64,000 nucleotides of DNA, from contig NC_079489.1 of the NCBI RefSeq assembly GCF_020520425.1, positions 81,598,810 through 81,662,809 of the forward strand. Direction: 5' to 3'. Within the stretch, counting starts at the first letter, position 1. Each line of letters starts with the position of its first letter. The position numbers were made by a program, and so were the translations under genes. Below are positions 1 through 64,000 of the stretch, piece by piece. The notes beneath the pieces were generated by a model. It made no database searches, was not told the DNA's origin, and saw only the letters and a program-made list of their open reading frames with translations. This DNA comes from Spinacia oleracea. Lineage: Eukaryota > Streptophyta > Magnoliopsida > Caryophyllales > Amaranthaceae.

Positions 1-2465
1 TGTGCAATAGCTCCGTTATTATCACAATACAGGGCTATTGGTCCTTTAATGGAGGGGACTACACCAAGTTCACCTATGAACTTCCTTAGCCATATAGCTT
101 CCTTTGCTGCTTCATGTGCAGCAATGTACTCCGCTTCAGTTGTAGAATCTGCAATGGTGCTTTGCTTAGCACTTTTCCAGCTTACTGCTCCTCCGTTGAG
201 GCAGAAGACAAACCCAGACTGTGATCTGAAATCATCTTTGTCGGTTTGGAAACTTGCGTCTGTATAGCCTTTAACAATTAATTCATCATCTCCACCATAG
301 ACCAGGAAGTCATCTTTGTGCCTTTTCAGGTACTTCAGAATATTCTTGGCAGCAGTCCAATGCGCCTCTCCTGGGTCTGACTGGTATCTGCTCGTAGCAC
401 TGAGTGCGTACGCAACATCCGGGCGTGTACATATCATAGCATACATTATTGAACCAATCAATGATGCATATGGAATCCCATTCATTCGTCTACGCTCATC
501 AAGTGTTTTTGGGCACTGATTCTTGCTTAGAGTCATTCCATGAGATATGGGTAGGTAGCCTCGCTTGGAGTCCGCCATCTTGAACCTATCAAGCACCTTA
601 TTGATATAAGTGCTTTGACTAAGTCCAATCATCTTTTTAGATCTATCTCTGTAAATCTTGATGCCCAATATGTACTGTGCTTCTCCTAGATCTTTCATCG
701 AAAAACATTTCCCAAGCCAAATCTTGACAGAGTTCAACATAGGAATGTCATTTCCGATAAGTAATATGTCGTCGACATATAATACCAGGAAAGCAATTTT
801 GCTCCCACTGACCTTCTTGTATACACAAGATTCGTCTGCGTTCTTGATGAAACCAAAGTCACTGACTGCTTCATCAAAACGTATATTCCACCTCCTGGAT
901 GCCTGCTTCAATCCGTAGATTGACTTCTTTAGCTTGCATACCTTTTTAGCATTCTTTGGATCCTCAAAACCTTCAGGCTGTGTCATAAACAAAGTTTCTG
1001 TTAAAACGCCGTTTAAGAAAGCAGTTTTGACATCCATCTGCCATATTTCGTAATCGTAATATGCAGCGATTGCTAACATTATCCGAATAGACTTTAGCAT
1101 TGCAACTGGTGAAAAGGTTTCATCGTAATCCACACCGTGGACTTGCCTGTAACCTTTTGCAACCAATCTAGCTTTGAAAACTTCAAGTTTCCCATCCTTG
1201 TCCTTTTTCAGTTTGAAAACCCATTTGCTTTCAATGGCTTGGTAGCCATCTGGCAAATCGACCAAATCCCATACTTGGTTTTCAGACATGGAGTCTAATT
1301 CAGATTGCATAGCTTCTTGCCATTGCTTGGAGCTAGGGCTCGTCATAGCTTGTTTGTAAGTCGCAGGTTCATCACTTTCAAGTAATAGAACGTCATAGCT
1401 CTCGTTCGTCAAAATACCTAAGTACCTTTCCGGTTGAGATCTATATCTTTGCGATCTACGCGGGGTAACATTTCTAGATTGACCTTGATTCTCACCAGAT
1501 TCTTCTAAAGATCTCTGAGTTTCATCCTGAATATCATCTTGAGCATTCTCTAGAGTTTGTTGTTCGACTCGAATTTCTTCGAGGTCTACTTTTCTCCCAC
1601 TTGTCATTTTGGAAATGTGATCTTTCTCCAAAAAGACACCATCTCGAGCAACAAACACCTTGTTCTCAGATGTATTGTAGAAGTAATACCCCTTTGTTTC
1701 CTTTGGATAGCCCACAAGGATACATTTGTCAGATTTTGGATGAAGTTTGTCTGAAATTAATCGTTTGACGTATACTTCACATCCCCAAATCTTAAGAAAA
1801 AACACATTTGGAGGCTTTCCAAACCATAATTCATATGGAGTCTTTTCGACAGCTTTAGACGGAGCTCTATTTACAGTGAGTGCAGCTGTATTTAGTGCAT
1901 GTCCCCAAAATTCTAATGGAAGTTTGGCCTGACCCATCATTGACCTGACCATGTCTAGCAAGGTTCTGTTCCTCCATTCCGACACACTGTTCCATTGTGG
2001 TGTTCCTGGAGGAGTCAATTCTGATAGAATTCCACATTCTTTCAGATGGTCATCAAATTCATAGCTCAGATATTCACCGCCTCTATCAGACCGCAGTGCC
2101 TTAATCTTCTTGCCTAATTGATTCTCTACTTCACTCTGAAATTCCTTGAATTTGTCAAAGAATTCAGACTTATGCTTCATTAGGTAGACATAACCATATC
2201 TACTAAAGTCATCAGTGAAAGTGATAAAGTAGTTGAAACCACCTCTAGCATTTGTACTCATTGGTCCACATACATCTGTATGGATTAAACCCAATAGTTC
2301 ATTAGCTCTTTCTCCAACTTTAGAGAAAGGTTGCTTTGTCATTTTGCCAAGTAAACATGATTCGCATTTACCATAATCCTCTAAGTCAAATGGTTCTAGA
2401 ATTCCTTCCTTTTGAAGTCTTTCTAAGCGTTTCAAGTTTATATGGCCTAATCGACAATGCCACAG
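1..2465 (-). CDS. copia A pol: integrase, reverse transcriptase, RNase H (partial, open at left edge)
   Basis: Reading the minus strand downward from 2465, I checked every codon and found no stop for 821 codons, to the window edge. Order: GAG pre-integrase HHCC zinc finger (WHCRLGH near 2460), integrase core with HTDVCGP (near 2270), LRSDRGGEY (near 2085) and the catalytic Glu codon at 1979-1977 in the context SEWRN, RT with YVDD at 779-768, and RNase H with GYTDASF, STTEAEY and CDNNGAIA. All three integrase acidic residues and the RT aspartates are present. It is cut off from gag by a stop at 2468-2466, where copy D has a Tyr codon. It is thus a polyprotein fragment, nearly intact and probably young. 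Confidence 0.9.
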   Translation of the reverse strand, partial: MWHCRLGHINLKRLERLQKEGILEPFDLEDYGKCESCLLGKMTKQPFSKVGERANELLGLIHTDVCGPMSTNARGGFNYFITFTDDFSRYGYVYLMKHKSEFFDKFKEFQSEVENQLGKKIKALRSDRGGEYLSYEFDDHLKECGILSELTPPGTPQWNSVSEWRNRTLLDMVRSMMGQAKLPLEFWGHALNTAALTVNRAPSKAVEKTPYELWFGKPPNVFFLKIWGCEVYVKRLISDKLHPKSDKCILVGYPKETKGYYFYNTSENKVFVARDGVFLEKDHISKMTSGRKVDLEEIRVEQQTLENAQDDIQDETQRSLEESGENQGQSRNVTPRRSQRYRSQPERYLGILTNESYDVLLLESDEPATYKQAMTSPSSKQWQEAMQSELDSMSENQVWDLVDLPDGYQAIESKWVFKLKKDKDGKLEVFKARLVAKGYRQVHGVDYDETFSPVAMLKSIRIMLAIAAYYDYEIWQMDVKTAFLNGVLTETLFMTQPEGFEDPKNAKKVCKLKKSIYGLKQASRRWNIRFDEAVSDFGFIKNADESCVYKKVSGSKIAFLVLYVDDILLIGNDIPMLNSVKIWLGKCFSMKDLGEAQYILGIKIYRDRSKKMIGLSQSTYINKVLDRFKMADSKRGYLPISHGMTLSKNQCPKTLDERRRMNGIPYASLIGSIMYAMICTRPDVAYALSATSRYQSDPGEAHWTAAKNILKYLKRHKDDFLVYGGDDELIVKGYTDASFQTDKDDFRSQSGFVFCLNGGAVSWKSAKQSTIADSTTEAEYIAAHEAAKEAIWLRKFIGELGVVPSIKGPIALYCDNNGAIA

Positions 2466-3754
2466 TTAGGTGAGATCTGAATCATCCTTTTTGGCCTTTT
2501 TGGTATTTATGTTATATACTTGTTTGTCGTGATCTAATAAATAAAGTCCATTGACTAATCTAGCAGATCCATGAAACATCTCTTTAAAATAAAACGAACA
2601 ACTATTGTCTTTTATTAAAAAGGAAAATCCCTTAGCATCTAAGCAAGAAACTGAAATGATGTTTTTAGTAAGACTTGGAATATGGAAACATTCTTCCAGT
2701 TCCAAAACTAGCCCGGAGGGCAACGACAAATAGTAAGTTCCTACAGCTAATGCAGCAATCCGTGCTCCATTTCCCACTCGTAGGTCGACTTCACCCTTGC
2801 TTAACTTTCTACTTCTTCTTAGTCCCTGTGGATTGGAACATAAGTGTGAGCCACAACCTGTATCTAATACCCAAGAAGTTGAATTAGCAAGTATACAGTC
2901 TATAACGAAAATACCTGAAGATGGAACGACTGTTCCGTTCTTCTGATCTTCCTTTAGCTTCAAGCAATCTCTCTTCCAATGCCCCTTCTTCTTGCAGTAG
3001 AAGCATTCGGATTCAGAAGTGGGTTGACTGACCTTCCTCTTTACAGATTTGGCGCCAGTTTGCTTAGTTGGGCTGGCCTTGTTGCCACCTTTCTTAGCAT
3101 TCCTCTTCTTTCCAGATTTCTTGAACTTGCCCCCACGCACCATAAGCACATCCTGCTTATCACTTTTGAGCGTCTTTTCAGCGGTCTTCAGCATACCGTG
3201 AAGCTCAGTGAGAGTTTTGTCCAGACTATTCATACTGTAGTTCAGTTTGAACTGATCATACCCGCTATGAAGAGAATGGAGGATGGTGTCTATAGCCATT
3301 TCCTGAGAAAATTGCTGATCCAGCCGACTCATATTCTCAATGAGTCCAATCATTTTGAGAACATGTGGACTTACGGGCTCGCCTTTCTTAAGCTTGGTCT
3401 CAAGAATTTGCCTATGAGTCTCGAATCTTTCGACTCGAGCCAGATCTTGGAACATGTTCTTCAACTCACTGATGATTGTGAAAGCATCTGAGTTGATGAA
3501 CGTTTTCTGCAGATCCGCATTATGGTGGCGAGCATTAGACATTTCACATCCTTGTTGGCATCAATCCAACGATTGAGGGCTGCCTCAGTGACCCCATCGC
3601 CTGCGGCTTCGGGCATCGCGTCTTCTAGGACATACTCCTTTTCTTCCTGCATAAGAACTATTTGCAAGTTCCTTTGCCAGTCAAGGAAGTTTTTCCCGTT
3701 CAACTTCTCCTTTTCGAGAATTGATCGAATGTTGAATGAATTGTTGTTTGCCAT
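2466..3754 (-). pseudogene. copia A gag-protease (one frameshift, one terminal nonsense codon)
   Basis: The start is the ATG at 3754 (MANNNSFNIRSIL), shared with copy D. The Gag region (UBN2-type) is followed by a CCHC zinc knuckle, CFYCKKKGHWKRDC (about 3010-2968), with all four ligands, then the aspartic protease site WVLDTGCGSHLC (near 2875-2845). Alignment with copy D shows a 1-nt deletion near 3520 in A, after CLMLAT. It shifts the frame so that the N-terminal 80 or so codons and the rest are read separately. A TAA at 2468-2466 then replaces a Tyr codon just before the integrase zinc finger. Gag and protease would act in cytoplasmic virus-like particles. Without the two lesions this would be one gag-pol frame. 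Confidence 0.9.
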
Positions 3755-6599
3755 ATTAAAAACTACAATTGAAAAGAATAAACAAATAAATAACCATTCA
3801 CAGTTTCTCTTAATAAACTTAAATTCTAGCATACATGCATAATTCAATGTTTATTAAGCATTTTATTCAAGTTATGTGTTCCGGCAGGTGTGAATAAAAT
3901 GATTCCAAGATCCTAAAATCATTGAAGAACTAAGCACAGTTTGTCGACTTAATCCTAAAACATCTTAGGTAAGCAAAAGCCTTTTGCTAATAGTCTAGAA
4001 ACTATTCTTGGTTGATAGGTACGTCTAAGAACTTATTAGGTAAACCTATCGATTTTGCCACGACATAAAAGGACTCCTTACTTATATCGTTGAGTTTCAC
4101 CAAAACTAACATGTACTCACAATTATTTGTGTACCTTGCCCCTTTAGGACCAATAAGTAACACCTCGCTGAGCGAAAACTATTACTAGATTGATGTAAAG
4201 GATATCCAAGCAAGTGTATATTTTGGCATGGCACCTTTTAACTCAATTTTTAAGTTTGGAACTTAAGGCTCTTACTATGTTGGTTAGATTTTAAGTGAAC
4301 TAAAATCCTTAATCATGCAACATAATCAAGCTTTGATCTCATGCATTTTAAGACATATTTAAAAGCAATAAATAACTTAAAACATGCATAAGATAAATGT
4401 GATCTAGTATGGCCCGATTTCATCTTGAAGCTTTAACTTCAAAGTCCGTCTTGAAAATCTCCGTGGGAGGCACCATTTTCTTCAAATAGAATAAGCTATA
4501 ATTAAAACAAATTACAACTATTTGATGGTACGCAGACCATATTTGAATTGAAAAACGACTTTGGTACTTTAGACCAATTACATTCAAATTAATGGTACGC
4601 ATACCATATTTTCTATCCTATTTGGGCCATACTAGTCACTTCATAACCTGCAAAACAGTACATATACAATATATACCATTCACCCATTCATTATCATGAA
4701 TGGCCCACATAGCTGGTTAGTAAAACACATTATGCATCACGTAAACATTTGCAGCAATTAATCAAGGGCACCAATAATCTACCAATTATTCAGTCCTTAT
4801 TAATTCTAATCAAGTTGTTTTAACCTTAAGGATTTGTAGACCTAATCAAGAGTTTATGACTAAAAAGGGGTTCCCACTCAAACCAATAAATTCATATGCT
4901 TTACTAATTTTAAACATAAAAATGTATTTCTAGTCTAACCGGAAACATACAAATTTCATTAAAATTTAAAGCTCATATAAATTTATAATTGAATCCAAAA
5001 GTTTAATTTAATTTCAGTCGTATTTAAATTAATTCATGATTTTAATTTTAGTAAAATAATTAGAATAAATAAAAATTTATTATAATTACAATATTCAAAA
5101 TTAAAATCCAAGAAAATAATTTAAATTATTAATTTTAAAATTAATTAAAATTACGTAAACTGAAAATTTCAAATTAAACATTCAAAACGATCTAATCGCA
5201 ACGCAAACACCCTACGCATCGCACGCCCATGGGCCACACGCACACAGCCATCGCTGGCCATGTGCACGCAGCCCATGCGCTGCGTCGCATAGCTGCTGCT
5301 TCTACCCTTCGCAAGCCATCGCGCGAGCTGGTGCTCGCTGCGCGCGCGCCAGCGCTCGATGCACGCGAGCATGTGCTCGCTGCGCGCGCGCCAGCGCTCG
5401 ATGCACGCGAGCCATCGCTCGCTGCGTTCGCTCGCTAGCGCTCGCTGCACGCGGGCCAGCGCTCGCTTCGTGCACTCGCCAGCGCATGCTGTGCGCGCTC
5501 GCTAGCGCTCGCTTGGTGCGAGCCAGCGCTCGCTGCGCGCGGCATCGACGCTGGGCGCAGCACTCGTGGCACGCGAGCTTGCGCTCGCTGCGCACGAGGC
5601 TGCGCGCGCTTGCGCGAGGCAGTGCGCGTTGTGGCGCAGCTCGCTTGCTGCCCCCACGCGTCTGCCGTGCCTTGCCTTCGCCCATGCCCATTCGTCCATT
5701 GCTCATAGCCCACGACACAAGGCAGGGCTGCTGCCTTGTGCTCGTGCACCATGCCCTTGCTCATTGCATTCGTGCCGCATGGGCGACGAGCTCCCTTGCT
5801 CGTTGTCACATGCCCGCACTATACAACACCTCTTAAGGGTAACACGTTGCTCCCTTGCTTTGTGCGTGCAAGTTATATGAACGAATCGCATAAAATTTAA
5901 AAAATTTATATTTAATATTAAATGACAAATTAATAAATCAATATTAATTTCATAATTTTAGGGCGAAAAATCGAAAATTTATTATTCAATTGATTTCCGA
6001 TTAACATGGATTCAAGTTTAGGTCATAAAAATTTAAAATTTATCATAAATTTACAATTTTTATGGTGGTTTTTAATCATAGGTATCTAATTAAATTATAA
6101 TTAATTATGAAAATCAAATTAATTCTAAATTATTCTAATTTTCAACAAATTAATCATAATTACAAATTAGATTGCATAATTAACAAGGCTAGGCATTCAA
6201 ACTTGTTAAACATATACAGTAGGTCAATCAAAAATTCAAGATTTATCAACAAGAATCGCAAATATTTAATTTAACATCTTAAATTTACGAAATTTTGCAT
6301 TCGAAAAACTAAAACCTTCGAAAAGTCATAGTTAGGCTTCGAATTTGAGAATTCTGGGTTCGGCAGAAAAAAATTATTTTTGTCAAAATTTTAGAATGCC
6401 TTTTACATGCGGAATTGACACAAAAATCACTCGATTTGGATGAGTAACGAAGAAACTGCCGAAAAACTGCGTACGTATAATTAAATAAACGCAATTTGCA
6501 ATTAATTAACAATTACGAAAATTAATCACCCCTTTTAATTCTTGCAAATTTGTAATATTTAACCATGTTCATGCAATTTAGATTATGAAAATAATAAGA
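3755..6599 (-). other. copia A untranslated leader between primer site and gag
   Basis: This is 2.8 kb of AT-rich sequence with no credible ORF. It is homologous, inverted, to the leaders of copy D (43040-45668) and copy B (28854-31370). Short blocks such as the repeated phrase around TGGTCTGCGTACC and the segment ending CACACCTGCCGG are conserved across copies. On the minus strand a pyrimidine tract ending in AATTGTAG lies just before the gag ATG, as in copy D. A GC-rich island interrupts it at 5160-5880. Confidence 0.8.
5160..5880. repeat. GC-rich minisatellite-like island inside the copia A leader
   Basis: An abrupt GC-rich block in an otherwise AT-rich leader. It is built from variants of GCTCGCTGCGCGCGCCAGCG. 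Two near-identical 42-bp units start at 5331 and 5373, and degenerate copies run to about 5560. Because the units are rich in GC and often a multiple of three, all six frames stay open and give spurious Arg/Ala-rich ORFs. Equivalent islands are at 29555-29985 (B) and 43770-44200 (D), in the same place but with different sequence. Confidence 0.85.
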
Positions 6600-6613
6600 G
6601 GCTCGTGATACCA
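6600..6613 (-). promoter_or_regulatory. copia A primer binding site (initiator tRNA-Met type)
   Basis: The minus strand immediately inside the LTR reads GTGGTATCACGAGCC. This is the usual plant copia site TGGTATCAGAGCC, complementary to the 3' end of initiator tRNA-Met, with one inserted base. Copies B and D have the same site in the same position. Confidence 0.85.
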
Positions 6614-6614
6614 C

Positions 6615-7995
6615 TGTTGGGTTATGATACATATGACAATTCATAAATCATGCGGAAAAACCATTTAGCCAGGAATACATATTATTTACACATAATCATT
6701 TAGCATAGTTTAGATGCATACTCTTTGTTGCGTGCCTTCCCTAGCTGCGCCCGAACCGAACAAGAACAAGTCTTTAGGACTCCAAGTGTCGTCCCTCCGT
6801 AGATAGTCCACAGCACGTCCGGATCCGCCTTAAGATTGACCAACTAGAATCGCCCTTAAGGTACTAATAATTTCGGCACTTTTAGGCAAGGTATGTGACT
6901 GAATTTTTTTCTCAAAAACTCACTTTGAATACTTGAATAATCTATGTAAATATGTGACCCTAGGCACCTATTTATAGAGTTATGGAAAAGGTTTTGGAAT
7001 CCTATTAGGATACTAATTTATTTAATTATAATCCTACTAGGACTCTAATTAAATAATCATTATCTAATAGTTTTAGGATTTAATCATATTTCGAATCCCG
7101 ATTGCTTTAGGATTCCCGCACAAGCATTGCATGAGCACCGTACACCCGCGCAAGCCTTGCGGCCCACGCTAGGCGCACAGCGCTCGGCCCACTGCTGTGC
7201 TCTCGCGCGCGCGCCCCAGGCCTTGGCTGGGCCTGGCCTTGCGCTGGGCCTGGTCGAGGCTTGGCATGCGATGGTGCGTGTTGGCTCGCTGGGCGATGGC
7301 CTGGCTTCGTGCTGGGCCTTCGTCTAGCGGGCCTCGTCCGATGCTAATTCGTACGATACGCTTCCGATTAAATTCCCGATTCCGGAATTCATTTCCGATA
7401 CGAACAATATTTAATATTTCCGATTCCGGAATCAATTTCCGTTTCGAACAAATATTTAATATTTTCGTTTCCGGAATTATTTTCCGATTCCGATAATATT
7501 TCCGATTCTGACAATATTTCCGTTTCCGGCAATATTTCCGATTCCGGCAATATTTCCATTTCCGATAATATTTTCCGATACGTACCATGTTTCCGTTTCC
7601 GGCAACATCTACGACTTGGATAATATTTATATTTCCGATACGATCCATATTTCCGTTTCCGGCAATATCATCGTTTCCGGAGTATTCATTTCTTGCCTGT
7701 GACGATCTCAGCTCCCACTGAAACCAAGATCCGTCGATTCCGAATATCCATAGATGGAGTATTTAATGCCATTAAATACTTGATCCGTTTACGTACTATT
7801 TGTGTGACCCTACGGGTTCAGTCAAGAGTAAGCTGTGGATTAATATCATTAATTCCACTTGAACTGAAGCGGCCTCTAGCTAGGCATTCAGCTCACTTGA
7901 TCTCACTGAATTATTAACTTGTTAATTAATACTGAACCGTATTTATTAGACTTAACATTGAATGCATACTTGGACCAAGGGCATTATTTCCTTCA
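6615..7995 (-). repeat. copia A 5' LTR (1381 bp)
   Basis: On the minus strand it begins TGAAGGAAATAATGCCC and ends CATAACCCAACA, a TG...CA LTR. A TATA box (minus-strand TATAAATA, 6976-6969) lies in the promoter half. It holds a GC-rich variable block (about 7120-7340) and a CGGAAA-rich imperfect tandem array (about 7370-7690). It is homologous over its whole length to the LTRs of B and D and to the solo LTR. Confidence 0.93.
7370..7690. repeat. CGGAAAT minisatellite in copia A LTR
   Basis: Imperfect tandem units of about 12-18 bp, minus-strand consensus close to CCGGAAACGGAAATATTG. The same array is present in each LTR of the family (25070-25385, 27775-28080, 36480-36800, 42070-42275, 61265-61460). 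The D LTRs lack several units, which explains much of their shorter length (1256 versus about 1380 bp). Confidence 0.85.
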
Positions 7996-8367
7996 CGTTT
8001 TACGTCCTATAAAAACAAGGGGGTTTTCTCGTTTAGCTAACCCTGAAAATGAGAATCTTTAAAAACACTTTACCTCGTGATTGGGCTTGGCCAGGCCTAG
8101 TTACACTTTATAGCTTGATTTCGAAAACATCTTAGATACTTCCAATGACAAAGTGAGGGAGTTTCTATACTATCAGTTAACAAATTCCAATGACACGTGA
8201 GGAATGTGTTAACACTTCAAGTAATGACCCTTAAGTCAAATGTTGTCACTCGGGGGCTCGCGAGACCCTCGCAAAACAAGTTACATACGCCATGGCTTGT
8301 ATGACGCACTCCGTCTAGTACTTTGACCATCGTCTCATCTCGAGACTCAGTCAAAGTGGGGGCTAAC

Positions 8368-9837
8368 TGTAGACACCTACTTTTGTCCCCATTCCCGAAA
8401 GGGAAGGTTCGATGATGAGAACATAAATCTCCACTTGGCAACGCATCTCCTATAAAATAAAAGAATCTCAATCACCCTTTCATTTAAGTCAAAACTGCTA
8501 TTTATAGAAATCTGCTAAGAATAGTAACCGCCGTAAAAGGTAGTTGTTAAAAGTGGCAAGTCATAAAAGATAGAAACCTGTCACAATTAGGTGTTGCACT
8601 CCAACATATATCCTAAAAGAGATAGAATTTGCATTCTTGGTATATTCGAAAATAAGAGTTACGTATTAATTAAATTCCTAACGAACCTAGAGTTCGTAAC
8701 GGGCCCAGACGCATTCCGTCATAAAGTTAATACGCACTAAAAGACTCGGATAAATCTCAAAAGCTTCGTGTTCTAAGAGTCCAAATCTGACAAAGAACTC
8801 GGCCCATATCCCATTTTCAACGCCTGGATCTGGGCGCCGAAATCTTCGGCGCCCAGCCCTGGGCGCTGAAAATGCCTGGGGCCGTTTTATCTCCGGATTC
8901 TTTTTGGATCCGTATCTTAAAATCTATCTTTTCACACACCCTTTTCCTATAAATACAGCCTCAAAACCAACGTGAAAAGGGACACACAATTGCATAACCT
9001 GAGTATTGACTCTAGCCTTAAGCCTAAGCCTCACGCTGCGAAATTGATCCGGCGTTCTGTCGCAATCGACCCAAAAGTCGAACAGAACGCATCCTGCCCC
9101 TTGTAGCTTGATGAATTAAGCCTAAATACTGGAACATTGCTTGGAAACCCGAGATTCGTTAAATAAAAGGAGGAATAGCAAAGCCAAGTGGTTAGTTTTC
9201 TGAGAACCACAACGCACCTCTCAAGGGTGCGTTGTAATGTGTCCCTCATATGATTTAATCGCTTTCATCACCCTTTTATAAAATTGTCAAACTATTAACT
9301 TGATTGATCTATCACGCCTAAATAAGATAATACCTTGGACAATTGAATTACCATGCTAGGTACCTTAAATCAATCTAAATAAGAAAAATCACGATCGATT
9401 TAGTGTTATGTGTTGCATATTTCTAAAATCAATTCAGAATAGTTTAATAGTTTAACGCATGTCCCTTCAATTATTTATGCTGATCTAGTAAGGATAACCT
9501 GCCTCTGGAGTATTATCGATGAGCACTACTTTCGGTAGCTATAGTCCCCCGAACTATCAATCTCTGCCCTGCGGGTGTACGTTGAGCCATCCCCACACCA
9601 GGGATCACAAGGGAACCTATGGCCGTCGTGGTCGAACATAATTGCACTCCCTTTATGTCACGATAACCGGGTTTTGTCAGTTTTTCTCATTGTCGTTAAA
9701 AACTGAATGGCGACTCCTATATTACTAGTCGATTGGGTGTAAACTCACAGGAAATCCAATTACACTTGATCTGACAACGTCACGCCCACGAGGGACGAGG
9801 TCACGCATTAGCCTCGTGCTTTTTCGACCCCCTCACA
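8368..9837 (+). repeat. Tat-like 3' LTR (1470 bp)
   Basis: Begins TGTAGACACCTAC and ends CCCCCTCACA. A TATA box, TATAAATA, is at 8948-8955. Near-identical LTRs are at 48000-49449 and 56971-58456. It contains a strong GC hairpin pair around 8815-8875. Confidence 0.92.
8830..8864. repeat. perfect 12-bp hairpin overlapping a second 6-bp hairpin in the Tat LTR
   Basis: Arms 8830-8841 and 8845-8856 are perfect reverse complements around a 3-base loop (core GGGCGCCGAA / TTCGGCGCCC). GCCCAG / CTGGGC at 8851-8864 forms a second, mutually exclusive stem. The same arrangement, slightly decayed, is in the 3' LTR of Tat C at 57433-57499. About 36 bp of it are missing from the 5' LTR of C near 48470. Confidence 0.85.
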
Positions 9838-11772
9838 CCTCCATATCTGGAAACTGGATGTCATACTTAGCCACAAATGAAGTAACTTTCTCCATGTGAG
9901 AGTCCCATCCATTATCTCTCATCTTTTGCAAATTGCACTTTGTTACATCAACCATGGTCATTGCATTTACAATATATTGATCATGCTTCTGCAAAGCCTT
10001 ATTTAACTCATTTGTAATTCCAAATATACTAACCATCAAATGCGCAACAAACAAAAAATCAAAAGACATCAATAAATGAGTGATAGATTAAGCTCTATTT
10101 GAATCAAGTTGAATGGAAACTTCTCCTATGGAATCTAGTGACTCAAGGATCGTTGGATACAAATCAAGCACATTCAAGATTGTTTTAAAGTGAGACCCCC
10201 AACGAGTGTCACAAGGTCTACCTAAGCCAAGTTCTTGATTCAAACCTGTTCCCGTTTCAAGATCATCTGAGGAAAGTGCATCCACAACATGTTGAGCTTG
10301 TATCTTTCGAAGAAATTCTTTCTTTTTTGGTGAACCACCCACAAAATTTAACAAGGGAGAAAGGACATCAACAAATAGCCAAGCACAATCGATATTCTTC
10401 TTAGCAAGAGCAACTTGTGTCAATTGTAATTGATGAGAAAAACAATGAACAAAGTATGCACAAGGAGATTCATTCAATATTAAAGTTTTAAGTCCATTGA
10501 TTGAACCTTGCATATTGCTAGCACCATCATAACCTTGATCCCGAACTCTAGAGAGGGACAAAGAATACTCCATAAGTAAAGACTCAATAGCCGCTTTAAG
10601 AGTCAAGGAAGTAGTATCAAGAACATGCACAATACCAATGAAACGTTCACATATTTCTCCCTTTTTGTTGACATACCTCAAACAAAGAGCCATTTGCTCT
10701 TTATCAGAAATATCGGCAGACTCATCGGCAAGAATAGAAAAAAAACCTTTACCAAGTTCTTCAAGGATTGATTTAGTTGTCTCTTTGGAACAAGAATTGA
10801 TGATATCCTTCTGGATTTCAGGAGATGTGAGTTGACAATTACCAGGGGCCGACTTGAGAACCACTTTAGCATAATCAGGATCGTGAGCGGAAAGGAGTGT
10901 CAACAATGAATAATACTTACCCCTACTCAATGAAGTTTTTTTTCCCATCATGACCACGTAGAGGCAATCCTTCACTCAAAAGCCACCAGATAGTTTCAAT
11001 TGAAGCTTCTAGCCGCGTCCGATAGACATTTCTAGCTTTCACCGATTGATTAGACAAAGCGCTAGTAATGGAAGCCTTTTTACTTTTGAATGTCTCCATA
11101 GCAAGCATAGCATTATTGTGAGCACTCATGTGCAAACCCACATGACTCTTGAAGGCTTCAGTTTTATTCCAAGCACAAAATCCCTCATTAACAAAAGCAT
11201 CACCTCCAGCAGTATCTTCACTCTTGAACAAGTAACAAATGAAACAAAAAGCCTTGTTCTTTGAAACACTATACTCAAGCCAAGGTCTCCAAGTCTCAAA
11301 CCATTTGACATTAAAGCGACGCATTTTCTTCCCAAATGAAGTTTAAGGAAATACAAAATCATCAGGTTGACAAGGCTTTCTTAGAATGTATGTTCTCCTT
11401 ACCAAATCTCTATCACTGGGATGAAAATGAATTATCTTTCTCCTTAATCCGGGGTCATGTGGAAGGTGGACAATGTCAAAGGCACTTAATCTTTCATCAT
11501 TTTGAGGGAAATTATGTGGTGGACAAGGATTTTGTTCATTTGCTTGAGGCAAAGGAAGATCTTGTTCACTTTATAGAAATGGAGGAAGGTTTTGTTGAGT
11601 GAGGAGGATTTTGTTCACTTTCTTGAGATGGAGGCAAATTTTCTTGAGTAGGAGGAACGTTTTGTTGAGTTGGAGGAACATTTGGTTGAGTTTCTTGAGA
11701 TTGAGGAGAAGCTAAATGGGTAGTTCTTTTGGTAAAGAAACTTGAAATATCCCTTGTATTTTTTCTCTTCAT
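9838..11772 (-). pseudogene. hAT transposase with TTF-type zinc finger and DUF4371 region
   Basis: The start is taken at ATG 11772 (MKRKNTRDISSFF), directly after a splice-acceptor-like TACAATTTTCAG on the minus strand. It is followed by a low-complexity PPTQ/PPSQ tract, a TTF-type region (FNVKWFETWRPWLEYS, then KNKAFCFICYLF), and the RNase H-like transposase core with ILADESADISDKEQ, GYDGASNMQG, CFSHQLQL and CDTRWGSH. Lesions: TAA at about 11342-11340 replacing Gln before TSFGKK, a frameshift near 10940 between GLPLRGHDGKK and SLSRGKYY, and TAA at 10087-10085 in an otherwise continuous frame. The C-terminus is lost at the Tat insertion. It resembles the plant proteins named zinc finger MYM-type protein 1-like. 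Not functional. Confidence 0.88.
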
Positions 11773-12952
11773 TCTGAAAATTGTAACACCCATCAAATCA
11801 TTAATCAACCCCAAATTTCAATTGGTTTATATCAAACTATATCAAACTACATACTTACGTAGTGTAATATTCCATCCACAATCAAACAAATATACTCTAG
11901 ATTCATAACTAACAATTCATAAAATAATTACTTTGCATCTTAAGTACTCTTTCTAACCCTTTGAGTCATTGACCATTGTTATCAAGATAGTTTCTTTGCC
12001 AATTATTCATAAGTTATAAGTATTATTATTTAAACGTACATGGAAATCAATCATTATCAAGAATAGCTTAAATCCAACAAGTAGGACCACTAAGGTCCAC
12101 AACTCCACAAATTATATCAAAATCCAAAATTATTATATCAATAATGTCTTAAATCCCACACGTTTTGGTCTAAACAATTCTAAACAAGGAATTAACTTAA
12201 TCATAATAAACATTAACAAATAACAAACCAATGATTTCATATTCCATTAAATATTAATGTAAATCAGTAATCATAGAACTGGACATAAATATAATGACTT
12301 CAAAGTTCAAAAATAAAATTAATAACTTGAATTGAAAAACCTTTAAAATTAGAAAAACAAAATTAAAAAACTCACTCTTGCTCCGGCAGTCCGAATGGAC
12401 TGAAACCCTGCCGTCGACTCCTCCTGCCGCCACCGTATGGATCGAGTGGTGGAACCGGCGAGCTGCCCAATTCCCAAGTCAAACACGACAACACCCTAAA
12501 TCCCCAATTTAGAACCCTAATTCCCAAAATTCAAAAATTCTCAATTGAAAAACTGATAAATTACCGCCAGCAAAGAATATGGGCCAATACTACTGTCACG
12601 TTTCTTCCCCACCGGCCGTCGGTGACTGCTGACAGGGCTGGGCGTCGTCAATATTCAAGGTTGTCGACTTCGTGACTCGTGAGTACTCATGGAAGGAGAG
12701 AGAGACACAATTGATAGAATAATTGAGGAGAGAGAAATAATTTTGAAAAACAAATCAATTTTTTTTGGGAATGCCGGTCAACTCACGTGCTAGGCTGGTA
12801 AACATTGTAAAGTGTGAAAAGTTGGATTTTGGTGGGGCACTTATCCATGTTCACGTCAATTTTTGGGCAAGTTTTTTGATTTTTTTTAATAACTGACCAA
12901 CTTTTTAAAAAAAAATAATGGTGAGGCACGTGCCCCACCATGCCCCACCATA
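11773..12952 (-). other. hAT 5' non-coding region
   Basis: AT-rich sequence between the 5' TIR and the transposase. A more GC-rich patch at 12380-12680 may be a non-coding first exon, with the intron ending at the acceptor next to 11775. No second ORF is seen. Confidence 0.5.
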
Positions 12953-12964
12953 GGTCCGCCAATG

Positions 12965-13600
12965 GATGTAAGAGTTGACAAAAAGTCCAACTCCATCTTT
13001 CAGTTATATTGGTTAAACGTAAACATAGGATTTGCATATATCTTAGCTTCTTAACCATTCTTCTCTTGCACTTATACTAATTAACTGTAGCCAACCCCTA
13101 CTATTTACACCTACGCTTGTCAAATATTCATTTGATAAAGACAAGTTGTATGCTCGTGGCGACGACTGGTGGGGTGCAGAGGACGATGATGGCAATGGTG
13201 ATGAGGGAAGCAACAACTAGAATGGATAAATATTGCCTTCAATTTTATTTTATTTAAAAGTTACTGGATTGAAAGGTTATAGGTAAAGGAGGACTATTTT
13301 TGGAAGGGGTGATTAATAGTTGGATTATTCTGAATTAATCAATAGTTAGGATTATTTTGGGAAGACTACTAATAGTTCGGATTATTGTTGTTTATTTTTT
13401 CTTTTAAAAAAAATCATAAATCACAAATTATTTTAACTAGTTTGTGCCCGTGCGATTTTATGGGTATCTATAAAAAGTATAAAAATATCTTAAACGATGT
13501 TGCTAGTTAACTACAATGTTTATTGTGTGGCAATACCAAAACGTAAAAAATAGAGTAATGTATAGGAGTACAAAAAAATGAAACAAGTAGATGTAAATTG
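12965..13600. other. unassigned DNA between hAT and LINE
   Basis: Mostly AT-rich with no long ORF. At 13130-13210 there is a short Asp/Gly-rich open stretch (read as DDWWGAEDDDGNGDEG, then a stop). It could be the end of an old gene fragment, but I do not recognise it. Confidence 0.4.
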
Positions 13601-13609
13601 GTTTTGTAG

Positions 13610-13771
13610 CTTAAATTGAGTTGTACATAGGCCTCGGCCTTGCTAGTTGTTTCCTTCTTTGGCTTGGAGTTTTCCTTTCTAGAAGGTTCATTCCTCGCTT
13701 TAAATAGTTTCGGTTGTAATCACGTTTTTGAATTTTGAATATACATTTCACTTACTTACCCAAAAAAAACC
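13610..13771 (+). other. possible 3' tail of an older LINE
   Basis: The stretch ends GAATATACATTTCACTTA, then a short pyrimidine run and AAAAAAAA at about 13764. This is the kind of 3' UTR plus A-tract seen at plant L1 ends. No coding part remains, so this is a weak call. Confidence 0.35.
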
Positions 13772-13908
13772 AAAAAATATATAAACATTGTATGTGTCTT
13801 AAGCAAAAAATAAAACCAATGAAAAGGAAAGAAAAGAAAATAAAATAACAATTTCGAGTTGCGTTTGAGAGGGTTCGAAGCAGGAACCTGTCCCTCGTCT
13901 TCGACGCC

Positions 13909-15170
13909 ATGGAAAGACCTCGCAATTGCAATTCACAGAACCAGAAAGGGAAGCAATCTGTGCAAGATTCCTCAAAGCGACCTAATACTCGTGCAAGTAC
14001 AAAGGAACAACTAAGCTCAGCAATAATGAACAACAATGGCGATTCTGACAAAAATGAGAAAAGTGACGATGAATACACAGAAATTGATTACTCATAGGAG
14101 AGCCTGATTCTCACTCCAAGAGCTGCACTAAGAGATTTACAACACCAATCTCAAGTTCGTGATGACTTTAATGCCTGGATTAATGGCCTCAATTCAGGTA
14201 CTGATGTTCGAACCCATTTTCAATCGAAAAATGGCGGGAATGATAATATGATGAACTCGAATATTAATATGAGCAATTTGCGACAAACTAATGATAATTC
14301 CACCATTCCTTTTATGCTTAATGATGATAATCTGAATGATAATAATCTGAATGATAAACCCCCCCTGTCTGTATTGATGATGATGATATAGCAGAGGAAG
14401 TTAGTTTTTGGCAATCTGCTGTTGTTTGCTATATTCTAGGTGCGAACCCACCTCAACATGTGATGGAGGGTTTCTTTCATAGAATTTGGGGGAAATTGGG
14501 TGTTGACAAGGTTTCTCTAGTTGGGAAAGGGATTTTTCTGGTCCGTTTCACCACCATGGAGAATTGTGCTAAAGTGCTTCAGGGTACTGCTCAATTCTTC
14601 GATTCTAAACCTTTGATCATCAAGAAATGGTCACCTGATATGGCTTTGACCAAGGAAACAGTGAAAACTATCCCAATCTGGATTAAACTGCCTGGTTTGG
14701 AGGTAAAATATTGGGGAGAGAAGAGCCTAAACAAGATTGCTGGCCTGGTAGGATCAGTGATCAAAGTTGACCAAGCCACTTTGAAAAGGGACAAGTTGAT
14801 GTTTGCTAGAGTCCTGGTTGAGGTTGAGATTGCTCAAACCTTCCCTACCAACATTCAGTTCATGAATGAGAAGGGTGTCCAGCTTGAACAACAGGTAGTC
14901 TATGACTGGCTTCCCATAACTTGTACCAAGTGTAAGGGCATGGGTCACTCATCTGATAAATGTGTAGCTAACATAAAGAAGCCAGTGGTCAGAAAGGTTT
15001 GGGTTCCAAAACAACAGATTGCCCCACCAACTGTTGTTACAGCTGCTTCAACACCTGTTCTTGAGGCACAGGATGAGGGATTTATTCAAGCCACAGGATT
15101 CAGTAGGCAAAGATGCCATGAGCTAAGGCCAGTTCAAACCAGAAACAGTTTCACAGTGCTTCATGGATAG
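13909..15170 (+). pseudogene. LINE ORF1, DUF4283 and CCHC zinc knuckle (nucleic-acid-binding)
   Basis: Opens with MERPRNCNSQNQKGK, a basic, disordered N-terminus. The DUF4283 region follows (EEVSFWQSAVVCYILG, then KPLIIKKWSPDM), then WIKLPGLEVKYWG and a zinc knuckle CTKCKGMGHSSDKC at about 14932-14972. This is the usual layout of plant L1 ORF1 proteins, which bind LINE RNA. Lesions: TAG at 14095-14097, and a frameshift near 14375 inside an Asn/Asp-rich tract. The intact part from ATG 14460 runs 236 codons to 15170. Confidence 0.88.
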
Positions 15171-15258
15171 GATAACTTAGATGAGGTGGTATCGGATGAC
15201 ATTGTGATGAGAGAAAATGGGGGTGCATTAGGTCAGGGGGTGAGATCCCCTGTGCCTA

Positions 15259-16491
15259 ATGGATAACATCCTTTGTTGGAATGTGAGGGGACTGAACAGG
15301 AAGGATTAACAATTAAGGGTGAGGAAGTTCATTCTTTCTCATCAAGCAAAATTGTTCAGTCTCCTTGAAACGAGGGTTAAGACTCCTAAACTAGGGGATC
15401 TATACCTTAATGTTTGTCCAGGGTGGTGCTTTACTACCAACCTAAGCCAGCATAAAAATGGGAGAATAGTGGTTGGATGGGACCCTATTTCTTTTGATGT
15501 TGATGTTAAATTCATGAGCTCTCAAATGGTGCATTGCCTTGTTACTTCTAAGCCTGCTGGTCACACTTTTTGGTGCAGCTTCATTTATGGACACTCTGAT
15601 AAGAAAGACAGGGAGGCTCTTTGGCAGGACCTTTCTCACTTTGCTACCTCAATTTCCTTGGCTTGGGTGATCATGTGTGATTTCAATGCCATCATGGCTA
15701 TTGAAGATAGGGTGGGCTCTCCTGTAAAATGGGGGGAAATTCAACCAATGAGATCATGCATGTCTTCTTGCAATCTTGCCGAAGTTAAAACTATGGGGAG
15801 ACATTTCACTTGGACAAATAAGCAGGATGGTGCAGCTAGAGTTTTCACTAGGATTGATAGGGTCCTAGCCAACTCTCAATGGGAAGATATCTTCACTACT
15901 GCTGAAGCTACTTATTTGCCAGAAGAGGAGTTTGATCATTGTCCAATGATCATGAGCTGTTATAGAGTGGTCCACCAGAAAAAGCCTTTTAGATTCTATA
16001 ATATGTGGGTTACTTCTGAGCATTTTATTCACACAGTTCAGGAAAACTGGAGCAAGCCAGTTCATGGTTGTCACATGTTTAGGGTTATTCAGAGACTGAA
16101 GTGGATTAAGACTGACTTGAAACTACTTAACAAGAATGGTTTCAGCTCAGTTGAGGCTACTGTCATCAGAACACACAATGACCTTGTTCTTGCACATAAT
16201 GCACTTCATGCTGCCCCTATGGACAGTGTTCTAGCCTCAGTGGAGAAAGCTGCAAGTGAGGCCTACAGAACTGCTCATCACAATTATCTATCTTTCCTTC
16301 AGCAAACAGCCAAACTACAATGGCTCCAGTTGGGGGATGATAACACCAGACTGTTTCATATGAGTATTAAGCATAGAAGAAGGCAAAATAAGATCAACTC
16401 CATCCATGATCAAGAGGGTAATTGGATTCAGACTAGTGATGGGGTGCAGCAAGCCTTCACTCAGTTCTACAGTTCCCTTTTTGGTGACTCC
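15259..16491 (+). pseudogene. LINE ORF2, apurinic-type endonuclease portion
   Basis: The start is ATG 15259 (MDNILCWNVRGLNRKD), 16 codons before a TAA at 15307-15309. The same frame then stays open to the CACTA insertion. Endonuclease/exonuclease/phosphatase motifs in order: CWNVRGLN, LLETRVK (catalytic Glu), VIMCDFNAI (Asp/Asn), RHFTWTN, RIDRVLAN and FDHCPMI (Asp-His). This domain nicks target DNA for target-primed reverse transcription. The linker to the RT, ending FYSSLFGDS, is cut by the CACTA element at 16492. The single early stop probably replaced a Lys codon. Confidence 0.9.
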
Positions 16492-16700
16492 CACTAGTAG
16501 AAAAAACCCCTGTTGCAGCCCCCTTGTTGCAGCGTACATGTATAAATACGCTTTAACAACCAGTCGGTCAACGCGGGTCAAACCCTTTAAAGGGTTATCG
16601 CAGCGTACATTTTAGTTGTTCGCAGCAAATGTGTTTGTTGCAGCGTACAAAATAAAAGCCCGCAGCAACAACCCGACTTTATTGCAGCGTACATGTTATT
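16492..16700. repeat. CACTA left TIR and subterminal repeats
   Basis: An 18-bp terminus identical to the right end, then repeated TTGCAGCGTACAT-type motifs near 16529, 16600, 16638 and 16684, sometimes paired with GCCCGCTGCAA or TTCGCAGC. Such subterminal repeats are where CACTA TNPA-type proteins bind. Confidence 0.9.
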
Positions 16701-16779
16701 GCCCGCTGCAACAAGTCCGCGTTTCAAAATTTTTTACTTTCCTAGGTTGCAACAAACCGCGCTCAAACGAGCGGGCTCA

Positions 16780-17229
16780 AACGTACGTTGTTCCTTCTCT
16801 TCTAGCTCCAAGCTTTTTCCCTTAAACAAATATCCAAGAAGCCGTCGAACTCAGCCCTGCGTCGCCGTCGAACTCAGCCCTGCGTCGCCGTCGAACCCAA
16901 GCGTTGCTCAGCCCTGCGTCGCTGTCTTCGCCGGTGTGTGGTGTTCTCGCCTCATCTCCCCCATCCCGTTCAATTCTCGCGCGGCCTGTCACTGAAAGAT
17001 ATATTCTTGGTCGGCCGGGGGTTCAGCATCTCCCCGTCGCGTCGTGGTTCCGGTGGTTGCTCGGCGTCGTGGTTCCGGTGGTTTCTGTATGGTGTGTTCA
17101 ATTTCTATTTTCGTTTTTTATTTTCGTTTTCAGATTAGGGTTCAAATTTAGTTTTTGATTTTCGTTTTCAGATTAGGGTTCAATTTTAGGTTTATGATTG
17201 ACAAAATCACATAGTTTTGAGTTCGATGA
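16780..17229 (+). other. leader-like region upstream of captured exons
   Basis: C/T- and GC-rich sequence that looks like a plant 5' UTR. It includes a 23-bp tandem repeat (16842-16864, 16865-16887, and a partial third copy) and a twice-repeated TTTTCAGATTAGGGTTCAA segment (17125-17180), then a T-rich, intron-like stretch. No clear TATA box. It could be the element's own promoter and leader or a third captured fragment; I cannot tell which. Confidence 0.5.
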
Positions 17230-17875
17230 TTTATGGGTTTCTTAGGGTTTGTTCAAATGATGTTTATGGGGATAAAGTCATAGCAACCAGTGCAGTGTTT
17301 GGCACAGAAATCTGGCCGGCTGCTGAGTATGGTAGAACCATGTATACCATCCGTCAGAGGATTGGTCCTCTCTTCATGAAAATGCAGAAGCGCTTTGGAA
17401 ACCTTGATTATGCTGGTGAGTTGTCTGAGAAGGATATTATTCGCGCTGAAAGGAATTCTGGTTTTATCAGTGACCGTGTCAGAGAGATTCAAGTAAGCCA
17501 ACCCAACCTCTCACCACACTACTTAGTACCTATATCATCTATTCATCTGTAAACTTATATTACAGTTTTTATTTCTTTGCAGCGCCAAAATTACCAGAGA
17601 AAGATGGAGACTAAAGAAAGTAGGGAAAAGGACCTCCGGGAAGGCCTCCAACTTTACAAGTATTTATCAATCCATTCTTCTGTTTGCTGTTACTCAGCTG
17701 TTTAATTATGTTATTTCATCTTCTTTAATTTTCTTGTTTTTTATAACATCAAAGGAGCGGAAAATACGAGGAAGCACGAGAAAAGTTTGAATCTGTTCTA
17801 GGTTCTAGGCCTACTCCAAATGAAGCTTCAGTGGCTAGTTACAATGTTGCTTGTTGCTATTCTAAGCTTAATCAG
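17230..17875 (+). pseudogene. captured MET1/ZKT-like gene fragment, three exons
   Basis: Exon pieces at about 17238-17492, 17583-17659 and 17755-17875, separated by introns with GT/AG borders. The translation has EIWPAAEYGRTMYTIRQRIG, MKMQKRFG and SEKDIIRAERNSGFISDR, then a charged stretch, then a TPR-like GKYEEAREKFESVLGS and ASVASYNVACCYSKLNQ. I recognise this as the C-terminal K-box/TPR part of MET1 (ZKT), a chloroplast thylakoid protein involved in photosystem II assembly. The N-terminal transit peptide, PDZ domain and last exon are absent. No stop interrupts these exons. It is a transposon-borne copy and not the gene. The fragment identity is from memory of the family. Confidence 0.75.
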
Positions 17876-18240
17876 GTATTACTCGTCTCCCTCAATCCTC
17901 TTCTTCCTCAGTTATTTTCTACTTTGGTTATTATGGGATATCCAATTATGAGTACCCTGGTTGATGTGCTGACAATTATTTTTGTAACACAATCGAGCCT
18001 GAAATAATTAATACCCTGTATTCCGTGGGTTTAGTCGAGATAACAATGTAATTTGATTAGGAACTGCATTGTGTCCTGAAGATTTAGGGTTGTGAGTCAC
18101 GATTAAAGAAATTAAGTTAAGATGTATGTTTGCATTAAAGGTTGTTGTTGACTTCTTAATTTATATGTAGAGAATAAGTCAATCAGACATGTATGGCATG
18201 ATTAATTTTCTAAAGTTAATGTAAACTTGTTTTCTTGCAG

Positions 18241-19280
18241 GCTATCACTTCTACTGGGACAAAGAAGGGCGAGTTGTTTTTGGCTGATGTCAGCACTAAG
18301 TTGACAAACAAGAATATTACCACCGATGTGAAAGTTGATACCAACTCCAATGTGAGTTTGTTTATTTGTATTACTACGAATTGATTCTATGATACATTAC
18401 GGTTTCATTGGTTTATAGGTTTTTATAATTGGTAATTGTGTAAAATTTGGTGACAGATAGCATTGCTTTCTATGAACATCTTGTTTTACATAATTGGAAT
18501 CTATTGTAATCTGATTCCAACTTCTTTGCTGTTTCCGTCTTCCGCTCCTAGCTTTTCACCACCATTACGTTGATGAACCTGCCCCTGGCTTGAAGGCTAT
18601 TTTTAGTTTCCGTGTTCCTGATCAGAGATCTGGCAAGGTACCATACAATTATCTTTCTAGTATTTTCTTACCTAAAGAGGCATGGTTCAAGATACTACGG
18701 GATAATGGTTCTAATTTGTGGAGTATAAATTATGTTAACAGGTTGAGCTTCAGTATTTGCATGAGTATGCTGGCATCAGCACAAGCCTTGGTTTGACAGC
18801 AAACCCCATTGTCAACTTTTCTGGTGTTTTTGGAAACAGTACTCTTGCTTTGGGTACTGACCTCTCATTTGACACTGCTTCTGGAAACTTCACCAAATGC
18901 AATGCTGGGCTGAGCTTTACTAATGATGATCTCATTGCATCTGTGAATGTGTAAGTAGTTTTTGTTATACTAATCAGCAGATTATCACTTTGGTATATCC
19001 ACGTGCAACATTTAATTGCTGTTCAGAAATTAAAGAAAGAGAATCACTCCTATTCTCATTTAACAATTTTCATATTGGTAATTCATATTATCTCTATATG
19101 CGTGTATCCTAGAAATAAATTTGGATTCTGCTTGTCGAAAACTACTTAATAATGTTCTAATCTTTCACCTTTGGCTGTTGTTGAGTGTATCATTTGAAAG
19201 CTGGATACTGGATATACATTTCTGATACACTTGTGATTTTGTTTACTTTTGGGTACTGCAGGAACGACAAACTGGACATC
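18241..19280 (+). pseudogene. captured VDAC (mitochondrial porin) gene fragment, three exons plus a sliver
   Basis: Exons at 18241-18351, 18552-18637 and 18742-18950 with GT/AG borders. An acceptor at 19260-19261 is followed by about 19 nt of a fourth exon (NDK). Translations include [82 protein letters not shown] and [18 protein letters not shown]. These are unmistakable for plant VDAC, the outer-membrane beta-barrel channel, and cover roughly its first-third to middle strands. Exon 18552-18637 is 86 bp with a 1-nt deletion after TTIT, which breaks the frame. The N-terminal helix and the C-terminal half are missing. Confidence 0.93.
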
Positions 19281-21640
19281 TTTATACTCATTTCAATCTA
19301 TTTATTCACATTTAAGGCTTATTGGGTCGTTATAGGTCATATTAAGGCTAAAATGAAGCATTTTCCCTCCCAACTTTGAACTAAAGAACCTAAGGACTCA
19401 TTTTATACTTATTACATGTTTAATATGAATAGTTTTAACTTTCTAACACTCATTCCAATCTACTTATGCAAATTTAAGGCTTGTTTGGTCGTTATAGGTC
19501 ATATTAGGCTAAAATGAGGCTTTTTTGCTCCCAAATATGAAATAAAGAACCTTAGGACTCATTTTAAACATATTAAATGTTTTATATGATTAGTTTTAAC
19601 TTTACAAGACTTAATCCAATCTATTTATGCACATTCATGACTTCTTTGGCCGTTATAGGTCATATTTAGGCTAAAATGACATTTTCGCTCCCAACTTTGA
19701 TCTAACGAACTTAAAAACTAATTTCAAACTTATTACATGATTCATATGATTATTTTTAACTTTCTAGGACTCATTCCAATCCATTTATGCACATTTAAGG
19801 CTCATTGTGTCGTTATAGGTCATATTTAGGCTAAAATGACATTTTCGCTCCCAACTTTGAACTTAAGAACCTAATGACTCATTTTAAACTTATTATATGA
19901 TAAATATGCTTAGTTTTAAGTTTCTAAGACTTATTATAATCTATTTATGCACATTTAATGCTTGTTTTATCGTTATAGGTCATATTTAGGATAAAATAAG
20001 GCATTTTCGATCCCAACTTTAAAATAAAGAACCTAAGGACTTATTTTAAACATATTACATGATTAATATGCTTAGTTTTAAGTTTCTAAGACTTAATCTA
20101 ACTACTTATACACATTTAAGGCTTGTTTGGTCGTTATAGGACATATTTAGGCTAAAATGACATTTTCGCTCCCAACTATGAACCAAAGAACCTAAGGACT
20201 CATTTTAAACTTACTAAATGTTTTATATGCTTATTTTTAACTTTCTAGGACTCATTCCAATCCATTTATGCACATTTAAGGCTCATTGTGTCGTTATAGG
20301 TCATATTTAGGCTAAAATGACATTTTCGCTCCCAACTATGAACCAAAGAACCTAAGGACTCATTTTAAACTTACTAAATGTTTTATATGCTTATTTTTAA
20401 CTTTCTAGGACTCATTCCAATCCATTTATGCACATTTAAGGCTCATTGTGTCGTTATAGGTCATATTTAGGCTAAAATGACATTTTCGCTCCCAACTTTG
20501 AACTTAAGAACCTAATGACTCATTTTAAACTTATTATATGATAAATATGCTTAGTTTTAAGTTTCTAAGACTTATTCTAATCTACTTATACCCATTTAAT
20601 GCTTGTTTGATAGTTATAGGTCATATTTAGGCTAAAATGAGGCATTTTCGCTCCTAACTTTAAAATAAAGAACCTAAGCACTCATTTTAAACTTAATACA
20701 TGTTTAATATGCATAATTTTAACTTTATAAGACTCGTTCCAATCTATTTATGCACCTTTAAGGCTCATTAGGTCGTTGTAGGTCATATTTAGGCTAAAAT
20801 GACATTTTCGCTCCCAACTATGAACTAAAGAACCTAAGGACTCATTTTAAACCTACTAAATGTTTTATATTCTAGTTTTAACTTTCTAGGACTTATTCCA
20901 ATCCATTTATGCACATTTAAGGCTCATTGTGTCGTTATAGGTCATATTTAGGCTAAAATGACATTTTCGCTCCCAACTTTGAACTTAAGAACCTAATGAC
21001 TCATTTTAAACTTATTATATGATAAATATGCTTAGTTTAAGTTTCTAAGACTTATTCTAATCTGTTTATGCACATTTAATGCTTGTTTGATAGTTATAGG
21101 TCATATTTAGGCTAAAATGAGGCATTTTCGCTCCTAACTTTAAAATAAAGAACCTAAGCACGCATTTTAAACTTAATACATGTTTAATATGCATAATTTT
21201 AACTTTATACGACAAGTTCCAATCCATTTATGCATATTTAAGGCTCATTGTGTCGTTTTAGGTCATATTTAGGCTAAAATGACATTTTCGCTCCCAACTT
21301 TGAACTTAAGAACCTAAGGACTCATTTTTAAATTATTATATGAAGCTTAGTTTTGAGTTTCTAGGACTTATTCTAATCTACTTATACCCATTTAATGCTT
21401 GTTTGATCGTTATAGGTCATATCTAGGCTAAAATAAGGCATTTTCGCTCCCAACTTTAAAATAAAGAACCTAAGGACTCATTTAAAACTTATTACATGTT
21501 TAATATGCATAATTTTAACGATCTAAGACTCGTTCCAATCTATTTATGCACCTATAGGCTCATTGGGTCGTTATAGGTCATATTTAGGCTAAAATGACAT
21601 TTTCGCTCCTAACTTTGAACTAAAGAACCTAAGGACTCAT
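19281..21640 (+). repeat. tandem array, about 15 copies of a 160-bp unit, inside the CACTA
   Basis: The phrase TCGTTATAGGTCATATT recurs at 19327, 19489, 19650, 19810, 19970, 20131, 20291, 20451, 20611, 20773, 20932, 21091, 21253, 21407 and 21568, so the unit is 154-162 bp. Each unit also contains GGCTAAAATGA, TTTTCGCTCCCAACTTTGAA and AAGAACCTAAGGACTCATTT. Copies 8-10 and 11-13 match better at three units apart (20451/20932, 20611/21091, 20773/21253), a 480-bp higher-order period. The array starts directly at the broken VDAC exon. Confidence 0.95.
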
Positions 21641-22099
21641 TTTAGACTATTAGGACATTGTCATTAGTTTCTTGAATGTTAAAATGTGATATTTAATTTG
21701 TATTTAATCTAATGTTTAATTTAAATTTCTGTTTTTGTAAAGGTCTACACTCCGAGGATTGCGCCTTATGCGAGGAATTTGATGTGGTTCGTGAGCAATG
21801 GGCTAAGTTTTTTACCAACAAGTATTTATTATTGGCTTTAGCGCGCTTGATCGAGTTGGTTTAGTTGTTATAGAATAAATTTTATATTAAAATGTATGTT
21901 TATGTTGAAATTGGAACATATATTTAAATGTAATATGTGCACTTTGGTTTTGGGATATATAGTATACAAAACTCCAGTTGTTGTTTTTATATTTGTTATA
22001 CAGGTTGCGTTATTCTATTATTGTTTTGACAGGTTTCTATATTTGGTGCAAGGCACTCTACGTATCCCTAAACAAAATTAGAATTTTCCCCCCAAAAGT
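21641..22099 (+). other. CACTA region between array and right subterminal repeats
   Basis: AT-rich, with one more complex patch at 21741-21840. It can be read as a short open stretch (CEEFDVVREQWAKFF) after an acceptor-like TTTTTGTAAAG. It may be a last exon of the original CACTA gene. I do not recognise a named family in it. Confidence 0.4.
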
Positions 22100-22494
22100 G
22101 CTTTTTTGCAGCGTACATATATGTTGTACGCTGCAACAAGGGAAAAAAATTTCGCAAAAATTCAGACTTGTTGCAGCGTACAAATAAATGTACGCTGCAA
22201 AAAATTGAGTAATTCAGACTTGTTGCAGCGTACAAATAAATGTACGCTGCAAAAAGTTGAGTCTTTTGCAGCGTACATATATATGTACGCTGCAACAAGT
22301 CCAAAATTTTGCCAAATTTTTGGCACTTGTTGCAGCGTACATCTAAAAGCCCGCTGCAACAAATCACTTTTTGCAGCGAACATTGTACGCTGCAACAAGT
22401 TCAGACTTGTTGCAGGCCCCCCAGTTGCAGCATACGATGTACGCTGCAACAGGGGTCTAAAAGCCCGCTGCAATAAGGGTTTTTTCTACTAGTG
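22100..22494. repeat. CACTA right subterminal palindromes and TIR
   Basis: About seven palindromic units pair TTGCAGCGTACAT with ATGTACGCTGCAA. One, at 22266-22295, is a perfect 30-bp palindrome. The unit spacing is about 45-60 bp. The region ends in the TIR at 22477-22494. The density of inverted copies is much higher than at the left end. Confidence 0.9.
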
Positions 22495-22497
22495 TCC

Positions 22498-24338
22498 ATA
22501 CCAGTAAAAGAAGTAGTGATAGACCAAGGTCCAAGGCTCACTGCAGAGCATCTAGCTAGCCTCTCTTCTACTATCCAGGAGAAGGATATTAGGAGAGTTC
22601 TTAATGCAATCCCAAACAATAAGGCACCTGGGTTGGATGGTTTTAACAGTAAGTTCTTCAAGGCTTCCTGGCCCATCATAAAAGATGACTTGTGCTTAGC
22701 CATTTCTGATTTCTTCACTACAGGAAAGATTCTCAAGGAAGTGAATGTCACTTCTATTTCTCTTGTTCCTAAAGTTACAGTCCCAAACTCTGTTGGTGAC
22801 TTTAGACCAATTGCTTGTTGCTCAGTAATTTATAAATGCATCTCAAAGTTGATGTGTGACAAGCTTAAACAGGTGTTACCAGATATTATCTCACCCACTC
22901 AGGGTGCCTTTGTTGCAGGAAGATCAATCTTGCATAATGTGATGATTTGCCAAGATATTATTAAGTCATATACTAGAGGCAATGCTAAACCTAGTTGCAT
23001 GATGAAATTAGACCTCAAGAAGGCTTATGACACTGTAGAGTGGAGTTTTATAGAGGAAGTTATGAAGGAGTTTGGCCTTCCCCATCACTTTATCCAGTTG
23101 GTTATGACTTTCCTAACCACTACTCAATATTATCTCCTTATAAATGGGGTTCCTTCTCCCCTAATTCAACCTAAAAGAGGTTTAAGACAGGGGGACCCCC
23201 TTTCCCCCCTATTATCCACTCTTTGTATGGAGTACTTTTCAAGAATTCCCCCCTATTATTCACTCTTTGTATGGAGTACTTTTCAAGAATTATGAAGCTG
23301 GTTGCATCTCATCCCACTTTCAAACATCACTCAAGATGTAAGACAGTCAATCTCAATCACTTGTGCTTTGTAGATGACCTCTTACTCTTCTGTCATGGAG
23401 ATGTTACTTCTTTCCAGCTTATGTTGGAGGGTCTTCAGCTGTTCTCTTCTTCTACTGGTTTACAGGTGAATCCTAGTAAATCTTCTATCTACTGCTGTGA
23501 GTTGTCTACTCATACAAAAAACATCATCACTGGTCTTTCTGGCTACAATATTGATAATTTCCCATTCAGATACCTTGGGGTTCCCATTAGCCCTAAGAAA
23601 ATCAAGCTGGGTGACTGCAATCTGTTGGTGGAGAAGATGGTGGCTAGAATTAAAGTCTGGAGCTCAAGACACCTGTCTTTTGCCGGGAGAATACAGTTGG
23701 TAAACTCAGTCCTTATGAGCATCAGTGTGTATTAGTGTCAGTTGTTTCTCCTCCCTAACTCCATCATTAAAAAAATCAATTCCATCTGTAGATCATACTT
23801 GTGGTTTGGAGCATATGATGATGGTAGACCTGGTAGTGTCAACTGGGACAAGCTTTGTGATCCTAAGGAACAAGGTGGTCTTGGGTTCAGCAACTTAGCT
23901 CTATGGAACCAAGCAGCTGTGGGAAAGTTGGCATGGGCAGTTGAGAAAAAGCAAGATAATTTATGGGAGAAATGGATTCATGCTTTGTATATAAAGAACA
24001 AGAACTGGCAGCTATTTTCACTATCATTAGCTGCTAGTTGGCTTGTGAAGCACATTTGCAAGGTCAAAGGGATGTGTACTGACAAGCTTAATGGTCCTAG
24101 CTGGCTCACTGACTCTAAATACTCTATCAAGGGTATGTACATCAAGCTCTGCACTCCTTCAGAAAGAACTCAATGGGCCAGGTATATTTGGAACAGACTG
24201 TTTGTTCCTAAACATAGGTTCTCCCTGTGGTTAGCCTTGTTGGATAGGCACAAAACCAAGTATAGACTTCATCAATATGGCATAAGCACTGATAATCTTT
24301 GTGCCATTTGTGGTTCTGCCCCAGTGACCAGTGCTCAT
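22498..24338 (+). pseudogene. LINE ORF2, reverse transcriptase and first half of zinc-binding domain
   Basis: This continues the frame broken at 16491. Removing the CACTA and one TSD copy restores the reading without a shift. RT motifs: NNKAPGLDGF, FRPIACCSVIYK, GAFVAGRSI, KLDLKKAYDTVEW, RGLRQGDPLSP, the FVDD catalytic box (near 23370) and FRYLGVPIS. Damage: a 44-bp tandem duplication at 23204-23291 breaks the frame, and TAG at 23734-23736 replaces Trp. The RVT zinc-binding region (RLFVPKHRFSLWLALLDR, then CAICGSA) is cut by the solo LTR at 24339. Confidence 0.9.
23204..23291 (+). repeat. 44-bp tandem duplication inside the LINE RT
   Basis: Copies at 23204-23247 and 23248-23291 differ by one base. 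The duplicated piece codes for the residues after the RGLRQGDPLSP box. Because 44 is not a multiple of three, it frameshifts the RT. This is most likely a replication slip after insertion. Confidence 0.92.
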
Positions 24339-25696
24339 TGTTAGGTTATGAAACATATGGCAAAACATAAATCATGCGGAAAACCTTAATGGCAGGAAAC
24401 ATATTATTTACATATAATCATTTAGCATAGTTTAGATGTATACACTTTGTAGCGTGCCCTCCCTAGCTGCGCCCGAACCGAACAAGAACAAGTCTTTAGG
24501 ACTCCAAGTGTCGTCCCTCCGTAGATAGTCCACAGCACGTCCGAATCCGCCTTAAGCTTGACCAACTAGAATCGCCCTTAAGGTTCTAGGAATTTTCGGC
24601 TAATAGGCTACAAGTGTTTGGCTGATTTTTGTTCCAAAATCTTACCTTTGAATACTTCAATTGTCTGTGTAAATCTGTGACCCTAGGCACCTATTTATAG
24701 ATTTTATGGAAAGGAATTATAATCCTATTAGAATACAAATCTTTAATTATAATCCTACTAGGACTCTAATTAAATAAACTTTATCTATTAGGATTAGATT
24801 TAATCACATGAAGAATCCCGGTAGCCTTAGGATTGCGAGTAATACACACGAGTGGCACAATGCACCGCACGCAGGCCTTACGGCCCACACACAGTGCACG
24901 GCCCAGCTCGTCGCTGCCTTTGATCCGCTGGGCCTGGCCTTTGCGCTGGGCTTGGTCGAGGCTTGGCGTGTGTTTGCGCTTTGGCTTGCTGGGCGATGGC
25001 CCGGCTTCGTGCTGGGCCTTCGTCTGGCAGGCCTCGTCCGATGCTAATTCGTACGATACGCTTCCGATTAAATTCTCGATTCCGGAATTCATTTCCGATA
25101 CGAACAATATTTAATATTTCCGATTCCGGAATTAATTTCCGTTTCGAACAAATATTTAATATTTCCGTTTCCGGAATTATTTTCCGATTTCGATAATATT
25201 TCCGATTCTGACAATATTTCCGTTTCCGGCAATATTTCCGATTCCAGCAATATTTCCATTTCCAATAATAATTTCCGATACGTACCATGTTTTCGTTTCC
25301 GGCAACATCTACGACTTGGATATTATTTATATTTCCGATACGATCCATATTTCCGTTTCCGGCAATATCATCGTTTCCGGAGTATTCACTTGCTTGCTTT
25401 TCACGATCTCAGCTCCCACTGAAACCAAGATCCGTCGATTCCGAATATCCATAGATGGAGTATTTAATGCCATTAAATACTTGATCCGTTTACGTACTAT
25501 TTGTGTGACCCTACGGGTTCAGTCAAGAGTAAGCTGTGGATTAATATCATTAATTCCACTTGAAATGAAGCGGCCTCTAGCTAGGCATTCAGCTCACTTG
25601 ATCTCACTGAATTATTAACTTGTTAATTAATATTGAACCGCATTTATTAGACTTAATATTATATGCATACTTGGACCAAGGGCATTATTTCCTTCA
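24339..25696 (-). repeat. solo copia LTR inserted in the LINE (TSD ctcat)
   Basis: 1358 bp, same family as copia A, B and D. On the plus strand it begins TGTTAGGTTATG and ends TTCCTTCA. Flanks are the exact 5-bp duplication ctcat (24334-24338 and 25697-25701). There is no primer site or interior next to it, so a full element has collapsed to one LTR by recombination between its two LTRs. TATA box on the minus strand at 24699-24692. Confidence 0.95.
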
Positions 25697-25701
25697 CTCA
25701 T

Positions 25702-26031
25702 CTCTTTTTTGATTGCTCCTACAGTCTTGATTGTTTGGCTGCAATTACAAATTGGCTAGGTCTGTCTTGCACCAGGAAGAGTACTCTTCAGATTCTGAAC
25801 TGGACTAGAAGGTACTGCAACAGTGCTTTTAAAAGAAAGATTGGTTTTGCTGCTGTTGCAGGCTTGGTTTATGCAATTTGGAGAGCTAGGAATACTTCAG
25901 TTTGGGAAGGGGCAATGACAACTGTTGCTACTGTCATCCAATCTTTGAAGTATAGTGTAAAATATAGAGCTATTCAGTTGTGTCAAGATAGAATTAATGA
26001 GTTACATAAGAGCTGGCTGTTTGCTTTATAG
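25702..26031 (+). pseudogene. LINE ORF2 C-terminal end
   Basis: This resumes the zinc-binding domain at HLFFDC, supplying the His and last Cys of the finger whose first two Cys lie before 24338. About 100 further codons follow (RKIGFAAVAGLVYAIWRARN) to a stop at 26029-26031. Together with the exact ctcat duplication it shows that the LTR landed in the zinc-finger codons. Confidence 0.88.
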
Positions 26032-26178
26032 TTAGCTCTAGGGCTGTCTAGTCTCAGTGTGTTGAGACTTGTTGTGTGTGGCAGTGTTTCCTTGGCTCTC
26101 TGCCTGGTTACACTGTCTAGGTTGTAACCAGTTTCAGGTTATAATATTTTTCTCTCTTGCTTGTCAAAAAAAAAAAAC
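26032..26178 (+). other. LINE 3' UTR and A-tract
   Basis: G/T-rich 3' UTR ending TTGCTTGTC followed by 12 A residues (26166-26177), the expected end of a target-primed LINE insertion. Confidence 0.85.
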
Positions 26179-26607
26179 ATAAAACCCGAAGTAAAAAGCT
26201 AAAAAAATTCAAAATTATGTTATGTATACATGATGGTCTCAAAATATTTGAAACCGCAAAATTGACTATATGGATACTTTTATTTTGTTGATACCCTCTC
26301 GTAAATAACGAAATTCTTCTTCCCATTTCACTTGAAAATTTGCAACGACCCAGTTAATTGGGAGATTATATTTGAAACTGAATAACTAGTTTAAATTGTT
26401 TTCTTATTGTTTCATGTCCAAATACTCTTAATTATTCTTATTTTCAATTTAGTTTCTAAATTTATTATGCATGTAGACTTTAGCAGATTTGTTTTGTTTT
26501 TTGCTTTTTTGTAATTGTCTAGATTTCCTTAAATAACCGTGCATGAGAGATGAGGAGTGGGGTTTTGAAGTTCTCAAATTTCTCATCACTCTACTTTAGT
26601 AATATAG

Positions 26608-27165
26608 ATGACTAAAATTTTCATCACTATATGAATAAGTAAAATAATTATTTTATCGTCAAATTTATTTCAATAATAATTTTACAAAATATTACAAAAT
26701 TTGTCAAATACAACCGCGAAAAGTTTTTACTTCAAGGTTTACAACTCAAACTTCTATTTTAAATAAATTTTTAAAGCATTTAGTTGCATTACTAATGAAT
26801 AGAAAACTAATAATGACATTACTTTCAGTCTCTGTTTGCAGGAATCCGACTCGGGTTGTAGTTATAAATGTTGAGTGATGTTTAATGACTAGGATTTTCA
26901 TCACTACGTGAATAAGTAAAATAATTATTTATCGTCAAATTTATTTCAATAAGAATTTTAAAAATACTAGGAAAATTTTCCAAATACAACCGCCAAAAGT
27001 TGTCACTTTGCGGTTTATAATTCAAACTTCTATTTTAAAGATATTCTTTAAGAATTTAATTGCATATTAACGAATTGAAAATTATTAATGACATTACTTT
27101 CATTATCCGTTTGTAGGAATCAGACTCAGGGTTGTAGTTTCAAAAGCCGAGTGATATTTCAGGTT
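26608..27165. repeat. two-copy tandem duplication, period about 278 bp
   Basis: Unit 1 starts TGACTAAAATTTTCATCAC at 26608; unit 2 starts TGACTAGGATTTTCATCAC at 26886. Shared blocks include AATAAGTAAAATAATTATTT, AACTTCTATTTTAAA and a conserved end near GGAATCNGACTC. Divergence is moderate, so the duplication is not recent. Confidence 0.85.
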
Positions 27166-27211
27166 TTAATTTGCCAAACATAGAAGTTTGAGGTTCCAAA
27201 AAATATAATGC

Positions 27212-27454
27212 TACACTACATTCTTCCTCTATTTCTTAAAAGATGCGTCATATTGACTTTTCACACAATTCACTTACTAACTTTGACCAAATTTATTACA
27301 TATATGGTACTAATACGTAAAGAAATTTTTGTAACTTTTATTGTTATTGGTTTAATCTCGATATATATATTTTAAAATGTCTATTTTTTATAATTTTTTA
27401 ATTAATATTATAATTAAAGATAATGATGGTTTATTATGTAAGTAGTGTAGAAAG
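27212..27454. other. possible truncated Stowaway-like MITE
   Basis: TTCTTCCTCTATTTCTTAAA at 27222 resembles a degenerate CTCCCTCCGTTTC terminus, followed by the ATGCGTCATATTGACTTTT-type interior common in such MITEs. No right terminus is found before copia B begins. Weak call. Confidence 0.3.
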
Positions 27455-28838
27455 TGAAGGAAATAATGCCCTTGGTCCAAGTATGCATTTAATGATAAGT
27501 CTAATAAATGCGGTTCAATATTAATTATGCAAGTTAATAATTCAGTGAGATCAAGTGAACTGTATGCCTAGCTAGAGGTCGCTTCAGTTCAAGTGGATTA
27601 ATGATATTAATCCACAGCTTACTCTTGACTGAACCCGTAGGTTCACACAAATAGTACGTAAACGGATCAAGTATTTAATGGCATTGAATACTCTATCTAA
27701 TCAATATTCGGAATCGACGGATCTTGGTTTCAGTGGGAGCTGAGATCGTCAAAGGCAAGTAAATGAATACTCCAGAAACGATGATATTGCCGGAAACGGA
27801 AATATGGATCGTATCGGAAATATAAATATTATCCAAGTCGTAGATGTTGCCGGAAACGGAAACATGGTACGTATCGGAAAATATTATCGGAAATGGAAAT
27901 ATTGCCGGAAACGGAAATATTGTCAGAATCGGAAATATTATCGGAATCGGAAAATAATACCGGAAACGGAAATATTAAATATTTGTTCGAGACGAAAATT
28001 AATTCCGGAATCGGAAATGTTAAATATTGTTCGTATTGGAAATGAATTCTGGAATCGTGAAATTAATTGGAAGCGCGTCGTACGAATTAGCATCGGACGA
28101 GCTGCTAGACGAAGGCCCAACACGAAGCCAGGCCCACGTCCAGCAAGAGAAACGCGCACCACAACGCACCAGCCCAAGGCTGCGCCAGGCCCACCGCAAG
28201 GCAGGCCAACGCGCGCCCAAGGCTGCGGCAGCGTGTGGGCTTCGTGGCAGTGGGTTGCGAGTACTCGTGGGCTGCGCGCGCGCGCATGGCGCCCCTCGTG
28301 GGCTGCTGTTCGTGCGTGTGTGTTTGTGTTCACTTACGAAACCTAAAGCGTATCGGATTCATTTGTTGATTGAATTTCCTAATCCTAAAAGATAGATTAA
28401 TTAATTTAGAGTTGTGCTAGGATTCTAATTTAATTAATTCGTATCTTAGTAGGATTCGATTACTTATTCCATGGCCTATAAATATGAGTTAAGGGCTCAT
28501 AATTTACAACGAGTTTGAAGTATTCAAAGGTAAGAATTTGAGCAAAAATTCAGCCATATACTTTGCCCATAATAGCCGAATATTTTAGTACCTTAAGGGC
28601 GATTCTAGTTGGTCAATCTTAAGGCGGATCCGGACGTGCTATGGACTTTCTACGGAGGGAAGACACTTGGAGTCCTAAAGACTTGTTCTTGTTCGGTTCG
28701 GGCGCAGCAAGGGAGTGCACGCTACAAAGAGTATGCATCCTAATTATGCTAATTGTTATGTGGCAATTAATTTGGAATCCTGGCGTTTATGGTTTTTCCG
28801 CATGATTTATATTCGTTTATATGTATCATAACCTAACA
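27455..28838 (+). repeat. copia B 5' LTR (1384 bp)
   Basis: Begins TGAAGGAAATAATGCCC and ends CATAACCTAACA. TATA box at 28477-28484. CGGAAAT minisatellite at about 27775-28080 and a GC-rich block at 28080-28320. Confidence 0.93.
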
Positions 28839-28839
28839 G

Positions 28840-28853
28840 TGGTATCAAGAGCC
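28840..28853 (+). promoter_or_regulatory. copia B primer binding site
   Basis: TGGTATCAAGAGCC directly after the 5' LTR is the initiator tRNA-Met site with one extra A, a different insertion from the one in copy A. Confidence 0.85.
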
Positions 28854-31370
28854 TCTAATTAATTCCATAATAATTGCTTAACATGGTTAAATTTTACAAA
28901 TTTGCAAAGAATTAAAACGGGTGATTAATTTTCGTAATTGTTAATTAATTGCAAATTGCGTTTATTTAATTATATGTACGCAGTTTTTAGGCAGTTTCTT
29001 CGTTACTCAACGAAATCGAGTGATTTTTGTGTCAATTCCGCATGTAAAAGGCATTCTAAAATTTTGACAAATTCCCAAATTCGAAGCCTAACTATGACTT
29101 TTCGGACGTTTTAGTTTTTCGAACGCAAAAGTTTGTAATTTTTAGATGTTAAATTGAATATTTGCGATTCTTGTTGTTAAATCTTGAATTTTTGATTGAC
29201 CTACTGTATATGTTTAACAAATTTGAATGACTAAGCTTGTTAATTATACAACCTAATTTGTAATTGTAATTAATTTGTTGAAATTCGAATAATTTAGAAT
29301 TTGATTTGATTTTCATAATTAATTAACGATTCAGTTAGGTACACATTATTAAAAACCACCACAAAAATTGTATATTTGTGATAAATTTTAAATTTTTATG
29401 ACCTAGATTTGAATCCATGATAATCGGAAATTAATTGATTAATAATTTTCGATTTTTCGCCCTAAAAATTATGAAATTAATATGATTTATTAATTTGTCA
29501 TTGATTTTAAATAAAAGTTTTAATTTTTATGCAATTCGCTCATAAAAATTGCACGCACAAAGCAATGGACGCTACGTGTTACCCTTAAGGGGTGTTGTAT
29601 AGTGTGGGCATGCGACGACGAGCAAGGGAGCATGGCACACGAGCACAAGGCAGCACGGTACAACGCAGCGAGCAAGGGCCATGGCACACGAGCACAAGGC
29701 AGCACGCTGCCCTTGTGTCTAGTGCTGTGTGCAGCGTGGGCGAAGGGGCGAGGGAGATGGGCGTTGGCGCAAGCCAGGCGAGCAGTCGCGTATGGGCAGT
29801 AAGCGAGCTGCGCCACAGCTAGCACTGCCGCGCCCAGGGAAGCAAACAGACGCGACGAGTGAGCGGGCTGCGCGCAGCGTGGCCCGGGCTTGATGCGTTG
29901 CGGGCTTGCGTAGGTGCTGTACGATCAGTCGAGGGGCGATGCTGCCTCGTGCACTCGGGCGCAAGCCCAAGTGCCTCGTCTTGTTACGATTGATGCGTTT
30001 TAATTTTAATTTTAAATTTCAGTTCGGAAACGTTTTTTTAATTAATTTTAAAATTCATAATTTAAATTGTTTTCTCGGAATTTAATTTTGAATAATCTAA
30101 TTATTATAAATTTTATTTATACTAATTATTTTACTAAAATTAAAACCTTGAATTAATTTAAATTCATTTTAATTCAACTGAAAATAAATTAAACGGATTC
30201 AATTATAAATTTATATGAGCTTTAAATTTTAATTAAATTTGTATGTTTCCGGTTAGACTAGGAAATACTTTTTTATGTTTAAAATTAGTAAAGCATATGA
30301 ATTTATTGGTTTAAGTGGGAGCATTTTAGTCATAAACTCTTGATTAGGTCTACATTTCTTTAAGGTTAAAACAACTTGATTAGAATTAATAAGGACTGAA
30401 TAATTGGTAGATTATTGGTGCCCTTGATTAATTGCTGCAAATATTTATGTGATGCATAACATGTTCTACTAACCAGCTATGTGGGCCATTCATGATAATG
30501 AATGGGTGAATGGCATATATTGTATATGTACTGTTTTGCAGGTTATTGAAAAGTGACTAGTATGGCCCAAATAGGATAGAAAATATGGTCTCCGTACCAT
30601 TAATTTGAATGTAATATTGGTCTAAAGTACCAAATTTTATTGCTTTTAAATATGGTCTGCGTGCCATCAAATAGTTGTAATTAGTTTAATTATAGCTGAT
30701 CCTATTTGAAGAAAATGGCGCCTCCCATGGTGAAATTCAAGACGGAGTTTCCAATCCATTTTCAAGACGGACTTTGAAGTTGAAGCTTCAAGATGAAGTC
30801 GGGCCATACTAGATCACATTTATATCTTATGCATGTTTTAAGTTATTTATTGCTTTAAATATGTCTTATTATGCATGAGATTGTGGCTTGATTATGTTGC
30901 ATGATTAAGGATTTTAGTTCACTTAAAATCTAACCAACATAGTAAGAGCCTTAAGTTCCAAGCTTTAAAATTGAGTTAAAAGGTGCCATGCCAAAATAAC
31001 ACTTACTTGGATAAACCTTTACATCAATCTTAGTAATAGTTTTCCGCCATAGCGAGGTGTTACTTATTGATCCTAAAGGGGTAAGGTACACAAATAATTG
31101 TAAGTACATGTTAGTTTTGGTGAAACTCAACGATATAAGTAAGGAGTCCTTTTATCTCTTGGCAAATGCGATAGGTTTACCTAATAAGTTCTTAGACGTA
31201 CCTAGCAACCAAGAGTAGTTTCTAGACTATTAGCAAAGGCTTTGCTTACCTAAAATATTTTAGAATTGAGTCTAAATACATAATGTGCTTAATTCTTCAA
31301 TGATTTAAGGATCTTTGAATCATTTTATTCACACCTGCCGGAACAATAAATTCGAATAAAATGCTATTAA
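28854..31370 (+). other. copia B leader with a GC-rich island at 29555-29985
   Basis: AT-rich leader homologous to that of D (43040-45590) and inverted to that of A. The GC-rich island begins after GGACGCTACGTGTTACCC in both B and D but has its own repeat content. It contains a duplicated GGCACACGAGCACAAGGCAG segment (29634 and 29683). Homology to D ends soon after CACACCTGCCGGAACA near 31345, where gag would follow. Confidence 0.85.
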
Positions 31371-34300
31371 CTTGTTTAAATTGCATGAATGCTTTAATTT
31401 TCAAGTTATTACTCATGATAAATGTTTAGACTTGGCGTGCTTCAATGTATGTTTTAATTATTGTTTATAATTAAATATCTTGCACTACAGTAAATCCTTT
31501 TAGAAAGGTAACAGTAAATTTCCTCGATTGGTAGTGAATCCAAGAACGATTCACGGAAATGAGAGATATGAGCAATTTAAAATATACGTTTCTTTTAGCG
31601 ACTTTTATGGTTGTTTTCGAGTATCAAAGTCGAATGGCAAACCGATTGGTGCTTGTGAATTTAAAAGTCAATGTAGTTTTGAGATCATAAAGCATTGAGT
31701 TTAAACGCTCAGCTTTACCAATGATTAACAACCTAATATCCTTATCCATTTAATTCTCGAATGAGTCTAGTCCCTAGACATTCGAATAGATCGATGCTTA
31801 GAGAACTTTAGAAGCTTCTGGTAAGATCATCTAGTTGAAATAGAATATTCAACATAAATAAAATGGTAAGAACTTTGTTGGACTGACATTGGACATGTCT
31901 AAACAAAGTATAAAAGTCAACACTAAAGAATTCAATTCGTAAGACTATAAGAAAGGGTACAAGAAATAGGAAAACAAGGAACAAATGAAAGGAATTTACG
32001 ATTCCGTTTCTACCTATAAGTTTATGTTTAAGAGAAGTGACCTAGCAATCAAACTTCCTTGGTATCATATACCGCTTGAGGTTCTTACTTCGGTAATAAC
32101 TCAAATAATGGAAGCTAGGCTACACTAATGGCCTACAAGTGGGAAATGAAGCATGACAATGCTACATTAGTTGTAGGGTCATCTAGTTTGTTTTAATCCT
32201 TTCAAAGGCTGGAACTTAATGTCTATTTTGTTCCATAGTCAGCATACCTAAATTTATTCTTCAAACACAGAAAGACTCACATCCAGAAGAACAAAAACAA
32301 TGTTTGTTTGTTTGTTTATTTGAATGAAATGGTCATTTGTGGGTTGAGTCAATATGCTTGATTAAAAACAAACAACTCTGTAATAATAAAAACTTTACTA
32401 GGTCAAATCAACCCCTTGATATGAGTTCCACTAATCTTTGGCATTGTTGCTTAGCCATATCAACAAGTTAACATTCATAAGCTCTATTTTGATGGACTTT
32501 TGAAAGTTGATTGATTTCTAGATCAATTCAAGATAAGCTAGTCTTACTTGTTGAAAGTAACAAAAGATATGAACTATTGTTAGAACGCCTAGACGATAGA
32601 GTTCAAAGCTAAAGAAAGATTTTATGACTTTATTATTTCACATGGATTTGAGTGAATACAAGTTTATTTACTCAAATGTGATATAAGTTTGAATCTGTTT
32701 GGCTAGTTCAAAGATTCAGAAGTATAAAATCCACATGGCAAGAAATTATAAAGATCTAGGATAGATCATGTTAATGATTACTTGAGACTAAAAATGATCA
32801 TCAATGATTGTGTGTTGTAATTTCACGATCTAGCTCCATAAGATATGTCATATCTAAGTTGGAATGATCGAAGTCAATTAGTACTTGATTCGATCAATGA
32901 TGAATCATTAAGAATTTTCCTATGATTTCTAAACAAAATGCTCAACTACCACCAAACTAAACCAAATTCGTCAAAGCTATTGAAAAGTAATTTCAGAATA
33001 TCTTTTCATAATATATCTAAAGAGTTGCTAAACTCAGTGGGAGCTTAGTGTTTGTTATTCAACAAACTAAGGCCCAAGTAAAGATATATGTTTCATTGTG
33101 ATTTATTCAAATGAGACACAAGGTATTGTTTCTACCACGAATTTTTGAGAACATAATGTTTGTTTGCTCGAAATAATATCCTTTTCGAGATTCATTTCCA
33201 AAATGACAAGTGGGAGAAAATAGACGTCGAAAGTCTTCGAGGCGAACAACAAACATAAACGGTCATTCCAGAGGCTTTTCGAAGTTCTTTAGAAAATCCG
33301 AACACTTATTCTTTAAGGACTTTAGAAGTGGCTTTAAAGAATAGACATCTCTTAGAATACTTTACAAGTGTTTCAAGGAGAACAGAATATTAAAAAACTT
33401 TCAAGTGTCTGTTGATATTCTATTGTTTGATGTTCAATACCCAAGTAGGCATAGAGTTCATGTCACTGAAGCTATGAGATTCTTCTATTATATAGTGAAG
33501 AAACCTACAACTTGCAGTCAAACTATTATCATGTAGATTAATGAGTTTGTGACTTGTAAGAAAGCTATGACAAAACCCAGATTTCCTAAAATGGTTAGAG
33601 GCCATATATAGACTCAAATGTTTTAGACGGTTAAAGGCCATAAAGCATAACCAATGTTTTGATGACAAAAATTAACATTTTGTTGATTTGCAAGAATAGT
33701 TTCACACCTATTGGTTGCAAGTTTGTTTTAAAGGATAAAAACCATCAAATATGGAATTGTGTTCACACACAAAGTTATATTAGTTGCTAAAGGTTACAAG
33801 CAAATTCACGGTGTGGATTGTGTTGAAACCTCATGCATAATCGTAATGCTCAAGTCTATATTCAAGCAATGATTGCATATTGGTACATATGGCAATTGGA
33901 CGACAAAACATCTTCCTTAATCAAATGTTGGAAGAAACTATGTACATGGTATGTCATAGGATTTGTGGATCCAAATAAATGCTTGAAAAGGAAAGCTAGC
34001 TTATGAAATCTAAGTATGGATTTAAGCAAGCAACTGGGAATTGGAACTGTATTTTAGTGAAACTAATAAGCATTTAGTTTCATAAAATGTACATGATTCT
34101 TATAGATATATAAGATGTTTAGTGGGAGTACGTAAAACTTAATTGGTCCTATGTGTATCGCACACATATCGCTCTATTGTAAAATAACATTCAAATGCTA
34201 ATGACTTAGATTTGAAATTATTCATCAATGATGGACCATGGCGAAACTTAGTACATACTGGGTATTAAGATCTATTTACAAAGATCTTATAATATTGTTT

Positions 34301-35400
34301 TGGATTAAGTAATGGCATTTACTAAATCAAACACAAAAGACTACATAGGAGACATTCGACCCATGTGAATAAATCTAAGTAAAGGATGTTTGAACTATGT
34401 ATAAGCATTTACTAAGTTAAACATCAAAGGATCTAAGTGAGATTCTTAACCTATATTATATGTCAAAGAATTTAGCTGGATTTAGTATCTACTGAAACTA
34501 GATGAGCTAAAGTTACATGAATAGAATTCAATTGGTAATTATTCTGCAAAAGAATTTATCATGTATGATATAATATGAGGATCGCCAAAAACGTATCGTA
34601 AGGCCTTAGGCATGACGAACATATACCAATCTCTATTGATCTAAGTGAAGATCAACTAGATTGATATCAAGAAAAACTTATGGTACTTGAAAAGGTACAT
34701 AAGAATAGTTCTTGATTCACGGAAATAAAGATATGCTAAATATTGATGCTACACGCATAAACACTGGCAAAGGATCAAGCAAAATCCCTTTGGAGTTAAC
34801 CATTGGCAAGGACGAGCTACAGAGCATCGTGTTTTAAAATGGCAACATGGATTGGAGACCATGAGTTGTTGCGTGGGAAATTAAAATATTAATTTCTATG
34901 TTCTAAGATACAGCTGGGAAGTCTTCCACATATCTTGAACTGCTTGGATGAGTAAATCCAAACAAAGCATCACTGTCTACCTATACAATTGAAGTAAACG
35001 TACTTATTGCCTAAGAAACAATGAAACAGAGTTGTTTACATAAAGAGTTCTTCACTGAACTTGGGTAGATCACATGTCTGTTGACTTAATGGTTCTTCAT
35101 TGCAAAATGCGTAGAATCACTATCGAAGTACGAAAGACTAGATCACATAATAAAAAAACTCAAAAGATCTTATCATCCTATCTCGAAGAACATTCGATGA
35201 AAAGGATATTAAGATTGGAAAAGCATGATAACTAAACCTATGCGACAAGTGAGATACAACACTCACATTGTGGCACTGGAAATCAAGCATAGCTTTGAAT
35301 TCCATTAGTTGTTTTAAACATGGGTTAAGGGCCCGTGGTTGTAAAACAATGGGGTTGAACATTTATCATATATGAAATGAATTTTCATATTCCATTTAAT
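31371..35400 (+). pseudogene. copia B decayed gag-pol interior
   Basis: No usable frame. Recognisable pol traces include LWHC of the pre-integrase zinc finger near 32440, an RT stretch at 33770-33960 that reads VAKGYKQIHGVDCVET and then AYWYIWQLDDKT, with stops and shifts between, and a late RNase H/tail trace near 35100-35190 that reads like the KEPRxHxxxKH region with changes. No Gag or zinc knuckle is seen. Such an element could move only with proteins from a relative such as A. Confidence 0.75.
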
Positions 35401-36159
35401 CTTGGTTTAGTATTAAATGATGAGTCCCTTCAATTTGACGATATATTCAAGATACACTGTCAGGTCCAGTCCTGTGACTAAGAAATGTCTATCAAGTGAA
35501 CTTAAATGTCAAAGGTTGAAAATGGTCCCTGGTTGGAGTTTTCTATAAAGATGGACGCATAGAAAACGTTAGACGACTAGAATGCAAGATGACTAGTAGT
35601 TCTGTTTCTTGAACTATGTGGACATGGCAATGTCGTAATCATTTGCGTAGATACTTACTTTGGGAAGACTAGTATCAGACAAAACTATGAAACTTTACTG
35701 TAAGAGATGAAAATCCGTCATAAGTAAATTTCATTAAAATTATTAGACACTAATCCTCAATACCTGAGTGATTTGAGATTACTTGTTTGAGAACTGCTTA
35801 CTTTGACGTTGTCAACCGTCGCACCGTAAAAGGAGGCTATAAAGGCAACGCTCAGGTAATCACCTATCAAACGAAGTCTAATCTCAAGATCGCAAGATTG
35901 GGATTGTCCCCATAAACCGGGATGAGATGCTGAAAGTTGTACAAGGCCACTCGGAGAGCTAGAAACTGTAAAATGCATGGCCGTGCTTAGATGAATCATA
36001 GGCTATGATTATCTGTTTATTTGATCAGTTGAACTCTGAAACCGAGAAACACCTCTGGACATAATAAGGATGACAACTCTTACCTTATGTTCAAGAGCAA
36101 GCATCGAGTGACAAAGGAATTAGGAAATGCACACTTGTCCCTAAGGACAAGTGGGAGAC
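35401..36159 (+). other. copia B 3' untranslated region and polypurine tract
   Basis: Closely similar to D 60200-60956, including GTCAACCGTCGCACCGTAAA and the end AAGGACAAGTGGGAGAC at 36143-36159, the polypurine tract that primes plus-strand synthesis. This conserved part contrasts with the decayed coding part just before it. Confidence 0.85.
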
Positions 36160-37563
36160 TGAAGGAAATAATTCCCTTAGTCCAAGTATGCATTTAATGA
36201 TAATTCTAATAAATGCAGTTCAATATTAATTATGCAAGTTAATAATTCAGTGAGATCAAGTGAACTGTATGCCTAGCTAGAGGCCGCTTCAGTTCAAGTG
36301 GATTAATGATATTAATCCACAACTTACTCTTGACTGAACCCGTAGGGTCACACAAATAATACGTAAACAGATCAAGTATTTAATGGCATTGAATACTCTA
36401 TCTAATCAATATTCGGAATCGACGGATCTTGGTTTCAGTGGGAGATGAGATCGTCAATGGCAAGTAAATGAATACTTCGAAAACGATGATATTGCCGAAA
36501 ACGGAAATATGGATCGTATCGGAAATATAAATATTATCCAAGTCGTAGATGTTGCCGGAAACGGAAACATGGTACGTATCGGAAAATATTACCGGAAATG
36601 GAAATATTGCCGGAATCGGAAATATTGCCGGAAACGGAAATATTGTCAGAATCGGAAATATTATTGGAATCGGAAAATAATTCCGGAAACGGAAATATTA
36701 AATATTTGTTCGAGACGGAAATTAATTCCGGAATCGGAAATGTTAAATGTTGTTCGTATCGGAAATGAATTCCGGAATCGGGAAATTAATCGGAAGCGCG
36801 TCGTACGAATTAGCATCGGACGAGCTTGCTAGACGAAGGCCCAGCATGAAGCCAGGCCCACGTCCAGCAAGAGAAACGCGCACCAAAACGCACCAGCCCA
36901 AGGCTGCGCCAGGCCCACCGCAAGGCAGGCCCAGCGCGCGTCCAAGGCTGCGGCAGCGTGTGGGCTTTGTGGCAGTGGGCAGCGAGTAATCGTGGGCTGC
37001 GCGCGCGCGCATGGCGCCCCTCGTGGGCTGCTGTTCGTGCGTGTGTGTTTGTGTTCACTTATGAAACCTAAAGCGTATAAGATTCATTTGTTGATTGAAT
37101 TTCCTAATCCTAAAGGATAGATTAATTAATTTAGAGTTCTGCTAGGATTCTAATTTAATTAATTCGTATCCTAGTAGGATTCGATTACTTATTCCATGGC
37201 CTATAAATATGAGTTAAGGGCTCATAATTTACGACGAGTTTGAAGTATTCAAAGGTAAGAATTTGAGCAAAAATTCAGCCATATACTTTGCCCATAATAG
37301 CCGAATATTTTAGTACCTTAAGGGCGATTCTAGTTGGTCAATCTTAAGGCGGATCCGGACGTGCTATGGACATTCTACGGAGGGACGACACTTGGAGTCC
37401 TAAAGACTTGTTCTTGTTCGGTTCGGGCGCAGCAAGGGAGGGAACGCTACAAAGAGTATGCATCCTAATTATGCTAATTGTTATGTGGCAATTAATTTGG
37501 AATCCTGGCGTTTATGGTTTTTCCGCATGATTTATATTCGTTTATATGTATCATAACCTAACA
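36160..37563 (+). repeat. copia B 3' LTR (1404 bp)
   Basis: Begins TGAAGGAAATAATTCCC and ends CATAACCTAACA. TATA box at 37202-37209. It is about 20 bp longer than the 5' LTR, mostly through an extra CGGAAAT unit near 36600. Confidence 0.92.
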
Positions 37564-38173
37564 AAAACTCAACATGATGCATTTATCGTGAAACGAGAGA
37601 AATAATTAGCGTCTATTAGGGTTAATGGTGTCAATTTTGGTAAAAAGGGTGAAGTCTGGAATGAACCTTGATGGGCCAGGTCTAAGCTAGGACGGAAACA
37701 TTAGGGTCTAGTTCGTGTCGGCCAGGTCCGGTTCTTTTGGGTTTAAGTTTAGGTCGGGCATGATTCGAGTCATATACAGATTGGGCTGACCCATAACGGT
37801 CAGGTCTTATTAGATTGTGATCAACTCGATTCAGATATAAACGGGTTTTGTGTCCGGATAAACTTTGGGTCGAGTAATCTCGGTTTCGGGTAGGTCGAGT
37901 CATTTCAATCTAGGTTAGATTTCGAAAAAGTTACTAACGAGTGATTATCGAGTTGTTATCAAATCATTTTCTATGTTGTAACAAATCATTCTTTAGACGT
38001 ATCATTGTTAGGCTATTTTCTCACTATGATCGATCAAAATTACAATTGATTACAGTATAAACCACTCAATTATTAAAAGTACTAAAATCGTTTATCAACT
38101 ACAATATCCATATATAATTGGAGATGGGGAGTACTAGTACAAATACGTACATTAGTGATAAATTGATATATTG
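37564..38173. other. G/T-rich diverged repeat DNA left of the small CACTA
   Basis: Scattered GGGTC, GGTCGGG and GGTCAGG motifs, no ORF of interest. The same type of sequence resumes at 39302, so the small CACTA inserted into it. Confidence 0.5.
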
Positions 38174-38176
38174 TTG

Positions 38177-39298
38177 CACTATTAGAAAATCGGTTTTTAG
38201 CAAATGAACAAAGTAGTTGCAAAAACAATGAGTTATGTAGAAAAAATGAAATTGCGACTGAAACGACTAAATTTTGGTTTGTCGCAAAAACACTTGTTGT
38301 AACTTCATTTTTGCGACTATTTTTTGCATAGTCGCAAAATCTGCGACGGCTTTGCGACTGCTATTTAAGTTTTTGAGACTATATTTCATTTAGTCGTAAA
38401 TATTGCGACGGAAATTAACGAATGATGGTACTTTTCTGCGACTACCCATTTCAGTCGTAAAAATGAAATAATCATTCGTTAATTTTTGCGACCACGTGGT
38501 CGTTTGAGAGACCCAAATATTGCGACTAATTATTTTAGTCGCAAAAATTCAAATTGTAGTTCACAAAAAATTGTGACTATTTGGAGACATTATCCTGCGT
38601 CTGATATTTCCGTCGCAAAAATTGCATATTTAGTCGCAAAATATAGCATATTCATAAAATATTACTGATATACTTTAAATATTAAATGCTCTTAAAACTA
38701 TGTAAATAACATACATTTACAACAATAATATTTTGAACATCCCAAATTTCTCATCAATTTTCATTCACTAAACAAATTTTATTCAAATAAATAATTTTGA
38801 ACCATATTACTAATGGTTTCAAGAGTCACTTCCTAAAATATATTAGGACGTTTACAATACCTCCAAAATGTGCATGTTAGACATTCACAAAATTACCTCT
38901 AAAATGGACATGCAACTTATGACATTCACAAAACTACTCCATATGAAGCATGTTAGACATTCACAAATTACCTCCAAAATGAATAAGCTAGTGCTATCGA
39001 GCATGCTAGACATTCAAAAAATTACCCTTTCAAATCATCACTCCAAGTGTTACCATGGTAAGTCAAAAAATCAACCAAGTCTTGCAGGAGAAGTGGTAGG
39101 AGTATGTAGCGACTACTAAAAAATCAGGGAGTACGTAGAGATATTCACAAAAGTGCTCTTTCAAAATTGCGACTACGTAGCGACTACTAAAAAAAGTATT
39201 GCGACTACTGGTCTCCTTCAGTCGCAAAAACTAAATTTACTACTGAATTTTTTGGTAGTCACAAAACTCAGTCGCTAAAACACTTTATTCTTGTAGTG
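38177..39298. mobile_element. small non-autonomous CACTA-like element (1122 bp, TSD ttg)
   Basis: Left end CACTATTAGAAAATCGG; right end, reverse complemented, CACTACAAGAATAAAG. Flanked by ttg at 38174-38176 and 39299-39301. Subterminal regions carry many TTGCGACT / AGTCGCAA motifs in both orientations. The interior has a degenerate repeat of GTTAGACATTCACAAA (38875, 38950 and variants). No coding sequence. TIR identity between the two ends is limited, so the ends have decayed or the family tolerates short TIRs. Confidence 0.85.
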
Positions 39299-39301
39299 TT
39301 G

Positions 39302-39699
39302 ATATCGATATGAGTGTTAGATTAATAAAATTGGGTCACAAGTTGTCAGGTCAGGTCAATAATATTTCGGGTATAATAGGGTATTTATCGGGACTAATCG
39401 TCTTTGGGATGACTTCGGGTTTGATGCAGATCATGTTTGGATCCTAATTTAACGGGTCTAATTGGTTTAGGATTGATTTCGGACACGACACGAGTCGATT
39501 TTGGGTATTAGATTATTCGAGTCAGACCAATTCAAGGGTGTTTGGGTCGGGTAAGGGTTAGGTTAAAGTCTATTGATGAAGCTTGAATATGTGTCACTTT
39601 ATGAGTCAAGTTAAAAAACGACGTTAAATATTTGTGACAACTACTTTAGAATAAAATGAGTAACCCATGTCTCAAAACAAAGGGGAAATTGGTACCTTA
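39302..39699. other. G/T-rich diverged repeat DNA right of the small CACTA
   Basis: This continues the GGTCAGGTC and GGGTCGGGTAAGGGT type sequence of 37564-38173. No gene is seen. Confidence 0.5.
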
Positions 39700-40768
39700 G
39701 GGAATGAATATGTTTGGATCTTAATTTCATTAGGTGGACCCCATCCAAAGAAGAGTCTTTCACCATTAAATCAACTTACATATTCCTCATAGATGCAAAC
39801 CCTTATTCTGACTTTCCCTAGAAATTTTTTTGGAAATTAAATCTTCATTCAATCACAAAATGCTCTTGTGGAATTGTATCCATGAAATTCTTCCAGTGGA
39901 GGAGAATTTAAACAAATTTATTCCTGATATTAGTGCAATATGTAGTAGATGTCATCAATCTTCAGAATCATACATTCATATCTTTAGGGATTGTGCTTCT
40001 TCTGTTATTTGTGGACTTATGTCTTCCAAAGAATTAAAATTCCAAAAAAGTTTAATTTTAACTTACTCAGTAATGCTTCTTGGGAGGAGTGGATTTGTTA
40101 CAATTTGAATGTTTCTTGTGAATGGAAGCTTCTCTTTATTACAGCATGTTGGCACATCTGGAAGCATCGGAATTCAACAATTTTTAAGCTTAAGATGGTT
40201 AATGCTTTCTCTACTTATAATTCTTTTTTGTGGACTGGAAAATGAATTCTATAATTTTTTAGGGAAAAGGAAAAAAGCAAATTGGTTGATACCTACACTC
40301 CACTACCACCATGAGCAAACACAGATGGAGCATGGAAAGGAATAAATGAAGCTGGAGGAGGAGGAGGCTTGCTGAGAAGAGATACTGGTGAGTGGTACCT
40401 AGGTTATTCCAGTAAGTTCAATACAAGGACTCCTCCAGCTGCTGAACTCTTATGGAAAAGTCTTTTAATGTGACAAAACTAATAGTTGACACTGATTTTG
40501 AGTCTTTGATCTCTTTATGTTGGATACTTCGGGAGTGAACCCTTTTCCACATTAAGAGCTAGTTTTTAACGAGAATTAGGTACTAGTTTTTAATCACATA
40601 CCAAGGCACAAGAATATGGTCGCACGTCTTTTGGCTGCTATAGCAATGGAGATGGCAGTTGGATATTTTTGGCATTTTGAAGCTCCACCAAAGGTTATAG
40701 CTGCTTATGAAAACGACTTGGCTTCTGTTAATCAAGGAGGTGGTTCCTCTTCTTCTATTCATGTCTAA
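39700..40768 (+). pseudogene. LINE ORF2 C-terminal remnant: zinc-binding and RNase H domains
   Basis: WTPSKEESFTIKSTY (from 39735) and then the RVT zinc-binding domain (MLLWNCIHEILP, CSRCHQSSESYIHIFRDC). After a frameshift near 39990 comes SWEEWI and ACWHIWKHRNSTIF. After another shift, an RVT_3-type RNase H follows: NTDGAWKGINEAG (from 40311), LLRRDTGEWYLGYSSKF, PPAAEL, and at the end FNHIPRHKNMVA then a stop at 40766-40768. There are several stops and at least two shifts. This clade of plant L1 with RNase H differs from the LINE at 13818. The 5' end (endonuclease, RT) is missing. Confidence 0.82.
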
Positions 40769-41764
40769 ACAACGACACTTCAAGTTTTGTAATTTTGAAA
40801 ATTCTGATCTATAAGGAGATCGAATATTTTGTAAATAAAGACAGTAGTCTAGAAAGTAGGGATAACTTTGATATTACAGGCTTTAGAATTTAGAACTAAG
40901 TGTTTTTTTGGTGGCCTTTGTTCCCTGCTTCTTCTTGTGATTTCTATCATCGAAGTGGTAGCTATTTTGCACTTTTTATAAGTAATGTAAGATACTTTAA
41001 GTAGTTATTAATATAATCGCCGTTTTTATGTTAAAAAATTATGTCTAAAAAACAATAATATTAACTTTCCCATGTTTCACAAAAAAAATCAATTATATGT
41101 ACTTGTTCCTTTTTGTAAAGTGTAATGTTAGATGCACTTTATTAACCTACTTTTCACTTATTAAACTTACTTTGTTTATACATTTTTTTTATTTGAGTAG
41201 TCATTATTTTTCCAAATTTGTCTGAACTTATTTTCATGAAATAATTGGAAATTAGGTGAACAGAGAAAAATAACAACCCTTGTAAACATCTAATGATTTT
41301 TATTTTTTTAAAATAATTTGCCAACATAGTTCTTGCTAAAGAAATTCTCCTAAAAGGTTTATATCTGGGTTAATGATTACTTTCCAACTTACAAACACAT
41401 TTTAACAATACATTGATTTAGGGATGATGGGGCGTCAGGCGGTTCCCCGAGTCATTAGTTAGACTAGTCTTATATATATATATGCACGCGATGCGTGCGA
41501 AATTATATAAAAAGTTAGAGTTGTGTTATTGCAACTAATCACAACAAATATTAGACACTAAAAAATCATTCGGTAAGTTCATATTTTAAAATAATGAGGG
41601 CATACAATATGTCAATCTTGCAATATGAACAGGGTAACAGTGTAATACTCATGCCCTCACATGAAAAAGAATCAAAATCTTGGTACCAAAGTAAAGTAAT
41701 TAAACGTATAAACTAGTTTGTTTCACTTTTTTCTCTTGCTCGCAATGTACTTGTATAACCACAT
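40769..41764. other. AT-rich DNA between LINE remnant and copia D
   Basis: The first 200 bp may be the LINE 3' UTR. Further on there is a TATATATATATA run at 41472 with a GCACGCGATGCGTGCG palindrome beside it. No gene is seen. Confidence 0.45.
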
Positions 41765-41769
41765 GCACT

Positions 41770-43025
41770 TGAAGGAAATAATGCCCTTGGTCCAAGTATG
41801 CATTTAATCGTAAGTCTAATAAATGCGGTTCAGTGTTAATTATACAAGTTAATAATTCAGTGAGATCAAGTAAACTGTATGCCTAGCTAAAGGCCGCTTC
41901 AGTTCAAGTGGATTAATGATATTAATCCACAGCTTACTCTTGACTGAACCCGTAGGGTCACACAAATAGTACGTAAACGGATCAAGTATTTAATGGTATT
42001 AAATACTCCATCTATGGATATTCGGAATCGACGGATCTTGGTTCCAGTGGGAGCTGAGATCGTCAAAGGCAAATTATGAATACTCCGGAAACGATGATAT
42101 TGCCGGAAACGGAAATATTGTCGGAATCGGAAATATTATCGGAATCGGAAAATAATTCCGGAAACGGAAATATTAAATATTTGTTAGAAACGAAAATTTA
42201 TTTCGGAATCGGAAATATTAAATATTGTTTGCATCGGAAATGAATTCCGGAATCGGAAAATTAATCGGAAGCGCGACGTACGAAATAAACATCGGACGAG
42301 CTTGCTAGACGCAAGGCCTAGCACGAAGCTAGGCCCAACGCATAGCGAAGCCCGCGCGACCAAGCAAGCAACCTAGCCAAGCGATGAGCAAGGCCAGGCC
42401 CGTGAAGCAAGGCCAGCGAGCTGCGCGCCCCTCGTGGGCTGCGAGCAGTTGCTGGGCCAAGGCTCAGCGCACGCGTGGCGCACGACGCCCTTCTTGGGCT
42501 GCTGTGCGTGTGTGTGTTTGTCCTTGTGTACGAAACCTTGATCGATTAGGATTCGTTTAAGATTAAATTCCTAAATCTACTAGAATTTAATTAATTGAAT
42601 TTGAGTTAAATTCAGATTAGTTAAATAGTTTCCTAGTAGGATTCTAATATCCGATTCCCATACCCTATAAATAGGTGATCATAGTTCACAATTTATAACG
42701 AGTAATTCAAGTATTCATTCAAGTTTTAGGCTTAAAACTCAGACTTTTATTTGTCATAAAAACCGAAAATTTCATAGTACCTTTGGCGCAATTCTAGTTA
42801 ATTAAACCTAAGGCGGATCCGAGCTTGTTGTGGACTATCTACGGAGGGACGGCATTTGGAGTCCTAGACTTGTTCTTGTTCGGTTCGGGCACAGCTAGGG
42901 AGGGAATTCTACAAAGAGTATTCGTCCTAAATTATGCTAATTGTTATGTGGCAATTAATTTGGATTCCTCGCTTTATGGTTTTTCCGCATGATTTATATT
43001 CAGTTATATGTATCATAACCTAACA
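41770..43025 (+). repeat. copia D 5' LTR (1256 bp)
   Basis: TGAAGGAAATAATGCCC to CATAACCTAACA. TATA box at 42666-42673. It lacks part of the CGGAAAT array found in A and B. Confidence 0.94.
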
Positions 43026-43026
43026 G

Positions 43027-43039
43027 TGGTATCAGAGCC
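43027..43039 (+). promoter_or_regulatory. copia D primer binding site
   Basis: TGGTATCAGAGCC, the unmodified initiator tRNA-Met site, one base after the 5' LTR. Confidence 0.9.
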
Positions 43040-45668
43040 TCTAATTAATTCCATAATAATTTTTTAACATGGTTAAATTTTATAAATTTGCAAGGAATTA
43101 AAAGGGGTGATTAATTTCGTAATTTTAATTAATTGCAAATTTGCGATTATTTAATTATGTGTTCGCAGTTTTTCGGCAGTTTCTTCGTTACTCAACGAAA
43201 TCGAGTGATTTTTATGTCAATTCTGTATGTAAAAGGCATTCTAAAATTTTGACAAAAAGATTTTTCTTCTGCCGAACCCAGCATTCCCAAATTCGTAGCC
43301 TAACTATGACTTTTCGGAGGTTTTAGTTTTTCAAAACGCAAAGTTTGTAATTTTAAGATGTTAAATTAAATATTTGCGCTTCTTGTTGTTAAATCTTGAA
43401 TTTTTGATTGACCTACTGTATATGTTTAACAAATTTATATGCCTAAGCTTGTTAATTATACAACCTAATTTGTAATTGTTATTAATTTGTTGAAATTCGA
43501 ATAATTTAGAATTTAATTTGATTTTCATAATTAATTGACGATTTAATTAGGTATCCATGATTAAAAACCACCATAAAAATTGTTAATTTTTGATAAATTT
43601 TAAATTTTTATGACCTAGATTTGAATCCATGATAATCGGAAATTAATTGATTAATAAATTTTCGATTTTTTGCCCTAAATTTATGAAATTAATATAATTT
43701 ATTAATTTGTCAATAAATTTGAATTAAAAAGTTTTAATTTTCATATAATTGGCTCATAAATTTTGCACGCACAAAGCAATGGACGCTACGTGTTACCCTT
43801 AAGGGGTGTTGTATAGTGCGGGCATGCGACGACGAGCAAAGGAGCTCGTCGCCCATGCGGTACGAATGCAGCGAGCAAGGCAAGCATGGCGCGCGCGCCA
43901 GGCAGTGATGCCTGGGCGTGTGTGTGCTGCGCGATGGGCGATGGGCGATGGGGGCAAGGCACAAGCCGAGCGAGCAGACGCATGTGGGCAGCGATGGATG
44001 CTGCGCCACAGCGCGCGTTGCCTCGCCCAGCGAGCAGACCAGTAGTGTTGAGCAGGTGGGCTGCGCGCAGCGTGCCAGGGCTGGCTGCGATGCGTGTGGC
44101 CTGCTCGTGCATTACTGTGCGATCAATCGTTGGGGAGCTGCTGCCTCATGACTCGATGAGGCTTGGGCGCAAGCCCAAGTGCCTCTTCTTGTTACGATTG
44201 ATGCGCTTTGAATTTTATTTTGAATTTTCAGTTCGGAAACGATTTTAATTAACTTTAAAATTCGTAATTTAAATTGTTTTCTCAGAATTTAATTTTGAAT
44301 AATCTAATTATTATAAATTCTAATTTATACTAATTATTTTACAAAAATTAAAACCTTGATTAAATTAAGATTTATTTATTTAATTCAACTGAAAATAAAT
44401 TAAAGGATTCAATAAATAATTTATATGAGCTTTAAATTTTAATTAAATATGTATGTTTCCGGTTAGACTAGGAAATACAATTTATGTTTAAAATTAGTAA
44501 ATCATGTAAATTTATTGGTTTAAGTGGGAGTGTTTAGTCATAAACTCTTGATTAGGTCTACAATCCTTTAAGGTTAAAACAACTTGATTAGAATTAATAA
44601 GGATTGAATAATTGGTAGATTATTGGAACCCTTGATTAATTGCTGCAAATGTTTATGTGATGCATAATATGTTCTACTAACCAGCTATGTGGGCCATTCA
44701 TGATAATTAATGGGTGAATGGTATATATGGTATATGTACTGGTGTGCAGGTTATTGAAAAGTGACTAGTATGGCCCAAATAGGATAGTAAATATGGTCTG
44801 CGTACCATTAATTTGAATGTAATATTGGTCTAAAGTACCAAATTTTATTGCTTTAAATATGGTCTGCGTACCATCAAATAGTTGTAATTAGTTTAATTAT
44901 AGCTTATCCTATTTGAAGAAAATGGCGACTCCCATGGTGAAATTCAAGACGGAGTTTCCAATCCATTTTCAAGACGGACTTTGAAGTTGAAGCTTCAAGA
45001 TGAAGTCAGGCCATACTAGATCACATTTATATCTTATGCATGCTTTAAGTTATTTATTGCTTTAAATATGTCTTAACTATGCATGAGAATGTGGCTTGAT
45101 TATGTTGCATGATTAAGGATTTTAGTTCACTTAACCAACATAGTAAGAGCCTTAAGTTCCAAACTCTAAAACTAAGTTAAAAGGTGCCATACCAAAATAA
45201 CACTTACTTGGATAAACCTTTACATCAATCTTAGTAATAGTTTTCCGCCATAGCGAGGTGTTACTTATTGATCCTAAAGGGGTAAGGTACACAAATAATT
45301 GTGAGTACATGTTAGTTTTGGTGAAAATGAACGATATAAGTAAGGAGTCCTTTTATGTCGTGGCAAATGTGATAGGTTTACCTAATAAGTTCTTAGACGT
45401 ACCTATCAACCAAGAGTAGTTTCTAGACTATTAGCAACGGCTTTGCTTACCTAAAATATTTTAGAATTGAGTCTAAATACATAATGTGCTTAATTCTTCA
45501 ATTATTTAAGGATCTTGGAATCATTTTATTCACACCTGCCGGAACACATAACTTGAATAAAATCCTTAATAAAAGATAAATTATGCATGTTTGCTAGAAT
45601 TTGAATTTATTAAGAGAAACTGTGAATGGTTATTTATTTGTTTATTCTTTTTTAATTGTAGTTTTACT
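43040..45668 (+). other. copia D leader, with GC-rich island at 43770-44200
   Basis: 2.6 kb without a credible ORF, homologous to leaders A and B. The GC island again starts just after GGACGCTACGTGTTACCC. A pyrimidine-rich stretch ending AATTGTAG (45637-45660) lies 8 nt before the gag ATG and looks like a 3' splice site. The same is seen in A. Confidence 0.8.
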
Positions 45669-47082
45669 ATGGCAAACAACAATTCATTCAACATCCGATC
45701 AATTCTCGAAAAGGAGAAGTTGAAGGGGAAAAACTTCCTTGACTGGAAACGGAACTTGCAAATAGTTCTTATGCAGGAAGAAAAGGAGTATGTCCTGGAA
45801 GAGGCGATGCCCGAAGCCGCGGGCGATGGGGTCACTCAGGCAGCCCTCAATCGTTGGAAAGATGCCAATAGGGATGTGAAATGTCTAATGCTTGCAACCA
45901 TGAGTGCAGATCTACAGAAAACGTTCATCAACTTAGATGCTTTCACGATTATCAGTGAGTTAAAGAACATGTTCCAAGATCTGGCCCGAGTCGAAAGATT
46001 CGAGACTCATAGGCAAATTCTTGAGACCAAGCTTAAGAAAGGCGAGCCCGTAAGTCCACATGTTCTCAAAATGATTGGACTCATTGAGAATATGAGTCGG
46101 CTGGATCAGAAATTCTCTCAGGAAAAGGATGTAGACACCATCCTCCATTCTCTTCATAACGGGTATGATCAGTGCAAGCTGAACTACAGTGTGAATAGTC
46201 TGGACAAAACGCTCACTGAGCTTCACGGTATGCTGAAGACCACTGAAAAGACGCTCAAAAGTGATAAGGAAGATGTACTTATGGTGCGTGGGGGCAAGTT
46301 CAAGAAATCTGGCAAGATGAGGAATGCTAAGAAAGGTGGCAACAAGGCCAGCCAGACTAAGCAACCTGGCGGCACCAAATCTGAAAAGAAGAAGGTGAGC
46401 CAACCCACTTCTGAATCTGAATGCTTCTACTGCAAGAAGAAAGGGCTTTGGAAGAGATATTGCTTGAAGCTTAAAGAAGATCAGAAGAACGGAACAGTCG
46501 TTCCATCGTCAGGTATTTCCGTTATAGACTGTATACCTTCTAATTCAACTTCTTGGGTATTAGATACAGGTTGTGGCTCACACTTATGTTCCAATTCGCA
46601 GGGACTAAGAAGAAGTAGAAGGTTAAGCAAGGGTGAAGTCGACCTACGAGTGAGAAATGGAGCACGGATTGCTGCATTAGCTGTAGGAACTTATTATTTG
46701 TCGTTGCCCTCTGGGCTAGTTTTGGAACTGGAAGATTGTTTCCATGTTCCAAGTCTTACTAAAAACATCATTTCTGTTTCTTGCTTAGATGCTAAGGGAT
46801 TTTCTTTTTTAATAAAAGACAATAGTTGTTCGTTTTATTTAAAGACATGTTTTATGGATCTGCTAGATTAGTCAATGGACTTTATTTATTAGATCACGAC
46901 AAACAAGTTTATAACATAAATACCAAAAGGCCAAAAAGAATGATTCAAATCTCACCTATCTGTGGCATTGTCGATTAGGCCATATTAACTTGAAACACAT
47001 AGAAATAGATCAAAAGAAAGGAATTCTAGAACCATTTGACTTAGAGGATTATGGTAATTGCGAATAATGTTTACTTAGCAAA
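45669..47082 (+). pseudogene. copia D gag-protease and pre-integrase finger
   Basis: The start is ATG 45669 (MANNNSFNIRSIL). An upstream in-frame ATG at 45591 is unlikely, as the pyrimidine tract lies between. The frame is open through the zinc knuckle at 46422-46463, which reads CFYCKKKGLWKRYC: the ligand His is Leu and the next Asp is Tyr. The protease DTG is at 46563-46571. A 1-nt deletion near 46840 ends the frame, another near 46925 shifts it again, and TAA at 47065-47067 interrupts the pre-integrase zinc finger. Confidence 0.92.
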
Positions 47083-47999
47083 ATGACAAAGCAACCTTTC
47101 TCTAAAGGTGGAGAAAGAGCAAATGAACTATTGGGGTTAATCCATACAGATGTATGTGGACCAATGAGTACAAATACTAGAGGTAGTTTCATCTACTTTA
47201 TCACTTTCACTGATGACTTTAGTAGATATGGTTATGTCTACCTAATGAAGCATAAGTCTGAATCCTTTGACAAATTCAAGGAATTTCAGAGTGAAGTAGA
47301 GAATCAATTAGGCAAGAAGATTAAGGCACTGCGGTCTGATAGAGGCGGTGAATATCTGAGCTATGTATTTGATGACCATCTGAAAGAATGTGGAATTCTA
47401 TCAGAATTGACTCCTCCCGGAACACCTCAATGGAACGGTGTGTCGGGACGGAGGAATATAACTTTGCTAGACATGGTTAGATCAATGATGGGTCAGGCTG
47501 AACTTCCAATAGAATTTTGGGGACATGCACTAAATAAAGCTGCACTCACTATAAACAGAGCTCCGTCTAAAGCTGTTGAAAAGACTCCATATGAGTTATG
47601 GTTTGGAAATCCACCAAAAGTGTATTTCCTTAAGATTTGGGGATGTGAAGTATACGTCAAACGATTAATTTTAGACAAACTTCATCCAAAATCTGACAAA
47701 TGTATCCTTGTGGGCTACCCAAAGGAAACAAAGGGGTATTACTTCTACAATACATCTGAGAGCAAGGTGTTTGTTGCTCGAGATGGTATCTTTTTGGAAA
47801 GAGATCACATTTCCAAAATGACAAGTGGGAGAAAAGTAGACCTCGAAGAAATTCGAGTCGAACAACAAACTCTAGAGAATGCTCAAGATGACATTCAGGA
47901 TGAAACTCAGAGATCTTTAGAAGTATCTGGTGAGAATCAAGGACCATCTAGAAATGTAACCCCGCGTAGATCGCAGAGATATAGATCTCAATCGGAAAG
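47083..47999 (+). pseudogene. copia D integrase, catalytic Glu lost, cut by Tat C
   Basis: Open frame with HTDVCGPM (first Asp), LRSDRGGEY (second Asp, 47338-47340), and the DDE position at 47446-47448, which is GGA (Gly) in the context NGVSGRRN where copy A has Glu. The spacing Asp-35-Glu position is normal. The C-terminal GKKP-like region continues to 47999, where the Tat LTR begins. The apparent ORF end at 48033 lies in the Tat LTR. Confidence 0.93.
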
Positions 48000-49449
48000 T
48001 GTAGACACCTACTTTTGTCCCCATTCCCGATAGGGAAGGTTCGATGATGAGAACATAAATCTCCACTTGGCAACGCATCTCCTATAAAATAACGAATCTC
48101 AATCACCTTTTCATTTCAGCTAAAACTGCTATTTATGGAAACCTGCTAAGAATGGTAACTGCCGTAAAAGGTAGTTGTTAAAAGTGGCAAAGTCATAAAA
48201 GATAGAAACCTGTTAGAATTAGGTGTTGCACTCCAACATAAATCCTAAAAGAGATAGAATTTGCAAAAGGAATTCTATTCCTGGTATAATTCGAAAGTAA
48301 GAGTTACGTATTAATTAAAATCCTAACGAACCTAGAGTTCGTAACGGGCCCAGACGCATTCCTTCATAAAGTTAATACGCACTAAAAGACTCGGATAAGT
48401 CTCAAAAGCTCCGCGTTCTAAAGAGTCCAAATCTGACAAAAAACTCGGCCCAGATCCCATTTTCAACGCCTGGGCGCGGAAAATGCCTAGGGCCGTGTCG
48501 TCTCCGAATTCTTTTTGGATTCGTATTCTAAAAATCTATCTTTCCACAAACTCTTTCCCTATAAATACAGCCTCAAAACCGACTTGAAGAGGACACACAA
48601 CACACAATTCCATAACCTGAGTATTGACTCTAGCCTTAAGCCTAGCCTCACGCTGCGAAATTGATCCGGCGTTCTGTCGCAATCGACCCAAAAGTCGAAC
48701 AAAACGCATCCTGCCCCTTGTAGCTGATGAATTAAGCCTAAATACTGGAACACTGCTTAGAAACCCGAGATTCGTTAAATAAAAGGAGAAATAACAAAGC
48801 CAAGTGGTTAGTTTTCTGAGAACTGTAACACACCTCTCAAGGGTGCGTTGTAATGTGTCCCTCATATGATTTAATCGCTTTCATCACCCTTTTATAAAAT
48901 TGTTGAACTATTAACTTGATTGATCTATCACGCTTAATAAGATAATACCTCGGACAATTGAATTATCATGCTAGGTACCTTAAATCAATCTAAATAAGAT
49001 AATCACGATCGATTTAGTGTTATGTGTTGCATATTGCTAAAATTAATTCAGAATAGTTTAATAGTTTAACGCATGTCCCTTCAATTATTTATGTTGAGCT
49101 AGTAAGGATAACCTGCCTCTGGAGTTATCGATGAGCACTCCTCTCGGTAGTCACAGTCCCCCGAACTCTCAATCTCTGCCCTGCGGGTGTACTTTGAGCG
49201 ATCCCCACACCAGGGATCACAAGGGAACCTATGGTCGTCGTGGTCGAACATAATTGCACTCCCTTTATGTCACGATAACCGGGTTTTGTCAGTTTTTCTC
49301 ATTGTCGTTAAAAACTGAATGACGACTCCTATATTACTAGTCGATTGGGTGTAAACTCACAGGAAATCTAACTACACTTGATCTGACGACGTCACGCCCA
49401 CGAGGGACGAGGTCATGTATTAGCCTCGTGCTTTTTCGACCCCCTCAGA
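48000..49449 (+). repeat. Tat C 5' LTR (1450 bp)
   Basis: TGTAGACACCTAC to CCCCCTCAGA (the other copies end TCACA). TATA box at 48560-48567. About 36 bp of the hairpin region near 48470 is deleted relative to the other two LTRs. Confidence 0.92.
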
Positions 49450-49450
49450 G

Positions 49451-49468
49451 TGGCGACTCCACTGGGGA
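49451..49468 (+). promoter_or_regulatory. Tat C primer binding site
   Basis: TGGCGACTCCACTGGGGA immediately inside the 5' LTR. Complementarity to a tRNA-Arg 3' end is my recollection for Ogre/Tat elements and was not checked. Confidence 0.75.
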
Positions 49469-50260
49469 CCGTTAATGAAATACTCGTGCTCGTAGGTAAT
49501 CAAAATAGCCGAAGGGTGAAACGATCCTACTCCGCGTTTATTTCCTTATCAAGTTGGGACGATCTGAAAATGAGCATATTAATGTGAACGGACAGAATCG
49601 CATAACGAATCTTGGCTCCCTTGGTGTGTTTCATCTCGGGAGGTGGGACTAAGGATACCCATCGCCACTCGGGGGGTGCATACGCTTCGAATTTTGTCCA
49701 CTCGGCACTTTCGCTAGTAGTACACCCGTCCCAAACCCAATCGCTCGCCCACTAGGTCCCTCTCATTGGTGCATGCCCCCTTGGCTTACATCGTGATTGG
49801 CCTCTTGGGACGAAATTCATCTGTTGAATGCACTACCTCAACCGGGGCACGTGTTGGATCTACGATAGAAGCGGTACCAAGCCGGCGCAAATATTACACA
49901 TAGAAGCCTATCATAAACTACGTGACATATTATTCTTGCTTCATGTTGTAATGCTAGTTATGTGTAGCGAATTATGTGATTGTGTTGTGATTGTGTGTGA
50001 CAAATAATACTAGAAAACCAAAGACCCTAAAAATTGCCCAAACATTCATAAACACCGATTGGCCAACGAGTTATACCAAAATACGTGTTCCGCAGCCCCG
50101 GGCGATCGCCACAAAAATAAGCGACGCCTAGGACGGCCTGTAACGGATCCCACAACGCTGCACAACGAGTAAAGGAAGTTATTAGGCAAACACGCAAAAT
50201 TAAGTCGAACGAAAAAAGGATAGACGAACAGAATACGAGTACCAGTCAGGGACGCATTTT

Positions 50261-50312
50261 CAACGCCCCTGGCTGGGCGCCAATTATTTTCTACGCCCCT
50301 GCTGGGCGCTGA
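50261..50312. repeat. GC hairpin pair 1 in Tat C interior
   Basis: Two short inverted repeats, each ACGCCC...GGGCGC, separated by an AT-rich spacer. They match the pair in the Tat LTRs. Confidence 0.8.
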
Positions 50313-50559
50313 AGTTGCTGCCTGGCCTTTTGGTCAGGCTCAGTAGCCTCGGTGCCCGCGCATAAAATATACGTAGCAATAAAAAAATTCGTAACAAATT
50401 TGCTACGAGGACGTATGAAAAGGGCACTCGATTCTAAGAACGACTTATAAAATAAACAACTCCTTGTGTCGTTATTAGGCCTCCTATGACGACAATGTTC
50501 GGCACCAAAACTGAGCACACTAATTAAATGACCTTGAATGTCACATGGGCAAAGTATTC

Positions 50560-50642
50560 AAAAAATAATGTTCAAATAAAGTTTTCAAGGAAAAATAATG
50601 TTCAAATAAAGTTTTCAAGGAAAAATAATGTTCGAATAAAAA
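50560..50642 (+). repeat. 30-bp tandem repeat, nearly three copies
   Basis: The unit contains AATAATGTTCAAATAAAG then TTTTCAAGGA. The third copy is partial, with one substitution. Confidence 0.9.
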
Positions 50643-52232
50643 AATAAATCCGAGTCTAGACTAGGCTATGCCAAAGTACAATCTAAATCCTAAGCCTTAG
50701 TTGTCTTTACATAGAATTGGTCCTAATGCTTGGTGTCGTTCTGCAAGTTAAAAGGTCAAACCATATTGAGTCTCTCTTCCTAACATTTAAAAGAAATCAA
50801 TAAGCACCCATATGAATTGTCTTCCCTTGCTAAGAATCTACGGCCTCAATACTCTCTCTCACCAACAAAAAGAATATATTATGTAATTCAAGTATTTGCA
50901 AAATGGAAAGAGTCACATTCTGAAAATCATTCCTCCATAGTCGCACAACCCCCAAAGTGAGCCTAAGGTGTCAATACCATTGGCGAAAAAAAAATTAATG
51001 GCCTCAAGGCTTATGATCACATTGGGTCACGACTATCATAGTCCTCTCGAGCCACTCGCTCCTTGAAATACTCCTAATTACGGACTAAAAGATTTTCCAT
51101 GAATGCAACATGACGAACCATGAAAATACCCAGATCGGCATGCCATAAGGCTACCATTGGGGTAAAGCAATACACGCTAAGAGGGAAGCCGTACTAATGA
51201 TTCTAGTCTTGCAAAAGTGAAATTTGATCTCCCCAACTAACTACCTTGCCAACAATAAGCAAAATGGCGCATGACAAATGAACACCCAAGGGTTAAAATC
51301 TAAAGTGTCAACCAACGAAAGTTATGGTCCAATTAGCCTAAGTCTGAGAGTCGCTTGGTCAAGTATTATAGGCTTACGCCACGTCATTATTTTGAGTCCA
51401 GGCCACCTCCTTGTATTCATGCATGGGTTATAATCAGAAAAATTAATGAAAGTTCGAGTCTAAATCACAACTTCCAATTAAATCCCGGAAACTGGAATCT
51501 GAAAAGAAGCAAAAAGATTATTTTCGATGTAATTCTTTCGTTAAATTTCAATAAAGTAAAAAAAACATTTTGAATCTACGCTATTTGCACATTTTAAGAA
51601 ACGACTAAATACGCTTGCAAAGTAAGACAATTTAAAGGTCCACCCTAGGCCTATTAAAATTAAAGGTCCACTATAGGCCTACCAAACGAGGCTCACTCAG
51701 TCTCGCTTCGTGACTCAAAGACCACAACCATCTACCTTTTAGCCCAAATAAAAAGGGGAGAAATCCCAAGCAAAAAAGAAAAAAGAGAAAGAGAAAAGGG
51801 AGAGCGAAAAGAGCGAGCCATGAAATACTTAGCCCGTACCTCCCAAAGTGCGAAATTTACCCAAGTAAAACGAAGGAAAAGAATTGAGTCAACCAATGCA
51901 AATCATACCACAAAAACTACATAAAGTTCTACGATCTTCTACCCTTTCCAATCCTCATGCTTGACTAATATCTTTACAAATTATCCTACCTCATTCAACC
52001 CATCTTTCAAGACGTCTTGAGTCACGAATAAAAAAAGAGACAAATGAAAAATACATTCTACGCTTAACGTAAAAAAATAAATAAATAATAAAAAAGAAAC
52101 TTTGCAAGGCGCCTTTAAAGTTCGTCTAAAAAGAAAGAAGAAGCATTTAGCGCACAAAAAAAGATACGCAAATATTTGGCACAAAAAGAAAAGAAACAAC
52201 GCACCAAAAAAGATCTGCCCAGAAATCACTTT

Positions 52233-52284
52233 CAACGCCCAGAGCTGGGCGCCGGTATCTATAACGCCCCAGCCTGGGCGCTGA
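52233..52284. repeat. GC hairpin pair 2 in Tat C interior
   Basis: AACGCCCAGAGCTGGGCGCC followed by AACGCCCCAGCCTGGGCGCT, each able to fold on itself. Confidence 0.85.
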
Positions 52285-55226
52285 ATCTCTCTACTTGCCA
52301 AATTTTGTCCAGAAGTACTCGTCATTTTATCCGCACATACACGGAAAAATAACGAACACTTGGAGGGGTACAACACGTATTCAGATATACGTACCAAAAA
52401 ACACATGAAAAGATTTTTGTGCAAACACATGTACTTAAAAAATAAAACAAATTTTTGGCTTACGGTAAAGCAGCAGATTAAAATAATAATAAACTTCACT
52501 TATTTCACCCTATTTCAAACATTACGATTCCACTCGAACGTACTTGTTTAAAATCGGCATTCTAAGAAACCATTTTCTGGCTAAGAACTACGCAAGACCT
52601 GATTCCAAATTAAATCTATTTAAGGCAGATACGTAGGCAATCCATGATTCGGTCCAACCAATTTACAAAAAATGTTAAAGCCAATAGAATAACAAGAATA
52701 AAGAATAGAGTCCCTTATTGAAATTTAATTACTTGCAATCCAAATCGAAAGAAAAATTTAAGTCAAAGGAAAAATCCAAGTCATCAAGATGCCAAAATGA
52801 GCACACATCGAAAAATAATAAGGGCACGTACCCTTGCCAGAAGGAGCACTCACACTCCTAGGAACTTAGCCAATACTCAAAAGATCGCTTTGCCTCAATT
52901 GGATGGGGGCTAGCGCGAGCGTCCATGACCTCTAAAGTACTCGACTTGACCCTCCCTAAAGCAAAGTAACTCACTTAATGACCTTCTTTCACCACTAGAC
53001 ACAGTCATAATCGCCAACAAGTAGTAAAGGCAGTAAGCTTGCAATAAAGAGGAGTGTTCTACGGCATCGCCCCATCGTTCCTTCGAACTCAGGGCACCCG
53101 TTCATGGTAATTCAAATGCTTGCGAATCCCCTTTGAAAAAATCAGATATTGTCAATAGGACTTGGCACTTAACCAAGGCTCACCCTACTCATACATATGA
53201 CACGGGCATCTAAAATCGAAATCTGAAAGCATCATTAATGAGAAGACATAATAGCAACTGGGGGCTAAAAAATTGAAATGAAAGAGCTAGGGAAAGAACT
53301 AAGTATACCTTGACCTTTTGTGCAGACATACACCAAGTAAATCTAATTCAATTTGAAAACGGTATATATTCCCGCAATTCTGGAAAAGATGGCCCTAAAA
53401 AAGCCTAAAGCATGTGCCACACGGGCACAAGTAATATCTTGACGCCTGCACCCTGGCTTCCAGCAAATCCTTAGACAGCATTCCGAAAATCGTAACAGTA
53501 TTTTGATTCACTCATGTAATCCTGTACGAACCCTTCTATAAGTCAACTTACTTAGGACACCTCGGATTGTACACAGTAGGACTCGGATTTCAAATTATTT
53601 TCAAAAACTTCTTCGAACATAATAAAGTGTCGTTGGTTTAAGCTAAGTATACGTTTATCTCGATGTTGCAAGTAAGTCAAAAAGATTTCTAAATGTGATT
53701 ATGGGTAAAGAAAGACACCTAGCTTTAGGTCAAGGCACACTTCAACATGTGACTACCTTGACAATGGCAATGTCGCACAATACGGCATTTACAAGAGAAG
53801 TAGCAAATCACTACTCGAACGTACCTCGCACCAAACGAGTCTGGTTCAAACTATTCATGATCCATGTAACCATGAATGCATAAAAACGTGTGCCAAGCAT
53901 TATAGCACCAAGCCAATCCCGTAGCTACAATTGGGGGCCTGAGAAAAACACTCTAAAAATGCTCGAAATGACGATTTTATCGCAAATTCTCGACGCTAAT
54001 GCTATACGCACGTCATAGGGGCACAATCCTAAGGTTTAATCATGTAAAACGAACCTTATAATGGCTACAACCCCTCCCAAATTCTAAGCGCTACTTAGAA
54101 TATATAAAGTCACCCCACTAACAAGGGTAACTGAAAATCGCGAGTCACCAAAACTCCGATCAAACTACTGCACATAACGCTCGCCCTACAAGCGCCCGTT
54201 ACACAGTCTACGTCGTTCCAAAGCAAAGGCGAAAGAAAAATCAAGGATAAAAAAAAACATCTATGAATCCTCGCATCGAACGATGTAATAAGCCGTGCAC
54301 ACCCACGCAGAAGGTGCTACACTTGTTCGAGCACCTGAACGAGGCGTGATGAAATACTCCAATGCAAAAAAAATAATGATGATATATCCCAACACCTGGA
54401 GAAGTGTTCTAAGACACGCTGTTAGGCCACACAAGCCTACGTCGCACCATAAGTTCAACCATCCCACGGTGCAAATCTAAAAAACAATAAAAAGGAGTAA
54501 GGCATATTGCACTAATACGGGCACGACCAAGAGTATGAGGCAAAGACTACTTATCGCCCAAATTCAAAATGAAAGCCACATGATTTCTACATTAAGGATT
54601 AAAGGTAGCAAAATATTACCTACCACGGAAGGGATAGCTCGCACCTACACGAGCGGAACCCCAAGGCATCTTTCTTGAAAGTACCTACAAAAATCGTACG
54701 CCAAAAGGAAGCATCCCAACATGCATACTTGGGAGCTCCAAGTTACGAAACGACTATTGCAAAATTAAAGAAAAAAGTCTCAAAGCAAATGTTTGAACGA
54801 TCAAAAGGGCACGATGCTTGAGCCCACTTCATGAATAGGCCTGAACCCTATCAAGCTTCTAAGCAAATTATTCAACATCAGTCATTGCTCAAAAAAAATT
54901 GATTCAAGCGAACTGATTAATGGACCGCACGCAACCGCCATTCTATGAACGCTCGTTTGCACATACATTCTAAGTATCGAACATTCACGAACACGTTCAA
55001 GAGAAAAAATATACGTTCAAAATAACAACAAGAGCGATCAAAGTCTTACGCCTCAAAGTATGTTCCTCGGGCCATATGGACTCGCCCGATTATTGCAATA
55101 ACTGTACGCCTTAAGAGAAACAGTTCCTTTAGATAATCGCCCCAAAGTGACAAACACCATAGTACACCAATCGGCTACGGCTTCTTGAGAAATCATCACG
55201 AGAAAGTCCTGCCTGGGACGCATTAT

Positions 55227-55282
55227 CAACGCCCAGGACCAGGCGCCAAATATTCCGACGCCCAGCTCTGGGCGCTGATAAT
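55227..55282. repeat. GC hairpin pair 3 in Tat C interior
   Basis: AACGCCCAGGACCAGGCGCC followed by GACGCCCAGCTCTGGGCGCT. Confidence 0.85.
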
Positions 55283-55430
55283 CAGCACAACTCATTGTGA
55301 TCCCTAATAAAATTCTCCGTTCCAAAAATAAAGAAAAACAAAAGAGAAGAGAATACGTAGAATTTCCAAGTGAAATAAACGAACGAACAAGAGGCCAACT
55401 GTGTCATCAAAAGACCAGCCCAAGCAATAT

Positions 55431-55498
55431 TTTCAACACCCCACTTGGGCGTGAAATATTTCTAATGCCCAGGCCTGGGCGCCGAAAATGAGCCCAGG
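55431..55498. repeat. GC hairpin pair 4 in Tat C interior
   Basis: A decayed first member (ACACCCCACTTGGGCGTG) and a good second one (ATGCCCAGGCCTGGGCGCCG). Confidence 0.8.
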
Positions 55499-56189
55499 CC
55501 CAAAAGAAGCCCGGATTTCTATAGGGTCCTGCCGTATCCATTCGACCCGAAAATTGCCGATTTCTTTACTGAAAGTCGCACTCCACGACTTCATCAAAGT
55601 AGCATACCAATACAAAGATCGCTCGCACTTACGAGCACGATCCCCAAACACGATCAAGGACATTACAAAATGCGTATCCCCAAGGAACCTCTTTGACAAG
55701 AAATGACCGTCAAGCACAAATGCTTGGGGGCTCGAAAGAAAATATATATTTCAAAAGAAAGTATGCAAAGTTAAAACAACATTCCCAGACTAGGCTGTAT
55801 GAAGTCCCGTGTTTGGATAATCTCAAAAGATAAAACCGAATTACGACCTCAAGACAAAGGTCGTCGTTGATACTTATACGTAGTCCCCTAGTCAAGGACC
55901 CAGGTAGCGGCAAAATTGAACCGTAAAGACTAGCTCAATACCATGAAAGATGATGACCGCAAGACAATGGTCTGTCTAAGGACGTTGCCAACCCACATTC
56001 AGGTTGCAATTAAATCCGAGCATCCCTCGAATGAATTCGCTCTTACAAGAATGAATAAAAAAGAAATTCTCAAAAAGAAATCCCAAGAACAAATGAAATA
56101 AGGACTTGCCCACCACAATCAGGCAAGATCGCGCCACGAGCCGCGCGGGTCCCAAATTGAAAAGACGAAAACAGATTCGTCCACTTCTA

Positions 56190-56395
56190 TCGGACGGGGC
56201 GTCCACCCTCAGCGGACAGGCTCGCCCACCTTCAGCGGACAGGCTCGCCTACCTTCAGCGGGCGGGGTCTGCGTCACTAACCACACAGGTCCTCAGTTTT
56301 CGAAAATAAAGTATTCAAAAACAAAAACAGGCTCGCCCACCTTCAGCGGGCGGGGTCTGCGCCACTAACCGCGCAGGTCCTTAGTTGTTGCAGCA
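56190..56395 (+). repeat. GC-rich tandem repeat in Tat C
   Basis: Repeats of AGGCTCGCCCACCTTCAGCG (near 56218, 56241, 56328) and a longer GGTCTGCGNCACTAACC block seen twice (56266 and 56352). Confidence 0.88.
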
Positions 56396-56407
56396 ATAAC
56401 TTTCCTT

Positions 56408-56552
56408 GGTTTATCTTTTTCCAAAAATCAAAAGATGGTTTATCTTTTTCCAAAAATCAAAAGATGGTTTATCTTTTTCCAAAAATCAAAGGATGGTTTA
56501 TCTTTTTCCAAAAATCAAAAGATGGTTTCCCTTTTCCAAAAAACAAAGGATT
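56408..56552 (+). repeat. 29-bp tandem repeat, five copies
   Basis: Starts at 56408, 56437, 56466, 56495 and 56524. The unit begins GGTTTATCTTTTTCCAAAAA, and the last copy is diverged. Units are directly adjacent with no spacers. Confidence 0.93.
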
Positions 56553-56970
56553 GGTTTTCCGCTTTTCCAAAAAAGAGCGATGTGCTGGATTTTCCTTCGT
56601 TTTACGTCCTATAAAAACACGGGGGTTTTCTCGTTTAGCTAACCCTGAAAATGAGAATTTTTAAAACATTTTACCTCGTGATTGGGCTTGGCCAGGCCTA
56701 GTTAAACTTTATAGCTTTGATTTCGAAAACATCTTTAGATACTTCCAATGACAAAGTGAGGGAGTTTTTATACTATTAGTTAACTAATTCCAATGACACG
56801 TGAGGAATGTGTTAACACTTCAAGTGATGACCCTTAAGTCAAATGTTATCACTCGGGGGCTCGTGAGACCCTCGCAAAACAAGTCACATACACCATGGCT
56901 TGTATGACGCACTCCGTCTAGTACTTTGACCATCGTCTCATCCCAAGACTCAGTCAAAGTGGGGGCTAAC

Positions 56971-58456
56971 TATAGACACCTACTTTTGTCCCCATTCCCG
57001 AAAGGGAAGGTTCGATGATGAGAACATAAATCTCCACTTGGCAACGCATCTCCTATAAAATAACGAATCTCAATCACCTTTTCATTTCAGCTAAAACTGC
57101 TATTTATGGAAACCTGCTAAGAATGGTAACTGCTGTAAAAGGTAGTTGTTAAAAGTGGCAAAGTCATAAAAGATAGAAACCTATCAGGATTGGGTTTTGC
57201 ACTCCAACATAAATCCTAAAAGAGATAGAATTCGCAAAAGGAATTCTATTCCTGGTATAATTCGAAAGTAAGAGTTACGTATTAATTAAAATCCTAACGA
57301 ACCTAGAGTTCGTAACGGGCCCAGACGCATTCCGTCATAAAGTTAATACGCACTAAAAGACTCGGATAAGTCTCAAAAGCTCCGCGTTCTAAAGAGTCCA
57401 AATCTGAAAAAAAAACTCGGCCCAGATCCCATTTTCAACGCCTGGATCTGGGCGCCGAAATCTTCGGCCCCCAGCCCTGGGCGCTGAAAATGCCTGGGGC
57501 CGTGTCGTCTCCGAATTCTTTTTGGATTCGTATTCTAAAAATCTATCTTTCCACAAAATCTTTCCCTATAAATACAGCCTCAAAATCGACGTGAAGAGGA
57601 CACACAACACACAATTCCATAACCTGAGTATTGACTCTAGCCTTAAGCCTAGCCTCACGCTTCGAAATTGATCCGGCGTTCTGTCGCAATCGACCCAAAA
57701 GTCCAACAAAACGCATCCTGCCCCTTGTAGCTGATGAATTAAGCCTAATTACTGGAACACTGCTTAGAAACCCGAGATTCGTTAAATAAAAGGAGAAATA
57801 GCAAAGCCAAGTGGTTAGTTTTCTGAGAACTGTAACGCACCTGTCAAGGGTGCGTTGTAATGTGTCCCTCATATGATTTAATCGCTTTCATCACCCTTTT
57901 ATAAAATTGTCGAACTTTTAACTTGATTGATCTATCACCCCTAATAAGATAATACCTTGAACAATTGAATTATCATGCTAGGTACCTTAAATCAATCTAA
58001 ATAAGATAATCACGATCGATTTAGTGTTATGTGTTGCATATTGCTAAAATCAATTCAGAATAGTTTAATAGTTTAACGCATGTCCCTTCAATTATTTATG
58101 CTGAGCTAGTAAGGATAACCTGCCTCTGGAGTTATCGATGAGCACCCCTCTCGGTAGTCACAGTCCCCCGAACTCTCAATCTCTGCCCTGCGGGTGTACG
58201 TTGAGCGATCCCCACACCAGGGATCACAAGGGAACCTATGGCCGTCGTGGTCGAACATAATTGCACTCCCTTTATGTCACGATAATCGGGTTTTGTCAGT
58301 TTTTCTCATTGTCGTTAAAAACTGAATGGCGACTCCTATATTACTAGTCGATTGGGTGTAAACTCACAGGAAATCTAAATACACTTGATCTGACGACGTC
58401 ACGCCCACGAGGGACGAGGTCATGCATTAGCCTCGTGCTTTTTCGACCCCCTCACA
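56971..58456 (+). repeat. Tat C 3' LTR (1486 bp)
   Basis: Starts TATAGACACC where the others have TGTAGACACC, so the terminal TG is mutated. Ends CCCCCTCACA. TATA box at 57567-57574. It retains the full hairpin pair (57433-57499). Confidence 0.92.
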
Positions 58457-58461
58457 TAAAG

Positions 58462-60096
58462 ATACTTAGGTATTTTGATGAACGAGAGCTATGAAGTTCT
58501 ATTACTTGAAAGTGATGAACCTGCGACTTATAAACAAGCTATGAAGAGCCCTAGTTCCAAGCAATGGCAAGAAGCCATGCAATCTGAATTAGACTCCATG
58601 TCTGAAAACAAAGTTTAGGATTTGGTCCATTTGCCAGATGGCTACCAAGCCATAGGAAGCAAATGGGTTTTCAAACTGAAAAAGGACAAGGATAGGAAAC
58701 TTGAAGTTTTCAAAGCTAGATTGGTTGCAAAAGGTTACAGGCAAGTCCACGATGTAGATTACGATGAAACCTTTTCACCAGTTGCAATGCTAAAGTCTAT
58801 TCGGATAATGTTAGCAATCGCTGCATATTACGATTACGAAACATGGCAGATGGATGTCAAAACCGCTTTCTTAAACGGCATTTTAACAGAAACTGTGTTT
58901 ATGACACAGCCCGAGGGTTTTGAGGATCCAAAGTATGCTAAAAAGGTATGCAAGCTTAAGAAATCAATCTACGGATTGAAGTAAGCATCAAGGAGCTGGA
59001 ATATACGTTTTGATGAAGCAGCCAGTGAGTTTTGTTTCATCAAGAACGCAGACGAATCTTGTGTAAACAAGAAGGTCAGTGGGAGCAAAATTGCTTTTCT
59101 AGTATTATATGTCGACGACATATTACTTATTGGAAATGACATTCCTATGTCAAACTCTGTCAAGATTTGGCTTGGGAGATGTTTTTCGATGAAGGATCTA
59201 GGAGAAGCACAGTACATACTGGGCATCAAGATTTACAGAGATAGATCTAAGAAGATAATTGGACTCAGTCAAAGCACTTATATCAATAAGGTGCTTGAAA
59301 GGTTCAATATGGCAGACTCTAAGCGAGGCTACCTACCCATGTCTCATGGAATGACTCTAAGCAAGACTCAGTGCCCAAAAACACCTGATGAGAGTAGACG
59401 AATGAGTGCGATTCCAATGCATCATTGATTGGTTCAATAATGTATGCTATGATATGTACACTCCCGGATGTTGCGTATGCACTCAGTGCTACGAGCAGAT
59501 ACCAGTCAGACCCAGGAGAGGCACATTAGACTGCTGTCAAGAATATTCTGAAGTACCTGAAAAGGCACAAAGATGATTTTCTGGTCTATGGTGGAGATGA
59601 TGAAGTAATTGTTAAAGGCTATACAGACGCAAGTTTCCAAACCGACAAAGATGATTTCAGATCACAGTCTGGGTTTGTCTTCTGCCTCAACGGAGGTGCA
59701 GTAAGCTGGAAAAGTGCTAAGCAAAGCACCATTGCGGATTCTACAACTGAAGCGGAGTACAATGCTGCACATGAAGCAGCAAAGGAAACTGTATGGCTAA
59801 GGAAGTTCATAGGTGAACTTGGTGTAGTCCCCTCCATTAAAGGACCAATAGCTCTATATTGTGACAATAACGGAGCTATTGCACAGGCAAAGGAGCCTAG
59901 ACACCACCAGAGAGTCAAGCATGTACTTCGTAGATTTCACCTTCTACGAGAGTTCGTTGAAAGAAAAGAAGTCGAGATAAGCAAGATTGGAACTGATGAC
60001 AACATCTCAGATCCATAAACTAAACCTCTGCCGCAGGCGAAGCACAACTCGTACACTGCAGCTATGGGAATCAAGCATGTTGGAGAATGGCTTTGA
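58462..60096 (+). pseudogene. copia D reverse transcriptase and RNase H, after the Tat insertion
   Basis: This resumes pol at the codons that follow 47999. RT: ALKSxW-type start near 58550, then KARLVAKGYRQVHDVDYDET, QMDVKTAFLNG and YVDDILLIGND (near 59110-59140). RNase H: GYTDASFQTD, STTEAEYNAA, CDNNGAIAQ and the tail ending at TGA 60094-60096. Lesions: TAG at 58616-58618 (Trp), TAA at 58982-58984 (Gln), a 1-nt deletion near 59412 at the GIPYASLIGS position, and TAA near 60016-60018 in the ISDPLTKPL region. Confidence 0.92.
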
Positions 60097-60956
60097 TGTC
60101 CTTGTTTAATGTTTTAAAGTTTTAGAGTTTAATACTTTGTAAAACATTATTGGTTAACCATTCACATTAATGAATAGAATTCATTTTTCCATTTAATTTG
60201 TGGTTTATTAAATGATGAGTCCCTTCAATTTGACGATATATTCAAGATAGAGTGTCAAGACCAGTGCTGTGACTAAGAAAGTTCTATCAAGTGAACTTGA
60301 ATGTCAAAAGTTGAAAATGGTCCCTGGTCGGAGTTTTCTATAAAGATGGACGCATAGAAAACGTTAGACAACTAGAATGCAAGATGACCAGTAGTTATGT
60401 TTCTTGAACTATGTGGACATGGCAATGTCGAAATGATTTGCATAGATACTTACTTTGGGAAGAATAGTATCGGAAAAACCTATGAAACTTTACTGTAAGA
60501 GATGAAAATCTGTCACAAGTAAATTTCATTAAAATTATTAGACACTAATACTCAATACCTGAGTGATTTAAGATTACTTGTTTGAAAACTGGTTACTTTG
60601 ACGTTGTCAACCGTCGCACCGTAAAAGGAGGCTATAAAGGCAACGCTCGGGTAATCACCTATCAAACGAAGTCTAATCTCAAGATCGCAAGATTGGGATT
60701 GTCCTCCCATAAATCGGGATAAGATGCTGAAAGTTGTACAAGGCCACTCGGAGAGCTAGAAACTGTAAAATGCATGGCCGTGCTCAGATGAATCATAGGC
60801 TATGATTATCTGTTTATTTGATCAGTTGAACTCTGAAACCGAGAAACACCTCTGGACATAATAAGCATGAAAACTCTTACCTTATGTTCAAGAGCAAGCA
60901 TCGAGTGACAAAGGAATTAGGAAATGCACACTTGTCCCTAAGGACAAGTGGGAGAC
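60097..60956 (+). other. copia D 3' untranslated region and polypurine tract
   Basis: Non-coding, closely matching B 35401-36159, and ending in AAGGACAAGTGGGAGAC just before the 3' LTR. Confidence 0.85.
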
Positions 60957-62212
60957 TGAAGGAAATAATGCCCTTGGTCCAAGTATGCATTTAATGGTAA
61001 GTCTAACTAATGCGGTTCAGTGTTAATTATACAAGTTAATAATTCAGTGAGATCAAGTGAATTGTATGCCTAGCTAGAGGCCGCTTCAGTTCAAGTGGAT
61101 TAATGATATTAATCCAAAGCTTACTCTTGACTGAACCCGTAGGGTCACACAAATAGTACGTAAACAGATCAAGTATTTAATGGTATTAAATACTCCATCT
61201 ATGGATATTCGGAATCGACGGATCTTGGTTCCAGTGGGAGCTGAGATCGTCAAAGGCAAATTATGAATACTCCGGAAACGATGATATTGCCGGAAACAGA
61301 AATATTGTCAGAATCGGAAATATTATCGGAGTCGGAAAATAATTCCGGAAACGGAAATATTAAATATTTGTTTGAAACGAAAATTTATTCCGGAATCGGA
61401 AATATTAAATATTGTTTGCATCGGAAATGAATTCCGGAATCGGAAAATTAATCGGAAGCGCGACGTACGAAATAAACATCGGACGAGCTTGCTAGACGCA
61501 AGGCCTAGCACGAAGCTAGGCCCAACGCCTAGCGAAGCCCGCGCGACCAAGCAAGCAAGCCCAGCCAAGCGATGAGCAAGGCCAGGCCCGCGAAGCAAGG
61601 CCAGCGAGTTGCGTGCCCCTCGTGGGTTGCGAGCAGTTGCTGGGCCAAGGCTCAGCGCGCACGCGCGCACGGCGCCCTTCGTGGGCTGTTGTGCGTGTGT
61701 GTTTTTGTGCTTGTGTACGAAACCTTGATCGATTAGGATTCGTTTAAGATTAAATTCCTAAATCTACTAGAATTTAATTAGTTGAATTTAAGTTAAATTC
61801 AGATTAGTTAAATAGTTTCCTAGTAGGATTCTAATATCCGATTCGAATACCCTATAAATAGGTGATCATAGTTCACAATTTATAACGAGTAATTCAAGTA
61901 TTCATTCAAGTTTTAGGCTTAAAACTCAGACTTTTATTTGTCATCAAAACAGAAAATTTCATAGTACCTTTGGCGCAATTCTAGTTAATTAAACCTAAGG
62001 CGGATCCGAGCGTGCTGTGGACTATCTACGAAGGGACGACATTTAGAGTCCTAGACTTGTTCTTGTTCGGTTCGCGCGCAGTTAGGGAGGGCACGCTACA
62101 AAGAGTATGCATCCTAAATTATGCTAATTGTTATGTGGCAATTAATTTGGATTCCTGGCTTTATGGTTTTTCCGCATGATTTATATTCAGTTATATGTAT
62201 CATAACCTAACA
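60957..62212 (+). repeat. copia D 3' LTR (1256 bp)
   Basis: Same length as the 5' LTR, with scattered substitutions. TATA box at 61853-61860. It ends CATAACCTAACA and is followed by the TSD gcact. Confidence 0.94.
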
Positions 62213-62217
62213 GCACT

Positions 62218-62859
62218 CCTCCGCCTAATCGATATGCAACACATAAATAGCATTATAAGAATGTTCTGGATTAAGAACATGCAAAAAATCATTCCAAAAT
62301 GTTAATTTAATAATAGTCCATCTGCAAGTAGAAAGGAAAACACTATTAAGACGCATTTTAATGGAAGAAATATAGATTCGATAAGTAAATAACAATTTAC
62401 TAATAATTTAGAGAAGGAAACAATATTATAAGGGAGAAAAAAGAATATAAAGTATCTGATGAGAAAATAACATTATAGCCTTATAAGTGCCTTTCCATAA
62501 AGTTCACTTACTTTCCTGATTTTATAATTCTCAATCAAAATAACATTGTTCTTTGTTGACTTTTGTTGTTATGGGCCATAAGGAAGCTTTTAGGCCTTTA
62601 TTTCTTGGGGTTTCTGATTTGTTAGAGCAATCCACTAAATAATCAGCTTTCCAATTGAATTAAATTGTAAAAGTGTCGGTAATTTAGTATATTCCACAGG
62701 GCACACCAAAAGTACAATTACTTAACTCCATCTTATACAATAGAGATTACTCCATAGTTCACTAAGATTCAACAAATCATCAACAAATAGTCACATAACA
62801 TTCGAACTCGTTCACGAATTTTTGTTAAATCGAGTAGAATCACACTCAGATCATGAAAC
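62218..62859. other. AT-rich unassigned DNA
   Basis: This continues the target DNA of copia D. No ORF, repeat or RNA gene is seen. Confidence 0.5.
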
Positions 62860-62939
62860 CACTAGTGGAAAAAACCCCTGTTGTAGCCCCCTTGTTGAGG
62901 GGGGCATACATAAGCGCGCCTCAATAGCTACTTAGTCAA

Positions 62940-63125
62940 CGCGGGTCAAATATTTTACTATTCTATTGAGGCGGGCTTTTTTGGTGTTCGCTTCTACAGA
63001 AGCTGTTGAAGGGGGCTTTCCTTGCCCGCCTCAATAGAGAGAAGCTGTTGAAGGGGGCTTTTAATTGCCCGCCTCAATAGGGTCTCTCTGTTGAAGGGGG
63101 CTTTTAATTGCCCGCCTCAATAGGC
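62940..63125. repeat. subterminal repeats of the second CACTA
   Basis: Units of about 50 bp with GTTGAAGGGGGCTTTT and TTGCCCGCCTCAATAG at 63005, 63048 and 63082, plus a variant near 62965. Confidence 0.88.
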
Positions 63126-63169
63126 TACATTAAATTTTAAAAAAATAAAACCACCGCCAAACAGATCGA

Positions 63170-63395
63170 TAAGCTTCTCTTCTCTTCACATCTCGTCGTC
63201 GTACTTCACATCTAGCTCTTCCAACGCATACCTATCCTCACCGCGCGACTCCACCACCACCATAACCACCACCACCACCTTCCTCACCGCGCGGCTCCAC
63301 CACCACCATCTGAAGGAGAGTTTCCCCACCGTCGTCTTTCCTACCTTCGTGCGACTCCATCTGTTTCACACAATCGATTTGTGAAGCTAGGTTAG
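63170..63395 (+). other. leader-like region of the second CACTA
   Basis: C/T-rich with two related CTCACCGCGCGACTCCACCA segments (63238 and 63283) and CACCACCACC runs. It looks like a 5' UTR and is in the same position as 16780-17229 in the first CACTA, but the two share no obvious sequence. 63396-64000 after it is T-rich and intron-like, with no ORF. Confidence 0.45.
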
Positions 63396-64000
63396 TTTTT
63401 ATTTGCAATTATTTGGGTAATAATCCTCTTTTTTCTCGTGCATTTTCCACTTCATTTCATTTTTGTTTGATTTCCCTTGTTCATCGACCTAATTGCCCCT
63501 GTTTGTTGTTTGAATTCCTGTTTGAATTCCTGTTTGTGGATGGGTAAGGGGGAGAGCCTTCCCTCTTCATATCCTTTATTATGAATTAAGATATCTAAGG
63601 ACATGATACAGTACTAAAAAAAGCTAGGGCAAAATTGCTCAAAAATCCAATTTATTAAACAGAAGGTAACAACTTCCCAGGTGATGCTAGAGCATTTATA
63701 GCAAGTCTTAAACAGACTTCAATTATCCTTAAACTTCCTCACGTAGCTTCAAATAAAGAAAAAGGATAGTTTTTGTTTTTTGATTTCTAGTTAGGTTGAT
63801 TTTTGTTGTCCTTCGTGCACTTTATAGGCTTGAGTTGACTGAGTATTATTTGAGGCATAGATTACATGGCACATTGGCCATTATCTTTGCTCATTGGCTC
63901 ATCTGTTTTTTGTTTGAATTCCTGCTTGAATTTCATTTTTGTTTGAATTTCTCGTGCTAGGTTAGTTTTCTGTTTTGGATTACATGGCTTTTGGTGAAAT

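Follow-up and report, generated by a model that had tools for sequence, protein, structure and literature searches.

How did pieces of MET1, a chloroplast gene, and of VDAC, a mitochondrial channel gene, come to lie side by side in a single transposon? The question is raised by one locus in the window, i.e., the whole stretch of 64,000 nucleotides of Spinacia oleracea DNA analyzed here. The first-pass annotation, made from the letters of the window, had described this locus as a Pack-type CACTA element that had captured parts of both genes, and the exon order and retained introns reported below bear out that description.

Structure of the element and its insertion site

The following features were located (window positions):
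16492..22494, + strand: whole non-autonomous CACTA element, 6003 bp
16492..16509, + strand: left terminal inverted repeat, CACTAGTAGAAAAAACCC
22477..22494, - strand: right terminal inverted repeat, inverted CACTAGTAGAAAAAACCC, the same at 18 of 18 bases
16489..16491: left copy of the target-site duplication (TCC)
22495..22497: right copy of the same duplication (TCC)
16527..16693, + strand: left subterminal repeats, four copies of GCAGCGTACA
22106..22456: right subterminal repeats, 11 copies of GCAGCGTACA (five direct and six inverted)
19286..21652, + strand: 160-bp tandem array of 14.8 (about 15) units
15319..16491, + strand: left half of the insertion target, a LINE-like open frame without a Pfam match
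22495..23295, + strand: reverse transcriptase half of the same LINE-like element (RVT_1, E 4.3e-27)

The element has the traits of CACTA (En/Spm) transposons, namely CACTA terminal inverted repeats, a 3-bp target-site duplication, and subterminal repeats in two orientations, all 15 copies of which are clustered close to the element ends. The exact CACTA termini and the TCC duplication noted previously were both recovered, with 18 identical inverted terminal bases and TCC on either side of 16492-22494. The LINE-like open frame is split by the element into 15319-16497 and 22492-23295; when the element and one TCC are deleted, the frame runs through both flanks, as can be read directly from the sequence. 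No transposase was found inside the element, as the first-pass annotation had stated: the longest internal stop-to-stop open reading frame is 136 aa, and 10 such frames, when searched, had no Pfam match at E 0.01. The Pack-TYPE traits are also present, i.e., the lack of transposase, host gene fragments with identifiable donors, and transposition as a unit.

Captured fragments and their donor genes

The cargo comprises the following segments, all on the + strand; L024 is the VDAC donor locus:
17186..17270, +: left VDAC remnant, from a donor intron (L024 2455-2539)
17271..18020, +: MET1 segment of 750 bp, starting within exon 1 and stopping within intron 3 of the donor
17271..17492, +: MET1 exon 1, 3' part
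17583..17659, +: MET1 exon 2, with the donor GT at 17660
17755..17875, +: MET1 exon 3
17876..18240, +: hybrid intron that begins with the MET1 GT and closes with the VDAC AG, phase 0 at either border
18021..19280, +: right VDAC segment, matching approximately 2942-4237 of donor L024
18241..18351, +: VDAC exon
18552..18637, +: VDAC exon, one base shorter than in the donor gene
18742..18950, +: VDAC exon
19262..19280, +: 19 bp from the start of the last VDAC exon

Introns are retained in both the MET1 and the VDAC parts, at the positions given earlier; thus, the two parts were joined at the DNA level, and capture through RNA is ruled out. The exon reading itself had to be amended. Three MET1 exons are present, but the segment is not a C-terminal part, as had been proposed: it runs from the interior of exon 1 to the interior of intron 3, corresponds to approximately residues 150-293 of 356, and both gene ends are missing. 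The three VDAC exons were also confirmed, with the addition of 19 bp of the last exon and a middle exon that is one base short.

A protein search with the joined exon translation (X at the frame break) showed 97% identity between the MET1 part of the chimera and spinach SOVF_136150, and 94% between the VDAC part and spinach SOVF_032670; the VDAC part also matched Pfam Porin_3 (E 5.9e-35). The donor loci, which the first-pass annotation had suggested looking for, were found as well. The MET1 donor is the gene at C6:101167691-101170309 (L029), the sole match outside the elements among the matches listed. The VDAC donor (L024, C1:124716043-124718240) gives matches of up to 99% and contains exons absent from the elements; in the VDAC search, the genome also held more distant VDAC-like loci and two more last-exon fragments. 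Since both donors are located elsewhere, a host gene native to 16492-22494 is ruled out.

Copies in the spinach genome

One VDAC exon, used as a DNA query, returned 21 matches, of which 20 covered the full exon and represented the donor gene and 19 elements, the window copy included. All 19 elements were read. MET1 was present in 13 of them, with the same junctions as in the window, and absent from the other six. Perfect 3-bp target duplications flanked every element except L014 (18/19), which excludes a chance origin of the terminal inverted repeats; chance resemblance is likewise ruled out by the finding of the donor genes and the 19 elements. Six elements were letter-identical over their full length and had different flanks at their different sites, indicating that the element transposed as a unit. 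Eight representatives of the MET1-bearing form differed by 0.11-0.56% outside the array. Seven other VDAC-fragment loci lie outside this reading (C2:64675868, C5:124730469, C6:67384121, C3:61324057, C1:125933366, C6:33968190, and C6:23761494).

Order of capture

In four elements (L020, L021, L025, and L026), the VDAC intron is unbroken across the MET1 site, while the other two MET1-less elements, L022 and L027, have different cargo on the left. L020 contains 396 bp of VDAC intron where the window copy contains the 750-bp MET1 segment. By the evidence of these sequences, the capture of VDAC came before that of MET1, which took the place of part of the VDAC sequence. This order agrees with the lower divergence of MET1 from its donor. 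The MET1 segment differs from the donor at four of 750 bases in the window (0.5%) and at 4-8 bases over the 13 elements; the VDAC segment differs at 51-55 of 1256 bases over 17 of the 19 elements (L022 and L027 left out). By local BLAST, 36 of about 1259 bases of the window VDAC differ from the donor, and over the two measures VDAC divergence is about 3-4%. Exons and introns are mixed in these comparisons. In addition, an unrooted tree of 12 sequences, in which L009 represented the six identical copies and L022 and L027 were excluded, split the MET1 and VDAC-only forms at 99% ultrafast bootstrap. The plant substitution rate is near 7e-9 per site and year; at this rate, the capture of VDAC would be roughly 2-3 million years old, and that of MET1 under half a million.

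The earlier proposal that two genes had been brought together at the DNA level therefore stands, with the change that they were not captured together, since the VDAC-only elements show two steps and rule out one-step capture. A variant of one-step capture, in which MET1 and VDAC were joined first in the host genome and then picked up as one piece, would account for a fusion that is in frame through one intron. It is extremely improbable: no host locus with both genes was present among the scored matches, the donors lie on different chromosomes, the MET1 and VDAC parts differ several-fold in donor divergence, and the undisturbed VDAC intron at the joint in L020, L021, L025, and L026 contradicts it. 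Thus, the copies show an ancestral VDAC stage, a MET1 replacement, and multiplication to at least 13 copies, and as related elements they preserve a record of the order of these steps.

Other cargoes on the same ends

The family keeps its ends fixed (left terminus and leader; right terminus and 160-bp array) and swaps what lies inside. With the left 289 bp as a query, the best 40 of 1905 first-look candidates were scored and had 99-100% identity, and five of these 40 places were read (L033, L034, L035, L036, and L037). A kinase fragment was found in L033, L036, and L037, a PEARLI-4 fragment in L035, and, in L034, an unidentified fragment beginning where VDAC would begin. Three more elements, picked from the VDAC-fragment matches, combined VDAC with an unidentified fragment (L030), with a kinase (L031), or with ARM repeats (L032). 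The kinase fragment of L031 sits between VDAC 2455-2617 and 2797-3620 and represents a second two-sided replacement; this one and MET1 are the only two known. All three whole elements with other cargo had 3-bp target duplications. PEARLI-4 was represented by one full gene (C1:128031477-128034836) and nine further places, of which seven were separated by 1241-1264 bp from the left end listed for them and one by 4.8 kb, while one had no listed left end; L035 was the only one of the nine that was read.

Junctions and mechanism of capture

At the left joint, the VDAC sequence ...TATGGG and the MET1 sequence ...GTAGGG have GGG in common (17268-17270), and at the right joint, MET1 ...CCTGTA and VDAC ...CATGTA have TGTA in common (18017-18020). 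In 200,000 simulated random joints, microhomology of at least 3 bp occurred in 6.2% (0.062) and of at least 4 bp in 2.1% (0.021); both together at two joints would be expected by chance in about 0.2% of cases according to the simulation. In L035, the PEARLI-4 fragment meets the array at a 4-bp TTTA microhomology on the right, so that three of the four joints tested (two of MET1 and two of PEARLI-4) have 3-4 bp. The left joint of L035, where PEARLI-4 follows VDAC 2767, has zero microhomology and instead a 2-bp filler of unknown origin, an observation that speaks against gap filling.

We consider it probable that the cargo was built stepwise, by gap filling, within a multicopy non-autonomous CACTA family served by transposase in trans. 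An ancestor element carried about 1.8 kb of the VDAC gene, introns included; in one lineage an internal stretch of VDAC intron was exchanged for the 750-bp MET1 fragment, and this form multiplied to at least 13 copies. In the exchange, a break or gap inside the element may have been filled by new synthesis, the template changing to an unlinked gene and back at 3-4 bp of microhomology. The product would then have been moved by transposase supplied in trans by a putative autonomous partner.

The model favored in print for Pack-CACTA, according to the accessible text of PMC8903248 and PMC13317346, is fusion after tandem insertion: two related elements insert on either side of a host gene, the ends that face each other are lost, and the outer ends then move everything between them as one element. 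For the spinach family, we regard this as possible but rather unlikely. Close pairs of family right ends do occur in two of 18 fetched copies, at about 645 bp (L018) and 392 bp (L027); however, both pairs are inverted and would thus not yield a normal left-right element. Moreover, both two-sided cases miss only a short piece, which measures 396 bp at MET1 and about 179 bp of donor sequence at the kinase, and have zero duplication, so tandem fusion needs both partners to have been broken within the same few hundred VDAC bases, twice. For truncation points falling independently and uniformly along the 5.5-kb L020, a hand calculation gives about 0.2% as the expected frequency of the two gaps together. 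Zero family termini were found in 9.9 kb around the VDAC donor or in 3.1 kb around the MET1 donor. The small internal replacement is explained better by gap filling with template switching than by tandem fusion. On the other side, two fused elements truncated in the same VDAC intron would give the same structure, and close pairs of family ends exist, as in L018 and L027.

Domains of the TNP2-type transposases that move CACTA elements (PF02992) are abundant in the genome, with 150 matches scored of 1375 candidates. When these 150 listed matches were compared by eye with the 40 scored left ends, a link to the family termini was found for none of those compared, and no autonomous partner was found. 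Two candidates were rejected. In L037, the sole pair within 10 kb, the left end is that of a 4155-bp element with kinase cargo, and the transposase is not part of it but of different DNA; the transposase locus L038 has zero family termini or subterminal motifs in 9.9 kb. Beyond the MET1 case, the chances seem even that repeated cut-out-and-refill, in which short inner gaps are filled from unlinked genes by template switching guided by microhomology, renews the cargo on one chassis in a family that may still be moving and that would hold ancestral, intermediate, and derived forms side by side.

Coding potential of the chimera

Phase 0 is shared by MET1 exon 3 and the VDAC exon that follows, and the hybrid intron joins the two; thus, the fusion is in frame. 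However, the one-base loss in the middle VDAC exon relative to the donor is common to all 19 elements, which makes a functional chimeric protein unlikely in most copies. The best protein match was a 256-aa Spinacia oleracea gene model, porin of 36 kDa-like (P0001), covering 91% of the chimera at 87% identity. In L014 only, CTTTTC is changed to CGTTTC, creating a GT splice donor that permits skipping of the frame-broken VDAC exon. Since P0001 carries the matching sequence, L014 is its probable source, and this copy is probably the annotated spinach "porin-like" gene.

The annotation of P0001 and the base change in L014 could be taken to mean that selection maintains the fusion as a functional new gene. 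Such a role seems very improbable: the predicted protein would lack both MET1 ends and the greater part of the VDAC barrel, 19/19 elements share the one-base loss, and only one chimeric protein was present among the 120 matches listed. A single transposon family assembles several gene chimeras, and one chimera copy probably passes as an ordinary annotated gene.

Comparison with known systems

The spinach family is well resolved and new in that it was absent from the literature searched, in which coverage of subscription journals was thin and no paper combined CACTA and VDAC. Its kind (Pack-CACTA, multi-locus, with stepwise nested capture) is already in print as far as the accessible text of PMC8903248 goes. 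The first-pass description of a candidate "undescribed unit" is therefore to be narrowed: one copy is probably already annotated as P0001, and the element kind is published, while the family itself is new to the literature searched. In the accessible text, Pack-CACTA elements are known from Arabidopsis, rice, and maize (Gisby and Catoni, 2022, PMC8903248), and, like the spinach element, they have CACTA ends and a 3-bp target-site duplication, lack transposase, and carry intron-bearing host fragments; multi-locus cargo is reported there as well, most of all in maize. Compared with these, the spinach family offers two stages and two donors at base level, with new cargo replacing a short inner part of the older cargo. 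The same source describes Zm-Pack-PIF cluster 18, in which a 163-bp gene piece was followed in four elements by a 58-bp piece of another gene. Internal acquisition was stepwise there, as in spinach; however, that cluster belongs to another superfamily, and its pieces are far shorter and are described as inserted rather than exchanged.

According to the accessible part of PMC8978399, the Jozin CACTA-like elements of Chenopodium also contain captured gene fragments, and in those of quinoa a 171-bp satellite forms an array close to the 3' end, likened here by description to the spinach array. Unlike the spinach element, Jozin elements carry transposase.

The way in which DNA transposons come to carry gene pieces is still disputed. 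With the donor genes and elements from before and after capture all present in one genome, the two leading models give different, checkable predictions at base level. The animal Pack-TIRs, for which gap filling or FoSTeST is put forward in the accessible text of PMC8277862, resemble the spinach family in the short internal gap, the few bases of breakpoint microhomology, and later amplification. That gap filling concerns animals, whereas the spinach family belongs to a plant, and the authors of PMC8277862 deem a test in plants (Pack-MULEs) worth exploring. If the reading of repeated refilling on one chassis is true, the spinach family would extend gap filling to a plant and would argue against tandem fusion as the sole route of gene capture by Pack-CACTA.

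Transposase locus and variation among related elements

In the spinach locus L038 (C1:12618000-12627900), a CACTA transposase frame of 1092 aa is followed by a 160-bp array (frame and array, L038:4099-8638); the array is approximately 78% similar to the array of the window element and lies on the opposite strand. The score and frame length of this transposase were common to many PF02992 matches among those listed (150 scored of 1375 candidates), which suggests that such matches represent a recently amplified autonomous family.

The tandem array of L021, a VDAC-carrying family element, contained an additional 2.6-kb cargo (L021:5269-7876), 1269 bp of which was also present in the cargo of the VDAC- and ARM repeat-carrying element L032. 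A second, inverted family right end was observed near two further VDAC-carrying elements, at a distance of ~645 bp in L018 (L018:7406-8052) and 392 bp in L027 (L027:6978-7370). The last VDAC exon was covered further by the fragments L028:5682-6201 and C6:23761494-23761670 than by the elements; the captured piece may thus at first have been longer, with these fragments as its remnants.

Other frames were also located in the window:

10088-10975, minus strand, DUF4371 frame (E 7.9e-49)
2466-3542, minus strand, and 45591-48033, plus strand, Copia-type gag and pol/integrase frames

DUF4371 is a domain known from hAT-type transposases.
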